Source: Deltaproteobacteria bacterium
Lineage (GTDB): Bacteria > Myxococcota_A > UBA796 > GCA-2862545
Direction: 5' to 3'
Assembly (NCBI GenBank): GCA_006226595.1
Contig: SBGP01000103.1
Coordinates: 1-64,000, forward strand
Length of the DNA stretch: 64,000 nucleotides
The translations under genes were made by a program, and so were the position numbers. The notes under the pieces were generated by a model. The model searched no databases. It saw only the letters and a list, made by a program, of their open reading frames with translations, and was not told the DNA's origin. Positions 1-64,000 of this stretch are shown piece after piece (within the stretch, counting starts at the first letter, position 1; every line of letters starts with the position of its first letter).

Positions 1-2
1 CC

Positions 3-275
3 GCGCGCGCGCGGTGGGACCTCAACGAGCTGATCATGAGCTCCGAGTCCATCCGCGTGATCAACGAGTCCCAGGACATCGTGAAGCTGCGCGACAAGGT
101 GCTCTCCGAGGTCACGCAGCTGTACTTCGAGCGTCGCCGCGTGCAGGTCGACACGCTGCTCTCGCCGCCGGACGACGTGGCGGGTCAGGTGAAGGCCCAG
201 ATCCGTCTCATGGAGCTCACCGCGAGTCTCGATGCGTACACCGGTGGCCGCTTCTCCGAGTCGCTCGCGCGGTGA
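3..275 (+). CDS. C-terminal part of a conserved protein of unknown function (5' partial)
   Basis: The reading frame is open from the first bases of the window (A-R-A-R-W-D-L-N-E-L...) and runs through an internal ATG at 36 to a stop at 273-275. The gene therefore starts outside the window and only the last 90 codons are visible. The visible part is charged and helical: it contains an I-V-K-L-R-D-K-V stretch, then L-Y-F-E-R-R-R-V-Q, and looks like a terminal coiled coil. I recognise the WDLNELI / YFERRR pattern only vaguely, as the end of conserved myxobacterial proteins often called outer-membrane or hypothetical, so no function is assigned. A 73-nt gap separates it from guaA on the same strand. 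Confidence 0.6.
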   Translation, partial: ARARWDLNELIMSSESIRVINESQDIVKLRDKVLSEVTQLYFERRRVQVDTLLSPPDDVAGQVKAQIRLMELTASLDAYTGGRFSESLAR

Positions 276-348
276 TGGCCACAGTCTGGTGACGCCTGGC
301 CGCGTGCCGGGGAGGTCGGGTTAGGTCGCCCGCCACCGCGGAGGCCCC

Positions 349-1884
349 GTGCGCCATCAGACCGTCTGGATCCTCGACTTCGGCTCCCAGTACACCCAGC
401 TCATCGCGCGTCGCATTCGCGAGCTGGACGTGTACTGCGAGATCCGTCCGTGCACCGACTCGGCGCCCGAGTCGTTCCCCGACGAGCTTGTCGGCGTCAT
501 CCTCTCGGGTGGCCCCGCCTCCGTGCTCGGCGAGGACGCACCGGCCTTCGACGCCGGATGGCTCGAGAGCGGCCGGCCGCTCCTCGGCATCTGCTACGGC
601 ATGCAGCTGCTCACCCACCTTGGTGGCGGCACCGTCGGACGCGGCACCTCCCGTGAGTACGGCCCGGCGGACGTGGAGCTCTGCGACAACGCCGGCCCGC
701 TGTTCGCGGACTTCGACCCCGCGGGGGGGAACCCGGTGTGGATGTCCCACGGCGACCACGTCGACCACCCGCCGGAGGGCTTCCGGGTCACGGCGCGCAG
801 CCGGGGCATCGTCGCCGGCATCGCCAGTGAGGACGACCGGGTCTTCGGCCTGCAGTTCCACCCCGAGGTCGTGCACAGCAAGAACGGAGCGGCCCTCATT
901 CGTCGCTTCGTCGTCGACGTGTGCGGCGCCACGGGCGACTGGACACCGGGTCTGTTCATCGAAGAGCAGGTCGAGCGCATCCGCGAGCAGGTCGGCGACA
1001 AGAACGTGATCTGCGGCCTGTCCGGCGGGGTCGACTCGAGCGTGGTCGCGGCCTTGCTGCACGAAGCCATCGGCGACCAGCTGTACTGCATCTTCGTGGA
1101 CAACGGGCTGTGCCGCGAGGGCGAGACCGAGTCCATTCGCGAGGAGTTCAAGGAGTACAACCTCACCATCGTCGATGCGCAGGACCGCTTCCTGGACCGG
1201 CTGGCGGGCGTGACCGACCCCGAGACCAAGCGCAAGATCATCGGTGAAGTGTTCATTCGCGTGTTCGAGGACGAGGCCAACCGCATCGAGAACGCGCCGT
1301 TCCTCGCCCAGGGCACGCTGTACCCCGACGTCATCGAGTCCGTGTCCGTGCGCGGTCCCTCCGCCACGATCAAGAGCCATCACAACGTCGGTGGACTGCC
1401 CGAGGACATGAAGTTCGAGCTCGTCGAGCCGCTGCGCGAGCTGTTCAAGGACGAGGTGCGGGCCGTCGGTGAGGCCCTGGGACTCTCCGAGGGCCGCGTG
1501 TGGCGCCAGCCCTTCCCGGGACCGGGCCTCGCGGTGCGTTGCCTCGGCGAGGTCACTCGCGAGCGCCTGGCGACGCTCTCCCGCGCCGATGCCATCGTTC
1601 GCGAAGAGATCGACAAGGCTGGGCTGACCCGCGCGATCTGGCAGTCGTTCGCGGTGCTCCTCCCGGTGCGCTCGGTGGGTGTCATGGGCGACGAGCGAAC
1701 CTACGAAGAGGCCGCGGTGGTGCGCGCCGTGCACAGCTCCGACGGCATGACCGCGGACGTGGTGCACCTTCCCTACGAGCTGCTCGGCAAGATGTCCTCG
1801 CGCATCATCAACGAGGTGAAGGGCATCAACCGGGTGGCCTACGACATCAGCTCGAAGCCGCCCGGCACCATCGAGTGGGAATGA
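349..1884 (+). CDS. guaA: GMP synthase (glutamine-hydrolysing)
   Basis: This enzyme makes GMP from XMP, ATP and glutamine in the last step of de novo guanine nucleotide synthesis in the cytoplasm. The 511-aa protein has the usual two-part plan. The N-terminal class I amidotransferase domain has its nucleophile Cys82 in GICYGMQ and the His171/Glu173 pair in LQFHPEV. The ATP pyrophosphatase domain has the P-loop SGGVDS at 225-230, followed by the dimerisation domain ending GTIEWE. The start is a GTG at 349 with GGAGG 4 nt upstream. Length matches the family (about 510-525 aa) and no key residue is missing. It sits alone on the plus strand, with its stop 10 nt from the convergent MBL hydrolase gene. 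Confidence 0.97.
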
Positions 1885-1894
1885 GGCGCCAGCG

Positions 1895-2635
1895 CTAGCT
1901 GCGCCAGGTGTCGCCCTCGCTGGCGTGACGTACCGGTACCCCGCACTTCGCGATGGTCTGCACCGCCTCGCGCGCGTCGACGTGCGGATAGAGGTGCGTG
2001 AGCCACACCTCGCTGGGCATGGCCGCCTGTACGAGCTCGGCGATGGCCGAGGGATGCATGTGCCCTGGGACGGGCGAGCGGTCGCTGCCCGCGCACTCCA
2101 CGACCAGCAGATCCGCGCCGCGGGCGAGTTCGACGAGCTCGTCGCTCGGGGCCGTGTCGCCGGAGAATACGAGCATGTGGCCGTCGGCTTCGAAGCCCAG
2201 ATGCAGCGCGCCGGCCGAGTGGTTCGCGGGCCGGGTATGCAGGGTCAAGGCGCCGAGGTCCTGGCTCGACGGCCCGTCGAGGGGGTGCTCGTGGACCGAG
2301 ACGGGAGCCTGGATCCACTTGCCGTACACGCCGCGGAGCTGCTCGAGGAACTCGGCGAAGCCCTGTCCTGCGTGAATCGGGTAGGAGGCCGTGCGACCGG
2401 CGACTCGAAACGCGAAGAGCAGGGGAACGAGGTCACCGGTGTGGTCGGGGTGCCGATGGGTGTACACGCCGCCGGTCAGCGCCAGGGGGGACAGACCGAA
2501 GCGCGCACAGCGCTGCATGGTTCCCGAGCCACCATCGACGAGCCAGGCGTGGCCGTCCTCCTCGACGAGGAACCCCGCTGGACCCCGGTGTTTATCCGGG
2601 TAGGCGGTGCCTGATCCGAGGATGGTGAGCTTAAT
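1895..2635 (-). CDS. MBL-fold metal-dependent hydrolase (RNase Z-like), probable ATT start
   Basis: This is a metallo-beta-lactamase-fold hydrolase of the RNase Z/arylsulfatase-like group. The metal motif is T-H-R-H-P-D-H (59-65), followed by ANHSAG, SGDTAPS and a late HLYPH. The first ATG (2518) would cut off the first beta strands. In frame upstream of it lie K-L-T-I-L-G-S-G-T-A-Y-P and W-L-V-D-G-G, which is how this family begins. No ATG, GTG or TTG exists in that upstream part. The best candidate is the ATT at 2635-2633, which overlaps the TAA of the upstream TPR gene (GATTAAG) and would be translated by coupling. The substrate is unknown: RNase Z (tRNA 3' end) and a generic hydrolase are both possible. 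It is last in a four-gene minus-strand run. Confidence 0.8.
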   Translation of the reverse strand: MKLTILGSGTAYPDKHRGPAGFLVEEDGHAWLVDGGSGTMQRCARFGLSPLALTGGVYTHRHPDHTGDLVPLLFAFRVAGRTASYPIHAGQGFAEFLEQLRGVYGKWIQAPVSVHEHPLDGPSSQDLGALTLHTRPANHSAGALHLGFEADGHMLVFSGDTAPSDELVELARGADLLVVECAGSDRSPVPGHMHPSAIAELVQAAMPSEVWLTHLYPHVDAREAVQTIAKCGVPVRHASEGDTWRS

Positions 2636-3446
2636 CGAGCTCTTCCGGATCGATGCCGAGCCACTCGCAGGCTTCGCGCTCGAGGGCCGCTGCGACCCAC
2701 TCCACCAGCTCGTCGTAGCTGATGGCCTTGTTCAGGTTGCGCAGGAAGAAGCGCATCGAGGTCGGGCGCTCGGTGCTCTCGGGGTCCCGCGGGGCGTCGC
2801 CTTCGAACAGTCCGGTCGTCCGCGGTGAGAGTGGCGGGTCTTCACCGCGCAGCTCGTCCAGCGTCGGCGCGGGCTCGAGGTGCATGGGCACGTCCGCCCA
2901 GAACCGCCGCAGGCGCGCGGGCAGCAGGACCATGGCGTCGGCGAGCGACTCCTGCCACTGCTCGGCGGTCCAATGGCTGGGCAGCGGAAACGACTCGGGA
3001 TCGAGGCGGTTCGCGAGCATCAGCGCCGACAGCGACTCGGTCTTGCGACCCTGAGCCTCGAACACGAGCGACAGCTGGTACTGGGCGAGCGCGTGGTCGG
3101 GCTGCCGGCGGGCCACCTCGCGGATGATCTCCTCGGCGCCGGTCAGGTCGCAGATCTCGTACTGGGCGAGCCCGAGGCGGAGCAGCGACTCGAGGTCCTC
3201 GGGCGCGAGCTGCACGTGACGGCCGAAGGCCATGACCGCGCCCTCGGGATCCCCGCCGTCGAGCAGGGCCTCACCGAGCAGGTAGAGGGCATCCGGATAG
3301 TCCGGCTCCTCGTCGAGCAGCTCTTCGGCCTCGAGGATGGCCTCCTCGAACTGACCTTCCTCCAGAGACGCACGAAGGCGCTTGAGCCGAAGGCCCAAGC
3401 GCGTATCGGGGTCCAGCTGCCAGGAGCCGGGGACCGCGTCGTCCAT
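2631..3446 (-). CDS. TPR protein with C-terminal zincin-like domain lacking metal ligands
   Basis: The 271-aa protein begins with about four TPR-type helical pairs (residues 20-150; for example EEAILEAEELLDEEPDYPDALYLLGEAL). It ends with a segment that resembles the small zincin-like metallopeptidase family (Zincin_1/DUF1025): the PLSPRTTGLFEG element, the MRFFLRNLNK strand and the terminal helix. In active members that helix carries HExxH followed by GI and a Glu or Asp. Here the equivalent is R257-E258-A-C-E261, so both His ligands are gone and it is unlikely to be a protease. The ATG shares its A with the stop of the upstream gene (TGATG), so translation is coupled. Likely a scaffold or regulator; the partner is unknown. 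Confidence 0.75.
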   Translation of the reverse strand: MDDAVPGSWQLDPDTRLGLRLKRLRASLEEGQFEEAILEAEELLDEEPDYPDALYLLGEALLDGGDPEGAVMAFGRHVQLAPEDLESLLRLGLAQYEICDLTGAEEIIREVARRQPDHALAQYQLSLVFEAQGRKTESLSALMLANRLDPESFPLPSHWTAEQWQESLADAMVLLPARLRRFWADVPMHLEPAPTLDELRGEDPPLSPRTTGLFEGDAPRDPESTERPTSMRFFLRNLNKAISYDELVEWVAAALEREACEWLGIDPEELD

Positions 3447-4327
3447 CAGAGGACGAACATGTACACGGCGACGGCGATCACGATGAGGACGAGCACGCCA
3501 ATGCCGATGACCGCGAGGCCCGCGCCAGCAGCGGCGGCCGCGGCGGCACCCGAGCCACCCTCGTCATCGTCGAAGTCGACCTGCGGGCGAGACGGGAGGG
3601 CATCGAGGCCCTGACCCACCGCGCCACCGGCCGTGACGCCGGCGAGGCCACCGCGGAGCGCGATCGCGAAGTGTGCGAACTCGGCGATGTCCTTGCACAG
3701 GTCGATGTCGGTGATCATCCACTGCTCGAACTGCTCTTCTTCCTGCCGGCTGTTCATCCGGCCGCTCTCGTAGAGCGGAAGGGGAGCACGATCGAGGATC
3801 GGGCTGTCGGGGGCGACGTCGAAGGGCACGCGGGCGTTGTTGCGCAGCCACTTCTTCACGGCGTAGCGCGCCTTGAGGGTCGCGATCGGCAGGCCGCCGA
3901 GCGGCTCGGCCAGTCCCTCGACCTCGTCGCCGGAGGTGGTGCCGCCGTACACGAGCTCGAGCAGGCGAACCTCGTTGGCGAGCTCGCCCTTGGCGGAGAC
4001 GAGCAGGCTCTTCGGCGACTGCCCGCCGGTGTACGCGTTCGGCCAGTCGCCGTCGTTCACGCGGCTCTTGCCGGACTTGGCGAGCTCGTCCTTGATGATG
4101 TCGTGAGCCCAGCCGATGAGAGCGCGGGACTCCGTGACGTTGACGATGCCCTCGCCGAAGCGCGCGCATGCGGACTGGCAGGGGGCGCCGCCATCGGACT
4201 CGCCGAGGCGCGAGGTGGAGATGGCGTAGTACCAATCCGCGAAGCGCTGAGCCATCACCGTGCCCGCCTCGGCATCGCCGCTGCGCCAGGTGCGGAAGAG
4301 CTCCTTGGTGGTCCGCGTATCGCTCAT
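3446..4327 (-). CDS. Membrane-anchored protein of unknown function with sigma-like N-terminus
   Basis: I do not recognise a named family. The first 45 residues (ELFRTWRSGDAEAG...MAQRFADWYY) resemble the start of region 2 of ECF sigma factors, but no region 4 is visible. The middle is mixed and charged. The C-terminus is an Asp-rich patch, then a poly-Ala/Gly stretch, then a single hydrophobic helix (IGIGVLVLIVIAVAVYMFVL) that should anchor it in the inner membrane with the body in the cytoplasm. Two ATGs compete: the one at 4327 has GGAG at 9 nt, whereas that at 4333 is only 3 nt from it, so I chose 4327. It is coupled to the downstream TPR-zincin gene, which suggests the two proteins act together. 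Confidence 0.75.
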   Translation of the reverse strand: MSDTRTTKELFRTWRSGDAEAGTVMAQRFADWYYAISTSRLGESDGGAPCQSACARFGEGIVNVTESRALIGWAHDIIKDELAKSGKSRVNDGDWPNAYTGGQSPKSLLVSAKGELANEVRLLELVYGGTTSGDEVEGLAEPLGGLPIATLKARYAVKKWLRNNARVPFDVAPDSPILDRAPLPLYESGRMNSRQEEEQFEQWMITDIDLCKDIAEFAHFAIALRGGLAGVTAGGAVGQGLDALPSRPQVDFDDDEGGSGAAAAAAAGAGLAVIGIGVLVLIVIAVAVYMFVL

Positions 4328-4384
4328 GTGCATGTTCTCCGTGTGGGCGCGATGGTACGCCGCGTCTGATGGCCGTGCAAGCGG

Positions 4385-5089
4385 TCAGCTGTCGCTGCTG
4401 GGCTGGGTTCGTCCGATGCGCACGCTGGTCAGCACTCGGCCCTCCAGCCATGCATAGCGGGCATCGACCTCGAAGCCCGTTTCTCCGTTGGCGAGATGAA
4501 GCTCGACGCGCGCGCCGCCCTCGAGATCGGGCTCGACGAAGGCTTCGTGAAATCCCACATAGCGGCGCACATAGGGGTCGAGGGCCTTGTAGATCGACTC
4601 CTTGATCGAGAAGCGGAGGAGCAGTGCGAGCCACCGGTTCTCTTCAGGCATGGCCTCGATCGTCGCGAGCTCCTCGGGGCGCAGGATCTTCGGGGCGATG
4701 CCCATGCGAGCCGGCTCGTACTCCTCGATGTCGACGCCGAGGGTGCGGCCGTTGGAGCGGGCCACCATTCCGACGGCGATGCTGTGCTTGTGCGACACGG
4801 AGCCGACGATGCGCGGCGGCATCACGGGGGCACCTCGGTCGTCGGGCATGGCCGCGGGCAGCCGCATGCCGAGCTGAGCGGCCGCATGGCGCAATGCCAG
4901 GCGCCCACCCACGAACTGCACCTGGCGGAAGCCGCGGAGATCGGCGGCGTGCGCCGCTTCTTCCTCGGCGAGCTGATCGAGGATGCTCGTGGGCACCGGC
5001 TTCGGCTCGGGCGGCAGGGCCACGGCGGTGAGCACGCCGTGGGGCGTCGCGTGGTGGTAAAGCGGCTGGTAGAGGGCTTTGTGGTTCAT
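4385..5089 (-). CDS. 4'-phosphopantetheinyl transferase (EntD/Sfp type)
   Basis: This enzyme moves the phosphopantetheine arm of CoA onto acyl or peptidyl carrier proteins. The 234-aa protein has the two-domain Sfp/EntD layout. SVSHKH (98-102) is followed by the Mg-binding G-V-D-I-E-E (D120, E122) and by the F-S-I-K-E-S-I-Y-K-A motif (160-169), with the catalytic Glu/Lys pair. Length fits EntD-like enzymes. Its ATG overlaps the stop of the aldolase gene (ATGA), so the two are translated together. No PKS or NRPS genes are in the window, so the carrier-protein client must lie elsewhere. Confidence 0.9.
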   Translation of the reverse strand: MNHKALYQPLYHHATPHGVLTAVALPPEPKPVPTSILDQLAEEEAAHAADLRGFRQVQFVGGRLALRHAAAQLGMRLPAAMPDDRGAPVMPPRIVGSVSHKHSIAVGMVARSNGRTLGVDIEEYEPARMGIAPKILRPEELATIEAMPEENRWLALLLRFSIKESIYKALDPYVRRYVGFHEAFVEPDLEGGARVELHLANGETGFEVDARYAWLEGRVLTSVRIGRTQPSSDS

Positions 5090-5709
5090 GCGCCGAGGAT
5101 CTCACGGTAGGCACGCAGCTCGTCGAGCTGAGCCTCGGGAAGCGGAACGAGATCGCCCATGCCCTCGGCGATGCCGAGGATTCGAGCCGTATGTTCGAGG
5201 GTCTCCAGGCGAATCAGGGCCTGATCCAGATCGGCGCCCACGGCGACCGCGCCGTGGCGCTCGAGGAGCACTGCGCTGGCGCTGGCGATCGCGTCGCCCA
5301 CCGCGGCAGCCAGGTCGATGGAGCCGGTGCGCGCGTAGGGCACGACGGGCACGTCGCCGAGGATCAGCAGCGCTTCGGGCAACACGTCCACGGCGAGATC
5401 GCGCCCCACGAGCGTGCGGGCCACGGCATGCGGCGGATGCGCGTGAACCACGGCCCCGACGTCCGGGCGTGCCCGGTAGCAGGCGAGGTGCAGCGCGAGC
5501 TCACTCGTCGGGCGCGGGCCACTCGAATCCACGGGGTGACCCTCCGCGTCGACCTCGACCACGTCGGACTCGACGAGCAGGCCCTTCGCGCAACTGGTGC
5601 GCGTCACGAGGTACCCTCGGGGCGTACGCGTCGACAGGTTTCCATCCATGCCGGCAAGCATGCCGCGATGGTGGAGCAGACGCGCGATCTGGACGATTCT
5701 GGAGCGCAT
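5086..5709 (-). CDS. Class II aldolase/adducin family protein
   Basis: A zinc-dependent class II aldolase/epimerase fold protein of 207 aa, the normal size for this family (fuculose-phosphate aldolase, ribulose-phosphate epimerase, methylthioribulose-phosphate dehydratase). It has the G-N-L-S substrate loop after the first helix, the V-V-H-A-H-P-P zinc motif and the third histidine in L-E-R-H-G-A-V. Sequence alone does not tell which sugar phosphate is used. It is first of a minus-strand unit with the phosphopantetheinyl transferase (ATGA overlap); the biochemical link between the two is not obvious. The ATG at 5709 has only a weak AAGGA-like site upstream. Confidence 0.88.
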   Translation of the reverse strand: MRSRIVQIARLLHHRGMLAGMDGNLSTRTPRGYLVTRTSCAKGLLVESDVVEVDAEGHPVDSSGPRPTSELALHLACYRARPDVGAVVHAHPPHAVARTLVGRDLAVDVLPEALLILGDVPVVPYARTGSIDLAAAVGDAIASASAVLLERHGAVAVGADLDQALIRLETLEHTARILGIAEGMGDLVPLPEAQLDELRAYREILGA

Positions 5710-5784
5710 GGTTGTCGTGGGTATCCTTGACCTGGCGGCCAGGCATCCCTATGTGTGGGCCCCCGTAGATACTCAGGGAGCGGT

Positions 5785-8460
5785 ATGGGCAAGCGGCTGG
5801 TCATTGCGGAGAAGCCGAGCGTGGCGCGCGACATCGTCGCGGCACTCGGTGGGTTCGACGAGAAGGGCGAGTACTTCGAGAGCGACGACTTCATCGTCAC
5901 CTGGGCTCTCGGACACCTGCTCGAGCTCGCCGAGCCGAAGGCCTACAACACCGCCTGGCGGAGCTGGTCGATCAAGAACCTTCCGATGATTCCGGATGAG
6001 TTCCAGCTCGAGCCGAAGACGGGTCAGAAGACGCGTCTCGACATGATCAAGAAGCTCGGGCGTCGCAAGGACGTCGACGGCAGCATCAACGCCTGTGATG
6101 CCGGCCGCGAGGGCGAGATGATCTTCCGTCGCATCGCAGAGTACGCGAACCTCGACAAGAAGCCGTCTCAGCGCCTGTGGCTCCAGAGCATGACGCAGAA
6201 CGCCATCCTCCAGGGCTTCGAACACCTGCGTCCCGGCGCCGACCTCGACAGCCTCGGCGATGCCGCGTGGCTGCGCGCGGTGGGTGACTGGCTCATCGGC
6301 ATGAACGCCACCCGTGCGCTCACTCAGCGCCTGAAGAGCCGCGGCGAGAAGACCTCGTGGTCCGCCGGCCGCGTCCAGACGCCGACGCTCGCGCTGCTCG
6401 TCAATCGCGAGCACGAGATCCTCGCGCACGTCCCGCGGCCGTTCGTCGAGATCACCGCGAACTTCAAGCACGAGGATCAGGAGTGGCTCGGCCGCTTCTT
6501 CGACGAGTCGCTGAAGAACCCCGAGGACCGCGACGCGCGCTCCACCCGCCTGTTCGACCTCGAGCGTGCGGGCCGCATCGCCACCGAGCTCGAGAAGGTC
6601 GTCGCCGACGGCAAGCCCCCGGGCGAGGCGCGCGAGACCCGCAAGAAGCGAAACGAGAAGCCGCCGCTTCCGTTCGACCTCACCACGCTGCAGCGCGAGG
6701 CCAACCGCCGGTTCTCGTTCTCGGCGAAGCGCACCCTCGATGCCGCCCAGCGCCTGTACGAGGGGCACAAGGTCCTGACCTACCCCCGTACCGACTCGCG
6801 TCACCTGCCCGACGACTACGGCCCGACCATCGACGAGATCCTCGGCAACCTCGCCGGACTCGTCGACTACCAGTCGATCTGCGGGACCATCGACAACGAT
6901 GGCGCGCAGAACCTCGACAAGGTGCTCGACTCCACCAAGGTCTCGGACCACTTCGCGATCGTGCCCACCGGAACCCTGCCCGAGCAGGAGCTTTCCGGCG
7001 ATGACGCCCGCATCTACGATCTCGTCGTGCGGCAGTTCCTCGCCTCGCTCATGTCCCCGGCCGTGTGGGCGGTGGTCGAGCGCTTCGTCGACGTCGTGCT
7101 GCCGTCCGAGACGGTGACCTTCCGGACCACCGCGAAGAGCCTCGAGGTCCCGGGCTTCTTCGAGGCCCTCGGGCGCGAGTCCCAGGACTCCGACCTGCCG
7201 GCGCTCGTGCCGGGCTCCGACAACGCCGAGGGCGTGAGGTCGGACGTGCTCTCGTACGAGCGGCACGACAAGGACACCAACCCGCCCCCGCGACTCACCG
7301 AAGCCCAGCTGCTGCGGATGATGGAGACGGCCGGTGAGGCGCTCGATGACGACGAGCTCTCCGAGGCGATGAAGGGCCGCGGGCTCGGTACGCCGGCTAC
7401 GCGAGCCGACACCATCGAAGGCCTGGTGCGCAAGGGCTACGCCCGCCGCGTCGAAGGCAAGGTCGGCCCGACCTCCAAGGCCATGCGCCTGTTCGATGTC
7501 ATCCGTCGCCTGGATGTGCCGACGATCGCGAGCCCCGCGCTCACCGGCGAGTGGGAGCACGCGCTGCAGCAGGTCCAGGATGGTGAGCTCACCCGCAAGG
7601 AGCTGCTCGACCGTCTCGTGGCCTACACCCGCGAGATCACCGACGCGTTCACGGGCTTCGACCACGCGACGCTGTTCGGGGACCTGCCGTCGGTCGGCAC
7701 CTGCCCGCAGTGCGGGGGCCAGGTCGGCGAGTCCGCCTGGGGCTACTCCTGCGAGAACAACGTGCAGGGCGATGACACCTGCTCGATGATCATCTGGAAG
7801 GACCGCGCCGGCCGCTACATCGACCGGGCCACCGCCGGCACCCTGCTCCGGGACGGCAAGGCCGGCCCACTCACTGGCTTCGTCGACCGCTACGGCCGCT
7901 CCCTCGAGGGCATGCTGTACCTCGAGAAGGACGAGGAGAAGGGCCGTTGGGGCCTGCGCACGGAGTTCGGTGACCCGCCGGAGCAGGAGGCCGAGGAGGT
8001 CGTCGGGCCGCTGTATGCCTGCCCGATGCACGAGGACTGCCAGATCATCGAGACGAACCTGCGCTACGTCTGCAAGAAGCTGCTCGATGGCGAGATCAAG
8101 AAGGGCCCGCTGGTCCCGAAGGTCGTCTGCCACCGCGAGATGCAGCCCGACGAGCTCGAGCCGTTCTTCGGCGAGGCTGGCAAGACCGAGATCTTCCCGG
8201 ACTTCATCTCGAAGCGTGGTCGCGCGTTCAAGGGCGCGCTGGTTCGTCGGGAGACCGGTCGGTACGGCTTCGAGTTCCCGCCGCGTGAGCCGCGAGCCAA
8301 GGCCACGGCCGGCGCGCGTACGACGGCGATGAAGAAGAAGGCCGAGGGCACGGCGACGACCGCCAAGAAGAAGGCGACGACGACGCGCAAGAAGAAGACC
8401 ACGACGACGACGCGCAAGAAGAAGGCGCCCGCCGCCGAGGCGCCCGCGACCGAGACGTGA
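5785..8460 (+). CDS. topB: DNA topoisomerase III-type type IA topoisomerase with basic tail
   Basis: A type IA topoisomerase that passes single DNA strands to relax or decatenate DNA. The Toprim domain opens with LVIAEKPSVARDI (catalytic Glu9) and D-A-G-R-E-G-E. The active-site tyrosine is Tyr333 in L-T-Y-P-R-T-D-S-R. After the core come a four-Cys zinc finger (C-P-Q-C...C...C, near 7702-7782) and one or two topoisomerase C-terminal repeats. The last 45 residues are almost only Lys, Thr, Ala and Arg in KKK blocks separated by Thr runs, a histone-H1-like DNA-binding tail. An ATG 30 nt upstream (5755) keeps the frame, but the ATG at 5785 has GGGAG at 4 nt and matches the family start. Total 891 aa. 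Confidence 0.93.
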   Translation: MGKRLVIAEKPSVARDIVAALGGFDEKGEYFESDDFIVTWALGHLLELAEPKAYNTAWRSWSIKNLPMIPDEFQLEPKTGQKTRLDMIKKLGRRKDVDGSINACDAGREGEMIFRRIAEYANLDKKPSQRLWLQSMTQNAILQGFEHLRPGADLDSLGDAAWLRAVGDWLIGMNATRALTQRLKSRGEKTSWSAGRVQTPTLALLVNREHEILAHVPRPFVEITANFKHEDQEWLGRFFDESLKNPEDRDARSTRLFDLERAGRIATELEKVVADGKPPGEARETRKKRNEKPPLPFDLTTLQREANRRFSFSAKRTLDAAQRLYEGHKVLTYPRTDSRHLPDDYGPTIDEILGNLAGLVDYQSICGTIDNDGAQNLDKVLDSTKVSDHFAIVPTGTLPEQELSGDDARIYDLVVRQFLASLMSPAVWAVVERFVDVVLPSETVTFRTTAKSLEVPGFFEALGRESQDSDLPALVPGSDNAEGVRSDVLSYERHDKDTNPPPRLTEAQLLRMMETAGEALDDDELSEAMKGRGLGTPATRADTIEGLVRKGYARRVEGKVGPTSKAMRLFDVIRRLDVPTIASPALTGEWEHALQQVQDGELTRKELLDRLVAYTREITDAFTGFDHATLFGDLPSVGTCPQCGGQVGESAWGYSCENNVQGDDTCSMIIWKDRAGRYIDRATAGTLLRDGKAGPLTGFVDRYGRSLEGMLYLEKDEEKGRWGLRTEFGDPPEQEAEEVVGPLYACPMHEDCQIIETNLRYVCKKLLDGEIKKGPLVPKVVCHREMQPDELEPFFGEAGKTEIFPDFISKRGRAFKGALVRRETGRYGFEFPPREPRAKATAGARTTAMKKKAEGTATTAKKKATTTRKKKTTTTTRKKKAPAAEAPATET

Positions 8461-8497
8461 TGCTGCCCGACGGCGCGGGATCGGCTACTTAGGGCCG

Positions 8498-11400
8498 ATG
8501 CCTCGCATTCGGTTCACACACGACGTCCAAGGGATCCCCGGCACCTCGCTGTTCGAGGTGCTCGGACGGTCGGGGCGTGCCGTGCCTGGGCCGCGCGTGG
8601 CCATCGTCGGCGGTATCCACGGCGACGAACCGGTGGGACTGCGGGTGCTCGACCGCCTCGCCGAGATCGCCGAGCGCGAGCTCGTCGCGGGCAGCCTGCT
8701 GCTCGTGCGGGGCAACCTCGATGCCGCGGCGCTGGGCATTCGCCACACCAGGGGCGGCGTCGACCTCAACCGGCTGTTCGACGCCGAGACCCTCGACCGT
8801 CTCGCCCGCTCCGCCCCCGAGACCCTGAACTCCGAGGAGCGGCGCGCCCGCGCCATCGGACCGCTGCTCGCCAGCGTCGATGCCATCCTGGATCTGCACT
8901 CGACCTCGCGCCCGGCCCCACCGTTCCTGCTCTTCCGAGACGACCAGCGCCATCAGCGCCTCGCCCTGCGACTCGGGGTCGAGCACCTCGTCACCGGCAT
9001 GCACGAGTCGACCATCGTCTCCGGTGGCCTCGCGTGCAACGCGGGGCTTCGGCCCGGCGAGCGAACCGCGCGCCTCGGCTTCACCTTCGAGGCGGGGCAG
9101 CACACGGCGCCCGGCAACGTCGAGCGCGCGTGGGACGTGGTCGTGCGCCTTCTCCACGCGCTGGGCGTTTGGGCGACGGTCCCGGCTCCCGCGGACGTCG
9201 AGCCGCGCGTGTACGAGGTCATCGAGCGCTTTGCGCAGTCGCCGTCGGGCAGCGAGCCGTGGCACTTCGTCGGACACCAGGGCGGCGAGGAAGGCTCCGA
9301 ACGGCAGGGGCCGCCGCGTCAGCTGCGTAGCTTCGAGAACGTCGAGGCGGGTGAGCTCGTGCTTCGACGCGGCAGCCAGGTCGTGCGCGCCTCGGCGCCG
9401 TTCACGATGCTCATGCCGGCGCCGACCGCCGACCCTGGGGCGGACCTGTACTTCGTGCTCCAGCCCCGCCACGGCGGACTGATGCGTGAAGGGGAGGGCC
9501 CGCGGACCGACCTCGAGGCCCAGCGCGAGGCCGAGGCCATCGAGCGCATGCTCGATCTGCTCGACGCCGACTCCTTCGACCAGGGGGCGACGCGCATGAG
9601 CTTCGATCCCCATGTCGTGCTCGGGCTGTGTGCCGAGGAGATCGACCGCATCGGCCGACTGCCCGAGGGACATCCGCATCGGCGCATCGCCGTCGTCGGG
9701 CGAGGGGACTGGAGCAGCGAGGACCGCGACCGTCGCGTGAGTCAGCGCTATCGCCGCGCCATGCGCCGAGCGATCCGCACGGGCGTCGCCATCGACCGCT
9801 ACCAGCTGCTTCGCGGCGCGTCCCTCGGCTGGCTCGACGCCCTCACCGGGCCGGGTATGAGCCGTCTGCTCGTCGAGCGCAACCTGCGTCCCGGCGTGCC
9901 CGACATCCGCATGTACATCGCCGATCGGCAGCCACACACCGTGAGCCTGCTGGTGATGGGGGATGTCGACCTCGCGCTCCGCACCGGGGACTTCCGGTCG
10001 GCGCGCGTCGCGGTGGTCGTCGAGGCCGCCACTGCGGAGCCCGATGGCGGGGACGTGCGCGTGCGCGTCGTGCGTGCAGGACTGCTCTCCGCGCGTCGCG
10101 AGGTGATGGTCGCCACCCACCGGTTCTTGTCGGTGTTGCGCCGGCAGCACCGGGCGCTGCTGCAGAGTGGGCCGCTGGGCCAGCTCAAGGAGCGGCTGCC
10201 CCAGGCGCTCGGCAGCGACGGTGCGCTGATTCCTCGCCCTGACGCCCTCGACGAGCTTCGTCTCGCACTTCGCGGCCTCCAGATCCGTCGCTGGTGCGAG
10301 CAGCTCGACCCCGTGCTCGAGCCCGGCCAGGAGCTTCACGGCCCCGAGGCGCGCGGCGCCTGGCTCGCGAAGACGATCGTGGCCTCCGGCGTGCGCGATG
10401 TCGACGCCCTCAAGGGCCTGCTCCGCGAAGACGGCGATCGGGCCGTGGTCGACGGTGCCGCCCTGTCTCGCTGGGCTGCCGACCCCGCGTCGATGGTCGT
10501 GGCGAGCCCCTCGGCTCGCCCTGCGCCGCTTCAGCCTCTCGGGGCCCGCGAGGTCGATGCGGACACGCTGGAGCGCTGGATTGGCTGGAAGCGCTACCTG
10601 CGCACCGGTCAGCTGCTCCCGGGGACCCGCGGCCTGGATCTCGATCTCGCGCTGACGACGCACGAGATCCACCGCCGCATCGCCGCCATCTACGCACGGG
10701 CTCGGATTCTCGGCGAGCAGTCGCCCGGCGACGTGCGTGTGGTCGTGTGCGGCGACGGCGCCATGCCGCGTCGCGAGCGCCTCGACGCGGGAGGCGGCGT
10801 CCTCGCGGCTCACCTGGCGCTGCTCTCGGACCCGAACGTCGACTACCTCCGCGTCCAGCACGCGTCTGGAACGCACGCCGCATGGCTCAAGGACTTCCTG
10901 GCGCACCTCGTCGACCGCCCCGATGGCGCAGCACCGGCCGCGGTCCAGTGGGAGCCGGATCACGGCGCTTCGGTCAACGTGATCCTGCTCGCGACGCGGG
11001 ACCGCGACGCGTCGACCAGTCCCTTCTCGCTGGACGGCTGGCGCATGCGGGCCTGTGGCGTCGCGCTGCAGGCGTTCGCGGAACAACAACGCGAGTACGA
11101 GCTCGCGCTGTTCACGGGCCTAGACGGACTCGAGAACAGCGAGCTGCTCGCGTTCGGTCGTGCGCACGCCGAAGGCCTGCTGCTCCAGGGTGGCGATCGT
11201 CTGGGCGGCGCCGAGCCGGTTCGCGCGTCAACGGCACGTCACTTTGCAGAGGTCCAACTCGCTCGTTGGATTCGCCGGCTGAGGCGCGCGTCGGAAGAGC
11301 CTGGTTGGCCCGCGCCCGACCATCCGGCGGCCATCCGACGGGCGATTGCGCACCTGGGACTCGAAGATGACGTGCTCGGCGTAGCACTGGTTCGGGCCGC

Positions 11401-11551
11401 GCGATCCGAGGCCTCACCCGAGGATGCGGCACGCGCGACCTGGGATGCCATCGATCCCTGGCCGGGTCCACGATGGGCGGAGCTGCTCGGAAGCGATTAC
11501 ACGGCTCCGACTTCCAGTAGAATCGACCGCGCCGAGCGGAGGAACCTGTGA
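8498..11551 (+). CDS. AspA/AstE-like zinc hydrolase fused to a large unknown region (1017 aa)
   Basis: Residues 1 to about 300 are a succinylglutamate desuccinylase/aspartoacylase-type domain (M14-like). They carry Zn ligands H41 and E44 in GGIHGDEPVG, the D-L-N-R substrate motif (89-92), the third ligand H134 in D-L-H-S-T-S and catalytic E198 in F-E-A-G. The family normally ends near 330-350 aa. Here about 690 more residues follow that I cannot assign; they include an M-Y-I-A-D-R-Q-P-H block, a V-V-V-C-G-D-G-A-M strand and a helical W-I-G-W-K-R-Y-L region. The DNA stays in one GC-rich coding frame with no sign of a frameshift. Its stop overlaps the GTG of the next gene (GTGA), so it is coupled to the GAF proteins. 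The substrate is unknown. Confidence 0.85.
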   Translation: MPRIRFTHDVQGIPGTSLFEVLGRSGRAVPGPRVAIVGGIHGDEPVGLRVLDRLAEIAERELVAGSLLLVRGNLDAAALGIRHTRGGVDLNRLFDAETLDRLARSAPETLNSEERRARAIGPLLASVDAILDLHSTSRPAPPFLLFRDDQRHQRLALRLGVEHLVTGMHESTIVSGGLACNAGLRPGERTARLGFTFEAGQHTAPGNVERAWDVVVRLLHALGVWATVPAPADVEPRVYEVIERFAQSPSGSEPWHFVGHQGGEEGSERQGPPRQLRSFENVEAGELVLRRGSQVVRASAPFTMLMPAPTADPGADLYFVLQPRHGGLMREGEGPRTDLEAQREAEAIERMLDLLDADSFDQGATRMSFDPHVVLGLCAEEIDRIGRLPEGHPHRRIAVVGRGDWSSEDRDRRVSQRYRRAMRRAIRTGVAIDRYQLLRGASLGWLDALTGPGMSRLLVERNLRPGVPDIRMYIADRQPHTVSLLVMGDVDLALRTGDFRSARVAVVVEAATAEPDGGDVRVRVVRAGLLSARREVMVATHRFLSVLRRQHRALLQSGPLGQLKERLPQALGSDGALIPRPDALDELRLALRGLQIRRWCEQLDPVLEPGQELHGPEARGAWLAKTIVASGVRDVDALKGLLREDGDRAVVDGAALSRWAADPASMVVASPSARPAPLQPLGAREVDADTLERWIGWKRYLRTGQLLPGTRGLDLDLALTTHEIHRRIAAIYARARILGEQSPGDVRVVVCGDGAMPRRERLDAGGGVLAAHLALLSDPNVDYLRVQHASGTHAAWLKDFLAHLVDRPDGAAPAAVQWEPDHGASVNVILLATRDRDASTSPFSLDGWRMRACGVALQAFAEQQREYELALFTGLDGLENSELLAFGRAHAEGLLLQGGDRLGGAEPVRASTARHFAEVQLARWIRRLRRASEEPGWPAPDHPAAIRRAIAHLGLEDDVLGVALVRAARSEASPEDAARATWDAIDPWPGPRWAELLGSDYTAPTSSRIDRAERRNL

Positions 11552-12405
11552 ACTTCACCGTGACCGCCAATGACGGAATGACCGTCAAGGTCGACGCGCC
11601 CAACTGGATGATGGCGCTCGGCAAGGCGATGGCCTTCTTCGAATACGACCCCAAGGCGATGGGGCGGTGGGTTTGTGTGCCGAGTGCCTCCGGTGACATC
11701 CACGTCGATGACCCTGTCAAGCACCAGTCCTGGACGGTCAAGCCCGAGCAGGAAATCAAGATCGTCGTCCGCCAGTCGAACATGGTGATCGAAGAGGAGC
11801 CCGAGGAGGAGCGCGTCGACGACAACGACGACTCCGAGGTCGACTTCTCCGCGGACGTGTCGGCGATCGCGATGCCCACTTCGGCCCTGGCCGACGTCAA
11901 GGAGTGGGAGCCCGAGAAGGTGTTCAGCGAGGAGAGCCTCGCCGAGCGCCTGTTCGATCTCTCCTTCGACATGATGGGCGTCGGCCCCGAAGAGGCCTGC
12001 GCTCTCGCGGTGGACCTCGTCAACGAGTTCATCACCACCGAGACCACCGTGGCCTACCGCGCGTCGCTCAACGACGAGGCTATGCACGTCGGTGCGGTCA
12101 CCGGCTCGCTCGAGGGCGTGCTCGAGGGCAAGGTCGTGCCCTTCGGCGAAGGGCTCGCCGGAACCTGCTTCGACATGGGCACACCCATCGAGGTCAGGAA
12201 CTCCGAAGAGGACCCGGCCACGCTGTTCGGCATCGACGAGGACGTCGACATCGAGCCGCGCCGCGTGATCTGCGTGCCCGTCCAGAACGAGAAGGGCATC
12301 TTCGGCGTCATCCAGATCATCAACCCGGATGAGGAGAAGGGCTTCGACCCCGAGGTGCTCACGAGCGTCGCCCTCACCCTCGCTGGCGCACTCGCGGGGC
12401 TGTGA
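11548..12405 (+). CDS. GAF-domain protein, first of two tandem paralogues
   Basis: A 285-aa cytoplasmic protein. Residues 1-75 are a small domain with the signature V-K-V-D-A-P-N-W-M-M-A-L-G-K-A and W-V-C-V-P-S. An acidic linker (EEEPEEERVDDNDD) follows, then a GAF-type sensory domain (about 130-285) with V-V-P-F-G-E-G-L-A-G, R-V-I-C-V-P-V and F-G-V-I-Q-I-I-N-P. GAF domains bind small molecules or mediate dimerisation; the ligand is not predictable here. The GTG start overlaps the previous stop. The next gene has the same architecture, so the pair arose by duplication and may form a heterodimer. Confidence 0.85.
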   Translation: MNFTVTANDGMTVKVDAPNWMMALGKAMAFFEYDPKAMGRWVCVPSASGDIHVDDPVKHQSWTVKPEQEIKIVVRQSNMVIEEEPEEERVDDNDDSEVDFSADVSAIAMPTSALADVKEWEPEKVFSEESLAERLFDLSFDMMGVGPEEACALAVDLVNEFITTETTVAYRASLNDEAMHVGAVTGSLEGVLEGKVVPFGEGLAGTCFDMGTPIEVRNSEEDPATLFGIDEDVDIEPRRVICVPVQNEKGIFGVIQIINPDEEKGFDPEVLTSVALTLAGALAGL

Positions 12406-13514
12406 TGCGCTTCGAAGTCCGCAGCGTCGACGACGAGCGTAAGGTCCGCCTCGATGCTGTGGACTGGATGATGGCCATGTCCAAGGCCATCGAACAGTGG
12501 CGCGTCACCGTGCACGGCTGGACCTGCAGCACCCGCAAGAACGGGGACGTGTGGGTTCAGGACCCGACCACGGGCCTGACCTGGGTGGTCTCGCCGTTGT
12601 CGACCGAGGCACCGCGCCGCCCGCTTCGCCGCAAGGACTCCGCCGGTCCACCGCCGCCGCCGCCGCCGGGTGTCGGTCGCAGCCTCGGCGCTCCGCCGCC
12701 ACCGAACGTGAAGTCGGTGAAGCCGAAGACGGCTGCTCCCGCGGCTCCGGCACCGGACGACGCGATGGACGCGCCGCCGGCTCCCGGGCGTGTCGCGCGC
12801 AAGCCCAAGGCTCCGCCGCAGGTCGTCGAGGTCGATCGCGCCGCCCCGCCGCCGCGACTTCGCATGCCCACCGAGGGACCGCAGGATCCGAGCTACGGCC
12901 CGGGTGGCGAGTGGGCGCCGGACGAGGACGAGTTCGATCCCGAGGCCTCGATCGACGCGCCGGACGAGGTCGCGCCGACCATCGCCAAGGAGATGCCCGA
13001 AGAGATGCGCATCGCCACGCCGGGGCCCGAGAACCTGGCCGAGCGCCTCTTCGACATGGCCGACGAGATCGCGGCGTGCCCCTCGGCCTACGAGGCGTCC
13101 GAGCTCGTGCTCGAGCTGTGCATGCGAGAGATCGGCTGCGAGGCCGGCAGCGTGCTCCGCGGCAGCCTCAACGACCAGGCGCTGACCTTCGTCGCCTGTG
13201 CGGGACCGGCTGGTGACGCCCTCGTCGGACGCAAGCTCCGCTTCGGGCGCGGCCTCGTGGGCTTTGCCTTCGACAAGGGCTTCACGATCATCGTGAACGA
13301 CGTGGACAACGATGAGCGTCACCTGTCCGCGGTCGACGACGAGACCGGTTTCCACACGATGAACGTTCTGTGCACGCCGATCCGCAGCGAGTCCGAGCAC
13401 TTCGGTGTGGTGCAGCTCCTCAACGCCGAGGGCGGATTCCACGGCTGGCACGCCGAGGTCGCCGAGTCGCTCACCAAGTCGCTGGCGGCAGCGCTGTCGG
13501 CAGGCCTGCACTGA
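12405..13514 (+). CDS. GAF-domain protein with Pro-rich linker, second paralogue
   Basis: A paralogue of the preceding gene with the same order: an N-terminal domain (V-R-L-D-A-V-D-W-M-M-A-M-S-K-A, then G-D-V-W-V-Q-D-P), a linker, and a C-terminal GAF domain (F-G-R-G-L-V-G-F-A-F and H-F-G-V-V-Q-L-L-N). The linker is much longer than in the first copy, about 130 residues, and rich in Pro, including a seven-proline run followed by APPPP. The ATG at 12405 shares its A with the upstream stop (TGATG); a GTG at 12402 immediately before it is an equal alternative. The protein is 369 aa and probably works with its neighbour as one sensory unit. Confidence 0.85.
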   Translation: MRFEVRSVDDERKVRLDAVDWMMAMSKAIEQWRVTVHGWTCSTRKNGDVWVQDPTTGLTWVVSPLSTEAPRRPLRRKDSAGPPPPPPPGVGRSLGAPPPPNVKSVKPKTAAPAAPAPDDAMDAPPAPGRVARKPKAPPQVVEVDRAAPPPRLRMPTEGPQDPSYGPGGEWAPDEDEFDPEASIDAPDEVAPTIAKEMPEEMRIATPGPENLAERLFDMADEIAACPSAYEASELVLELCMREIGCEAGSVLRGSLNDQALTFVACAGPAGDALVGRKLRFGRGLVGFAFDKGFTIIVNDVDNDERHLSAVDDETGFHTMNVLCTPIRSESEHFGVVQLLNAEGGFHGWHAEVAESLTKSLAAALSAGLH

Positions 13515-13516
13515 GC

Positions 13517-15226
13517 TTGCTCGCGCGTCTGTCCGAGGACGAGCGCGGGCTTCTCCTCCACCGCTGGCAGACGCTCGAGGCGCTGCGTGCGCGCGCGCCA
13601 TGGGCGGGGGCTTGTCTGTCCGAGGGCCCCGTGGGGCGGGCGCTGGCGTCGGCAGAGGCCTCGTCCGGAGCGGCAGGGCGCTGGGACCAGGTGGGTTCGG
13701 TCGCTCGGCGGACCGCGCTGGGGCAGGTGTTCACTCCGCCGGAGCTCGCGGCGGCGCTCGCCGAGCTGATTCCAGGCACGCCGGAGAGCGTGCTCGATCC
13801 GGCCTGCGGCGACGGCTCGCTGCTCGTCGCGATGGCCGATCTGCTTCACGCCCGCGGGGTGGCGGCCTCCGAGGTGCTCGGCCGGTTGGTCGGGTGGGAT
13901 CGGGACCCGTGCGCGGCGTGGCTCGCGCGCGCTCGGCTGGTGGAGTGGGCGGATGCCCACGGGGTGACCACGGCGCCGGTCATCGAGGTGCGCGATGCGC
14001 TCGCGGTGAGCGAAGAGCGCTTCGCCGCGGTGATTGCGAACCCGCCGTACCTCGAGGCCAAGCGGATGCGCGGAGCGGAGCCGGGCCTGCGGGAGCGGCT
14101 CAGGCGGCGCTTCCCAGGGCTGTCCGGAGCGTGGGACCTGTACTGCGCGTTTCTGCATCGTGCCGAGGAACTCGTGGCACCGGGAGGGCACGCGGCCTTC
14201 CTCGTGCCGAGCAAGGTCCTCCAGGCGCGCTACGCCGCGTCGCTGCGACGGGCCTGGCTCGCCGAGGGGCCGCTGCGGCTGACCCGGGTCGTCGACTGCG
14301 CGACGCTCAAGCCGCCACCGTTTCCGGGCACCAGCGTCTACCCCGCGCTGCTCGGCTTCGTCGCCGGTCTCGCGGAGGAGGTGGTGGCGAGGCGAGCTGT
14401 GGACCCCGCGGAGCTCCGCCGATCCACCGAGCACCGCGTGCCTCACGAGGTGCTGCGCCGGGCAGGGGACGAGGTTCCCGTGTTCGTGCCCTTCGCGTCG
14501 TGGCCCCTGCTCGAGCCCCTGCTCGCCCTTCCCCGGCTCGGAGAGGTGGCGCGGGTGGCGTCGACGTGCTCGTTCCACGTTCGCGGGTTGCGCGAGCAGT
14601 ACGTCGGGCGTGAACGTCCTGCGAGCCAGGGCTGGCGCTACCTCGGTGGCCAGAGCCGAGCGCGCCGGAACGAGGTGGGCTGTTACGCCATCGACTGGCG
14701 GGGCTACTGGATTCGCTTCGACAACGACGAGCTGCGCGCCGAGCACGGCAACCCGCTGCCGTCGCTCGCGACCTTCACGCGTCCGAAGCTCGTGTTCTGC
14801 CAGCACGCTCGACGCTTGGAAGCCGCCCTCGACGAGCAGGGGCAGTACGTGACGAAGGACGTGTTCCCCGTCGCCTGGCCCACGGACGACCGCTGGTCGC
14901 TGGCCGCTCTGTGCGCGCTGTTCAACAGCACCGTGGTCACGGCCCTCTACAACACGCTGTACCAGGGGGTGCGCGTCCAGGGCGAGACGTACCACTACCT
15001 CCCGGCGTTCCTGCGCGAGGTCCCGGTTCCACCGCGGGAGCACCCCGCGCTCGCCGACCTCGATGCCCTCGCGACGGCGATCAGTGGTCCCGAGGACCCT
15101 CGCTGGCACCAGGCGGACCTGGCGATCACCCGTGCATACGGGCTAGACGGCGGGGCGCTGGCGGTGTTGCGCGATCTGCACCTCCGCCGCGTCGGAGCCC
15201 CCTGTCCTCGAGAGCGCCATGGCTGA
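13517..15226 (+). CDS. Eco57I-type N6-adenine DNA methyltransferase, probable TTG start
   Basis: A SAM-dependent amino-methyltransferase. F-T-P-P-E-L (72-77) precedes motif I V-L-D-P-A-C-G-D-G (92-100), and the catalytic motif IV is N-P-P-Y (175-178), which indicates adenine-N6 (or cytosine-N4) methylation. The C-terminal half, with K-L-V-F-C-Q-H and the Y-H-Y-L-P-A-F-L-R-E-V-P-V-P-P end, resembles target-recognition parts of Eco57I-type R-M proteins, but I see no endonuclease motif. The frame stays open back to 13370, but the GAF gene fills that space. The TTG at 13517, 2 nt after the GAF stop, gives a sensible 569-aa protein (MLARLSEDERG). It is an orphan methyltransferase inside a signalling operon. 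Confidence 0.8.
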   Translation: MLARLSEDERGLLLHRWQTLEALRARAPWAGACLSEGPVGRALASAEASSGAAGRWDQVGSVARRTALGQVFTPPELAAALAELIPGTPESVLDPACGDGSLLVAMADLLHARGVAASEVLGRLVGWDRDPCAAWLARARLVEWADAHGVTTAPVIEVRDALAVSEERFAAVIANPPYLEAKRMRGAEPGLRERLRRRFPGLSGAWDLYCAFLHRAEELVAPGGHAAFLVPSKVLQARYAASLRRAWLAEGPLRLTRVVDCATLKPPPFPGTSVYPALLGFVAGLAEEVVARRAVDPAELRRSTEHRVPHEVLRRAGDEVPVFVPFASWPLLEPLLALPRLGEVARVASTCSFHVRGLREQYVGRERPASQGWRYLGGQSRARRNEVGCYAIDWRGYWIRFDNDELRAEHGNPLPSLATFTRPKLVFCQHARRLEAALDEQGQYVTKDVFPVAWPTDDRWSLAALCALFNSTVVTALYNTLYQGVRVQGETYHYLPAFLREVPVPPREHPALADLDALATAISGPEDPRWHQADLAITRAYGLDGGALAVLRDLHLRRVGAPCPRERHG

Positions 15227-15953
15227 AGAGACCCTCGATCGCATCGCCGGCAACTGGCACATCTACCAGCTCAAGCACGGCCACCGCTTCTCGACCGATG
15301 ACCAGGTGTGTGCCTGGCACGCCGCGCGGGAGTTTCCGCAGGCCCGGCGCCTGCTCGACCTCGGCTGTGGTCTGGGCTCCGTGGGCCTGTCGCTGCTTCA
15401 TCGCCTGGGTCCCGACGCGACGCTGGTCGGCATCGAGGCCCAGGATGTGTCCTTCGAGCTCGCGACGCGCACCGTGGCTCACAACGGGCTCGAGGACCGC
15501 GTGCGAATCCTCCACGGGGACATCCGCGATGCATCGCTGCTCGACGAGCGCTTCGAGCTGATCACCGGCTCGCCGCCTTACATCCCGCTCGGCAAAGGCG
15601 TCGTCAGCCCCCATCCCCAGCGTGCGGCGTGTCGCATGGAGCTCCGCGGCTCGATCTTCGACTACGCGGAGTCCGCTCGCCGGTGGCTCGCCCCGGGAGG
15701 CGGGTTCTGCGTCGTGATGGCGGCGGGAGATCCGCGGACCGAAGAGGGGCCCATCGCCGCCGGCTTCGAGATCCTGTCTCGCGTCGACTACGCGTTTCGC
15801 GAGGGCCGTCCGCCGACCATCGCGACGCTGTTCTGCCGCCCGAAGGAGGAGGGGCCGTTTCCGCCTCGTCGGGACGAGACCGTGATCGTGCGCGCCGCGG
15901 ATGGGGAGTTCTCGGAAGAGTACGCGGAGATCCGCGCGGGAACCGACCCCTGA
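15219..15953 (+). CDS. TrmN6/YfiC-like SAM-dependent methyltransferase
   Basis: A small class I methyltransferase of 244 aa. Motif I is L-L-D-L-G-C-G-L-G-S-V-G (45-56), the acidic residue follows in V-G-I-E-A-Q, and the catalytic motif is G-S-P-P-Y (117-121), a form of NPPY. The K-H-G-H-R-F-S-T-D-D-Q start and overall plan match the tRNA(Val) adenine-37 N6-methyltransferase family (TrmN6/YfiC), so tRNA modification is likely, but another N6 or protein substrate cannot be excluded. The ATG lies 8 nt inside the end of the DNA methyltransferase gene, so the two adenine-type methyltransferases are translationally linked. Confidence 0.85.
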   Translation: MAEETLDRIAGNWHIYQLKHGHRFSTDDQVCAWHAAREFPQARRLLDLGCGLGSVGLSLLHRLGPDATLVGIEAQDVSFELATRTVAHNGLEDRVRILHGDIRDASLLDERFELITGSPPYIPLGKGVVSPHPQRAACRMELRGSIFDYAESARRWLAPGGGFCVVMAAGDPRTEEGPIAAGFEILSRVDYAFREGRPPTIATLFCRPKEEGPFPPRRDETVIVRAADGEFSEEYAEIRAGTDP

Positions 15954-16060
15954 CGCGCGCGGCCGCGCTCGGCTGAACCGCTGGAGCCTCGCCGTGGATG
16001 CGCGGACGCCGTGCGAGCGTCGGGCATCTCGCGCTAGCATGGGACCCCTTTGGAGGTGCT

Positions 16061-17290
16061 GTGCGCATCCGTCAGTCCGTCGCGGCGACACATCCCGGGC
16101 GGCGCCGCGAAGTCAACGAAGACCGCGTGCTCCGCCTTCCTCGAGAGCGCGTGTTCGCCGTGGCCGATGGCATGGGCGGGGCCGGCGTCGGCGACGTTGC
16201 GGCGTCGCTGGCCACGGATGCGATCAAGGACGGGCTCGAGCGGCTTGGCGAAGTGCTCCAGGGCGTCGAGGAGGATCACTCGGCAGAGGCGCGGGTGGCG
16301 CTCACGGACGTGCTCACGACCATCTTCTCGGATGCGAACGGGCGAGTGCGCGACGAGGCTCTGCGCGCCGGTCGCAGCCAGATGGGCAGCGCGCTGGTGA
16401 TGCTCACCTTCGCTCGCAACTTCGCGTACATCGCACACGTGGGGCACAGCCGCGCGTATCTGTACCGCGGTGGGCGCCTGACCCGGCTCACCGAGGACCA
16501 CAGCGTGGCCGAGCTCCGGTACCGCCGCGGGCGCATGACGCGCGAGGAGTACGAGGAGAGCCCGGACCGACACGTGCTGTACCAGACGCTGGGGAGCGGC
16601 GCGGATGTCGACGTGGACGTCGCCGAGGTGCGCCTGCTCGACGGGGACGTCCTGTTGCTGTGTTCGGACGGCCTCACGCGCGTGCTCGGCGACGAGAAGC
16701 TGCAGGACGCCGTGGTCGCGGACAAGCTGCCGCGGACGTTGCGCAACCTGGTGGGTGCCGCCAACGAGGCGGGCGGACCCGACAATGTGAGTGCCGTGGT
16801 CCTCTCGGTGGAGGTCGATGCGGGCGAGGATGCGTCGGTCGAGGAGCTCTCCACGGGACTCGGGGACTCGCACCTCTTCCGGGACCTCAACGGCCCGGAA
16901 CGCCTGATGATCGCGCCGTACCTCGAAGAGCTCTCGGTGAAGAAGGGCGAGGTCCTGCTCGCGGACGGCGCCTTTGCGGACCGCGCGTTCATCGTGCTCG
17001 ACGGGCAGCTCTCGTGGACCCGGGGGCAACGCGTGCTCGCGACCTTCGGACATGGCGAAGCGGCAGGTGTGCTCCACCTCGCGCGCGAGATCCAGCACCA
17101 GGGCGAGCTCACGGCGACCAAGGACACGCGCCTGGTGGTACTGAACCGCGTGCGCTTCCAGGAGCTGCTGCGTCAGAAGCCGGACATCGGCGCCCGGGTG
17201 GCCATCGCACTGCTCGACGACGTGGGGCTGCGCATGCGGGACATGGCGGATCGGCTGCAGGCGATCGAGCGCGTGGCTCGCGGCGAATAG
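16061..17290 (+). CDS. PP2C-family Ser/Thr phosphatase fused to cyclic-nucleotide-binding domain (1)
   Basis: Residues 1-240 are a PP2C (PPM) phosphatase. It has the early N-E-D, the metal motif V-A-D-G-M-G-G near 34-40, H-V-G-H-S-R-A-Y-L, a C-S-D-G-L motif and G-G-P-D-N late. Residues about 275-400 form a cNMP-binding-like beta barrel (K-K-G-E-V-L-L-A-D-G, A-F-I-V-L-D-G) with a C-terminal helix. Note H-V-G-H-S where most PP2Cs have H-V-G-D-S, so one conserved Asp is replaced by His. The GTG at 16061 with GGAGG 4 nt before it was preferred over an in-frame ATG at 15998. It probably removes phosphate from Ser/Thr kinase targets under nucleotide or conformational control. Confidence 0.88.
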   Translation: MRIRQSVAATHPGRRREVNEDRVLRLPRERVFAVADGMGGAGVGDVAASLATDAIKDGLERLGEVLQGVEEDHSAEARVALTDVLTTIFSDANGRVRDEALRAGRSQMGSALVMLTFARNFAYIAHVGHSRAYLYRGGRLTRLTEDHSVAELRYRRGRMTREEYEESPDRHVLYQTLGSGADVDVDVAEVRLLDGDVLLLCSDGLTRVLGDEKLQDAVVADKLPRTLRNLVGAANEAGGPDNVSAVVLSVEVDAGEDASVEELSTGLGDSHLFRDLNGPERLMIAPYLEELSVKKGEVLLADGAFADRAFIVLDGQLSWTRGQRVLATFGHGEAAGVLHLAREIQHQGELTATKDTRLVVLNRVRFQELLRQKPDIGARVAIALLDDVGLRMRDMADRLQAIERVARGE

Positions 17291-17294
17291 GCTG

Positions 17295-18101
17295 CTAGGG
17301 CGCGAAGTCGACGGGCATGTCGAGCAGGTGCTCGATGGCCTGGCGTCCATCCTCGCCGTAATCGAGCGTGCGGCCGTTGGCGTACATGCCGAGGTACTCG
17401 CGCACCTTCTCGGGCGTCTGGAGCTTCGAGCCGCGCTCGAGTAGCCAGGCTACGGCCTCGTCCTGATGCTCCAGCGCATGGCGAATCGACTGGCGGTACA
17501 GCTCCGAGATCGCCGCGATGTGCTCCTCGCCCAGGGAGCGACGGATGCAGTTGCCACCGAGGGGCAGGGGAAGACCACCGGTGTGGGCATCCCACCACTC
17601 GCCGAGCTCGGCCACGCGCACGAAGCCCTCGTCCTCGTAGGTGAGGCGACCCTCGTGGATGATCAGCCCAGCATCGACCTCGCCGCTGCGCAGGGCGTCG
17701 AAGATCAGCGAGTAGGGCGTGATCGGCGTGACCACCGGCTGGACGTCGACCATGCGCTGGAGCACGGCCCATGCGGTGGTCGTGGTGCCGGGGATGGCGA
17801 CCTTGCGGCCCTCGAGATCGGCGAGGCTCATCGGCTCGCGGGCGACGAGAACCGGACCGTAGCCTTCGCCCATCGAGCCGCCGTGCGGAAGCATCTGGTA
17901 GGTGTCCGCGATCTTCGGATAGTGCGCGATCGAGATCGCGAGCACGTCGGGGGCGGCGCTGTCACCCAGCCGGTTGAGGGCGTCGGTCGGGGAGGCCTCG
18001 ATCGCGAAGGTGTAAGGCCCGGTATCGATGAGGCCCTCGAGGAGGGCGCGCACCATGAACAGGTCGTCGGCGTCGGGGCTGCAGGCGAGGGAGATGTCCA
18101 C
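17295..18101 (-). CDS. mqnD: 1,4-dihydroxy-6-naphthoate synthase (futalosine pathway)
   Basis: MqnD forms 1,4-dihydroxy-6-naphthoate from cyclic dehypoxanthinyl futalosine in the alternative menaquinone route. The 268-aa protein has the periplasmic-binding-protein-like fold of the family: the start S-L-A-C-S-P-D-A-D-D-L-F-M, then I-A-I-P-G-T-T-T-T-A (written here as KVAIPGTTTTA) and L-P-L-P-L-G-G-N. The frame is open to 18227, but the family start corresponds to the GTG at 18101, which has GAGG 5 nt upstream. Its neighbours are unrelated lipid-type genes, so mqnABC are presumably elsewhere. It converges with the PP2C gene with 4 nt between stops. Indicates menaquinone-based respiration. Confidence 0.88.
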   Translation of the reverse strand: MDISLACSPDADDLFMVRALLEGLIDTGPYTFAIEASPTDALNRLGDSAAPDVLAISIAHYPKIADTYQMLPHGGSMGEGYGPVLVAREPMSLADLEGRKVAIPGTTTTAWAVLQRMVDVQPVVTPITPYSLIFDALRSGEVDAGLIIHEGRLTYEDEGFVRVAELGEWWDAHTGGLPLPLGGNCIRRSLGEEHIAAISELYRQSIRHALEHQDEAVAWLLERGSKLQTPEKVREYLGMYANGRTLDYGEDGRQAIEHLLDMPVDFAP

Positions 18102-18135
18102 GGTGACCTCGGGAAGGTGTGGACCTAACCCGAAG

Positions 18136-19080
18136 TCAGTCGCCAGCCCCGCCGCTGTCCAGGCGCGGCCACTCGATCCCGTGCTCGGGTACATAGCCGA
18201 GCTCCTCGCGAGCGCGGGTCCCGTCAAGCACGCCGTTGAAGTGGAAGCGCCAGGCGTTCAGGTCGTAGCGGAACCGGGTCCGCCGGAGCCAGCGGCGCGC
18301 GCTGTACAGCGGTCCGAGCATGGGCCCAGGCACGCCGACGCTGTCGCGGCCCCACTTCCGCGTGAGCCAGATCAGCGGCATCGTGTCCTTGCCCGGGATG
18401 TTGAACACGCCGGTGGCATCGGACTCAGCGGCAAGTACGAACGCGTTCGCGGCATCTTCCACGGTGAGCAGGTTGAGGATGGGGTCGAAGCCCATCGGGC
18501 GAAAGCACAGCTGCGACGACAGGTAGTCGTGGAGCTGGCTGCCCATCTTCGGCGCAAAGATCTCCGAGCAGCGAAGCACGGCGATATCGAGGTCGCCCAT
18601 GCCCATGCGCGTGCACGCGGTGAGGTCGGCCTCCACGCGTTCGCGGATCCACGCGGGTGCCTTCGGTGAGAGCTCCAGGGGGTTGTCCTCGCGCAGCACG
18701 TCGGGTCGGTCGAGGCGGGCGGCGTACACCTCGACCGTGGAGCGATGCACGAAGCGGCGGATCGTCGGATGGCGCTCGCTCATGCGCAGCAGCAGGCGGG
18801 TCGCGTCCACGTGCAGCTTGTGGGCGCGTGGGTGGCCGGGGGTGCGATGGAACGCGAGGTGGACGATGGTGTCCACGCCGAGGTCGACGGCGGGGCCGAA
18901 CATCAGTCGCTTCAGCGAGCGCGCGCGCGACAGGTCCACGCTCTCGTAGACGACATCGCCCGGGAAGTCGCCGTCCGGATCGATCCCGACCGCGAGCACG
19001 CGGCGTCCACGATCGCGCAGGCCCTCGACGACGGCGCGTCCGAGGGGCTGGGTGGCGCCAGTGACGAGGACCGCACTCAC
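18136..19080 (-). CDS. NAD-dependent epimerase/dehydratase-type SDR with altered active site
   Basis: An extended SDR of 314 aa. The nucleotide motif is V-T-G-A-T-Q-P-L-G (6-14), followed by D-T-I-V-H-L-A-F-H and a R-S-T-V-E-V-Y strand. In typical members the catalytic Y-x-x-x-K follows a proline-rich loop; here the matching helix reads W144-I-R-E-R148, so both Tyr and Lys are replaced. It may bind NAD(P) without normal chemistry, or use other residues. Its ATG overlaps the stop of the acyltransferase gene (ATGA), a pairing that suggests a joint role in lipid or fatty-acid metabolism. The substrate is not known. Confidence 0.8.
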   Translation of the reverse strand: MSAVLVTGATQPLGRAVVEGLRDRGRRVLAVGIDPDGDFPGDVVYESVDLSRARSLKRLMFGPAVDLGVDTIVHLAFHRTPGHPRAHKLHVDATRLLLRMSERHPTIRRFVHRSTVEVYAARLDRPDVLREDNPLELSPKAPAWIRERVEADLTACTRMGMGDLDIAVLRCSEIFAPKMGSQLHDYLSSQLCFRPMGFDPILNLLTVEDAANAFVLAAESDATGVFNIPGKDTMPLIWLTRKWGRDSVGVPGPMLGPLYSARRWLRRTRFRYDLNAWRFHFNGVLDGTRAREELGYVPEHGIEWPRLDSGGAGD

Positions 19081-19931
19081 GAGAACACGCCCTGTCGCTC
19101 GGAGAGGCCGTGCTCGATCAGGCGCTCGACCGCGTTGCGCACCATCTCAGCGCCCTCCGCCACCGCTGCGGCGTCGTGAACCTGTGACGCGTCGAACATG
19201 CTCGGGATGTCGATCGGCTCGCCGTAGTAGAGGTGGTACTTCACGGGAAGCGGCATGGGGGTCGCGGGGATGGGCAGGTACGGGATCCCGAGGGATTCGA
19301 GGCCATCGATGCGCGCGATCTGCGGCCACTGCTCTTCGGCGCCGATCACGGCGATGGGCACCACCGGCACCTGATGCTCGATCGCGAGCTCCACGTGGCC
19401 CTGGCGCCAGGTCTGGAGCTGGTAGCGTTGAGAGAAGGGCTTGCCGATGCCGACCGTACCTTCGGGAAACGCGAGCACCAACTCCCCCGCGTCGAGCAGG
19501 GCGTGGAAGTTGCCGCGCGTCCCCGAGAAGCCACCGGCACGGGTGAACAGCAGGTTGATCCACGGCAGCCCGGGCACGAAGTAGTCCATGGCGATGCGCA
19601 CAGGCCGCTGGCGATTCCGCATCAGATCGTGCGCGAGCATCATCGCGTCGAGGGGCAGGGTGCCGCTGTGGTTCGCGGCGAGCACCGCGGCGCCGTCGGA
19701 GGGAACGTGCTCGATGCCGTGCGACTCGACCCGGAAGTAGTGCTCGTACAGCCACCAGGAAACGGCCAGACCGCGGGTGATGCCGGCGCGGTCGAGCCCG
19801 AACAGGTCGATGCCGTGACCCTCGTCCTTGAGCTTCACGCGCTCGGCGACGGGGTGCAGGCGCTTGGGCAACAGCAGCCGGGAGAGGTGGCCGTTGCCGG
19901 TGAGTCGAGGGAGTCGGGGGCCGCGTGTCAT
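19077..19931 (-). CDS. Lysophospholipid/diacylglycerol-type acyltransferase
   Basis: A membrane-associated acyltransferase of the PlsC/LPLAT superfamily, 284 aa. The catalytic motif reads N-H-S-G-T-L-P-L-D, the longer version seen in the MGAT/DGAT-like branch rather than the classic HX4D. The second motif is F-P-E-G-T, followed by V-P-I-A-V-I-G and a late Y-Y-G-E-P-I. A transmembrane or interfacial helix near ITRGLAVSWWLYEHYF precedes the catalytic site. It likely transfers an acyl chain from acyl-CoA or acyl-ACP to a glycerolipid. The ATG at 19931 was preferred; a TTG at 19943 also fits. No clear ribosome site is visible. Confidence 0.85.
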   Translation of the reverse strand: MTRGPRLPRLTGNGHLSRLLLPKRLHPVAERVKLKDEGHGIDLFGLDRAGITRGLAVSWWLYEHYFRVESHGIEHVPSDGAAVLAANHSGTLPLDAMMLAHDLMRNRQRPVRIAMDYFVPGLPWINLLFTRAGGFSGTRGNFHALLDAGELVLAFPEGTVGIGKPFSQRYQLQTWRQGHVELAIEHQVPVVPIAVIGAEEQWPQIARIDGLESLGIPYLPIPATPMPLPVKYHLYYGEPIDIPSMFDASQVHDAAAVAEGAEMVRNAVERLIEHGLSERQGVFS

Positions 19932-20040
19932 GGCGAAGGCCAAAGCAAAGCGCGTGCCAGCCGCGGAGTCCGAGGGACGGGCACTTGCCCGATTCCCCCT
20001 GTGCGAGACGGCACATGCCGGTGGGGTACTCGACCCAGGA

Positions 20041-21240
20041 TCAGCCCCGGGTCAGCTCCTTGTTGGTGCTGCGCAGGCGCTGCGAGAGCGTGGCGACGAG
20101 CTTCCACAGCAGCAGGTTGCCCAGGGTCGGCTCCATCACGCAGAACTCGCGGAAGGCCTCGCGCTCGATGCACAGCAGGTGGCCGAAGCCCTTGGCGACG
20201 ATGTCCGCGGAGCGCGGCTGACGGTCGACCAGCGACAGGTCACCGAAGTGCTCGCCCTCGGACAGGGTCGTGATCTCCTGGCCGTCGGCGACGACGCTGA
20301 CCTCGCCCTGGACCACGACGTAGAGGGTGTCGCCGATCTCACCCTGCTTCACGATCCGCTGGCCCGGCGTGACGAAGAGCTCGCTGACGATGCGTCCGAC
20401 GCGCAGGCGGGCGTGGAACGGCAGCTCCTCGAAGAGGAACAGGTTCTCCATCGCCTTGGCGCGGGCGGCCACGGTCTCGGCCTCGAGCACCGCCTCCGGC
20501 TCGATGCCGATGACGGTGATGTTGTCCTTGCCGCCGCCGCGAAGCGCGGCCTCGATGAGCTCGTCCACGCCGGCGGTGAGGTTCGCCTCCTGCATGTTCT
20601 GCAGGATCTCGTCCGGTGCGACAGGGTCGGACAGGCCGTCCGAGCACAGCAGGAGGCGGTCGCCGTCGAGGAGCTCGACGTGCAGCGTGTCGGTCCGCAC
20701 GTTCGGGTAGAGGCCGATCGCGCGGGTGATGACGTTGCGGTACCGGCTGGTCGCGGCCTCTTCGGGGGACATGGCGCCGGTGCGGATCAGCTCGTTGACC
20801 ATCGAGTGGTCCTCGGTGAGCTGACGCAGCATGCCCTCACGGACGAGGTAGGCGCGGCTGTCGCCGACGTGGGCCAGGAAGGCCGCACCACCGCCGATGG
20901 CGGCCACCACCAGCGTGGTGGTCATGCCCTGGCGACCGGTGGCGCTAGCCGCCTCGTACACCCGCTTGGACGCGGCGTTCGCAGCCTGGTCGAGCAGCTG
21001 GAGCACCGCGTTGCGGGTCTCGCGGTTCTGATCCGCGGCGAACGCGTCGACCGCCGACTGGATCTGCGGCGCGTAGGCCTGGAAGGTGTTCACCGTGATC
21101 GCGCTCGCGAGCTCGCCGGCCTTGCGCCCACCGACGCCATCGGCGACGACGAAGACGCCGAACTCGTCGGTCGCGAGCAGCGAGTCTTCGTTGTGCTTGC
21201 GCTTGAGCCCTACATCGGTGCGGGCATGAAACTTCAGCAT
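20041..21240 (-). CDS. PP2C-family Ser/Thr phosphatase fused to cyclic-nucleotide-binding domain (2)
   Basis: A second protein with the same domain plan as the one at 16061-17290. The PP2C domain (1-245) has H-N-E-D, V-V-A-D-G-V-G-G (31-38), the intact H-V-G-D-S-R-A-Y-L, L-C-S-D-G-L and G-G-G-K-D-N. The cNMP-binding domain (about 275-390) has the clear phosphate-binding cassette pattern G-E-H-F-G-D-L-S-L-V-D-R-Q-P-R-S-A. In cAMP receptors this cassette is FGE-LAL-x(n)-R-A, so this copy looks able to bind a ligand, unlike the first one. 399 aa, cytoplasmic. It is last of a minus-strand series after the cytochrome gene. Confidence 0.92.
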   Translation of the reverse strand: MLKFHARTDVGLKRKHNEDSLLATDEFGVFVVADGVGGRKAGELASAITVNTFQAYAPQIQSAVDAFAADQNRETRNAVLQLLDQAANAASKRVYEAASATGRQGMTTTLVVAAIGGGAAFLAHVGDSRAYLVREGMLRQLTEDHSMVNELIRTGAMSPEEAATSRYRNVITRAIGLYPNVRTDTLHVELLDGDRLLLCSDGLSDPVAPDEILQNMQEANLTAGVDELIEAALRGGGKDNITVIGIEPEAVLEAETVAARAKAMENLFLFEELPFHARLRVGRIVSELFVTPGQRIVKQGEIGDTLYVVVQGEVSVVADGQEITTLSEGEHFGDLSLVDRQPRSADIVAKGFGHLLCIEREAFREFCVMEPTLGNLLLWKLVATLSQRLRSTNKELTRG

Positions 21241-21312
21241 CGGATCCGTTCCCCGTTTCGGGCCGCATCCTACCGCGAGCGGCGGGAGGCGACCAACGCC
21301 TGTTTCTCGGCC

Positions 21313-22449
21313 TCAGTCGAGGTCCAGAGGCAGCTCTTGTGACTTGACCACTTCGTCGGTGGCGACGCCGCGTACCGTGCGGACCACGCGGACGGTGAGG
21401 GTGGCTGGGCCGGCCGGCGCATCGACCGGCACGGCAATGGACATCGGCACGCTCCGCTCCTCGCCGGCGGCGAGCCGCGTGTCCGCCGTGGTCGGGTAGG
21501 GCGGCGCTCCCGCGAGCGTGCGCGCGAGGTCGTAGAGGACCGGCTCGGAGAGCCAGGGCTCCTCGTCGGTGTCGATGCGAATGCTCGCCTCGACGCGCAG
21601 CCCGGAGAAGGGCGAGCCCGAGGGGATGTGGTGCCCAGCCCCGCTGTTCTGCAGCCGCAGGTTGCCGGTGAGCGGGTCGCCGCCGCGAATCACCCGGTCG
21701 GTGGCGAGCTCGGTGAGAAGCGTCAGCCCGCGACCGGCACGTGCCGCGGGGCCGTGGTCGCTGCCGAGCTGCACGCCGCTCGCACCGGGCCCGTCGTGGC
21801 AGGCCTGGCAGGTGACTCCGGCCTGGCCCTGAGGCGAGCGCTGCCACTCGCCGAAGGTGTCGTACAGAGGCTTGTCCCCGCCGGCGAAGGACAGCTGGTG
21901 GCAGTCTGCGCAGAAGGCGGACTCACCGAGCTGGGGCGACCACTTCACCGGGTGGGGCGCTTTGACTCCGGGACGGCCGACGATCACGGCGCCGTCGCGG
22001 ACGTGGCAGCTGGCGCAGGTCACGCCCTCGGTGGTCAGCGTGGCGCTCCAGTTCGGGTTCGGCTGCCCGTCCAGGCTCGCGTACTGCTCCTGAAGCGGGA
22101 GGTGGCACGAGCTGCAGCGCTCGTCCGCGGCCTCGGTCGCGACGGTTCGCCATGGCTCGGCGCTCGCGGATCCCGCGTGGGCCCCGCCATGCCAGCTGTC
22201 GTGCGCCTGGATGTGGCAGGACCCGCAGCTCTGCGCGGAGAGCGATCCGAGACCCTCCGGCGTCGCGCCGGCGAGCAGCGGCAGGTCGTCCGCCCACACG
22301 TCGACGATGTCCGGAGGGATGCGCACGCGTGGCGGCGTGGGCTGGGCCTCGGTCGGGGTGGCCTCGGCGGCGGGCTTCTTCTTGGTGAAGGGGCCGATGC
22401 CGAGCAGGCACACGCCGAGCGCGGCGAGGAGCAGGGGACGGGGATTCAT
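21313..22449 (-). CDS. Pentaheme c-type cytochrome (cytochrome c554-like)
   Basis: A secreted multiheme cytochrome of 378 aa. Five heme-binding CxxCH motifs are visible: CGSCH 75-79, CSSCH 112-116, CASCH 145-149, CADCH 180-184 and CQACH 214-218. The N-terminus (residues 4-20, LLLAALGVCLLGIG) is an uncleaved or cleavable export signal. The part after 230 is a beta-rich domain with no heme, starting with N-S-G-A-G-H-H-I-P-S-G, common in cytochrome c554-type proteins. The role is probably periplasmic electron transfer; the redox partner is unknown. It follows the Slt70-like gene by 24 nt on the same strand. Confidence 0.88.
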   Translation of the reverse strand: MNPRPLLLAALGVCLLGIGPFTKKKPAAEATPTEAQPTPPRVRIPPDIVDVWADDLPLLAGATPEGLGSLSAQSCGSCHIQAHDSWHGGAHAGSASAEPWRTVATEAADERCSSCHLPLQEQYASLDGQPNPNWSATLTTEGVTCASCHVRDGAVIVGRPGVKAPHPVKWSPQLGESAFCADCHQLSFAGGDKPLYDTFGEWQRSPQGQAGVTCQACHDGPGASGVQLGSDHGPAARAGRGLTLLTELATDRVIRGGDPLTGNLRLQNSGAGHHIPSGSPFSGLRVEASIRIDTDEEPWLSEPVLYDLARTLAGAPPYPTTADTRLAAGEERSVPMSIAVPVDAPAGPATLTVRVVRTVRGVATDEVVKSQELPLDLD

Positions 22450-22473
22450 GAGGGCCTTGGAGGGAGGGCGCGG

Positions 22474-25143
22474 CTAGAAGTCGACGACCGAGGCGTCGTC
22501 CTGCCGCATCTTGCGGGGCGGGACCACCAGCGCATCCGCCGGACCGTAGAGATCGACGTACGTGGCGTAGTTCGAGGTGACGCGGCGCACGTAGCGGCGC
22601 GTCTCGCGGAAGGGGATGTGCTCGACGAAGGCGTCGATCGGCATGTCCGCGCCAGTGCCCCGCATCCACGAGGACACGTTGTGCGGTCCGCCGTTGTAGG
22701 ACGCGACGGCGAGCGGGAACACGCCGTCGAAGCGGTCCTGGAGCAGTCCCAGGTAGGTGATGCCGTACTCGACCGCGAGCACCGGATCCTCGAGGTCACC
22801 CGCGGTGAAGTGCTCGTCGTGGGCAATGTCCGCGAGCAGGTGTCCGGTGCGGGGCATGATCTGCATGGCGCCGCGGGCGCCGACACGGCTGACCGCGATC
22901 GAGTTGTACGTACTCTCGGCGCGCATCAGCGCCATCACCATCAGCGGGTCGACGTCGTGCTCTCGGCCGTGCGTCCACACGTGCTCCGCATGGGCGAGCG
23001 GCCAGCCGAGGGCCATGGCTCGCCGGGCATCGACCGGGTCCGCGACGTGCTCGTCCAGCCCGTGGAGGTAGCGCGCCGTGTGGTGGTGATCGCGCGTGTA
23101 CAGGAACAGCTGACGCCACTCGTCGTCCTGCAGGAACAGGGCGCGGGCCGCCTCGTTCTGGGGATGCGAGCGCTTGCTGCGCGCGTCCTTGTAGCCCTCG
23201 AAGAAGCCGGAGAACAGGGGGCCGGACTCGTCGTAGAGCCCGACCCGTGCCAGCTCCAGAGCGGTGGTGATGTCGGGGAAGGCTTCGCCGTGCTTGTCCG
23301 CCAGCCGCTCGAGCTCACGGCCCGCCTCGTATCGCGAGAAGAACAGGCTCTCGGCGTACGACTCGGGCGGCTCGGTGGGATCCCGGAGCAGCAGGGTGGC
23401 GACCGGCTCCGGCTGCGCTTGCGAAGCCGAGGGCCAGCTGACGGAGGCGAAGGCCTCGGCGCCGCGAACCACGGGCGACCAGGCGGGAGCGCCAGCGGCG
23501 AAGCCCAGGGACAGCGGACTCGCGTGGGCGGGCGCAATCGGTGCCGGCACATGGGTCTCGGGGCCCCACCAGCGGCCCTCGAGCCGCTCCCACAGCGGCG
23601 TGTCGATGTCGTCGTTCGCCGCGGTGAGCACGCCGTACCAGCTGAACCGATCGGATGCCATCAGCGCCTGCCGCGCGGCCTTGGCCTCGTCGGGACGCTC
23701 GAGTGCATCGAGCGCGGCCGCGCGCCAGTAGTGGGCGGCACTTCGGCGATACGCGTCCTTCTCGACGACCTCGGCGAGCAGCGGCTCGGCGGCGGCGGCG
23801 TCGCCGCCCATGAGGGCCGCGAAGCCCTCGAGGAAGCGACCGCGACGACCGCGCCAGCCACCGCGCTTCTTGAGCTTCTCGAACGCGGCGCGCGCGCCGG
23901 CATAGTCGCCACCGAGCATGAGCGTGCGACCGACGGCTTCTTCGTTGCGGGAGAAGCCGCGGACGCGCGGGTACTTCTCCATGCCGACCTTCGCGTAGGC
24001 GGCCGCTTCGTCCCAGCGCCCGGCGCGCCCAAGAAGGTGCATGAGCTCGGCGGTGCGCTCACCCGAGGGCGTCTCGGCGTACTCCTTCTCGAGCTTCTCG
24101 ATCAGGGGGTCGAAGTGCCGCGTGCGCTTGGCGAACACCTCGAGTGCCGCATCGACCCACGGCTGCTGATCCGGGTTGTCGGCGGCCTCCTCGGCGAGCG
24201 ACGCGTACACGGCCCAGGCATCCTCGATGCGTCCAGCGTCGCGAAGGGACATCGCGCGCTGGCGACGAGACTCGATGCTGTTCGGGACCTCGGCATTCTC
24301 GGCGCCGCGCTCGGCGAGCTGAACGAGGCGCTCCTCGGCCACTCGCCCGGTGAGGGCGGCAGTGTGATCCACGGCGAGCTTGCGGAAGCGGTACACGGCC
24401 TCTTCGTCGCGACCAGCCTCGAACGCCGCTTCGGCGCGCATGAGCAGGATGCTCTCCGTGATCGGCGCGTCCTCGTGCTCGGCGTCGTAGGCCTCGGCGA
24501 TCTCTTCGGCGGTCTTGCCGCGCCCAGCCAGTACCGCGGCTTTCGCCTGCAGGCGGGTACACGCGTCGACGTAGTGCCCGTCGGGGTAGGCCTCGACGTA
24601 CCGCTCGCACTCACGCTTCGCGACCCAGGGCTTGCCGCGGGCCAGGTCCTGTTCGGCCTCGTAGAAGGTCGCCATCTCGGCGAGCGGGCTCGTCACCACG
24701 CGCACTTTCGTGAACGCTTCGGAAGCCTGGTTGTGGTTGCCCCGCTCTCGCTCGAGCAGGCCGATCACCAGCCAGGCAGCGTTGCGATCACGTCCCCACT
24801 TCTTGTCGGCGACGATGCGCTCGGCGATCGCGAGGGCGCGCTCGTCGTCCCCCGCGGCGAGGTAGCCGCGCAGCTCGTCGATGCTCGGCGTCTCGCTCGA
24901 CAGCGGCAGGACGGGGGCCCGGCGGAAGAAGCTGCCGTGGTGCTCGGTGCGCAGGTCGGCGACGACCTCGGAGAACTCGGGGTCCGAGGCGTCGTCCTCG
25001 ACCTCGGGCGGTCCATCCGGGATCGCCGAGCCGGCGAGCATCGCGAGAGCGAGCACCGGCGCAACGCGGCGGGCGAGGCGCGCAACAGACGTGCGTCCCG
25101 ACGACGTGTGGTTCGAGCAGCGTTGTGACGGCCAGTGGCGCAT
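22474..25143 (-). CDS. Slt70-like lytic transglycosylase with TPR-type repeats
   Basis: Cleaves peptidoglycan glycan strands in the periplasm. The 889-aa protein has an export segment (L-A-L-A-M-L-A-G-S-A-I), a long alpha-helical TPR-type superhelix from about 100 to 600, and a C-terminal SLT domain. The catalytic residue is Glu743 in R-A-E-S-T-Y-N, followed by G-A-M-Q-I-M-P and A-S-Y-N-G-G. The frame is open far upstream to 26655, but that part lies over another gene. The ATG at 25143 with AAAGGGG upstream and the signal-like segment marks the true start. The superhelix recalls the doughnut of E. coli Slt70 but is longer. Confidence 0.9.
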   Translation of the reverse strand: MRHWPSQRCSNHTSSGRTSVARLARRVAPVLALAMLAGSAIPDGPPEVEDDASDPEFSEVVADLRTEHHGSFFRRAPVLPLSSETPSIDELRGYLAAGDDERALAIAERIVADKKWGRDRNAAWLVIGLLERERGNHNQASEAFTKVRVVTSPLAEMATFYEAEQDLARGKPWVAKRECERYVEAYPDGHYVDACTRLQAKAAVLAGRGKTAEEIAEAYDAEHEDAPITESILLMRAEAAFEAGRDEEAVYRFRKLAVDHTAALTGRVAEERLVQLAERGAENAEVPNSIESRRQRAMSLRDAGRIEDAWAVYASLAEEAADNPDQQPWVDAALEVFAKRTRHFDPLIEKLEKEYAETPSGERTAELMHLLGRAGRWDEAAAYAKVGMEKYPRVRGFSRNEEAVGRTLMLGGDYAGARAAFEKLKKRGGWRGRRGRFLEGFAALMGGDAAAAEPLLAEVVEKDAYRRSAAHYWRAAALDALERPDEAKAARQALMASDRFSWYGVLTAANDDIDTPLWERLEGRWWGPETHVPAPIAPAHASPLSLGFAAGAPAWSPVVRGAEAFASVSWPSASQAQPEPVATLLLRDPTEPPESYAESLFFSRYEAGRELERLADKHGEAFPDITTALELARVGLYDESGPLFSGFFEGYKDARSKRSHPQNEAARALFLQDDEWRQLFLYTRDHHHTARYLHGLDEHVADPVDARRAMALGWPLAHAEHVWTHGREHDVDPLMVMALMRAESTYNSIAVSRVGARGAMQIMPRTGHLLADIAHDEHFTAGDLEDPVLAVEYGITYLGLLQDRFDGVFPLAVASYNGGPHNVSSWMRGTGADMPIDAFVEHIPFRETRRYVRRVTSNYATYVDLYGPADALVVPPRKMRQDDASVVDF

Positions 25144-25277
25144 GTCGTTGCCTGGCCCCTTTCCCCATGGGGAGTCTAGTGGACGGCTGACCCACATGCC
25201 AGCGCGCTCGCCGGCTTTGTCGGCGGCGCGATCCACAAGACCCTGGAGGGGCTCGAGGGGTTCCCCGTCGACGCCAC

Positions 25278-26717
25278 TCAGCCGCCGAAGCGCCAGCCCA
25301 CGCCCAGCCAGGCGGTTCCGAGGGCTTCGCCCTGCCAGGAGCTGCCATCCGCGCGGGTTCGCTTGGGCGGAAGGCCCGCAAGGGCGCTGCCACGGATCTC
25401 GAGCTGGTCGGTGACCGGCAGGGTCAGACGGCCGCCGAGCGCCATGTGGTGCGGAAGCACGTAGCCGACCGCGATCTGCGCCTGTCGCAGGCCCACGGCG
25501 GCCATGGGCGTGGGGCGCACGCGCCAGGGGGTGCTCTCGACCAGGGTGGTGTGGTCGGCGCCCACGGGCATGGCCAGGTCCATCGCGGCGGCGAGCCGGA
25601 GGACGCCGATGTCGTACGTGATGTCGGCACCGAGGCCGATGGCCGCGGCGTTCACGGTTCCGGCCGTCGGGGCGCGGTTGATCGGGTCCACCAGGTAGAA
25701 GTCCTGGCTGCCAAACCAGCCTCCGCCGACGGCGAGTCCCACGCCCAGTCCACCGTCGCGATCCGAGGCTTCCTTCTCGGGCTTCGGGGCCTCGGGGATG
25801 GCTTCCTCGGTGACCGAACCGTCTGGACCGACGCGGAAGGCCTTGTCGGTGCTCGGGTCGACGATCAGCAAGCCACCGCGTGCAGCCATGGACTCCGCGG
25901 CAAAGCGCGGAGGTGCCGAGGGCAGGGCGCCGAGCCAACCGTCGAGGGCCGCGGGGTCCACGGCGACGACGAGGTTCTCGCGCGCGGCGGGTGCGAGCTC
26001 CAGGGTCCAGCGCTGGACGATGCGCCCGTCGATCTCGGCGTGCACGAGGTGACGCCCAGGAGGCAGCTTCACTGTGCCGGTGGCCGTGATCTCGGTGGGC
26101 CGACCGTCGACGACGAGGGTCACACCCTCGGGCACGGTGGGGGCGAGCAGCGCCGGAAGGGCGTCGCCGAGCTGGCCGCGCAGGGCCTCGTAGCGAACCC
26201 GAGAGGGCGCGTCCGCGATCTCGTAGGGCGACACCGCGCGCTCGGGCTCGAGGGCGATCGCGGCCACCCAGGGGGACGGCAGGAGCTTGGAGTCGAGGGC
26301 GACGCGGAAGTCGGCCGCCCGCTCGTCCGCCCCGAGGTCGTCTCCGAAGAAGCGGTCCACCGCGAAGCCCTGGTAGGCGAGCGCGGCGTGCAGGCGCTTG
26401 CGGTCTTCCTCGTCGCGCAGAGCACGCACCGCGGCGATCGGGACCGCCAGGGACTGCATGATCACGAGCTCGCCGTCGAGGCGCGTCTCGTATTCGCGCG
26501 CGTCGGTGAGACCTGCCTCGAGACCGGCGAGCGCCGCCTCGTCCGCGGGGCCCCAGGCGGCGTCCGTGGGGAGCAGGTCGGCGCGGGTGACCTCGGCGCC
26601 CCCCTCGACGCCGAGCACTTGCTCGCGCAGCGCGTCGCTGGGTGGCGAGAGCCACAGCACATCGTCGGCGAGCGCCGGCGCTGCGACGAGGAACAGGGCG
26701 AGCGGCATCAGTCGCAT
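25278..26717 (-). CDS. Secreted envelope protein with PEGA-like segment and predicted C-terminal beta barrel
   Basis: No firm family. The signal peptide is R-L-M-P-L-A-L-F-L-V-A-A-P-A-L-A with cleavage near residue 17. The middle contains a PEGA-like carbohydrate/peptidoglycan-associated segment (P-E-G-V-T-L-V-V-D-G-R-P then L-P-P-G-R-H-L-V-H-A). The last 160 residues alternate hydrophobic and polar residues (L-A-V-G-G-G-W-F-G, I-G-L-G-A-D-I-T-Y-D) and end W-L-G-V-G-W-R-F-G-G with a terminal aromatic, like an outer-membrane barrel. The ATG at 26717 overlaps the kinase stop by 10 nt and precedes the signal peptide exactly; 26744 would add residues before it. Likely anchors something at the cell wall. 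Confidence 0.75.
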   Translation of the reverse strand: MRLMPLALFLVAAPALADDVLWLSPPSDALREQVLGVEGGAEVTRADLLPTDAAWGPADEAALAGLEAGLTDAREYETRLDGELVIMQSLAVPIAAVRALRDEEDRKRLHAALAYQGFAVDRFFGDDLGADERAADFRVALDSKLLPSPWVAAIALEPERAVSPYEIADAPSRVRYEALRGQLGDALPALLAPTVPEGVTLVVDGRPTEITATGTVKLPPGRHLVHAEIDGRIVQRWTLELAPAARENLVVAVDPAALDGWLGALPSAPPRFAAESMAARGGLLIVDPSTDKAFRVGPDGSVTEEAIPEAPKPEKEASDRDGGLGVGLAVGGGWFGSQDFYLVDPINRAPTAGTVNAAAIGLGADITYDIGVLRLAAAMDLAMPVGADHTTLVESTPWRVRPTPMAAVGLRQAQIAVGYVLPHHMALGGRLTLPVTDQLEIRGSALAGLPPKRTRADGSSWQGEALGTAWLGVGWRFGG

Positions 26718-28288
26718 CGAAGGGCTCCGTCGGTGGGCGTGCACTTCACCTCACGCACCTCGTTCACGGTGGTCCGGCCAGTGAGCTGCTGGCCGAGGTA
26801 GGTCGCGGTGATCGCGCACGAACCGCCGCTGAACTTGCGCAGGCGCACCGCCTGGCTTCCAGTACCGGCCACGTCGCCACAGGTGACCTGCACGCTGGTC
26901 GCGTCGGTGACGACGAACATCGCCCGGTCGACGACGGCGCCACGCGTCTCGACGGGTCGAGGGCGCACAGGTCGTGGCTTCGGGGGCTCGGGAGCGGCGA
27001 TAGGCTTGGGCTCGGGCTCGGGCTCTGGTTCCGGCTCGACGACCGCCACGGGTTCGGGCTCGGCGACGACCGGCTCCGGGGTGGCGACGGGCGGGGGCTC
27101 GACCATCGGCGCGGCGATGGCTGCGGGCGCCGGCGGCGGGGCGCTCTGGCTCTGGAGCACGGCCAGACCGATGGCGGCGATTCCCGCGACGGCGGCCAGG
27201 CCGGCGCCGATGCCGACGACCAGCGCAGCGATGCCTGCCTTTCGCGTGGGGAGTTCCGTCGCTCCGTCACCCTCGTTCAGCCAGCTGTCGCCGTCGGCGG
27301 GCAGGAGCGTACTGCTCGCGGTGGCGGGCAGGCTGCCCTCCGAGAGCACGCCGGTGACGACCTCGGTCTCGACACCCAGCACGTCCCCGACAGTGGGGAC
27401 GTAGCGGCGCGAGAAGGCTGCGAGGGTCTCGCCCTCTTCGCGGCGAGCGAGCTCCGCGAGACGCGTGGACCACTCTCGCGGCTCCGGGCGGACGTCCACG
27501 TCTTCGGCGAGCCCGAGCATGAGCTCGGGGATGAGCACGTGGTCGTCGCCGAGGCGCGCCACGAGCCTGGCCTGCAGCTCGTCGAGAAAGACGGCGTGGC
27601 GCTCGGAGAGTACGGGCGTCCGGCCGATGGGCTCCCCGAGGACCAGCTCGGCGAGGGTGGCGGCGACCGCGTACATGTCGCCCTTCTGGCCGGAGTCCTC
27701 GCCGAGGATCCGCTCCGGCGCCATGTAGCGCTCCGTGCCCATGCGGTGGAGGCCGGTCTGGGCCTCGCGAGTCTCAAGGTTCACGCTCGCCACACCGAAG
27801 TCGAGTACCTTGACCTCGCCGTCGTGGGTGAGGCGCACGTTGCTCGGCTTGATGTCCCGGTGAATCACGCCCAGGGTGCCGCCGGCCCCGTCGTCAGCAT
27901 GAAATGCGGCATCGAGAGCGCTGCAGATGGCGGCGGCCACCTCGATCGCCGCCGGAGTGGGGAAGGTCTCGTCCTCCGCGGCCAGTGCGTCGATGACGCG
28001 CTCGAGGTCCGCCCCGGGCACGAAGTCCATGATCAGGGCCCAGCGCTCGTCGAGCTGGACGAGATCGAGGACCGTCACGATGTGCCGGTGAGAGAGCCGT
28101 CCAAGGATGCGCGCCTCGTCCCGGAAGCGCTTTCCGGCGTCGGCCATGCCCTCGAGTCGCGCGTGGAGGAGCTTGATGGCGACCCGCTTGCGGAAGCCCG
28201 CGCCGCTGTCCTGCTCCGCGAGGAACACCTCGCCATACGCACCGGCTCCGATGCGCTCCTGAAGGTGGAAGCGGCGTCCCTGGTTCAC
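26708..28288 (-). CDS. Transmembrane eukaryotic-type Ser/Thr protein kinase
   Basis: A Hanks-type kinase of 526 aa. The P-loop is G-A-G-A-Y-G-E-V, the ATP lysine is K39 in V-A-I-K, the catalytic loop is H-R-D-I-K-P-S-N (D145), then D-F-G (163-165) and A-P-E-R (190-193); all key residues are present. One transmembrane helix (about 351-378) is followed outside by a Pro-Glu-rich spacer (PEPEP repeats) and a small beta domain with two cysteines (V-T-C-G-D-V, G-G-S-C-A-I). This suggests a sensor facing the periplasm. The GTG at 28288 is 8 nt after the lipoprotein stop. The two PP2C proteins in the window are natural counter-enzymes. Confidence 0.93.
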   Translation of the reverse strand: MNQGRRFHLQERIGAGAYGEVFLAEQDSGAGFRKRVAIKLLHARLEGMADAGKRFRDEARILGRLSHRHIVTVLDLVQLDERWALIMDFVPGADLERVIDALAAEDETFPTPAAIEVAAAICSALDAAFHADDGAGGTLGVIHRDIKPSNVRLTHDGEVKVLDFGVASVNLETREAQTGLHRMGTERYMAPERILGEDSGQKGDMYAVAATLAELVLGEPIGRTPVLSERHAVFLDELQARLVARLGDDHVLIPELMLGLAEDVDVRPEPREWSTRLAELARREEGETLAAFSRRYVPTVGDVLGVETEVVTGVLSEGSLPATASSTLLPADGDSWLNEGDGATELPTRKAGIAALVVGIGAGLAAVAGIAAIGLAVLQSQSAPPPAPAAIAAPMVEPPPVATPEPVVAEPEPVAVVEPEPEPEPEPKPIAAPEPPKPRPVRPRPVETRGAVVDRAMFVVTDATSVQVTCGDVAGTGSQAVRLRKFSGGSCAITATYLGQQLTGRTTVNEVREVKCTPTDGALRCD

Positions 28289-28296
28289 GCGTCCGC

Positions 28297-28749
28297 CTAC
28301 TCGTCGACGATGTCGTACGCGACGATGGACTCCCAGTGCTCCAGGTCGACGCCGTCGTTGTCGGGGTCGTTGTAGTCACTGTGGTCGTTGTTCTGGAGAC
28401 TCACCCGGATGTGGACCTCGCTGACCCCGTCGAGGCTCGGCGTGGAGCCCGGCAGGTGCGTGATCGTCTCGGACAGCGAGGCCGGGGAGGCCACCTGATC
28501 GTTCTCGATCCACACGTGGTAGTGGCCCTGACCCTCGAGCGGCGGATCGCCGGTGGCTTCCTTGTCGAAGTTGAAGTTGTCGATGTCGACGACCACCAGG
28601 AACTCGACCGTGCCGTCCGCCTGACGGATCAACGGCTCGTCGGGAGGCGGGTAGAGCAGCTCGATGGTCGGCTCGAGCTCGAACGAGACTTCGTCGGGTG
28701 CTGGGCAGCCCACGAGCAGGACGAGGAGGGGCAAGGTGAGGGATCGCAT
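28297..28749 (-). CDS. Small lipoprotein of unknown function
   Basis: A 150-aa lipoprotein with lipobox L-L-V-G-C (Cys15). The mature part has G-H-Y-H-V-W-I, reminiscent of small periplasmic beta-sandwich proteins such as DUF4399, and ends in a D/N-rich stretch (N-D-P-D-N-D-G-V-D). It is the first gene of the minus-strand run that continues with the Ser/Thr kinase 8 nt later, so it may modulate or report to that kinase; that is inference from position only. The 83-nt region upstream (28750-28832) is shared with the divergent Rieske gene. Confidence 0.75.
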   Translation of the reverse strand: MRSLTLPLLVLLVGCPAPDEVSFELEPTIELLYPPPDEPLIRQADGTVEFLVVVDIDNFNFDKEATGDPPLEGQGHYHVWIENDQVASPASLSETITHLPGSTPSLDGVSEVHIRVSLQNNDHSDYNDPDNDGVDLEHWESIVAYDIVDE

Positions 28750-28832
28750 GAGTTCTCCGCGACGGGGATTGTGGCATACCCCCTCGCGCCCTGCCGGTCA
28801 CGAGGGTAGGGGACGAAGCCGGAGGAGGAAAC

Positions 28833-29282
28833 ATGGCGCTTCGCAGGCTCTTGCGACGGCTGATCACGGGACGCGAGCAAGGGCTTCGCCGTCGACTGCT
28901 GCGCCGCTTGTTTCGGGGCCTGAGCACGCCGACGCCGCCTCCTGCCGCCGAGGAGCCCGCCAAGGCGCCGGCCAACGGCACCCGCCTTGCCTCCCTCGAC
29001 GAGCTGGGCGAGGGCGAGGTGCTCGAGGTGATGCTCGACGGCGAGCCCGTGGCGCTGTGCCGCACCCCGGACGGCGTGTTCGCGGTGGACGGGACCTGTC
29101 CCCACGCCGGGGGGCCGCTCGGCGACGGTGATCTCGACGGCACGACGCTGACGTGCCCGTACCATGGCTGGGCTTTCGACGTGCGCACCGGCGAGTGCCT
29201 CATGGACGACGCGCTCACCGTGCCTCGGATCCCGGTGGAAGTGGTTGACGGTGACGTGGTCGCTCTCGACCGCGAATCGTAG
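28833..29282 (+). CDS. Rieske [2Fe-2S] protein with Arg-rich N-terminus
   Basis: A 149-aa protein with a single Rieske domain. The cluster ligands are C89/H91 in C-P-H-A-G and C108/H111 in C-P-Y-H-G-W. The domain resembles the ferredoxin components of dioxygenases and NirD-type proteins, which carry electrons in the cytoplasm. The first 30 residues are unusual: about a dozen arginines in an amphipathic pattern (RRLLRRL, LRRRLLRRLFRGL), then a Pro/Ala spacer. This could bind membrane lipid or nucleic acid, or be a poor targeting signal. No oxygenase or reductase partner is adjacent. Confidence 0.88.
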   Translation: MALRRLLRRLITGREQGLRRRLLRRLFRGLSTPTPPPAAEEPAKAPANGTRLASLDELGEGEVLEVMLDGEPVALCRTPDGVFAVDGTCPHAGGPLGDGDLDGTTLTCPYHGWAFDVRTGECLMDDALTVPRIPVEVVDGDVVALDRES

Positions 29283-29416
29283 GGCCGGCCCGCTCCGTTT
29301 CGGATCGCACTCCGAACATCGCGGCGTCCCATGGCCACCGCGAGGGGGGGCGGAAGGTCCATTGTCGGCGGTCCCCCTGGTAGAATGGGGGCACTGCGTA
29401 GCGCGATGGAGCACCC

Positions 29417-30769
29417 TTGTCCGAACTGGCAGAGCGCCTGAAGAGGCTCCACAAGGCGGTGGCCGGAGATGCCCGTCTTGTCGAGGACCTTCAGGCCCTG
29501 GAGCGCCTCGTCGAGGGGCGGGCGTTCGTGCACCTCGGTGTCGATGGGGTGATCGAGCGCTGCAGCGGTGAGGCGCGAAGTCGCTGGGGCATGGAGCCCG
29601 GCATGCGGCTCACCGACGCGTTCCTCCCGGGTCAGCGACTCGAGCGGCTGATGGCTCCTCCGTGGGCGGGGCTCGGCGAACGGTCGTTCCGAGCGCGCGC
29701 GGGTGGCTTTGCGCGCATGCGGGTGATCGGGCGGGACCTGCCCGTGTGTCTCGAGGTGGTCGATGTCACCGCGCTCAGCGCGATTCATGCCGAAGCGTCG
29801 GATCTCGAGCGCGGCGAAGCACTCGCGGGTTTTGCGGCAGCGATGGCCGCCGAGCTCGCGAACCCGGCGAGCGTCGTCGAGGGCCGCCTCGATCTCGCAC
29901 TCGCACTCCTCGAGGACCACCCGGTTCGAGGACAGCTCGAGGTGGCGATCGAGCAGGCTCGCGGCATGTCGTCGAGCGTGCGCGCGCTGCGACTGGTCGG
30001 CCACAAGGCCCTGACGACCGCGGCTCGCAGCCCCCTGGCCGAGGTCGTGTCCTCCGCGTGGGCCACCGCGGCGCCGCGACTCGCCGGCGCCGAGCTGAGT
30101 ACCGCCCTCGAGCCGGGCTTGGTGGTTGGCGCGGAGTCTGGCCCGCTCTCTCGGGCCTTGTCGCAGCTGTTCGTCGCCATCGTCGATGAGCCCAAGCGAC
30201 CGGTGAGCGTTCGCGCGAAGCAGGACAAGGACGCGGTCCTGCTCACGATCGAGCGACCCGGAGTGCTCAATGGCCCTGATCCGCTCGAGAGCCGGGGCTT
30301 TGCGCAGTCGGTCGTCCGCGGCCTGGTCGGCGGGCTCGGCGGCGAGCTGCGCTCGTCGATGGTCGGCGAGCGGCTCCGCATCGAGATCCGCTTGCCGATG
30401 CCGTCCCACAGCCGAGTGCGCGCCCGTCGCGGGACCGATGCCGTGCTCGTCGTCGGCCGGCCCGAGCTCACCGATCTACTCGCGCCGATCCTCGAGCCAG
30501 AGGGCTTCCTGCTCGAGTGGTCCGCGACTGGCGAGGACGCCATGGAGCGGCTGGGCACCGAGGAGTACGCGGGCGTCGTCGCCGAGCTGCTGCTCGACGG
30601 GTGCTCGGGGCTCGCGCTGGCTCTGGAGCAGGCGCGGCGCAACGGACCGCCGTGCGCCGTGATCGCGGGACGGAGCCTCGGACCGTTGCCCGATGGGGTG
30701 ACGGTGCTCACGCCGCCGCTCGCGCGCCACTCGTTGCTGCCGGCGCTGGGCCGCAGGGTCCGCGCCTAG
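29417..30769 (+). CDS. Hybrid histidine-kinase-like protein lacking both phosphoacceptor residues
   Basis: A 450-aa soluble protein. Residues 20-130 look PAS-like. 135-175 matches a HisKA dimerisation helix, but A-M-A-A145-E-L-A-N-P stands where active kinases have A-H-E-I-N-N-P, so the phosphorylated His is Ala. A shortened, degenerate HATPase-like region runs to 330. A receiver-like domain (340-445) has G-V-V-A-E390-L-L-L-D-G where the phosphorylated Asp should be, and V-V-G-R-P in place of the acidic pair. It is probably a binding or scaffold protein, not a phosphotransfer enzyme. The TTG start at 29417 has GGAG 5-6 nt upstream. The TAG stop lies in the end of the inverted-repeat element. 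Confidence 0.75.
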   Translation: MSELAERLKRLHKAVAGDARLVEDLQALERLVEGRAFVHLGVDGVIERCSGEARSRWGMEPGMRLTDAFLPGQRLERLMAPPWAGLGERSFRARAGGFARMRVIGRDLPVCLEVVDVTALSAIHAEASDLERGEALAGFAAAMAAELANPASVVEGRLDLALALLEDHPVRGQLEVAIEQARGMSSSVRALRLVGHKALTTAARSPLAEVVSSAWATAAPRLAGAELSTALEPGLVVGAESGPLSRALSQLFVAIVDEPKRPVSVRAKQDKDAVLLTIERPGVLNGPDPLESRGFAQSVVRGLVGGLGGELRSSMVGERLRIEIRLPMPSHSRVRARRGTDAVLVVGRPELTDLLAPILEPEGFLLEWSATGEDAMERLGTEEYAGVVAELLLDGCSGLALALEQARRNGPPCAVIAGRSLGPLPDGVTVLTPPLARHSLLPALGRRVRA

Positions 30770-30999
30770 CAGGATGCTGAAAACGCTCCCTTCGCGTTCT
30801 GGACCCGTTTCACGCCTTCGCCCGTCGTCTCGTCGGTCACGTGCTTCAGCACGCCCTACGGTGACCTTGGCCACGGGCCAAGGTCCTTTCGCCGACCCTT
30901 CGGGCCCCCTCCTCGACTTTCGAAGAATCGCTTCACGACCGACCGAATGCGCAAAACGGCCCTCAGACCGCTCGGTCCGACTTTTCAGCAGCCTGCTAG
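30766..30999. mobile_element. MITE-like element, 234 bp, with 18-bp inverted ends (CTAG)
   Basis: The left end CTAGCAGGATGCTGAAAA (30766-30783) and the right end TTTTCAGCAGCCTGCTAG (30982-30999) are inverted repeats with one mismatch in 18. Both outermost tetramers are CTAG, which can be read as a duplicated 4-bp target site of the kind made by IS5-type elements. Inside are a perfect 10-bp stem with a 3-nt loop (30863-30885) and a second small stem (30839-30852). No transposase fits in 234 bp, so it would be non-autonomous. I recall similar gcaggctgctgaaaa ends scattered in other bacterial genomes. It sits exactly at the stop of the preceding gene. Confidence 0.7.
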
Positions 31000-31015
31000 G
31001 GAACACCTGAGCACG

Positions 31016-31037
31016 AAAAGCCCGCCGAAGCGGGCTC
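31016..31037 (-). terminator. Rho-independent terminator of rpmB
   Basis: On the minus strand AGCCCGC - TTCG - GCGGGCT is followed by TTTCG. It is a 7-bp perfect stem with a stable UUCG tetraloop, 40 nt after the rpmB stop. Confidence 0.85.
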
Positions 31038-31076
31038 TCGTGGTGGCCTTCGGCGCCGGAGCGCCGAGGGTCGAAC

Positions 31077-31313
31077 TTAGAAGCGGCTCAGGTCGAGGCC
31101 GGCCTCGGCGGCGAAGACCTCGAGGCCCTTCTTGTCGATGGTGCGCAGGGCACGGGTCGACACGCGAAGGGTCACGAAGCGCTCACCGGCGGCCCACCAC
31201 ACGCGCTTGGCCTGCAGGTTGGGGAGCTGGCGCTTCTTCGTCTTGATGTTCGAGTGGGAGACCTTGTTCGCCACGTTCGGGCGCTTGCCGGTCATGATGC
31301 ACTTGCGAGCCAT
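31077..31313 (-). CDS. rpmB: 50S ribosomal protein L28
   Basis: The 78-aa protein starts A-R-K-C-I-M-T-G-K-R-P and has the typical H-S-N-I-K-T-K-K-R and K-R-V-W-W segments and the final T-I-D-K-K-G-L-E. Only one of the four zinc-site cysteines is kept (Cys4), so it is the zinc-free (C-) form. Length matches the family. The frame remains open upstream to 31436, but the ATG at 31313 gives the conserved start. It is followed by a clear terminator, so it is expressed as a single gene or as the end of a short unit. rpmG, often adjacent, is not here. Confidence 0.95.
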   Translation of the reverse strand: MARKCIMTGKRPNVANKVSHSNIKTKKRQLPNLQAKRVWWAAGERFVTLRVSTRALRTIDKKGLEVFAAEAGLDLSRF

Positions 31314-31460
31314 GGGGTGCTCCGAGACGGCGGCCAGCCGCCGAGAAGGGAAGTCAGCCAAGGGGCCACGGGGTGGGCGCTCGGCTGACGAGCAAAGATG
31401 ACGGCCGCGTTTAACGGCCCGCTCGCAGAACTGCAAGCGTCGGGGGCATTCCGGCGCGTC

Positions 31461-31631
31461 CTAGAGGTGGAAGTCGATCTCCACCGAACCGGTGTCCGGG
31501 CGGTCGTCACGGGGACGCTCGCGCTCGGGCGGCGGCGGCATCGGGCGCTCGGGTCGGAGCGGCACGCGCTCCTCACGGCGAGCGCGCTCACGGTCGCGGC
31601 GAATGCGGTCGATGATGAAGGCGTCGAGCAT
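31461..31631 (-). CDS. Small charged protein of 56 aa, unknown function
   Basis: Reading the minus strand from the ATG at 31631 (GGGAGG five nt before it) gives L-D-A-F-I-I-D-R-I-R-R-D, then Arg/Glu-rich helix, then Pro-rich P-M-P-P-P-P-E-R, and ends S-V-E-I-D-F-H-L with a TAG at 31463-31461. The start helix, proline break and short I-D-F tail resemble small conserved proteins seen in many proteobacteria with no known role. The strong ribosome site and codon-like GC pattern support a real gene. It lies between rpmB and the DUF2520 gene, all on the same strand. Confidence 0.6.
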   Translation of the reverse strand: MLDAFIIDRIRRDRERARREERVPLRPERPMPPPPERERPRDDRPDTGSVEIDFHL

Positions 31632-31689
31632 CGGGCCTCCCTGAACTAAGGATAGACACCGCTTTGACGCGCGACAAGCAGCATCTCTT

Positions 31690-32451
31690 TCACTCGTCTG
31701 GAGGGTCGGTGTCTCCTTGCGTTTCGCGAATAGGAGAATTTGCGGAAATCAGGCTCAGCGCGCGCATGTTCAGGGCGTCGTACAGTTCGCGTTGCACGAC
31801 GAGTCCCGCATCGTTGAGCGCGCGGCGATGATTCTCGATGACTGCGTGATCCCCTCGGGCGACGGGTCCGGTGAGAGCGCGGGAGGGATCGGGTACGGCG
31901 TTCGCCAGCGACCGAAGGGCGAGGGGAGCGAGGACCCCCGCCGCCTCCTCGCGCGGCACGCCGGCGGCGACGAGCACCTCGCAGGCCTCGGCGAGGAGCA
32001 CGGTCGCGAAGTTGCCCGCCATCACCGCGGCTGCGTGGTAGAGCCGACGGTCGCCGGGCACCACCAGCGGGCGCATGCCGAGGCGCTCGGCGAGCTCGCG
32101 GCCAATGGTCAGCGCCTCGGGGTCGCCGGCGAGCGCGGCGGTCACCCCCGTCAGGTCCGGCAGGCCGACTTCCGGTCCGGGAAACGTCATCAAGGGATGG
32201 AAGCTGCCCGCGGGGTGGTGGGGATGCAGCACCGCGACCTCGGTGGCACCAGAGCAGTGCAACACCGGCGTGCCCTCGGGCAGGTCGCGAATCGTGCGGA
32301 TGGCCGCATCGGGAACCGTGAGCAGCACGGCGTCGGTGTCGGCGTCGATCGGCGCGCCACGCCCGAGAAGACGGACCTCGACACCGACTCGGGGAAGGAG
32401 CTGCGCGAGGGAGCGGCCGAGGCGACCGGGGCCGACGAGGGTGATGTGCAT
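31690..32451 (-). CDS. Rossmann-like plus DUF2520 domain protein (putative dehydrogenase)
   Basis: A 253-aa NAD(P)-binding protein. The nucleotide motif is I-T-L-V-G-P-G-R-L-G (3-12), followed by V-L-L-T-V-P-D and the H-C-S-G pattern seen in F420-dependent NADP reductase-like and pyrroline-carboxylate-like folds. G-S-F-H-P-L-M-T-F and the C-terminal helical domain with Y-H-A-A-A-V-M-A-G-N identify the Rossmann/DUF2520 family, whose substrate is not established. In other genomes this family often sits near pantothenate synthesis genes; that context is absent here. It is transcribed divergently from the crotonase gene with 54 nt between starts. Confidence 0.85.
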   Translation of the reverse strand: MHITLVGPGRLGRSLAQLLPRVGVEVRLLGRGAPIDADTDAVLLTVPDAAIRTIRDLPEGTPVLHCSGATEVAVLHPHHPAGSFHPLMTFPGPEVGLPDLTGVTAALAGDPEALTIGRELAERLGMRPLVVPGDRRLYHAAAVMAGNFATVLLAEACEVLVAAGVPREEAAGVLAPLALRSLANAVPDPSRALTGPVARGDHAVIENHRRALNDAGLVVQRELYDALNMRALSLISANSPIRETQGDTDPPDE

Positions 32452-32505
32452 GTCGGCCGGGTATCACAGCGTCGGCGGCGTGCTAGCGTCCCGGCGGGAG
32501 GCGCT

Positions 32506-33279
32506 GTGTCGCTAGTGCTCATCGACTGCCACGAGGGTGTGGCCACGCTCACGTTGAACCGTCCGGAGCGGCGTAATGCGCTGTCCGGAGCCCTGGTCGA
32601 GTCCATTCACGAGGCCCTCGACGAGGTCGAGAAGGATCCCGAGGTCCGCGCCGTCGTCCTCACCGGCGCCGGTCGTGCCTTCTGTGCCGGCGGCGACCTC
32701 GCGGGAGGCATGGGCGGGGACTCGTTCCTGGACGGCCACCTCGGGCGTGGGCGCTACGCCGAGCTCCTGTCGCGCATGCCGCGCCTGCGCGTGCCGCTCG
32801 TGGCTGGTGTGAACGGCGATGCGCTCGGCGGTGGCCTCGGCCTCGTCGTCGGCTGTGACCTCGCCGTGGCCGATCCTGCCGCGCGCCTCGGAACCCCCGA
32901 GATCAAGGTGGGGTTGTTTCCGTGGATTATCCTCGCGGCGCTGCAGCGGCACGTGCCGCGCAAGGCGCTGGTCGAGATGGCCCTGCTCGGTGAGCGGTTC
33001 CCTGCCGACCAGGGCGTCGCGCTCGGACTGCTCAACCGACTGACCGCGCCCGGTGAAGCGCTCGCCGAAGCTCAGGAGCTCGCTGGGCGCCTCGCCTCGC
33101 GCAGCCCGGCGATCGTCGCGCTCGGCAAGTCCGCCTTCGCGCGGGTGTCGGACATGGCCTACGACGACGCGCTCGCGTACCTCCACAGCCAGCTGTCCCT
33201 GAACCTCCTCACCGAGGACGCCGCCGAGGGCATCGGGGCCTTCCTCCAGAAGCGGGAGCCCCAGTGGAAAGGCCGCTGA
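32506..33279 (+). CDS. Enoyl-CoA hydratase/isomerase (crotonase) family protein
   Basis: A 257-aa crotonase-fold protein. It has L-N-R-P-E-R-R-N-A-L (17-26), the first oxyanion-hole strand F-C-A-G-G-D-L (59-65) and the second G-D-A-L-G-G-G (104-110). The acid/base Glu equivalent to Glu164 of rat hydratase is kept (Glu132 in T-P-E-I), but the Glu144 equivalent is Gly112 (G-G-G-L-G). It is therefore likely an isomerase, thioesterase or decarboxylase-type crotonase rather than a hydratase. The GTG at 32506 has GGGAG 5 nt upstream. It overlaps the pseudo-biotin-carboxylase gene by 16 nt. Confidence 0.9.
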   Translation: MSLVLIDCHEGVATLTLNRPERRNALSGALVESIHEALDEVEKDPEVRAVVLTGAGRAFCAGGDLAGGMGGDSFLDGHLGRGRYAELLSRMPRLRVPLVAGVNGDALGGGLGLVVGCDLAVADPAARLGTPEIKVGLFPWIILAALQRHVPRKALVEMALLGERFPADQGVALGLLNRLTAPGEALAEAQELAGRLASRSPAIVALGKSAFARVSDMAYDDALAYLHSQLSLNLLTEDAAEGIGAFLQKREPQWKGR

Positions 33280-34604
33280 TCCAGCGCGTGCTCATCGCGA
33301 ACCGCGGTGAGGTCGCCCGTCGCCTCATCCGGCACTTCAAGGCCCAGGGCATCGAGACCATCTCCGTGTTCTCCGAGCCCGACGTCGATCAGCCGTGGGT
33401 GGAGGAGGCCGACTACGCCGTGTACCTGAACGGTCGCACGGTCGCCGAGACCTACCTCGACGCCCAGAAGATCGTGTCCGCGGCGATGGATGCTGCGGCG
33501 GACGCCATTCACCCCGGGTACTGCTTCCTCGCGGATCGGGTCGACTTCTACGCACTGTGCGAGAGCGCGAACCTGTTCGCCTATGGCGCCGGACGCCCGC
33601 TGCTCGAGGTCGTCGGTGACCGCATCGCGGTGCGCGAGCTCGGGCGCAGCCTCGAGCTCGACGTCGTGCCGGGCAGCGACGTGCTCACCCAGGACATGGA
33701 CATCGTCGCCGAGGCGGTCCAGGTCGGCTTTCCGCTGTACATCAAGGCCCAGCACAGCAGCCGCTGCCGGCGTGTGGCCCAGCTGTCCGAGCTCGGCCAG
33801 GCCCTGGGCGAGTTCCAGCAGGCGACGCGCGATGCCGTGTTCCTCGAGCGCGCCATCGATCGCATGCGCTACATCAGCGTCGTGGTCGTCGGTGACGACG
33901 AGGTGGGCAGCGTGCCCCTCGGAATCGTCGACTCGTCGATCCGCACGCAGCAGCAGACCTGGATCGAAGAGATGGGCCCCGAGGTCGTCCCCGGCGAGTT
34001 CGGGCTCGCGATCCAGGGCGCATCGGTGGCCCTGGCCGATCAGCTGGACTGGCGTGGTGTGGGTCGCGTGCGCTGGGCACTGTCGGGCGGGAGCGTTTTC
34101 CTCATCGGCTTCACCCCGCGTCTGCCCACCGGGTACTCGCTGACCGAGGCCGTCCACGGGCTCGACCTGCTCGAAGTCCAGGAAAAGACGCTGGTCGGGG
34201 GGCACCTCGGTTGGGGGCACCTCGACACCCAGCCGAACCGTGCCGGGCTCCAGCTTCGGCTGATCCACATCCCCGAGTCCGACGGTCAGCGCGCCGAGGG
34301 CGTGCTCGAGACCTTCGACCTCCCGGAAGGAGAGGGTGTGATCGTCGAGACCGCCCTCGAGGCGGGGCTCACCCTGGGGCCGGACACCGAGCCGCTGCTC
34401 GCCAAGATCACCGTGCTCGCACCCACGCGGCAGGCGGCCATCGTCAAGGCGCGCGCGGCGATTGGGGCGGTGGCGATCGAGGGGGTTCGACACAACGCGG
34501 ATGCGCTCCGTGCGGTGCTCGAGGACCCGCGCTACTGGTCCGGAGACCTGCACCTCGACACGCTCAGCGCGAAGCTGCGCGAGCTGGCGGGGGATGCCGG
34601 CTAG
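33264..34604 (+). CDS. Degenerate biotin-carboxylase (ATP-grasp) homologue
   Basis: A 446-aa protein that aligns along its length with acetyl-CoA carboxylase biotin carboxylase: R-V-L-I-A-N-R-G-E-V-A-R-R (8-20), D-A-I-H-P-G-Y (80-86), G-D-R-I-A-V-R-E. Key parts are lost. The ATP loop GGGGRG is H-S-S-R-C-R-R (164-170), HIEVQ is Y-I-S-V-V (203-207), and the Mg/catalytic E-M-N-x-R-L-Q-V-E-H strand is I-G-F-T-P-R-L-P-T-G-Y (281-291). ATP-dependent biotin carboxylation is very unlikely. The GTG at 33264 has GGGAG upstream and overlaps the crotonase by 16 nt, suggesting a complex with it. Perhaps a regulatory subunit. Confidence 0.8.
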   Translation: MERPLIQRVLIANRGEVARRLIRHFKAQGIETISVFSEPDVDQPWVEEADYAVYLNGRTVAETYLDAQKIVSAAMDAAADAIHPGYCFLADRVDFYALCESANLFAYGAGRPLLEVVGDRIAVRELGRSLELDVVPGSDVLTQDMDIVAEAVQVGFPLYIKAQHSSRCRRVAQLSELGQALGEFQQATRDAVFLERAIDRMRYISVVVVGDDEVGSVPLGIVDSSIRTQQQTWIEEMGPEVVPGEFGLAIQGASVALADQLDWRGVGRVRWALSGGSVFLIGFTPRLPTGYSLTEAVHGLDLLEVQEKTLVGGHLGWGHLDTQPNRAGLQLRLIHIPESDGQRAEGVLETFDLPEGEGVIVETALEAGLTLGPDTEPLLAKITVLAPTRQAAIVKARAAIGAVAIEGVRHNADALRAVLEDPRYWSGDLHLDTLSAKLRELAGDAG

Positions 34605-34667
34605 GGCGTGCACGGTTAGCCGTGCCGGAAGCTGCGCCCTCGAATGTCGGGCGCCAGGAGGCTTCCG

Positions 34668-35036
34668 TTGTCCTACCGTCCCCAGCGGGTCGGCGAGATG
34701 ATCTTCCGCGAGCTCGCGCTGCGCCTGCGCACCGAGGTCAAGGACGAGCGCGTCGGCGACATCTCCATCACGCGCGTCGAGGTCAACCGCGACCTGTCCC
34801 GTGCCGTCGTGTTCTTCCTCCCGCTCGGTGGCGGCGAGGTGAGCGCCGAGCTGGCCGAGGGCCTGGTCGAGGCGGCTCGTCAGCTGCGCGGACCGATCGG
34901 ACGCTCCCTCCGTCTCCGGCATGCGCCCGAGCTCGTGTTCAAGGAAGACACCGAGCACGACAAGGCGCTTCGCGTCGCTCGCCTGCTCGACCAGATCGCG
35001 CATGACCGCGAGGAGGAGAGCGGGGAGGAGTCGTGA
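34668..35036 (+). CDS. rbfA: Ribosome-binding factor A, TTG start
   Basis: RbfA helps 16S rRNA 5'-end maturation and 30S assembly, especially in the cold. The 122-aa protein has S-Y-R-P-Q-R-V-G-E, the KH-like fold with V-G-D-I-S-I-T-R-V-E-V-N-R-D-L and L-R-H-A-P-E-L-V-F. A TTG at 34668 carries a perfect AGGAGG six nt before it, while the ATG at 34644 has none, so TTG is preferred. The end overlaps the GTG of truB (GTGA). In most bacteria infB precedes rbfA; here a pseudo-biotin-carboxylase gene does. Confidence 0.92.
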   Translation: MSYRPQRVGEMIFRELALRLRTEVKDERVGDISITRVEVNRDLSRAVVFFLPLGGGEVSAELAEGLVEAARQLRGPIGRSLRLRHAPELVFKEDTEHDKALRVARLLDQIAHDREEESGEES

Positions 35037-36007
35037 CCGCCGCTTTCCTCGTGATCGACAAGCCCGCTGGCATCACCTCGCACGATGTCGTGGCCGCGGT
35101 GCGCGCGGTGACGGGCATCAAGAAGGTCGGTCACACTGGCACGCTCGACCCCTTCGCCACGGGTGTCCTCCCGCTCGCGCTGGGGCCGGCCACGCGTCTC
35201 ATCGAGTTCCTCGACGAGGGACTCAAGGTCTACGACGCCACGGTCCAGCTCGGCTCTGCGACCGATACCGGTGACTTCACCGGCGAGGTCGTGGCCGAGG
35301 TCCCGGTGCCCGATCTCGACGACGACCGCATCGACGAGGTCCTCGAGCAATTCCTCGGGGAGCAGGGCCAGCGGCCGCCGATGTACTCGGCGATCAAGGT
35401 GAAGGGCAAGCCCCTCTACAAGTACGCGCGCAAAGGCGAGATCATCGAGGTCGCCGAGCGGCGCATCACCGTGTACGACCTCGCGGTCGTCGAGCGCGCC
35501 GAGGGCATGCTCCGGCTGAACATTCGCTGCAGCCGCGGCACGTACGCGCGTGTGCTCGCCGACGACATCGCCACGGCGCTCGGAACCCGCGGACACCTCA
35601 CCGCACTGGAACGTCCCCGTTCCGGTCCGTTCTTCCTCGAGGATGCGCTGTCGATGCCCGCGCTCGCCGAGCTGGTGGCTCCCGGCAGCGGACGCCCGTG
35701 GGAAGACGTGCTCCTCACGCGCCGCAAGGGCGGGGAGCGGGTGGCCTGGCGCCCCCGCGACGAGGTCCGTGCGGGCCTTGCCCCGTGGCTCAAGTCGCCG
35801 CTCGAGGCGCTGTCGCACCTGCCGATGGTCGACGTGACCGAGTCCGTGGCCAAGCGCATCCGCTCGGGTGGTGCACCGCCACCGCCGCCTCGCGCGGTCG
35901 AGGGTGGGGGGCGCTTCGTCGCGGCGCTCGGTGACGAGCTGGTCGCCGTGTTCGAGCGCAGCGAGCGCGGCGTGCGCAGCCTGAAGGTGATTCCGCCGGC
36001 AGAGTAG
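35033..36007 (+). CDS. truB: tRNA pseudouridine(55) synthase
   Basis: Makes pseudouridine 55 in the T-loop of tRNAs. The catalytic Asp39 is in G-H-T-G-T-L-D-P-F-A-T-G-V-L-P. Other family marks are the start F-L-V-I-D-K-P-A-G-I-T-S-H and the C-S-R-G-T-Y-A-R segment. The 324-aa length includes an extra Pro-rich C-terminal section (G-G-A-P-P-P-P-P-R) beyond the catalytic domain, probably a PUA-like remnant. The GTG start overlaps rbfA by four nt, so both are coupled. Confidence 0.95.
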   Translation: MTAAFLVIDKPAGITSHDVVAAVRAVTGIKKVGHTGTLDPFATGVLPLALGPATRLIEFLDEGLKVYDATVQLGSATDTGDFTGEVVAEVPVPDLDDDRIDEVLEQFLGEQGQRPPMYSAIKVKGKPLYKYARKGEIIEVAERRITVYDLAVVERAEGMLRLNIRCSRGTYARVLADDIATALGTRGHLTALERPRSGPFFLEDALSMPALAELVAPGSGRPWEDVLLTRRKGGERVAWRPRDEVRAGLAPWLKSPLEALSHLPMVDVTESVAKRIRSGGAPPPPPRAVEGGGRFVAALGDELVAVFERSERGVRSLKVIPPAE

Positions 36008-36017
36008 GGGCCCGACC

Positions 36018-36046
36018 TTGACGGCGTGCCTGCCCCGAGGCATATG
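36018..36046 (+). promoter_or_regulatory. Sigma-70-type promoter for rpsO
   Basis: TTGACG (36018-36023), a 17-nt spacer and CATATG (36041-36046) match a housekeeping promoter well. Transcription would start near 36053, leaving about a 100-nt leader before rpsO, long enough for S15 autoregulation as known in E. coli. Confidence 0.55.
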
Positions 36047-36153
36047 GCGACCCGTCCGGACACGTCGTCCGGCAAACTCACATGCCGGAAGCGACGGCAC
36101 CTCGGGTTGACGCCAGCCCGACCACCTGTTGCTCCCGGGTCGAGGAGAATCTC

Positions 36154-36423
36154 ATGGCGCTCTCGCCCACGGACAAGGCCGCGATCATCGAAGAGTACAA
36201 GACCCACGAGGGAGACACTGGCTCCCCCGAGGTCCAGATCGCGATTCTTACGGCCCGCATCCGTTACCTCACGGACCACTTCAAGTCCCACCACCTGGAC
36301 CACGCCTCCCGGCGCGGTCTGCTCAAGCTGGTCGGTCAGCGTCGCAAGCTTCAGAAGTACCTGAAGAACGCCGACGCCGAGCGGTACGAGTCGCTGCGTC
36401 AGCGCCTCGGCCTGCGTCGCTAA
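36154..36423 (+). CDS. rpsO: 30S ribosomal protein S15
   Basis: An 89-aa protein with the typical helix bundle: [35 protein letters not shown] and [10 protein letters not shown]. It binds 16S rRNA in the platform and is an early assembly protein. The ATG at 36154 has GAGGAG 6 nt upstream; an in-frame ATG at 36082 is not needed. It is followed by a terminator and then pnp, the widely conserved order. Confidence 0.97.
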
Positions 36424-36431
36424 GGTTCGTG

Positions 36432-36462
36432 AGAGCGGCTCCCTCGGGGGCCGCTCTTTCGC
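36432..36462 (+). terminator. Terminator after rpsO
   Basis: An 8-bp perfect stem AGAGCGGC / GCCGCTCT with a 10-nt loop is followed by TTCGC TTTC. It is T-poor, so possibly an attenuator that lets some reads continue into pnp. Confidence 0.65.
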
Positions 36463-36859
36463 TTTCGGCCTTCGGTTTCGAGGCGTCCTTCGTGGAACAG
36501 TTTCGAACCGGACGCAGGGCGGCTGATGCCGCCGACCGGAAGCAGGGCTATATGCCCACAGTCCCCGAGCGGGACACGCTCTTTTCATGTCACACCGCAC
36601 CGAGACGTGCTCCGCAGCTCTTCACGGGCTGAGCGCGGTCTGACCCCGGTTTCCGGGGGATGCCCACTGCTCATTCCGGGTAGGTCTGTGGGTCACGGAG
36701 CAGGTTCTCCGCAGCGGACACAGCCGCTCGCCGCCACCGAGCGCGGCGGGGCGGTCGTCTGCGCGTGGACCAACGTGTCGTCGCGGTGATTTCCATCACC
36801 CGTCCCGCCTCGTCTTCCGAGGTCGGGAGGAGTCCATCGAGACTCCACGAGGAACACAC
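36463..36859 (+). promoter_or_regulatory. Long pnp leader region with a hairpin next to the start
   Basis: About 400 nt without a credible gene precede pnp. Short reading frames inside have poor codon patterns. The last part folds: GGAGTC (36829-36834), a 6-nt loop, GACTCC (36841-36846), directly before GAGGA and the GTG. In E. coli the pnp leader hairpin is cut by RNase III and then bound by PNPase itself; this arrangement would suit such feedback. No clear promoter is visible in the rest. Confidence 0.4.
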
Positions 36860-38968
<2,109 letters not shown>

Positions 38969-38989
38969 TCCTGGCACCTCGAGCGTGTG

Positions 38990-39020
38990 AGCCCGGTCAC
39001 GTCATCGACGTGGTCGGGCT
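38990..39020 (+). terminator. Terminator after pnp
   Basis: AGCCCG/CGGGCT outer stem with an inner CACGTC/GACGTG stem, ATC loop, followed by TTTCC; 21 nt after the pnp stop. Confidence 0.7.
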
Positions 39021-39087
39021 TTCCGCGTCTTGGGCCCGAGCTTCGCGGCCTCCGGGGTAAGGTGACCGACCCTGATTCGGAGGCTCC

Positions 39088-39540
39088 GTGAAGCTCGCAC
39101 CCCCGTCCATCGAACTGTCCGACAACGCCGTGAAGGCCCTGGCCATCGCCATGCGGGATGTGGCGCGTGCGGATGGCGAGCATCCTCGCGAGATGCAGCT
39201 CATCCAGGAGTTTGCGCGGGGACTCGAGCTCGGCGAGGACCCCGCCGACCTGTCGACCATCGCGGGCCCCACCGAGGCCGAGCTGTTCCTCAAGTCCCTG
39301 GTGCTCGTCGCGCTGGCCGACGGTGTGGTGACCGAGGGCGAGGGGCAGGTCATTCGCGACTACGCCGACCGCCTCGGCTTCGGTGAGCCCGAGGTCGCGC
39401 GGTGCACGACCGACGTCGCCGCCGGCATGCTGTCCGAGCTGCAGGGCGTGACCCACTTCAGGGAGCAGGTGATCGAGATCGGCGAGCGCATGGGCCTCGA
39501 TCGGTTCACCATCCTCCACGCCCTCGAGGGCGAGGCCTGA
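39088..39540 (+). CDS. TerB-like all-helical protein
   Basis: A 150-aa cytoplasmic protein with two repeats of the TerB-type acidic pattern: A-R-A-D-G-E-H near 28 and A-L-A-D-G-V-V-T-E-G-E near 75, each before a helix. TerB-like domains are found in tellurite/stress gene sets and as membrane-associated modules; a metal-binding role has been proposed for them. No other ter genes are close. The GTG at 39088 has GGAGG 4 nt upstream. It is alone between the pnp terminator and the next promoter. Confidence 0.7.
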   Translation: MKLAPPSIELSDNAVKALAIAMRDVARADGEHPREMQLIQEFARGLELGEDPADLSTIAGPTEAELFLKSLVLVALADGVVTEGEGQVIRDYADRLGFGEPEVARCTTDVAAGMLSELQGVTHFREQVIEIGERMGLDRFTILHALEGEA

Positions 39541-39576
39541 TCTCGGTGACAGCTGGCTGACAACCGTCAGTCGGGC

Positions 39577-39605
39577 TTGGCAGTGACCTCGAAGTCCCGT
39601 ACGCT
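39577..39605 (+). promoter_or_regulatory. Candidate promoter of the PNGase F-like gene
   Basis: TTGGCA (39577-39582), 17-nt spacer, TACGCT (39600-39605), 18 nt before the start codon. A short stem CTGAC-AACC-GTCAG (39557-39570) just upstream may end the previous transcript. Confidence 0.45.
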
Positions 39606-39623
39606 GCGCCGTCCGGAGGTTCG

Positions 39624-41459
39624 ATGCGTCCAGCTCTCGTCCTGTTTCTCGGGTCTGTCGCCTGCACGGGAGCCGAGCCCGAAGACAGCGCGGTGGACAC
39701 GACGCCGCCGACCCGCTGCGAGCAGCTGGGACGCGCGGAACGGGCCTTCGTCGCGGGAAGTGGTGCGCTCAACGAGCCGGCCGGCGAGGTGCGCTTGCCG
39801 CTGCGCTCCGGCGAGACGTGGACCATGGCGTCGAACTGGAGTGGCTGCGACTCGTGGGTGATCATCCCGTCGCGTCCGCGCCAGAACGGGTCCTTTCCCA
39901 ACGAGGACGTGTGGAAAGCGGACCACCTGGAGCTGATCCAGAACAGTCCCGACAACGTGCACTACTTCTTCGTGCCCGCGAACGGGGAGGACATCGAGAG
40001 CCGCCTCAACGACGCGGAGTTCGCGTTCAACGCAGCGCTCGTGCAGCTGCCCCAGGACGAGTTCGACGACTGGCGCGAGCGCGTGCACTTCGTCACGGAG
40101 ACCCCGGCGAGCCTCGGCGGATGGCTCGGCGATGCGCTCGTCAACCCGGGCTGGGGCATCGTCATCGGTCCCGACCAGGTCGTGCGCTATCTCGGGAGCT
40201 TTGCCGATCCGTCGCGGTACAGCAGCTCGGTGGGCTGGTTCGAGCCCAACCTCGCCAAGGCGGCGAACGAGGCGCACTACGGAAACTTCCGGGTCGAGCG
40301 CGACGCGCGGCTCGCCGCCGAGGAGGCCGAGATCGTCCCGGTGTTCGAGGGCGCCGCGGTCCAGGGCAGTGGCTACGCCGAGGTCACGCTGCCGGCGAAC
40401 ATCGCTGACTACGACACGCTCGAGTTCGACCTGACGATGAACTGCCAGGGCGAGGGCGAGTTCGGAACCTGTCCGGCGTGGGACTACCTCGTGTACCTGC
40501 ATCAGTGCGACGACGAGGTCGACGCCGCGGACGCGTATGCGACGACCTCCTGCCAGCCCTACGTGCCCGAGGTGATGGGCCTGTGCCACGCGGATGGCAC
40601 GGCTACCGAGACCGAGTGTCGCGACGTGGGTGCCTGCGAGGACGAATCCGGCGCGGTGTGGACGTGCGAGGGCCACGAGCCCGCCATCGCCGCGGACACG
40701 CTCTCCGGATCCTGTGCCAGCCCGCTGGGTGAGGGGACGCAGGGCACCTACACGTGCAACGCGGACGGCACCGGGTACGACGCGCTCGTGTGTCCCTGCA
40801 ACACCGAGATCGGCCGGTGGATCACGACCTACCACCGCGAGGGTCGCTACGTGCACGAAGCGACGCCCTTCCTGGCGCTGATGCAGGATGGAGGCACGCG
40901 ACGCTACCGCTTCGCGACGTCGCAGCCCTACGACCTCGACCTCGACTTCCGGTTCTCGAATCGCGGCATCGGTGTGCGTCCGACCTCGATGAGTCGTCTG
41001 CACCGCGGCGCGTATTACTCGCCGACGGTGAACGAGTCCTACCAGCCCATCGACGTCGATGTGCCGTCGAGTGCGGCGAGGGTCGAGCTCGCAACAGTGG
41101 TCTCGGGACACGGAGGCGGTCAGCTCAACTGCGGAGAGTTCTGCCGCACGACGAACCACTTCACCGTGGGCGGCGAGGAGGTCGTGATCGAGGACCCGTG
41201 GGTCGACGTCGCCAACGGCTGCGAGCAGCAGGTGAGCGAAGGCACGGTCCCCAACCAGTACGGCACGTGGTGGTACGGCCGCAACGGGTGGTGCCCTGGC
41301 AAGGAGGTCCCCGTCCAGCGCTTCGACATCACCGCTTCGGTCTCGCCCGGGAGTGCCGCCACCTTTGAGCACGCGACGTTCGGTCCCGGGGGCATGAACC
41401 TCAACGGCGGCTCGGGGGAGCGCATCGAGGTGGAGAGCTGGATGGTCGTCTACGAGTAG
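39624..41459 (+). CDS. Lipoprotein with peptide:N-glycosidase F-like domain
   Basis: A 611-aa secreted lipoprotein: signal [13 protein letters not shown] with Cys14 as the lipid site. The middle has [10 protein letters not shown] and the C-terminal part V-V-S-G-H-G...C-G-E-F-C...H-F-T-V-G-G...G-W-C-P-G. That spacing of His, Cys and Trp residues is typical of the two eight-stranded beta domains of PNGase F, which cut N-glycans from glycoproteins. Fourteen or more cysteines suggest disulfides. It may release sugar or glycopeptides from prey or environmental glycoproteins. It has its own promoter and GGAGG. Confidence 0.7.
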
Positions 41460-41509
41460 GGGTCGCGCCGGCCGGAGTCACCCGATACACGGGTCGGCCG
41501 GAGGTCGTC

Positions 41510-41962
41510 GTGTCCCAGCCCCGTATCCAGGTCGTCCTGCTTCCCCATGGCGAGGGCATCGAGCTGCCCCAGTACCAGACCGCGCTCTCCGCGGGCTGCG
41601 ACGTACGCGCCGCGGTCACCGAGCCCTACGTGCTCGGCCCCGGTGAGCGCTACCCGGTACCCGCGGGCTTTCGCATCGCCATTCCGGCGGGCTTCGAGGT
41701 GCAGATCCGGCCGCGCTCGGGCCTGGCCCTGCGCCACGGCGTGACCGTGCCCAACGCACCGGGCACCATCGACGCCGACTATCGCGGCGAGCTCAAGATC
41801 CTGCTCGCGAACTACGGCAGCGAGCCCTTCGTGATCGAGCGGGGTGCACGCATCGCGCAGATGGTCATCGCGCCGGTGGTCCAGGCGACGTTCGCGGTGG
41901 TCGCGGAGCTCGACGACACGGAGCGTGGCCACGGGGGCTTCGGCTCGACGGGCGTCGCCTAG
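41510..41962 (+). CDS. dut: Deoxyuridine 5'-triphosphate nucleotidohydrolase (dUTPase)
   Basis: Hydrolyses dUTP to dUMP and pyrophosphate, keeping uracil out of DNA. The 150-aa trimeric-type enzyme shows all motifs in order: A-G-C-D-V-R-A-A (28-35), P-R-S-G-L-A (68-73), [13 protein letters not shown] (82-94, catalytic Asp88), R-I-A-Q-M and the flexible C-terminal arm [13 protein letters not shown] at 41510 with GGAGG 5 nt before it. Its stop is one nt from the end of the convergent lipoprotein gene. Confidence 0.96.
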
Positions 41963-41963
41963 C

Positions 41964-42221
41964 CTACTCGCAGGAAGGGCAGGACTCGAGGTCCTGGACC
42001 AGCTGCCCATCCACGCACTCGATGCGGTCGGCCTCGCACGCGAAGTACGCGCCGCAGTCGAGGTCGTCGAGGTTCTCGTACGCGAAGCAGCTCGCGTTGA
42101 GTCCGAGCGGGTCGAGCCCGCAGGCCTCCCGCTCTTCGTTGATGCGCTCGGTCGCCCGCTCGCACAGGGCCTGGTTGTCGGCGCAGCCCACGAGGAGCAG
42201 CGCGAGCGCAAACGGTCGCAT
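41964..42221 (-). CDS. Small Cys-rich lipoprotein
   Basis: An 85-aa lipoprotein with lipobox L-L-V-G-C (Cys13). The mature part of about 72 residues has eight further cysteines, including D-C-G-A-Y-F-A-C and the final S-C-P-S-C-E, so it should form several disulfides in the periplasm. No family recognised. It starts 2 nt after the ffh stop on the same strand, so it is co-transcribed with ffh, an odd combination. Confidence 0.75.
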   Translation of the reverse strand: MRPFALALLLVGCADNQALCERATERINEEREACGLDPLGLNASCFAYENLDDLDCGAYFACEADRIECVDGQLVQDLESCPSCE

Positions 42222-42223
42222 GA

Positions 42224-43771
42224 CTACTTCCGGTTGTTCTTGCGCGCCTTGCGCTTGGCCTTCTGCTTGCGACGACGGTCGGCCTTCTCTTCCGGCGAGA
42301 GCGTCGGGCGCTCGGGGGCACCGCCACCCATGCCGCCGAAGCCACCCATGCCGCCGAAGCCGCCACCCATGCCGCCAAAGCCGCCGCCTCCCTGCATCTG
42401 CTGCATCTGGCGCTGCATCTGCTGGAGCTGGGCCTGGGCTGCCGCCGGGTTCTTCATCATGCCGCCGAGCCCCTTCATCATCTCCTGGGCCTGGAGGAAG
42501 CGCTCGTGAAGCGCCGCGACCTCGTCGACGGAACGACCACAGCCGAGCGCAATGCGCTCGAAGCGGCTCTGGTTGAGCACGCTCGGGTACTTGCGCTCCT
42601 GCTTGGTCATCGACTGGATGATCGCGAGGGTGCGGTCCATCTCGCGGTCGTCGAGGGCCTCGTCGGGGATCTGCGAGAGCATGTCGCCCATGAACGGCAG
42701 GCGAGCCATGATCTCCTTGAGCGGGCCCATCTTGCGCACGGTGCGCAGCTGACGGACGAAGTCGTCGTAGGAGAACTGGCCCTCGAGCAGCTTGGCGGCG
42801 TCCGCCTCGGCCTGGTCCTTGTCGACGTGACGCTCGAAGTCCTGCATGAGGCCGACGACGTCGCCGAACCCGAGGATGCGCTGGGCCAGACCCTCGGGAC
42901 GGAACTCCTCGAGCTTGTCGAGCTCCTCGCCCTGGCCGAGGAACTTGATCGGCTTGCCGGTGACGGCCTTGATCGACAGGGCCGCACCGCCGCGGGCGTC
43001 GCCGTCGAGCTTGGTGAGGATGAACCCGGTGAAGTCCATGCGCCGGTCGAACTCGGCGGCGGTCGTCACCGAGTCCTGGCCGATCATCGCGTCGACGACG
43101 AAGAACACGTTGTCGGGCTTGACCTCGGACTTGATGGCGACGATCTCGTCCATCAGCGCGTCGTCGATGGCAAGGCGTCCGGCGGTGTCGATGATCACGA
43201 CGTCACGGCCGACGTTGCGCGCCTGCTGCACCGCGAGCTTGGACAGCTGGACGGGGTCCATGCCGTTGATCGAGAATACGGGCACGCCGAGCTTGCGGCC
43301 GAGCACCATGAGCTGGTCGATGGCCGCGGGACGGTAGATGTCGGCGGCGACGAGCAGCGGCTTCTTGCCTTGCGAGAGGAGCTTCTTCGCGAGCTTGCCG
43401 GTGGTGGTGGTCTTTCCGGAGCCCTGGAGGCCGATCATCATGATCACGGCGGGCTTGCCGGAGAGCTCGATGCTGGTGTCCACCGGCCCCATGAGCTCGA
43501 CGAGCTCGTCGTAGCAGGCCTTGATGAACCAGTCCTGCGGGCTGACCTGGTGGTCCCGCCCGTCCGGCCCACGGATCGGCACGATCTCGCCGAGCGAGCG
43601 TTCCTTCACCTGGTTGATGAAGGACTTGACCACGCCGAACTCGACGTCGGCCTGGATCAGCGAGGTGCGGACCTCGCGGAGTGCTTCGGCGATGTTGTCC
43701 TCGGTGAGCTGCGCCTTGCCCTGGAGCTTGAGGCGAGCGTTGCGAAATCCCGAGGTGAGCACGTCCAGCAT
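42224..43771 (-). CDS. ffh: Signal recognition particle protein Ffh
   Basis: The GTPase that, with 4.5S RNA, targets nascent membrane proteins to FtsY. The N domain is followed by the G domain with G-L-Q-G-S-G-K-T-T-T, D-I-Y-R-P-A-A, D-T-A-G-R and T-K-L-D-G-D-A-R-G-G. The M domain (about 325-450) carries the Met-rich RNA and signal-sequence face. After it come a Gln/Met repeat and a Gly-Gly-Met/Phe stretch (GGMGGGFGGMGGFGGM) before the basic end. 515 aa, longer than E. coli (453) because of this tail. No SRP RNA gene was noticed nearby. Confidence 0.96.
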   Translation of the reverse strand: MLDVLTSGFRNARLKLQGKAQLTEDNIAEALREVRTSLIQADVEFGVVKSFINQVKERSLGEIVPIRGPDGRDHQVSPQDWFIKACYDELVELMGPVDTSIELSGKPAVIMMIGLQGSGKTTTTGKLAKKLLSQGKKPLLVAADIYRPAAIDQLMVLGRKLGVPVFSINGMDPVQLSKLAVQQARNVGRDVVIIDTAGRLAIDDALMDEIVAIKSEVKPDNVFFVVDAMIGQDSVTTAAEFDRRMDFTGFILTKLDGDARGGAALSIKAVTGKPIKFLGQGEELDKLEEFRPEGLAQRILGFGDVVGLMQDFERHVDKDQAEADAAKLLEGQFSYDDFVRQLRTVRKMGPLKEIMARLPFMGDMLSQIPDEALDDREMDRTLAIIQSMTKQERKYPSVLNQSRFERIALGCGRSVDEVAALHERFLQAQEMMKGLGGMMKNPAAAQAQLQQMQRQMQQMQGGGGFGGMGGGFGGMGGFGGMGGGAPERPTLSPEEKADRRRKQKAKRKARKNNRK

Positions 43772-43905
43772 GAAAGAGCCTCCGAGCCCGCGTGTGTAAC
43801 ACCTTCGGCGCGCACCCGGAGCGCCCGGCGGCGTGTGTCACGCGGCGGTGTATGTCTACGCGCGGCAGGTCCCCCTGGAAAGGGGTCGAGCTCGCCGCGG
43901 CGTCG

Positions 43906-44541
43906 CTAGAACCGGAGGATCCGCGCCTGGCCGGGCGGCAGGTCCACGGTCACCCAGCCCTCGCCGACGTGCACGCGGTTCTCGGCCACCCAGCGGAGTA
44001 CCTGCGGGTAGAGCTGGTGCTCGGCCGCGAGGATGCGCGTCGACAGCGTCTCCTCGGTGTCGTCGGGCCGCACGGGGACGACGGCCTGGGCGAGGATCGG
44101 GCCGGTATCCGTGCCCGCGTCGACGAGGTGCACCGTGCACCCGGACTCGCTCGCGCCGGCGTCGAGCGCCTGCTGCTGAGCATTCAGGCCGGGAAACGCG
44201 GGCAGCAGGCTCGGGTGGATGTTGAGCACCCGCCCGCCGAAGGCATCGAGGAAGGTCGGCGTGAGCACCCGCATGAACCCTGCGAGCAGGATCCAGTCGG
44301 GACGGTAGGCCTGGAGCAGCCGAACCAGGTCGGCGTCGTAGTCGCGGCGCCGCGCGTAGCCCTTGTGGGAGAGCACGGCGGTGGGAATGCCGTGCTCGGT
44401 GGCGACATCGAGGGCGCGAGCCTTGGGCTTGTTCGACGCGACCACGCAGATCCGGCCGGGGAAGTCCTCGGAAGACACGGTGGCGAGCAGGGCCTCGAGG
44501 TTCGAGCCGCGCCCGCTCGCGAGGACCGCGAAGCGCCTCAC
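43906..44541 (-). CDS. purN: Phosphoribosylglycinamide formyltransferase
   Basis: Transfers a formyl group from 10-formyl-THF to GAR in the third step of purine synthesis. The 211-aa protein has V-L-A-S-G-R-G-S-N at the phosphate site and the catalytic triad Asn107, His109 (L-N-I-H-P-S-L-L-P) and Asp145 (D-A-G-T-D-T-G-P). Length is normal. The GTG at 44541 overlaps the purM stop (GTGA), the usual purM-purN coupling. A short CCCC-TTTCCA-GGGG stem lies after its stop at about 43876. Confidence 0.96.
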
Positions 44542-45563
44542 CGGGCGTCGCCCTCGACCATCTCGACGCCGTCGCCGTCGACGATCTCGCCGATGATCAC
44601 GCCGCCGAGCGCCTCAGCGGCCGCCTGGGCGCGGTCCGCGGCAAACACGAGCACCATGCCCACGCCGCAGTTGAAGGTGCGCAGCATCTCGTTCTCGGAG
44701 AGGTCGCCCTCGTCGCGGAGCAGCGTGAAGATGGGTAGCTCGGGCCAGGAACCGCGCACGATGCGCGCGCCGAGCCCCTCGGGAAGCACGCGGGGCACGT
44801 TGCCGGGCAGGCCGCCGCCCGTGATGTGTGCCGCCGCCTTGAGCTCGTGCTCGGCAATCGCGGTGAGCACGTCCTTCACGTAGATGCGGGTCGGCGTCAG
44901 CAGCACGTCGCCGAGGGGGCCGCCGAGGCCGCCCGGGTCCTCGTCGAGGGCGAACTTGCCGCTGTCGACGAGCAGCTTTCGGGCCAGCGAGTAGCCGTTG
45001 CTGTGGATACCGGTCGAGGGCAGGGCGACGAGCACATCGCCGGCGGCCACCGCGCTCCCGTCGAGCAGCTTGGACCGCTCGACCGCGCCGACGGCGAAGC
45101 CCGCGAGGTCGTAGTGACCGGGGGCGTACATGCCGGGCATCTCGGCCGTCTCGCCACCGAGCAGCGCGCAGCCCGCCTGGCGGCAGCCCTCGGCGATGCC
45201 CGCAACCACCTGCTCGGCGTCGTCGTTGTCGAGCTTTCCGGTGGCGAAGTAGTCGAGGAAGAACAGGGGCTCGGCGCCGGTGATCACGATGTCGTTCACG
45301 CACATCGCGACGAGGTCGATGCCGATGGTCCCGTGCTTGCCGAGCTTCTGGGCCACGAGCAGCTTGGTACCCACGCCGTCGGTGCCGGAGACGAGGATCG
45401 GGTCCTCGAAGCGACCCATGAGCGAGAACAGGCCGCCGAAGCCGCCGAGTCCGCCGATCACGCCCGGGCGCTGGGTGGAGCGCGCGTGCGGCTTGATGCG
45501 CTCGACGAGCGCCTCGCCCGCGTCGATGTCGACGCCTGCGTCGCGGTAGGCATCCCGGCTCAT
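44538..45563 (-). CDS. purM: Phosphoribosylformylglycinamidine cyclo-ligase (AIR synthase)
   Basis: Closes the imidazole ring using ATP in the fifth step of purine synthesis. 341 aa; the family marks are [30 protein letters not shown] and I-T-G-G-G-L-P-G-N. The ATG at 45563 has a perfect AGGAGG 4 nt upstream. It heads a two-gene purM-purN unit. The upstream 227 nt contain a terminator for the LysM gene but no riboswitch I could recognise. Confidence 0.97.
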
Positions 45564-45657
45564 CGGACCTCCTGACAGGCGCGCTGGCTAACCGGTCCTC
45601 GCACACGCAGGAGCCGATGTGACCCAACCGTTTCCGGTGGTGGGGCCGAAAGGAGGG

Positions 45658-45688
45658 AGGCCCACCCCGGAGTGTCCGGAGTGGGCCT
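45658..45688 (-). terminator. Hairpin terminator after the LysM lipoprotein gene
   Basis: AGGCCCAC / GTGGGCCT outer stem, extended by near-paired TCCGG/CCGGG, small loop. On the minus strand it is followed by CCCTCCTTTCGG, so the T-tract is weak. Confidence 0.5.
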
Positions 45689-45790
45689 GATGTGGGGGCG
45701 ATACGCGGCGCAGCGAGAGGAGGGAGCCCTGCGGAATACAGGTTGGAAGGAGACCACACGCCACGCACCACCCCCGGCAGGTGGGGGGAG

Positions 45791-46528
45791 TTACGGCATC
45801 GTCACCTCGCTGTCCGCGTCGACGACGACGTCGGCGAGCACGGGGAGGACCAGCTGATCCCCCGGTCGCAGGTGCTCGAGGTCGACCTCGGGGTTGTAGG
45901 ACTCGATGAGCCACACCGGCACGCCGCCGGACTGGCGTGCGATGCCCCAGGCGCTGTCGCCGGTGCGGACCTTGTAGACCTCTTCTTCGATTGCGCCGCC
46001 GCGCGAGGCCAGGTACTGCTCGACCCGGCGCTGCTGGTGCTCGGCGCGCAGCGACTCGAAGGTGGCGAGTGCATCGCCCTCGAGCGGGAGCTTCACCTCG
46101 GTGCCGACCGGGTAGTTGCCGTCGAGAGGCAGCTCCGAGAACTCGGCGATGTCCTCGACGGGCAGCTCGGACCAGCGGGCGAAGTGCGCCAGCGACTCAC
46201 CGCGGCGCAGCGAGAAGCTCGCCAGGAGCGGGGTCGCTGCGTCAACCTCGGTGACCTCCGGCTCGGAGGAGACCGTGGCCACGCCCTCGGCGAGCATGCT
46301 GTCGCCGTAGTCGGCCTCGATGACGTCGTCGGCGCTGGTGAGCAGCTCCGCGAACTCCGAGGTGGGCTGCTCGGCATGGACCTGCGACGCGACGGCTTCG
46401 CGCTGGGGCTCGGAAGAGCCGCACGCCACGACGAGGAGCATCAGCGGCCCGAGGGCGGCCTGGCCGAAGTGACGCACCCACCGACGGGAGCGCTTGGGGG
46501 CGGCGTGGAGAGGAAGGATGGGGTGCAT
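45791..46528 (-). CDS. LysM-domain lipoprotein
   Basis: A 245-aa envelope protein. After a positively charged start comes L-M-L-L-V-V-A-C with Cys36 as the lipid site. The C-terminal LysM (about 188-235) has Y-K-V-R-T-G-D-S-A-W-G-I-A and L-R-P-G-D-Q-L-V-L-P; an earlier segment, F-S-L-R-R-G-E-S-L-A-H-F-A, looks like a second, weaker LysM. LysM binds GlcNAc in peptidoglycan. The ATG at 46528 has GGAGG 4 nt before it; the frame extends upstream, but that part lacks signals. A sigma-54-like site lies 67-82 nt upstream of the start codon. Confidence 0.85.
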   Translation of the reverse strand: MHPILPLHAAPKRSRRWVRHFGQAALGPLMLLVVACGSSEPQREAVASQVHAEQPTSEFAELLTSADDVIEADYGDSMLAEGVATVSSEPEVTEVDAATPLLASFSLRRGESLAHFARWSELPVEDIAEFSELPLDGNYPVGTEVKLPLEGDALATFESLRAEHQQRRVEQYLASRGGAIEEEVYKVRTGDSAWGIARQSGGVPVWLIESYNPEVDLEHLRPGDQLVLPVLADVVVDADSEVTMP

Positions 46529-46826
46529 GTTGCCTCCGGACCCGGGGGATGAGCGGGCTGCCTGATGCAGCTCGGCGGGGTCGCAGAAGAACAAAGCAGC
46601 ATGCGTGCCACACCCCTGGCATGGCGGGGCAGTATGGCTACGATGCCGTCCGGGTGCGGAGGATCGGGGCGCGTGCCGCGATGGAACGGCCACGGTTGCC
46701 GGGGCAGTGTCACACCCTGGTGGACGCCGAATCTCTGGATGTGTGCGCTGGAGCTATCAATCCGAGATTGCGCGTCCTGGGCTCCAGGCGCACCTGCCCC
46801 GGCATCGGACGCGCTTCAGTAGCCCA
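46529..46826. other. 298-nt intergenic region without a convincing gene
   Basis: Small frames on both strands here have no ribosome site or family-like sequence. On the minus strand it holds the upstream region of the LysM gene, including the sigma-54-like match at 46595-46610. Nothing else recognisable. Confidence 0.5.
46595..46610 (-). promoter_or_regulatory. Candidate sigma-54 promoter for the LysM lipoprotein
   Basis: Minus strand reads TGGCACG-CATG-CTGCT, matching the -24/-12 consensus TGGCACG-N4-TTGCW except for one base in the -12 box. Spacing is exact. Transcription would begin about 55 nt before the start codon. Confidence 0.4.
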
Positions 46827-47564
46827 CTAGAAGTAGGCGGAGACGTCGAAGACCCAGGTCGCCTCGCGCACGCCCGCGGGGCGATCCGCGGGGGAGAGGC
46901 CAGCCCATGTGCCGAGCGGCAGTACGAGGCCGGTCCGCGCGCGCACACCGTCGGTGACGTCGAAGCGAGCGAGCCCGGCGAGGTCGAGCGGGGAGGTATC
47001 CCACACCCGGAAGCTCATCTCGCTGATCAGGCCGGCGCGATCGGACAGCGCCTTGTCCACGGCACCGGTGGCCTCGAACTGCAGGCGGGTCGCGGGGAAG
47101 GGGTCGATGGCCCGCGCACTCGCGAGGCCCAGTGCGCTGCGGAACAGCAGCGTCGAGGCCTCGGTCTCGAGGCGGTAGTGGAACACGCCGCGAGCGCCGG
47201 CCCCCGGCCACAGCTCGTCGGCGCTGTTGGCCCAGCTCCACGCACCTTCACCCGCGTTCGCGTGGACCTCGAGGCCCACGGTCACCATCTCGGACACGCC
47301 GTAGTAGCCGCCGACCTGGAGGTTTCCGAGCGAAGCGTCGCGACCGGCCGGCGTCCGGTAGGCGCCGTAGGGAATGCCGACCGCGATGTGCAGGTCGTCG
47401 CGGGCCCAGCGAACCACGGCGGTGGTCACCGTCGTGCCACCGTCGGTGCCCATCACCACCTGCTGCTCGATGCCGACGCCCGTACCGGCGTCGATGGGCG
47501 CGATCTGGTGTCCGGAGGTCACCTGGCCGGCGACGGCGAGACCCATGAGGCTGGCGAGGATCAT
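46827..47564 (-). CDS. Predicted outer-membrane beta-barrel protein
   Basis: A 245-aa secreted protein with signal I-L-A-S-L-M-G-L-A-V-A-G. The rest alternates polar and hydrophobic residues in strand-sized pieces (D-D-L-H-I-A-V-G-I-P-Y-G, L-Q-V-G-G-Y-Y-G-V, M-V-T-V-G-L-E-V-H-A) and ends V-F-D-V-S-A-Y-F with a terminal Phe, the common signal for barrel assembly. No named family. Its ATG overlaps the stop of the upstream lipoprotein gene (ATGA), so they probably form one envelope unit. Confidence 0.7.
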   Translation of the reverse strand: MILASLMGLAVAGQVTSGHQIAPIDAGTGVGIEQQVVMGTDGGTTVTTAVVRWARDDLHIAVGIPYGAYRTPAGRDASLGNLQVGGYYGVSEMVTVGLEVHANAGEGAWSWANSADELWPGAGARGVFHYRLETEASTLLFRSALGLASARAIDPFPATRLQFEATGAVDKALSDRAGLISEMSFRVWDTSPLDLAGLARFDVTDGVRARTGLVLPLGTWAGLSPADRPAGVREATWVFDVSAYF

Positions 47565-48307
47565 GGGGTGCCCCACTCGGTAGGCGTGAGCTCGGAGCGC
47601 CGACGGGCGGCGAGCAGATGGACCAGCGGCATGTCGGAGAGCTCGAGGCGCCAGGGCCCCTGTCCGAGCACGTCACCGCTGCCCTCGATGCGCACGCGGA
47701 TGGCGTCGCCGGCGGCGAGTCCGCTCGGGTTGTCGAAGCAGCGCACGCCGGCACCACCGTCGGTCTCGGGGATCGCGAAGTCCTGCCACTCGGCCGGCTC
47801 GTCGCTGGTGTCGATGGCGAACTCGGCGTCCTCGTCCCACACGGTGAGCGAGACCGAGCCTTCGACCGGGCGGGACAGCAGCATGCACACCTGACCCTCG
47901 ACCTCGCCGAGGGTGGCGTCGAGTGCGTGGATGTTGCTGCTCACCTCGAACACGGCGGTGCCGGCGACAGGCAGGTGGACCTCGGGTCCATGCGGCAGGT
48001 CGTAGGGGTCGTAGATCGTCCAGGCGCAGCGACGGTCCGACTCCCACGGGGCATCGGGCGTGAACCGCAGCTCGTCCGCGGTGCGCGTCACCGTGCCGGG
48101 AACGCGTCCGCCATCGAGCAGGTCCATGACCTCGATCAGCGCGGGAAAGTCGTAGTCGTCCGGCAGGTGGACGTCGCGCAGCGACACCACCAGATCCTGG
48201 GCCGGGTCGAAGCCGGTCTGCCCATCAAAGGGTGCAATCCACGCGGCCTGGTCGGCCTCGGTGGCCTGGCAGCCCGCCAGGAGCAGTAGCAGTGCGGATG
48301 CGCGCAC
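47561..48307 (-). CDS. Lipoprotein of unknown function (Ig-like folds likely)
   Basis: A 248-aa lipoprotein. The GTG at 48307 with GAGGAG 6 nt upstream gives R-A-S-A-L-L-L-L-L-A-G-C (Cys13). The mature part begins W-I-A-P-F-D-G-Q-T-G-F-D-P and contains strand-rich segments resembling bacterial Ig-like (Big_5-type) domains, with two cysteines that may pair. Coupled with the beta-barrel protein downstream. Role unknown; an outer-membrane accessory is possible. Confidence 0.75.
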   Translation of the reverse strand: MRASALLLLLAGCQATEADQAAWIAPFDGQTGFDPAQDLVVSLRDVHLPDDYDFPALIEVMDLLDGGRVPGTVTRTADELRFTPDAPWESDRRCAWTIYDPYDLPHGPEVHLPVAGTAVFEVSSNIHALDATLGEVEGQVCMLLSRPVEGSVSLTVWDEDAEFAIDTSDEPAEWQDFAIPETDGGAGVRCFDNPSGLAAGDAIRVRIEGSGDVLGQGPWRLELSDMPLVHLLAARRRSELTPTEWGTP

Positions 48308-48358
48308 GGAGATCTCCTCTGGGCCGCACGGTAGCACGGAGGGAGAGGCCTCCGCGTG

Positions 48359-49591
48359 TCAGGGCTTCTTCTTCGCCGGGCCGGGCTTCTTCTTCACTGG
48401 CGGTGCGTCCTTGAACGCCAGCGAGCCGCCGAGTCGCAGCATGGCGCCCGTGCCGTCGACCTCCTGGATCCGGACCTCTGCGAGGCGTGCGCCGGTGCGG
48501 CTCTTGTGGATGCCAGGGAGGCTGGTCTCGAGGGAGTCCTCGATGGCCTTGAGGATCACACCGTGCCCGAGGGCGGCGAGAGGATCGACGAGCACCGCGC
48601 CAGGGGACTTCCCGCGCTCCTCGACCTCGGTGGGCGTGAGCTGGATGCGCGCGCCGTCGATCGTGACGTCGCCCTCGGTGTGGTAGTCGCGCCACCAGCC
48701 CTTGCCCTTGATGCGCCACAGGCGCATGTCGAGGTCGAACCGGTTCTCGGTGAGCGAGATCCCGGTGGGCTCGATGACGACGTCGTGGCTCACCGGACCG
48801 GCCTCGAACGAGGTGCGCTTCGCGATGGCGAGCAGGCTCTCGCGCGCGATCTCGAGCCGCCAGCCCTCGGTGGGCATCGCCGACATGGGCTTTGCGGCGA
48901 CCGTCGAGTTGGCGAGGGTGAGCATCTCGACCCGCAGGCCCGACTCTCGCGGATCGACGCGCAGTGCGCGGAGAGGCAGTTCCTCCTTGGCGAACGAGGC
49001 GAGCACGATGGGCTCGCTGCGCTGCTCGAGCGCTTCACCCACCCACTCGCGCAGCGACTGCTCGGCGACGGCCTTCACCTGGCTACCGGCCCGTCCGATG
49101 TCGACCTCGGCCTTGCGCACGTCTTCGGGAACGGCGCGGACCTCCCAGCCCTCGTCACTGCGCACGGCGTCGAGCTGCGTGTCGAGGCCGATCCGTGCGG
49201 TGAGGGGGAAGGTGCCGCGGGCAGGTCCGAGGGTCCAGCCGACGTCGCCCGAGAGCTCGGCATCGACGGCGAGGCAGCTCTTGCACGCCTTGGACGGCGA
49301 CAGGGCCAGGCTGTCGATCACGAGGTTGGGCGTCACCGTGCCCTTCACGCCGAGCGGACCCTTGATCGGCAGGTCCTGGTGCAGGGCGCCACCTTCGCGG
49401 AGCGCCTCGGCGAGGATCGCGTCGAGCTGAGCCTCCGAGAGCGAGAGGACGGCATCCGGCTTCCAGTCCGCGGGCGCGGGACCGGGGTCGGCCATCGCCG
49501 CGGCGCGGGCGTCCTCGTACTGCTCGAGTACGGGGTTCGGGCAGCCGCCGAGGGGAAGGGTGAGGGCGAGCAGGGCGAGGTGCGGGCGCAG
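48359..49591 (-). CDS. Lipoprotein with TULIP-like features, probable CTG start
   Basis: A 410-aa lipoprotein. The signal R-P-H-L-A-L-L-A-L-T-L-P-L-G-G-C (Cys17) begins right after a CTG codon (49591-49589) with AGGAGG 4 nt before it. No ATG, GTG or TTG lies in frame close upstream, and the next internal starts would remove the signal. The mature part is beta-rich with long amphipathic strands (G-V-K-G-T-V-T-P-N-L-V-I-D-S-L-A-L) and helices, suggesting a lipid-binding tube like TULIP/DUF4403 proteins; this is only a guess. It ends in a Lys-Pro tail (KKKPGPAKKKP). Confidence 0.75.
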   Translation of the reverse strand: MRPHLALLALTLPLGGCPNPVLEQYEDARAAAMADPGPAPADWKPDAVLSLSEAQLDAILAEALREGGALHQDLPIKGPLGVKGTVTPNLVIDSLALSPSKACKSCLAVDAELSGDVGWTLGPARGTFPLTARIGLDTQLDAVRSDEGWEVRAVPEDVRKAEVDIGRAGSQVKAVAEQSLREWVGEALEQRSEPIVLASFAKEELPLRALRVDPRESGLRVEMLTLANSTVAAKPMSAMPTEGWRLEIARESLLAIAKRTSFEAGPVSHDVVIEPTGISLTENRFDLDMRLWRIKGKGWWRDYHTEGDVTIDGARIQLTPTEVEERGKSPGAVLVDPLAALGHGVILKAIEDSLETSLPGIHKSRTGARLAEVRIQEVDGTGAMLRLGGSLAFKDAPPVKKKPGPAKKKP

Positions 49592-49691
49592 GGGGCCTCC
49601 TGGTGTTCGCTCGGACGCGCGAGGGCCCGTCGACCTTCGATGGACTGACGACCGGCCTTCGCTGACGTTAGCCTTGGGGAGGAGGTGACGC

Positions 49692-50906
49692 ATGGAGACC
49701 GCCGACCCGCGCGCGGCCCTGGCCGATGGGGACGTGACCACACGCAGTGCTGCGGCCCGCGATCTCGCCCTCACGGGCACGCTCGAGGACCTGCAGGTGC
49801 TCGTCGATCGCGCGCGCAGCGACAAGAGCTCGGCGGTCCGCCTGTACGCGGCGGCGGCGGCGGCCGACATCGTCTCCCGATACCGGCGCGGCGGCCTTCC
49901 CGCCGAGATCCGCGAGTCCATCGAGGAGTGGGTGGGGCGTGCCGATCCGGCGACCAACCCGAGCCTGCTCATGCTGCTCGCGCCGTTCCCGGAGCGCGGC
50001 GTGGTCCAGCGCCTGCTGCGCATGATGCGCGACCCGCGAAACGAGGTGCGGGCGGGGGCCGCGGTAGCGCTCCGTCGCCTCGCGCTCGCCGCCGAGGCCC
50101 TCGAGCTTCCCGTGCTCGAAGCGCTGGCCGCGGACACTTTGAAGCGCAAGCTCACGCCCGACGCCGTGTTCGAGCTCGTGCGGCTCGCGGGTGAGGTCGG
50201 GTGGACGCACATCGACGACCTCATGCGCAAGGCGGCGACTCAGTCCGAGCAGCTTCGCGAGGCCGTGGACGAGGCCTTCGCGCGCAACCGCAAGCGCGAG
50301 GACCTCGCGAGCCTCGACGGCTACTGGGTCGATCACGGACTCGACGTGCAGGAGGCCGGGAGCCCGGAGCCGCGCGGCTTCCTGGCGGTCACCGCCGGCG
50401 AGGCCACCACCGATGCCGGTCCGCAGACCCTGTCCCTCGAGGACGGTCGCCTGTCGCTGGGGGGCGCACCGGCGCGTCTGTTGTTCGCGGCGCCTCCGGG
50501 GCTGTTCCACGAGCGCGTGGCGGTGATCCAGACCGCGGAGCGCACGTACTGGCGACAGCAGGGGGCGGCCCTCGTCGATCTGCTCGACTCGGGTGCTGAG
50601 CTGCCCGCGGCGGCCTTCGCGTCGATGGCCGGAGACCTCGAGGAGCTCGAGGGAGCGGCCGGTCAGCGCGCGCGGCTGATCGCGAGCTGGGGTTCGGGCG
50701 ATCTCGAGGCGGCCAAGGAGGCGATCGACGGGCTCACCGACAAGAAGAAGCCCCGCACCGACCTCTGGTACTGGAAGGGCCGCATCTATGCGGATCTCGG
50801 CGATGCGAAGACCGCGAAGGCCAGCCTCGACCAGTTCCTCGACAAGGCGAAGAAGAACCACCCACTGCGTGCGGCCGGCGACAAGGCGCGGGCGGCTCTC
50901 GGCTAG
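49692..50906 (+). CDS. HEAT-repeat-type protein of unknown function
   Basis: A 404-aa cytoplasmic protein. The first 220 residues are helical pairs of HEAT/Armadillo type (for example R-S-A-A-A-R-D-L-A-L-T-G, N-E-V-R-A-G-A-A-V-A-L-R-R-L-A). The middle (about 225-320) is mixed with no repeat. The end (340-404) again looks TPR-like (L-W-Y-W-K-G-R-I-Y-A-D-L-G-D). Such proteins usually act as scaffolds. The ATG at 49692 has GAGGAG 6 nt before it. It is divergent from the CTG-start lipoprotein (100 nt between them) and followed by valS. Confidence 0.8.
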   Translation: METADPRAALADGDVTTRSAAARDLALTGTLEDLQVLVDRARSDKSSAVRLYAAAAAADIVSRYRRGGLPAEIRESIEEWVGRADPATNPSLLMLLAPFPERGVVQRLLRMMRDPRNEVRAGAAVALRRLALAAEALELPVLEALAADTLKRKLTPDAVFELVRLAGEVGWTHIDDLMRKAATQSEQLREAVDEAFARNRKREDLASLDGYWVDHGLDVQEAGSPEPRGFLAVTAGEATTDAGPQTLSLEDGRLSLGGAPARLLFAAPPGLFHERVAVIQTAERTYWRQQGAALVDLLDSGAELPAAAFASMAGDLEELEGAAGQRARLIASWGSGDLEAAKEAIDGLTDKKKPRTDLWYWKGRIYADLGDAKTAKASLDQFLDKAKKNHPLRAAGDKARAALG

Positions 50907-51000
50907 CGCGGTCGCTGCCCCCCTCGGAGCGGTGTCGTTTCCCGGTTGGGAGCGACGCCGCAATCGGATACATCGCGCTTCCTTTGCAAAGGGGAGAACG

Positions 51001-53646
51001 ATGTCCGCCGAAGAGCTTCCGTCCGCCTACGATCCCGCCGCTGCCGCTGAGAAGTGGTCCGTTGCCTGGGCCAAGGCGGGTGTCTTCGTAGCCGACCCCG
51101 AGGCTGAGGGTGAGCCCTACAGCATCGTGATTCCGCCGCCGAACGTCACGGGCTCCCTGCACATGGGCCACGCGCTCAACAACACGCTGCAGGACGTGCT
51201 GATCCGCTACAAGCGCATGGACGGCTTCAACGCGCTGTGGGTGCCGGGTGTGGACCACGCCGGCATCGCCACGCAGTGGGTGGTGCGTCGCCAGATCGAG
51301 GCGGAGGGTCTCGACTTCCGCGAGTACGGCCGGGAGAAGTTCCTCGAGCGCACCTGGAATTGGAAGGGCGAGAGCCAGGCCAACATCACCAACCAGCTGA
51401 AGCGTCTCGGCGTGAGCTGCGACTGGTCTCGCGAGCGCTTCACCCTCGACGACGGGCTCGCCCGCGCCGTGAAGGAGCACTTCTGCAAGCTGTACGAGGA
51501 CGGGCTGATCTACCGCGGCGAGCGGCTGATCAACTGGGACTGCGCCGACCAGACCGCGCTCTCCGACCTCGAGGTCGAGCACGACGAGAACGTGAAGGGC
51601 GAGCTGTGGAGCTTCGCGTACGAGCTGTCCGAGGGCGAGGGCGAGATCGTCGTCGCAACGACCCGTCCCGAGACGATGCTCGGCGACACCGCAGTGGCCG
51701 TGCACCCTGATGACGAGCGCTACAAGCACCTCATCGGCAAGACGGTGAAGCATCCCTTCGTCGATCGGGAGATCCCCATCGTCGCCGACGCCATCCTCGT
51801 CGACCCCGAGTTCGGCACCGGCTGCGTGAAGATCACGCCGGCCCACGACTTCAACGACTTCGAGGTCGGCAAGCGCCACGACCTGCCGATGATCAACATC
51901 CTCAACCGGGATGGCACGATCAACGGCCAGGGCGGCCAGTTCGAGGGCATGGACGTGCCGACCGCGCGCAAGGCGGTGAAGGCGGCCATCGAGGAGCTCG
52001 GGCTGTTCCGCGGCAGCAAGGAGCACCTGATGAACATCGGCCGCAGCCAGCGGTCGAAGGCCATCGTCGAGCCGATGCTGTCCACGCAGTGGTTCGTGAG
52101 CATGAAGCCGCTGGCCACCCCCGCGCTCGCGGCGGTCGAGCTCGGCGCCACCGAGTTCGTGCCCAAGCAGTGGGAGAACACCTACTACGCGTGGCTGCGC
52201 GACATCCGCGACTGGTGCATCAGCCGCCAGCTTTGGTGGGGCCACCGCATCCCCGCGTACTACTGCGACGACTGCGGCAAGGTCATGGTGCTCCGCGACG
52301 AGCCCGAGGCGTGCACGGGCTGCGGCTCGACGAACTGGCACCAGGACGAGGACGTGCTCGACACCTGGTTCAGCTCGGCGCTGTGGCCGTTCTCGACCAT
52401 GGGTTGGCCCGACAAGACCGCTGACCTCGCGAAGTACTACCCGACCAGCGTGCTCGTCACCGGCTTCGACATCATCTTCTTCTGGGTCGCGCGCATGATG
52501 TTCGCGGGCCTGTACTTCACCGGTCAGGTGCCGTTCAAGGACGTGTACATCCACGCCCTCGTCCGCGACCAGAACGGCGAGAAGATGAGCAAGACGAAGG
52601 GCAACGTCGTCGACCCGCTCACGGTCATCGACTCTGCCGGCGCCGATGCCTTCCGGTTCACGCTCATCGCGTTCGCGGCCCAGGGCCGTGACGTGCTCTG
52701 GGACCCGAAGCGGGTCGAGGGCTACCAGCGCTTCACCACGAAGATCTGGCAGGCACTCCGCTACTGCTTCCTCGACGGGGAGGCCTACGACCCGAACGCG
52801 CCGATGGAGTTCGGCCCGTACGAGCACTGGATCCGCGCGCGCACCGGCGCCGCCGTCGCTCGGGTGCGCACGGCGCTCGACGGCTACAAGTTCAACGAGG
52901 CCGCCGCCGAGATCTACCAGTTCGTGTGGGGCGAGTACTGCGACTGGTACCTCGAGCTGTCGAAGACCACGCGGTACAGCGACACGCTCTCCGAGGCTCG
53001 CAAGAACGGCACCCGCCACGTGCTCTTCGAGACCATGGGCGTGATCGTGCGCCTGCTGCATCCGATGATGCCGTTCCTCACCGAGGAGATCTGGAGCAAG
53101 CTGCCGGGCACTCCGGATGGCTTCGTGACCACGGCGCCGTACCCGAAGGAGGCCGACTTCCCGCGGGACCAGGCGGTGCTCGACGAGATTGCGCTGCTTC
53201 AGCAGACGATCACCGAGATCCGTCGCATTCGCGGCGAGATGGAGCTCTCGCCGCGCGTCGGCCTGCGCCTGCTCGTCGGTGACGACGCGCTGCTCGCCAA
53301 GCTCCAGGCGCACACCCAGGCCCTCGATGACCTCGCGGGCGTGCAGGTCGAGGCGCTCACCGAGCGTCCGGCCGGCGTGGCGACCGCGGTCGTGCGCGGC
53401 GTCGAGTGCGTGATTCCGCTCGAGGGCGTGGTCGACTTCGCCGAGGAGCTCAAGCGCCTCGACAAGGTGCTCGCCAAGTCCGAGAAGGACGTGAGCCAGC
53501 TCGAGCGTCGCCTGTCGAACCCGAAGTTCGTCGAGAAGGCGCCCGAAGACGTCGTCGCCGAGGTGAAGGAGAAGCTCGAGCTCGCGAAGAGCCGCCACGA
53601 GACGCTGGTTGCGAGCCGCGCGCGCATCGCCGAGGCCATCCAGTGA
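51001..53646 (+). CDS. valS: Valine--tRNA ligase
   Basis: Charges tRNA(Val). The 881-aa class I synthetase has P-P-P-N-V-T-G-S-L-H-M-G-H (HIGH box at 54-57), the editing domain with T-T-R-P-E-T-M-L-G-D-T, W-C-I-S-R-Q-L-W-W-G-H, a zinc-type C-D-D-C...C-T-G-C pair and K-M-S-K-T-K-G-N (528-535). The C-terminal coiled coil (A-K-S-E-K-D-V-S-Q-L-E) is the standard ValS arm. Start ATG 51001; the open frame further upstream overlaps the HEAT gene and is not used. It is coupled to nadC (GTGA). Confidence 0.97.
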   Translation: MSAEELPSAYDPAAAAEKWSVAWAKAGVFVADPEAEGEPYSIVIPPPNVTGSLHMGHALNNTLQDVLIRYKRMDGFNALWVPGVDHAGIATQWVVRRQIEAEGLDFREYGREKFLERTWNWKGESQANITNQLKRLGVSCDWSRERFTLDDGLARAVKEHFCKLYEDGLIYRGERLINWDCADQTALSDLEVEHDENVKGELWSFAYELSEGEGEIVVATTRPETMLGDTAVAVHPDDERYKHLIGKTVKHPFVDREIPIVADAILVDPEFGTGCVKITPAHDFNDFEVGKRHDLPMINILNRDGTINGQGGQFEGMDVPTARKAVKAAIEELGLFRGSKEHLMNIGRSQRSKAIVEPMLSTQWFVSMKPLATPALAAVELGATEFVPKQWENTYYAWLRDIRDWCISRQLWWGHRIPAYYCDDCGKVMVLRDEPEACTGCGSTNWHQDEDVLDTWFSSALWPFSTMGWPDKTADLAKYYPTSVLVTGFDIIFFWVARMMFAGLYFTGQVPFKDVYIHALVRDQNGEKMSKTKGNVVDPLTVIDSAGADAFRFTLIAFAAQGRDVLWDPKRVEGYQRFTTKIWQALRYCFLDGEAYDPNAPMEFGPYEHWIRARTGAAVARVRTALDGYKFNEAAAEIYQFVWGEYCDWYLELSKTTRYSDTLSEARKNGTRHVLFETMGVIVRLLHPMMPFLTEEIWSKLPGTPDGFVTTAPYPKEADFPRDQAVLDEIALLQQTITEIRRIRGEMELSPRVGLRLLVGDDALLAKLQAHTQALDDLAGVQVEALTERPAGVATAVVRGVECVIPLEGVVDFAEELKRLDKVLAKSEKDVSQLERRLSNPKFVEKAPEDVVAEVKEKLELAKSRHETLVASRARIAEAIQ

Positions 53647-54497
53647 ACGTCGCCGCTCTCGCATCGCTCGCCCTCGACGAGGACTGGGGTCACCGCGACC
53701 TGACCACCGAGGCGTGCATCGGCGCCGAGGTGGTGGGCACCGGCTTCATCCGGGCCCGCAAGGACCTCGTCGTCAGCGGCCATAGCTTCGCGCGCGCCAT
53801 CTTCGCCGAGGTCGGGCGTCGGCTCGGCTCCGAGATCGCGTACACCGAGATCGTTCCGGAGGGCACTTCGGTCGCCAAGGGCGCGGACGTCGCCCGCATC
53901 GAGGGGAGTGCCCGCGGCATCCTCATCGGTGAGCGGCCCGCGCTCAACGGGCTGATGAAGCTCTCGGGCATCGCCACCCACGTGGGGGCCTACACCCGGC
54001 ACCTCGGGGACTCGAAGCTGCGCGTCGTCGACACCCGCAAGACCACGCCGCTGTGGCGGGCCCTCGAGAAGGCGGCCGTGCGCCATGGCGGTGGGCACAA
54101 CCACCGCTTCGCGCTGTACGACGGGGCGATGGTCAAGGACAACCACATCGTCGCCGCGGGGGGCATCGCCGAGGCGGTGTCCGCGGTCAAGGCCGGGACG
54201 CATCACCTGGTGAAGGTCGAGGTCGAGGTCGACCGCGTCGACCAGATCCCGGCCGCCATCGCGGCCGGCGCCGACGTGCTGCTCCTCGACAACATGGACG
54301 ACGACACGCTCGAGCAGGCCATCGCCGTCGCGCGAGGCATCGACCCGCGCGTCGTGCTCGAGGCGAGCGGCAACGTCACCCCCGAGCGCATCGCCGGCAT
54401 CGTCGCGCGCGGGCTCGATCTGGACGTGATCAGCTCAGGCGGGCTCATCCACCAGGCCACGTGGATCGACCTCGGCCTCGACATGGTCGACGCCTGA
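53643..54497 (+). CDS. nadC: Nicotinate-nucleotide pyrophosphorylase (quinolinate phosphoribosyltransferase)
   Basis: Makes nicotinate mononucleotide from quinolinate and PRPP in de novo NAD synthesis. The 284-aa protein has E-D-W-G-H-R-D-L-T, G-E-R-P-A-L-N-G-L-M-K-L-S-G-I-A, D-T-R-K-T-T-P, H-R-F-A-L-Y-D-G-A-M-V-K-D-N-H and the end S-S-G-G-L-I-H. Catalytic-site Arg, Lys and His residues are present. GTG start overlapping the valS stop (GTGA). nadA and nadB are not here. Confidence 0.96.
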   Translation: MNVAALASLALDEDWGHRDLTTEACIGAEVVGTGFIRARKDLVVSGHSFARAIFAEVGRRLGSEIAYTEIVPEGTSVAKGADVARIEGSARGILIGERPALNGLMKLSGIATHVGAYTRHLGDSKLRVVDTRKTTPLWRALEKAAVRHGGGHNHRFALYDGAMVKDNHIVAAGGIAEAVSAVKAGTHHLVKVEVEVDRVDQIPAAIAAGADVLLLDNMDDDTLEQAIAVARGIDPRVVLEASGNVTPERIAGIVARGLDLDVISSGGLIHQATWIDLGLDMVDA

Positions 54498-55240
54498 TCC
54501 CCGCGGACCTCCGCACTCTCCCGGATCGCGCCGCGGCGCGCGGTCTGGGGCCGGTGTCCGTGCTCCGCTCGACGGGCTCGACCAACGCGGACCTCAAGCT
54601 GCTCGCAAGGGCCGGCGCGGTGCATGGCACGACCCTGATCGCGGACGCCCAGGAGGCGGGTCGCGGTCGCCTGGGGCGCGTGTGGAGCTCTCCGCCCGGG
54701 GACAACCTGTACCTCTCGGTGCTGCTGCGTCCGACGCTGCGCCTCGAGCGGGTGCCGCTGCTGTGCCTCGGAGCGGCGGCGGTGATCGCCGAGGTCGCCG
54801 GCACCCCGCTGCACATCAAGTGGCCCAACGATCTGCTCGCGCCGGACGGGCGCAAGGTCGCGGGGCTGCTCGCCGAGGCCGACCACAAGGGTGGGCGCCT
54901 GTCGTGGGTGGTCCTCGGCATCGGCATCAACGTGCGCTCGGCGCCAACCGAGCTGCCCGCGGCCCATCTGGCTGAGCTTGGCGGTGAGACGGACCGCGAG
55001 CGCCTCGCCCTCGCTCTGCTCCGCGGCATTGCCGACCTCGGCGACCAGGTGGCGACCGACCCCGAGGCGATGCTGTCCCGGTGGCGAGTCCACGCGGCGA
55101 TGCTCGGTCGGCGAGTGCGGGTTGGCGGCAAGGAAGGGCGCGCGGTCGACATCGATGCCGATGGCGCCTTGCTCCTCGACACGGCGAGTGGCCGCGAGCG
55201 CGTGCTCGCCGGCGACGTCGAGATGATCGGGCGCGCCTGA
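54494..55240 (+). CDS. birA: Biotin--[acetyl-CoA-carboxylase] ligase, start uncertain (CTG or GTG)
   Basis: Attaches biotin to BCCP. Group I type without the DNA-binding domain: S-T-G-S-T-N-A-D, the biotin loop A-G-R-G-R-L-G-R-V-W, I-K-W-P-N-D-L and G-I-G-I-N-V; then the small C-terminal SH3-like domain. The frame has no ATG near its beginning. A CTG at 54494 overlapping the nadC stop (CTGA) gives 248 aa with the usual first helix (P-A-D-L-R-T-L-P-D-R). A GTG at 54554 would start only a few residues before STN and leave out this helix. I favour the CTG, with translation coupled to nadC. The cloned neighbours give no hint of repression. Confidence 0.85.
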   Translation: MIPADLRTLPDRAAARGLGPVSVLRSTGSTNADLKLLARAGAVHGTTLIADAQEAGRGRLGRVWSSPPGDNLYLSVLLRPTLRLERVPLLCLGAAAVIAEVAGTPLHIKWPNDLLAPDGRKVAGLLAEADHKGGRLSWVVLGIGINVRSAPTELPAAHLAELGGETDRERLALALLRGIADLGDQVATDPEAMLSRWRVHAAMLGRRVRVGGKEGRAVDIDADGALLLDTASGRERVLAGDVEMIGRA

Positions 55241-55245
55241 GCAAG

Positions 55246-55272
55246 CAGCGCCGGGCACGAGGCCCGGCGCTG
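55246..55272. terminator. Bidirectional hairpin between convergent birA and matrixin genes
   Basis: Perfect 11-bp stem CAGCGCCGGGC / GCCCGGCGCTG with ACGAG loop, placed between the two stops. No T-run, so either a weak terminator or a 3' end stabiliser for both mRNAs. Confidence 0.6.
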
Positions 55273-55292
55273 TCCCGGTTCTGGAGCGGCGT

Positions 55293-58200
55293 CTAGCGCC
55301 GACGGCGCCGGAGCGCGAGGCCGAGCAGGGGAGCGAGCCACAGCGAGCTGGTGCCGTTCGCCGAGGCGCAGCCACAGCCACCGCCGTCGTCGGCGGTGTC
55401 GTCGCCGGTGGTGCCCGTGTCGGTCACTTCTTCGCCGGTGTCCCCGCTGTCGCAGGTGGTGACCTGCGGGTCGAGGTCGTCGCAGTCCGCGTCGAAGGCC
55501 ACGCCGTCGCCGTCCTGGTCGTCGTCGTTGCCGTCACAGTTCTGGTCGACGCCGTCGTACCAGATCTCGTCCGCGTTCGGGTTGATCGCCGCACTCGCGT
55601 CGTTGCAGTCGTCCGCGTTCTGGACCCACACGCCCTGTGCCGGGCAGCCGGTGGTCGTGCTGTTCGGGTCGCCGAAGCCATCCCCGTCGGTGTCCTCGTA
55701 CAGGGTGCTTCCACCGAGGCCCTCGTCGACGCTGTCGTCGCAGTCGTCGTCCGCGCGGTTGCAGGCTTCGGGCGCGTTCGGGTAGGCGATGCTCGCCGCA
55801 TCGTCGCAGTCGCCGCCGGTGCGCACCGTGCCGGAGGGCTGGGCGCACTCGTCGCGGGCGGTGGCGTCGTCGCCGTAGCCGTCGTTGTCGTCGTCGTCGT
55901 ACCAGGTGATCAGCGTGCCGTCCTCATCCACGCTGCCGTCGCAGTCGTGGTCGGTGGCATCGCCGCAGGTCTCGTCAGCGCCGGGGTTGATGGTGGCGTC
56001 GCTCTCGTCGCAGTCGCCGCCGAACAGCACCTTGCCGGTCGGCGCGGAGCAGTCGAGGGTGACCGTGTTGTCGTCGCCGTAGCCGTCGCCGTCGGTGTCG
56101 ACGTACGAGGGGATGACGTCGACCGGGTCCTCGTCGAGGGTGCCGTCGCAGTCGTCGTCGATCTCGTTGCAGTACTCGTCGGCCCCCGGGTAGATGCCGC
56201 CCGCGCGGTCGTTGCAGTCGCCCCCCTGCGGCGTGAAGTCGTTGGCCGACCAGTCACAGCGGTCGAAGAACTCCTCGTCGTTGCCGAATCCGTCGCGGTC
56301 GCGGTCGCGGTACACGCGGGTGGTGCCGGTCGTCGACAGGTCCTGGTTGTCGGCGGCGCCGTCGCAGTCCTCGTCGACGTTGTCCGGGTCGCAGATTTCC
56401 TGCGCATCCGGGTTCACGTTGGGGTTCGTGTCGTCGCAGTCGCCGAAGGCGCGGGCGTATCCCTCGGGCTCGGCGCAGGCCTGGGTGGTGCTGCCCTGCA
56501 CGCCGAAGCCGTCGCCGTCGGTGTCCTCGTAGAAGGTGCGGGTGTTGGTACCGGCCTCGTCGGTGGCGCCGTCGCAGTCGTTGTCGAGGGAGTCGCAGTT
56601 CTCGGTGTTGTTCGGCGCCATCAGCGCGGTGTCGTCGTTGCAGTCGTCGCTGTTGGCGACGTAGCCGCTCGGCTGGGCACACCCGGTGGTCGTGCTGTCC
56701 GGGTCGCCGTAGCCGTCGCCATCGCTATCCGCGTACCAGGTCGACTGGTCGCCCGCGTTCTCGTCGGTCTGCCCGTCGCAGTCGTCGTCGACGTTGTTGC
56801 ACAGCTCGGGAGCCCCCGGGTACCGCGTGTTGTTGCCGTCGGCGCAGTCGCCGTCGAGGGCGACCTCGTCGGTGGCGGGGTCACAGCGAAGCAAGGCAGA
56901 GCCCGCGCCGTAGCCGTCACCATCGCCATCGGCGTAGACCGTCACCTTGCCGTCCGCGCCCTCGGGGTCGAGGTCGTCGGCGTAGGTGTCGCAGTCCTCG
57001 TCGACGTTCGCGCCGTCACAGACCTCGGCGGCACCGGGGTGGATGGCGGCGTCGTTGGGGGCGCAGTCGCCGTTCGCGGACGTGTAGCCGCTGGGGGCCG
57101 CACAGCCGAACTGGGTGTCGCCGTCGATACCGTACCCGTCGCCGTCGGTGTCTCGGTAGAACGTGCGCTGGGCGGAGCCGGCCTCGTCCGTGGTGCCGTC
57201 GCAGTCGTTGTCGAGGTCGTCGCACTCCTCGGTGCCTCCGACGAAGGCGAGGTTGGACGAGTCGTCGCAGTCGCGGCTGTCGGCGACGTACCCGGAGGGC
57301 TGCACACAGGCCTCGAAGGTGTTGTTCGCGTCGCCCTGGCCGTCGTTGTCGTTGTCCGCGTACCAGGTCTGCGTACCGGAGGCGCCTTCGTCGGTGCGCG
57401 CGTCACAGTCGTTGTTCACCGCATCGCAGAGCTCGGGGGCGCCGGGGTAGGTCGTGTTGTCGTCGTCGTCGCAGTCCTGCAGCTGGGTGACCCACTCGCT
57501 GGTCGGGTCGCAGAAGCTGCCGGTGGTCGCGCCGTCCGAGTACCCGTCGCCATCCGCGTCGAGGTAGTACAGCGTCTGCCCGCTGACGCTGTTGTCGGCG
57601 TCGTCTGCATTGCCGTCGCAGTCCTCGTCGACGTCGTTGGGGTCGCAGACCTCCTGAGCGCCGGGCCGGATGGCCGCGTCGTTGTCGTTGCAGTCGTTGC
57701 CGCCGTACGCGTCGCTGTCGGCGCCGTCGCCGTCCGCGTCGTAGTCCGAGTCGCCGGCACAGTCCGAGTCGATGCCGTCGTACGGGGTGTCCGTGGCGCC
57801 CGGGTAGATGGCCGAGTTCGTGTCGTCGCAGTCGACGGGCACCGCGTACCCATCGCCGTCGTTGTCCGTCTCGCAGATGACGTCGACGTCGATGGCGTCG
57901 GTCCACACGCGGCCGATGCTGTCCTCGAAGGTGATGCCGAGGGTCGCGGTGAAGTTCGAGGTGCACTCAGCGACGGTGAGCACGAGCGCACTGTTGGTGG
58001 ACCCGCTGCCGCCGGCGACGACGTTGCCGATGTTCACGGTGCCGGTGACGATGCTGAGGTCCGGATCGGACTCGTCCACCGTCGCGGTCACGGAGCTCGC
58101 GTTGACGTTGCCGATGTTGTCGACGTCGAGGTCGAGCTCGAAGGTCTCGCCCCGCTCGATGATGCCGTCACCATCGCCATCGCTGGCACCGGTCGCGTCG

Positions 58201-58847
58201 TCGTCGAGGGTGTAGCCGGTCATCGTGATGCGCGGGGCTTCGGCCCCGTAGATGGCGACGAGTCCGTCGACGTCATCCTGTGCGAGGCCGCGCTGGTAGG
58301 TGCCGACGGTCGAGCTCGCGTACATGATCGCGCGGCTGTCGTTGCTGTGGTTCAGGCCCAGGCAGTGCCCGAGCTCGTGCACCGCGACGTCCCGGAAGTC
58401 GGACTCGTTCCCGGAGATCGAGTTCACGTCCATGTTCCAGTAGATCGTGCCCGAGCCGTTTCGACCGTAGAACCGGATGTCGCAGTCCGACGTCCGCCCG
58501 TTGTAGCCCCAGTACTGGGCCACCGCGAGGGTGTAGCGGTCGTTGGTCGAGGTGTACCACTGGCCGATGTAGCGGCCGTCGTCGTTCCACGAACTCGCGC
58601 TCGTCGACCCGCCGTCCTGAAGGTACACGTCGGCGCCGCCCTGGATGTTCCAGGTGTCCAGCGCGTCCTGCCACGCAGCGTAGGCCTCGGCGGTGGTGCC
58701 CTCGTTGAAGTTGGCCGGGTTGAACTCGAACGGCGTCTCGACGGGGTTCTGCTCGTACGCGAAGTTCATGCTCGTGAGCGTGTACGCGACCACCGACGGG
58801 GCGGCGAACAGCGCGAGGACGACGGAGAAGCGCAGGCTACGGGACAT
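55293..58847 (-). CDS. Secreted matrixin-type metalloprotease with MopE-like repeats and MYXO-CTERM tail
   Basis: A 1184-aa surface protein. After a signal peptide (F-S-V-V-L-A-L-F-A-A-P-S-V-V-A) comes a zinc protease domain with H157-E-L-G-H-C-L-G-L-N-H167 and the Met-turn I-M-Y-A-S near 175. A CARDB-like beta domain (220-370) follows, then thirteen repeats with D-C-D/N-D...P-G-A and Asp-rich D-x-D-G-D-G-Y loops, as in MopE-type metal-binding regions. It ends G-G-G-C-G-C, a hydrophobic helix and R-R-R-R-R, the MYXO-CTERM plan for anchoring on the cell surface. ATG at 58847 with GGGAG. It overlaps the upstream secreted protein gene by 11 nt. Confidence 0.92.
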   Translation of the reverse strand: MSRSLRFSVVLALFAAPSVVAYTLTSMNFAYEQNPVETPFEFNPANFNEGTTAEAYAAWQDALDTWNIQGGADVYLQDGGSTSASSWNDDGRYIGQWYTSTNDRYTLAVAQYWGYNGRTSDCDIRFYGRNGSGTIYWNMDVNSISGNESDFRDVAVHELGHCLGLNHSNDSRAIMYASSTVGTYQRGLAQDDVDGLVAIYGAEAPRITMTGYTLDDDATGASDGDGDGIIERGETFELDLDVDNIGNVNASSVTATVDESDPDLSIVTGTVNIGNVVAGGSGSTNSALVLTVAECTSNFTATLGITFEDSIGRVWTDAIDVDVICETDNDGDGYAVPVDCDDTNSAIYPGATDTPYDGIDSDCAGDSDYDADGDGADSDAYGGNDCNDNDAAIRPGAQEVCDPNDVDEDCDGNADDADNSVSGQTLYYLDADGDGYSDGATTGSFCDPTSEWVTQLQDCDDDDNTTYPGAPELCDAVNNDCDARTDEGASGTQTWYADNDNDGQGDANNTFEACVQPSGYVADSRDCDDSSNLAFVGGTEECDDLDNDCDGTTDEAGSAQRTFYRDTDGDGYGIDGDTQFGCAAPSGYTSANGDCAPNDAAIHPGAAEVCDGANVDEDCDTYADDLDPEGADGKVTVYADGDGDGYGAGSALLRCDPATDEVALDGDCADGNNTRYPGAPELCNNVDDDCDGQTDENAGDQSTWYADSDGDGYGDPDSTTTGCAQPSGYVANSDDCNDDTALMAPNNTENCDSLDNDCDGATDEAGTNTRTFYEDTDGDGFGVQGSTTQACAEPEGYARAFGDCDDTNPNVNPDAQEICDPDNVDEDCDGAADNQDLSTTGTTRVYRDRDRDGFGNDEEFFDRCDWSANDFTPQGGDCNDRAGGIYPGADEYCNEIDDDCDGTLDEDPVDVIPSYVDTDGDGYGDDNTVTLDCSAPTGKVLFGGDCDESDATINPGADETCGDATDHDCDGSVDEDGTLITWYDDDDNDGYGDDATARDECAQPSGTVRTGGDCDDAASIAYPNAPEACNRADDDCDDSVDEGLGGSTLYEDTDGDGFGDPNSTTTGCPAQGVWVQNADDCNDASAAINPNADEIWYDGVDQNCDGNDDDQDGDGVAFDADCDDLDPQVTTCDSGDTGEEVTDTGTTGDDTADDGGGCGCASANGTSSLWLAPLLGLALRRRRR

Positions 58848-59286
58848 GACAGTCTCCCAGGCCGCGGAGGACCTCGGCGAGGGAGGCGCCCTTGTCGCCG
58901 GGACGGGCGGCGATGCGAATCGCGCCCTGTTCGCCACCGAGGATCTCGAGGCCGCGCTCGGCATGTGGAGCCAGGAACAGCATGTAGCGAGCATCGAGCT
59001 CGAAGTGCGGGGTGTGCTCGACCCAGTGGGTGAGCCCGTCCTTCTCGCCGCCGGGAAGCGTGAGCTCGACCGTCTCCGGGCCGGTGCCGCGGATGTTCTT
59101 GGTCGACGCGAACCACACGTGGGTCTCGAGTCCGCCGTCGGGGGCGGTGCTCCACACGGTCTCGGTCGACGTCACCTCGGCGACGACGACGCGGGTGCTG
59201 GAAAAGCACAGCTCGGGGAGGGGAACCTGCGTCTGCATCGCAGTCGCGGGCGCGACGGCGAGGAGCAGGAGGAGGGCGGTTCGCAT
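58837..59286 (-). CDS. Small secreted protein, partner of the matrixin
   Basis: A 149-aa exported protein with signal R-T-A-L-L-L-L-L-A-V-A-P-A-T-A. The mature part is beta-rich (V-V-V-A-E-V-T-S-T-E-T, V-W-F-A-S-T-K-N-I-R-G) with a Y-M-L-F-L-A-P strand and single cysteines near each end (E-L-C-F and G-D-C-H) that could pair. No family name. Its last 11 nt overlap the start of the matrixin gene, so it may be a chaperone, inhibitor or activator of that protease; this is inferred from position. Confidence 0.75.
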   Translation of the reverse strand: MRTALLLLLAVAPATAMQTQVPLPELCFSSTRVVVAEVTSTETVWSTAPDGGLETHVWFASTKNIRGTGPETVELTLPGGEKDGLTHWVEHTPHFELDARYMLFLAPHAERGLEILGGEQGAIRIAARPGDKGASLAEVLRGLGDCHVP

Positions 59287-59336
59287 GGCGACTCTCTCGG
59301 AAGGGTTCGCGCGTTTTTTCCCAAAAAGATCCAGGT

Positions 59337-59350
59337 GTCAACGCGTTGAC
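59337..59350. promoter_or_regulatory. Perfect 14-bp palindrome in divergent promoter region
   Basis: GTCAACGCGTTGAC is its own reverse complement. It contains a consensus -35 (TTGACA, minus strand, 59341-59336) toward the matrixin operon and a TTGACC (plus, 59346-59351) toward the gene at 59455. A regulator bound here would block both. The -10 boxes are weak (A-tract on the minus side). Confidence 0.5.
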
Positions 59351-59454
59351 CGAGCGTTTGCGGCTCGCTGGAAATGCTGGCGAGATCAAGGCCTTGGGCG
59401 AGGCCTGTCGCCTGTGCCAGAAGGGCATGCCGTTGCCCTGTAGAGTGGGGAGCC

Positions 59455-60624
59455 ATGACGACCCTGACTCTCGCGCTCGCTCTCCTGGTTCCACCTGCTC
59501 ACGCGGACGACCCCGAGTTCCTGCTCGATGCGTACGGCGCTCGCGTGGACCTGCCATCCGGATGGGAGGGCACCCCCGGCAGCTGGACGAACGAGAGCTT
59601 CGACGCCTCGGCCGCGAATGGCGCACTGCTGTTCTTCGCATGGGGCTCGGACTTTCAGTCGCCGATGCGCAAAGACGAGCTCAAGGCGTGGGGAGACCGG
59701 CTGGTCGACAAGGCCCTGGCCCGCAAGATGACCAAGGCCGAGGTGGTCTCCTCGGAGATCCGCAAGGTCGGCAAGCGCGAGGTCGCGGTGTTCGAGCTCG
59801 CGGTCGAGGCATCCGCTGGAAAGGGCGTGATGTTCGGCACGGCTGAGGCCGTCGACGGGCACGTGTTCCACATGATGGTGATGACCGGCAAGCGCAAGCG
59901 CTCGGCAGGCGCCAAGGCCATCGACGCGTTCATCGAGCAGCTCGACATCCAAGCTCCCCCCGCCGAGCTCGGCTGGGGAGGCGAGGTGTCGGCCGGGGGC
60001 CACAGCGCCAAGCTTCCCGCGGACTGGCGTCCCGTCCTCGAGACCGAGGTCGACGACTTCAAGCGGCACATCAAGGACCTCGGCGTCGCGGATACCAAGG
60101 AGTGCTGGACCGCCATTCGCCCGCACGGTCCCGGCGACCCGGATGTGATGCTCGCGTGCAGCGCGCCGCTGTATCTCGGCGTCGTCGACGAGTACTCCTT
60201 CGCTGGGGTCGACGAGCAGGTGCGGACCACGCTGTTCGGGGCGGGTGCGAGCCAGATCGCGCCCGCTGCGCCGCGTGACGTCGGGGACCGGGTGGGCCTG
60301 CGCTACCTCGCGGACCTCGGCACGCGAAAGATGGCGCTCGGCGTCGTGCCCTCGGAGAACGGCGTGATGCGCATCTGGACGGTGACCCACGGAGAGGGGG
60401 CCGGTGAGGCGCTGGACGGGGTGCTCACGACGAGCAGCCTCGCGGGACCGCATCCGGTCGAGCTCGGGGAGACGGTGTCCTACTACCTGACCTACCGCCC
60501 GTTCTCGCCGATGGTGCTCGGGCCGGCGGCGCTGCTCCTGCTCATCCTCGGCGGAGGCGCGGCGGGTGCGGCCATGGCCATGCGCAAGAAGCCGGCCTTC
60601 GACCTGGACGACGACGAGCTCTAG
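59455..60624 (+). CDS. Exported protein with C-terminal membrane helix, unknown function
   Basis: A 389-aa protein with signal T-T-L-T-L-A-L-A-L-L-V-P-P-A-H-A. Two similar periplasmic halves can be seen: Y-G-A-R-V-D-L-P-S-G-W-E near 24 and G-H-S-A-K-L-P-A-D-W-R near 180, which suggests duplicated alpha/beta domains. A transmembrane helix (about 350-378, V-L-G-P-A-A-L-L-L-L-I-L-G-G) and a short acidic tail (D-L-D-D-D-E-L) end it. The ATG at 59455 has GGGGAG 2-3 nt upstream. Its promoter region is shared with the matrixin unit. Confidence 0.75.
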   Translation: MTTLTLALALLVPPAHADDPEFLLDAYGARVDLPSGWEGTPGSWTNESFDASAANGALLFFAWGSDFQSPMRKDELKAWGDRLVDKALARKMTKAEVVSSEIRKVGKREVAVFELAVEASAGKGVMFGTAEAVDGHVFHMMVMTGKRKRSAGAKAIDAFIEQLDIQAPPAELGWGGEVSAGGHSAKLPADWRPVLETEVDDFKRHIKDLGVADTKECWTAIRPHGPGDPDVMLACSAPLYLGVVDEYSFAGVDEQVRTTLFGAGASQIAPAAPRDVGDRVGLRYLADLGTRKMALGVVPSENGVMRIWTVTHGEGAGEALDGVLTTSSLAGPHPVELGETVSYYLTYRPFSPMVLGPAALLLLILGGGAAGAAMAMRKKPAFDLDDDEL

Positions 60625-60671
60625 CAACGCCTCGCGTTGCTCGGTCGCGTGTTCTCGTCCGATCGATCCAC

Positions 60672-60705
60672 GAAAAAGCCCCGCCACCAAGCGGTGACGG
60701 GGCTC
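60672..60705 (-). terminator. Rho-independent terminator of the OmpA gene
   Basis: On the minus strand AGCCCCGtCACC - GCTT - GGTGgCGGGGCT is followed by TTTTTCG. It has a 12-bp stem with one mismatch and a clear U-tract. Confidence 0.9.
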
Positions 60706-60724
60706 TCCTCTCAAAGGACGCCGG

Positions 60725-62269
<1,545 letters not shown>

Positions 62270-62370
62270 GAATGACCTCCAAAGGTGACGGTCGGGGCAG
62301 CTAACCGGTTTCGTGCGCGCGAGGGAGAGAAGTCCCTCTTCCGCCGAATTCCCCGCCGAAAGAAGGCCCT

Positions 62371-62398
62371 ATTGTGCGGCTGCGACGCGTCTTGTCAA
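62371..62398 (-). promoter_or_regulatory. Sigma-70-type promoter of the OmpA gene
   Basis: TTGACA (minus strand, 62398-62393), 16-nt spacer, CACAAT (62376-62371); consensus -35 and 4/6 -10, about 100 nt before the ATG. Confidence 0.6.
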
Positions 62399-62424
62399 CG
62401 GGTCGCGGGAATGTGCGGTTTAAG

Positions 62425-63213
62425 TCAGGGCATGCGATCGGCTTCCGAACCGCCCGGGAGCGCGTCCAGGACGGCACCTGGGCTCGATGCGAGCATGCTG
62501 CGACAGGTGGCGACGCGGTCCGCGGGAGCGCGCGCGCTCCACTCGCTGAGCACACGGACCAGGCCCGCCTCGTTTCCGCCAGCCCAGGCGCGGAGCAGTC
62601 CAGCGTGCAGGCCGACCGTCGCGTCGAGCAGCCGCGTCAGCCGCGCCTCGTCCCACGGCAGGGCATGGCGCCAGCGGTACCAGAAGGCCCATGTCGCCTC
62701 GGGGTGGGCGATCAGGACCTCATCGAGTGCGGCAGGGAGATCCGCGGGCGCCTCGGTCCCGAAAGCGGTGCGCAGGCGACCCAGCGAGCTGGCGGCGGCG
62801 AGCCCTGGACCCTGTGGGTTCGAGAGGTAGGGCCGACCAAGGGCCCAGGCGTGCTCCGGAGTGAGCATGCCGCGGCGGGTGACGTGATGCAGGGCGGCGA
62901 GGGCCGTGCGCAGGTCCCGCGGGTGAGGGGAGTCGGCGCGCAGCACCCGCTCGAGGATCTCCGAAGCGGCCGGGAACAGTGCCTCGTCCCCGAGGTCGGC
63001 GATGAGGTGGTGCGTCGCGACCCGGACCCGGATGTCCTCGTCCTCGGCCCAGGCGCGGAGCCGCGCCTCGGTGACGCCGTGCGCAAGGCCCTCGTTCCAC
63101 GAGGCCGCGCTCACGACCCGGGCGCACGCCTCGACCTGATCCCGGCGAACCAGCGGATCTTCGGAGGTGGCGCTCGGGTCGCACGCGAGGGCGAGAGACA
63201 GGAGGAGGAACAT
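62425..63213 (-). CDS. Lipoprotein with helical (HEAT-like) repeats
   Basis: A 262-aa lipoprotein, signal F-L-L-L-S-L-A-L-A-C with Cys11. The body is almost all alpha-helical with repeat-sized units (R-V-R-V-A-T-H-H-L-I-A-D-L-G-D-E-A, L-R-T-A-L-A-A-L-H-H-V), resembling HEAT-type solenoids. No family assigned. An in-frame GTG 6 nt upstream (63219) is possible, but the ATG at 63213 gives the better signal peptide. It precedes the OmpA gene, which has its own promoter, so they are probably separate units. Confidence 0.75.
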   Translation of the reverse strand: MFLLLSLALACDPSATSEDPLVRRDQVEACARVVSAASWNEGLAHGVTEARLRAWAEDEDIRVRVATHHLIADLGDEALFPAASEILERVLRADSPHPRDLRTALAALHHVTRRGMLTPEHAWALGRPYLSNPQGPGLAAASSLGRLRTAFGTEAPADLPAALDEVLIAHPEATWAFWYRWRHALPWDEARLTRLLDATVGLHAGLLRAWAGGNEAGLVRVLSEWSARAPADRVATCRSMLASSPGAVLDALPGGSEADRMP

Positions 63214-63336
63214 GCACACAGCCTCGCACGTGCGGTGCCGACTGACATCCTGTCACGACCTCGCCGGCCCCGGTTCCGGAGATGACAACCTGTCGGAGTT
63301 TTGGCGCGGACGTGGCCATTTTGGGGGCTCCAGCGC

Positions 63337-63352
63337 TGGCATGATCCTTGCT
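63337..63352 (+). promoter_or_regulatory. Candidate sigma-54 promoter of the gspC operon
   Basis: TGGCATG-ATCC-TTGCT has the obligatory GG-N10-GC spacing and differs from consensus TGGCACG-N4-TTGCW by one base. Transcription would start about 63363, placing GAGGAGG (63363-63369) at the 5' end of a very short leader. Confidence 0.55.
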
Positions 63353-63376
63353 TGCATGCGGGCGAGGAGGTCCACT

Positions 63377-64000
63377 CGTGAAGCGGACAGTGCCAATGCT
63401 CTTCGGAGGACTCGGGCTCCTGGCGGCCGTGTGTGCTGGCGGATTGAACGCCGGCATCGCGATCTTCGCCGCGCTGCCCGACGGTGCCGAGGTGAGCGAG
63501 GCGGGGCCCTCGACCGTGGCGTCTGCGGACACGCCGCGGCCGACACCGGCGCCTCGTGCCCTCACCAAGCGCCAGTACATCGAGGGCATCCTCGACCGGA
63601 ACATCTTCGACCACGAAGCCATCGGCAAGACGGGATCCGGCGGTGGCGCGGACGCCATCACCGACCTCGCCGTGACCCTGCTCGGAACGCTGGTGTCGAG
63701 CAACGTGGACTTCTCGGTGGCGACCATCGTCGGCTCGGACAAGGACGCGTTCCCTGGCACCTTCGGGATCGGTGACAAGCTCCAGGACGCGACGATCATC
63801 GCCATCGAGCAGGGCAAGGTGAAGATTCGTCGCGGGACCGGCGCCGAGGAGTACCTGGTGGTGTCCGACGAGGGGCCCAAGCCGACGCGGACCAGCGGTG
63901 GCGGCGGTGAAGCCGGCAACGAAGACGACCAGATCTCGAAGGACGGCGAGAACCAGTTCACCGTCGACAAGGACCTGGTCGACCGGTACCTCTCCGACCT
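63377..64000 (+). CDS. gspC: Type II secretion protein GspC, 3' partial
   Basis: Inner-membrane clamp protein of the type II secretion machine, linking the platform to the GspD secretin. The frame begins at GTG 63377 (GAGGAGG 7 nt before) and stays open to the window end (208 codons seen). A single N-terminal membrane helix (M-L-F-G-G-L-G-L-L-A-A-V) is followed by a Pro/Ala linker and the homology-region motif I-L-D-R-N-I-F-D, then beta strands D-L-A-V-T-L-L-G-T-L-V-S and I-G-D-K-L-Q-D-A-T-I-I-A-I. A Gly-rich linker (about residues 174-178) leads toward a missing PDZ or similar domain. gspD and others should follow. Confidence 0.85.

Follow-up and report, generated by a model that had tools for sequence, protein, structure and literature searches.

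What can a biotin carboxylase (BC) homologue still do once its active site is gone? This question is raised by a gene pair in the 64,000-nucleotide stretch of contig SBGP01000103.1 analysed here (hereafter the window). The upstream gene (32506..33279, + strand, GTG 32506 to TGA 33279) encodes a crotonase-superfamily acyl-CoA enzyme of 257 aa (Pfam ECH_1, 1.2e-50), and the downstream gene (33264..34604, + strand, GTG 33264 to TAG 34604) encodes the central feature of the locus, a BC-fold pseudoenzyme of 446 aa that we refer to as the pseudo-BC. According to the ORF coordinates, the 3' end of the crotonase gene and the start of the pseudo-BC gene overlap by 16 nt (33264..33279, + strand), as the initial annotation had described. 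This overlap, which it took to tie the two genes together, is not general: spacing in orthologues ranges from -16 to +16 nt, and the -16 overlap recurs in genomes G001 and G014, with other spacings elsewhere.

The overall architecture of the pseudo-BC is that of a biotin carboxylase. Pfam models Biotin_carb_N, CPSase_L_D2 and Biotin_carb_C all match above their gathering scores (E-values of 4e-28, 3.8e-15 and 4.9e-16), so that it shares the full-length three-domain organization of AccC and of the BC domains of propionyl- and methylcrotonyl-CoA carboxylases (PF00289 + PF02786 + PF02785). NCBIfam AccC and urea-carboxylase models reach about 1e-67, yet fall far under every curated cut-off, as expected for a diverged relative; identity to biotin carboxylases is 26-31%, with the length being the same. 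The AlphaFold2 model (33-sequence alignment; pLDDT 94.5, pTM 0.92) finds only biotin carboxylases or BC domains of biotin-dependent carboxylases among the best 50 PDB matches listed, the closest by VIA-align being E. coli BC (3rv3_B, Z 48.3, rmsd 2.3 over 437 residues). The complete BC fold is thus predicted to be retained, in agreement with the initial reading that length and fold had been kept. Such strong E-values to BC domain models also carry a warning for annotation, as pseudo-BC genes could easily be misnamed acetyl-CoA carboxylase subunits.

The active site tells a different story. In alignments we compared the window protein to intact BCs of the same and related genomes and to E. coli AccC, a reference whose suitability is shown by its canonical residues and by 43-56% tblastn identity to intact BCs. 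The glycine-rich ATP loop is absent, IKASGGGGGRGM being replaced by IKAQHSSRCRR, with a gap at the loop in PDB alignments as well; a remnant, QHSSRCRR (residues 163-170; 33750..33773, + strand), stands in place of ASGGGGGRGM, and the GGGGxG lid loop is missing from all readable homologues at the locus. In E. coli BC numbering, the metal/ATP residues are substituted (E276R, E288G, N290T), as are the bicarbonate/catalytic residues K238T, Q294P and E296G (R292 and R338 being kept), and further changes are K116R, H209Y, E211S, Q233R and H236Q. The metal/bicarbonate motif EMNTRIQVEH thereby reads GFTPRLPTGY (residues 282-291; 34107..34136, + strand), with R286 (= R292) kept. Four canonical residues that the initial annotation did not mention (K159, E201, R292 and R338) are still present; its claim that the ATP loop and the metal and bicarbonate residues had been lost is otherwise upheld, as the loop and nearly all such residues are gone. 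Judged from its residues, the protein cannot run the reaction of ATP, bicarbonate and biotin: the five lost sites K238, E276, E288, N290 and E296 are by themselves enough to exclude it, given established BC chemistry. Of the replacements, whose conservation in homologues the initial annotation had proposed to examine, R120 (= K116; codon 33621..33623, + strand) is Arg in every full-length pseudo-BC aligned (25/25), against Lys in 21/21 intact BCs.

Across the order, a pseudo-BC gene is found at a single locus, beside a DUF2520 gene and mostly before rbfA-truB, in about 45 of 63 genomes belonging to five families; this count combines 39 genomes recovered by profile, four shortened forms from family f2 and two contig-truncated fragments (G040, G058). 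The profile (A3) was made from a broader alignment so that f4-type pseudo-BCs would be detected in the class and phylum screens, and it leaves a clean gap between the pseudo-BCs of 39 genomes of the order, all at E <= 1.4e-132, and every other match in a phylum sample of 379 genomes, at E >= 2e-120. Every BC homologue at the locus with a readable active site is dead, at the same core sites, and no intact BC was found there in families f1-f6. Outside the order we found no pseudo-BC in the phylum sample, the ten best outside matches all being intact, and none elsewhere in the class, where readable BC matches in eight other genomes are all intact and L189 is a different, weakly matching protein. 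Orthologues sharing 38-73% identity occur in family f1, and there the crotonase gene lies next to the pseudo-BC wherever the contig extends far enough, G006 and G015 being the exceptions.

The order-wide layout comprises L28, a divergent DUF2520 gene, any of crotonase, BKACE (f4 only) and dead BC, and then rbfA-truB. In the window, the DUF2520 gene, which borders the locus on the left throughout the order, lies at 31690..32451 (- strand; Pfam DUF2520 1.7e-26), RbfA at 34644..35036 (+ strand; recognized from its ORF translation and a syntenic ORF elsewhere) and TruB at 35033..36007 (+ strand; ORF translation and synteny). RbfA adjoins on the right in f1, f4, f6 (G037) and some of f5, and because rbfA starts 39 nt past the pseudo-BC stop codon, the two genes are probably carried on one transcript. 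The window reads, over 34604-36860, dead BC, rbfA, truB, rpsO and pnp. The DUF2520 gene directly adjoins rbfA in G002, G020 and G031, so that the acyl-CoA genes resemble an insertion between the two; the pseudo-BC has been lost at the locus in G002, G004, G016 and G020 and is thus not essential. In f2 (L051:9307-11120 (+) and other f2 loci), two genes of the AstE/AspA type, that is, succinylglutamate desuccinylase/aspartoacylase, follow the dead BC in place of rbfA-truB. Four f2 genomes (G026, G043, G056 and G045) have pseudo-BCs of only 333-342 aa, from which alignment shows the ATP-grasp lid (about E. coli residues 139-206) to be wholly deleted (L143:6693-7718 (+), L150:6687-7712 (+), L157:4941-5963 (-) and L152:5373-6371 (+)).

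Phylogeny and selection both point to a maintained lineage. In the tree, a single clade of intact BCs is set apart from all pseudo-BCs at 100% ultrafast bootstrap, which is consistent with a single loss of catalysis. The ratio omega for the window-G001 pair is 0.213 for the pseudo-BC, close to the values for TruB (0.227), RbfA (0.21) and the crotonase (0.235), and it ranges from 0.05 to 0.30 in other pseudo-BC pairs. Among the lid-deleted proteins of G026, G043 and G056 (three pairs tested) it is 0.15-0.23, so that selection must act on something other than ATP chemistry. The pseudo-BCs are thus monophyletic apart from intact BCs, syntenic throughout the order and under purifying selection. 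An origin from a liuC-liuD pair was also considered and rejected: gene order is alike in L032/L137, but the pseudo-BCs are not nested within the 646-671 aa BC-BCCP proteins of the tree.

We therefore regard it as probable that these proteins represent a single ancient BC pseudoenzyme lineage, which had one origin no later than the radiation of the order and which has a non-catalytic binding, scaffold or regulatory role. With the reaction impossible, the whole fold kept according to the model and the protein maintained by selection, non-catalytic binding is the most likely function. The pseudo-BC would act as a scaffold or regulatory pseudo-subunit contacting another protein, or alternatively its pocket would bind an anionic ligand, as the remodelled site still offers Arg at 116, as a rule Lys or Arg at 159 and, in most cases within f1 and f5, R292/R338. 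As the putative contact we slightly favour one of the cell's own genuine biotin-dependent carboxylases over an unrelated partner or ligand. The remodelled pocket may instead have acquired a changed chemistry, a prospect that we count against the binding role, along with the loss of the gene in several genomes and the poorly preserved dimer interface described below.

A more specific version, tentative though worth serious attention, holds that the pseudo-BC may be a pseudo-subunit of a real biotin-dependent carboxylase, pairing with an intact BC or capturing a biotin carboxyl carrier protein (BCCP), and so tuning assembly or activity. The complete fold of the model would suit such a role, and candidate partners are at hand: the genome encodes four intact BCs, all having a BCCP match no more than about 2.5 kb away, among them accB-accC on C25 (AccC at C25:126943-128274). 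The pseudo-BC is therefore not the BC of this cell, and none of the genome's BCCP matches, gene or domain, lies at the window locus; in this as in its lack of the glycine-rich loop and of ATP, metal and bicarbonate residues, it is unlike true BCs. What weighs against this role is that the pseudo-BC has no linkage to acc genes, that the lid is deleted in four genomes and that the dimer interface is poorly preserved. Of the E. coli interface positions, which we take to be R16, E23, F363 and R366, only R16 is largely kept; E23, F363 and R366 are not conserved, which makes a BC-like homo- or heterodimer uncertain. A published precedent for a non-catalytic subunit exists in the BADC proteins of plant heteromeric acetyl-CoA carboxylase (PMC11926652), dead copies of a carboxylase subunit known as regulators or assembly factors. 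By analogy, BADC and the pseudo-BC both have a carboxylase-subunit fold, lack a functional site and are retained as non-catalytic proteins; BADC, however, is a dead BCCP and not a homologue, and the carboxylase interaction of the pseudo-BC is only putative.

Rather doubtful, in our view, is that the protein has been neo-functionalised, its ATP-grasp-fold pocket having become that of a sensor or new enzyme which binds, and perhaps acts on, another ligand. Residues E31, D76, R120, W317 and W425, which the alignment shows to be conserved specifically in pseudo-BCs, would fit such a change, as would the fact that E201, K/R159 and, in f1 and f5, R292/R338 are mostly kept. Against it, the metal-binding residues are gone, the lid is deleted in four genomes and pocket residues are not constant from family to family, as a single conserved new chemistry would lead one to expect.

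The initial annotation had proposed another role, namely that crotonase and dead BC may make up a new acyl-CoA enzyme complex with the latter as its non-catalytic regulatory subunit. Its remark that the crotonase lacks Glu144 is correct: the window protein has Gly112 at that position and Glu132 at the Glu164 position, as do all readable orthologues (47-75% identical), and is thus no canonical two-Glu enoyl-CoA hydratase. As a mark of a novel enzyme the feature fails, since Gly at this position is common in other crotonases and hence ordinary, being found in the Thermus protein 1uiy, which resembles the window crotonase also in its Glu164 and full-length ECH_1 match, and in the crotonase beside an intact BC-BCCP gene (L032). 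Unlike such Gly144-type enzymes, the window crotonase belongs to an orthologous group of its own with a PE(I/V/L)..GLFP motif. The arrangement in L032/L137, which we presume to correspond to liuC-liuD, likewise has a crotonase gene immediately upstream of a BC gene, but there the BC is intact and carries BCCP, whereas the window BC is dead and has no BCCP, and the two crotonases are only 30% identical.

For a complex speak the adjacency of the two genes, overlapping or nearly abutting, in about 19 genomes of three families (f1, f4, f5), and the purifying selection on both. Family f4 makes an acyl-CoA module plausible, as a BKACE gene (PF05853, beta-keto acid cleavage enzyme) lies there between crotonase and dead BC, exactly where the crotonase is present (L131:4712-5599 (+), L132:984-1856 (+), L134:5054-6013 (-)): both genes occur in 5/5 genomes and neither in 3/3 (p 0.018, kinship uncorrected). 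However, each gene is found without the other: the dead BC lacks a crotonase throughout f2 and also in G006, G015, G028, G032, G037, G042 and G048, and the crotonase lacks a dead BC in G004, G005, G016 and G017. In f2 the genes paired with the pseudo-BC are AstE/AspA-like. Fisher tests show no significant tendency for the two genes to be retained together (p 0.56 in f1; 0.22 in f1 and f3-f6), with counts entered by hand from the locus survey, f2 taken as about 17 genomes and kinship ignored. A dedicated complex is thus unlikely; of the original proposal the dead BC stands, and an obligate association is not supported. We read the crotonase encoded beside the pseudo-BC in f1, f4 and f5 as a separate, facultative acyl-CoA enzyme, probably co-transcribed with it but not required; a crotonase-tied role is possible in genomes having both, and cannot be general as the pseudo-BC persists without the crotonase.

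That the gene is a decaying pseudogene or a sequencing artefact, as its lost catalytic residues and varying loop lengths might suggest, is scarcely credible, since the reading frame is open over the homologous stretch in sampled genomes, omega stays within 0.05-0.30 and identical losses recur in many independent assemblies; comparative data and purifying selection thus rule out sequencing error or pseudogenization as the cause of the lost motifs, and neither a sequencing error nor an intact close homologue, the two findings named at the outset as fatal to a non-catalytic BC homologue, came to light.

A search of the open-access literature found no description of a dead, conserved biotin carboxylase family. 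Within the pseudo-BC lineage, proteins grade from the full-length BC fold to lid-deleted forms, all under selection, a natural series that allows one to ask what the BC fold does without catalysis. A broader proposal, unlikely to be right in every part, is that of an undescribed order-wide BC pseudoenzyme family, which would either predate its pairing with the crotonase or have arisen independently of it. Such a family would provide a regulatory subunit or a sensor of metabolites, acetyl-CoA carboxylase being perhaps the enzyme concerned, and through a gene usually placed before rbfA-truB it might link acyl-CoA metabolism with a translation-machinery operon.

Two minor observations concern individual genomes. 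The intact-type BC of G027 (L057:7962-9248 (-)) contains a short run of undetermined residues, either masked or an assembly gap. G004 and G016 (L125, L127) carry about 4 kb of extra genes between truB and rpsO.
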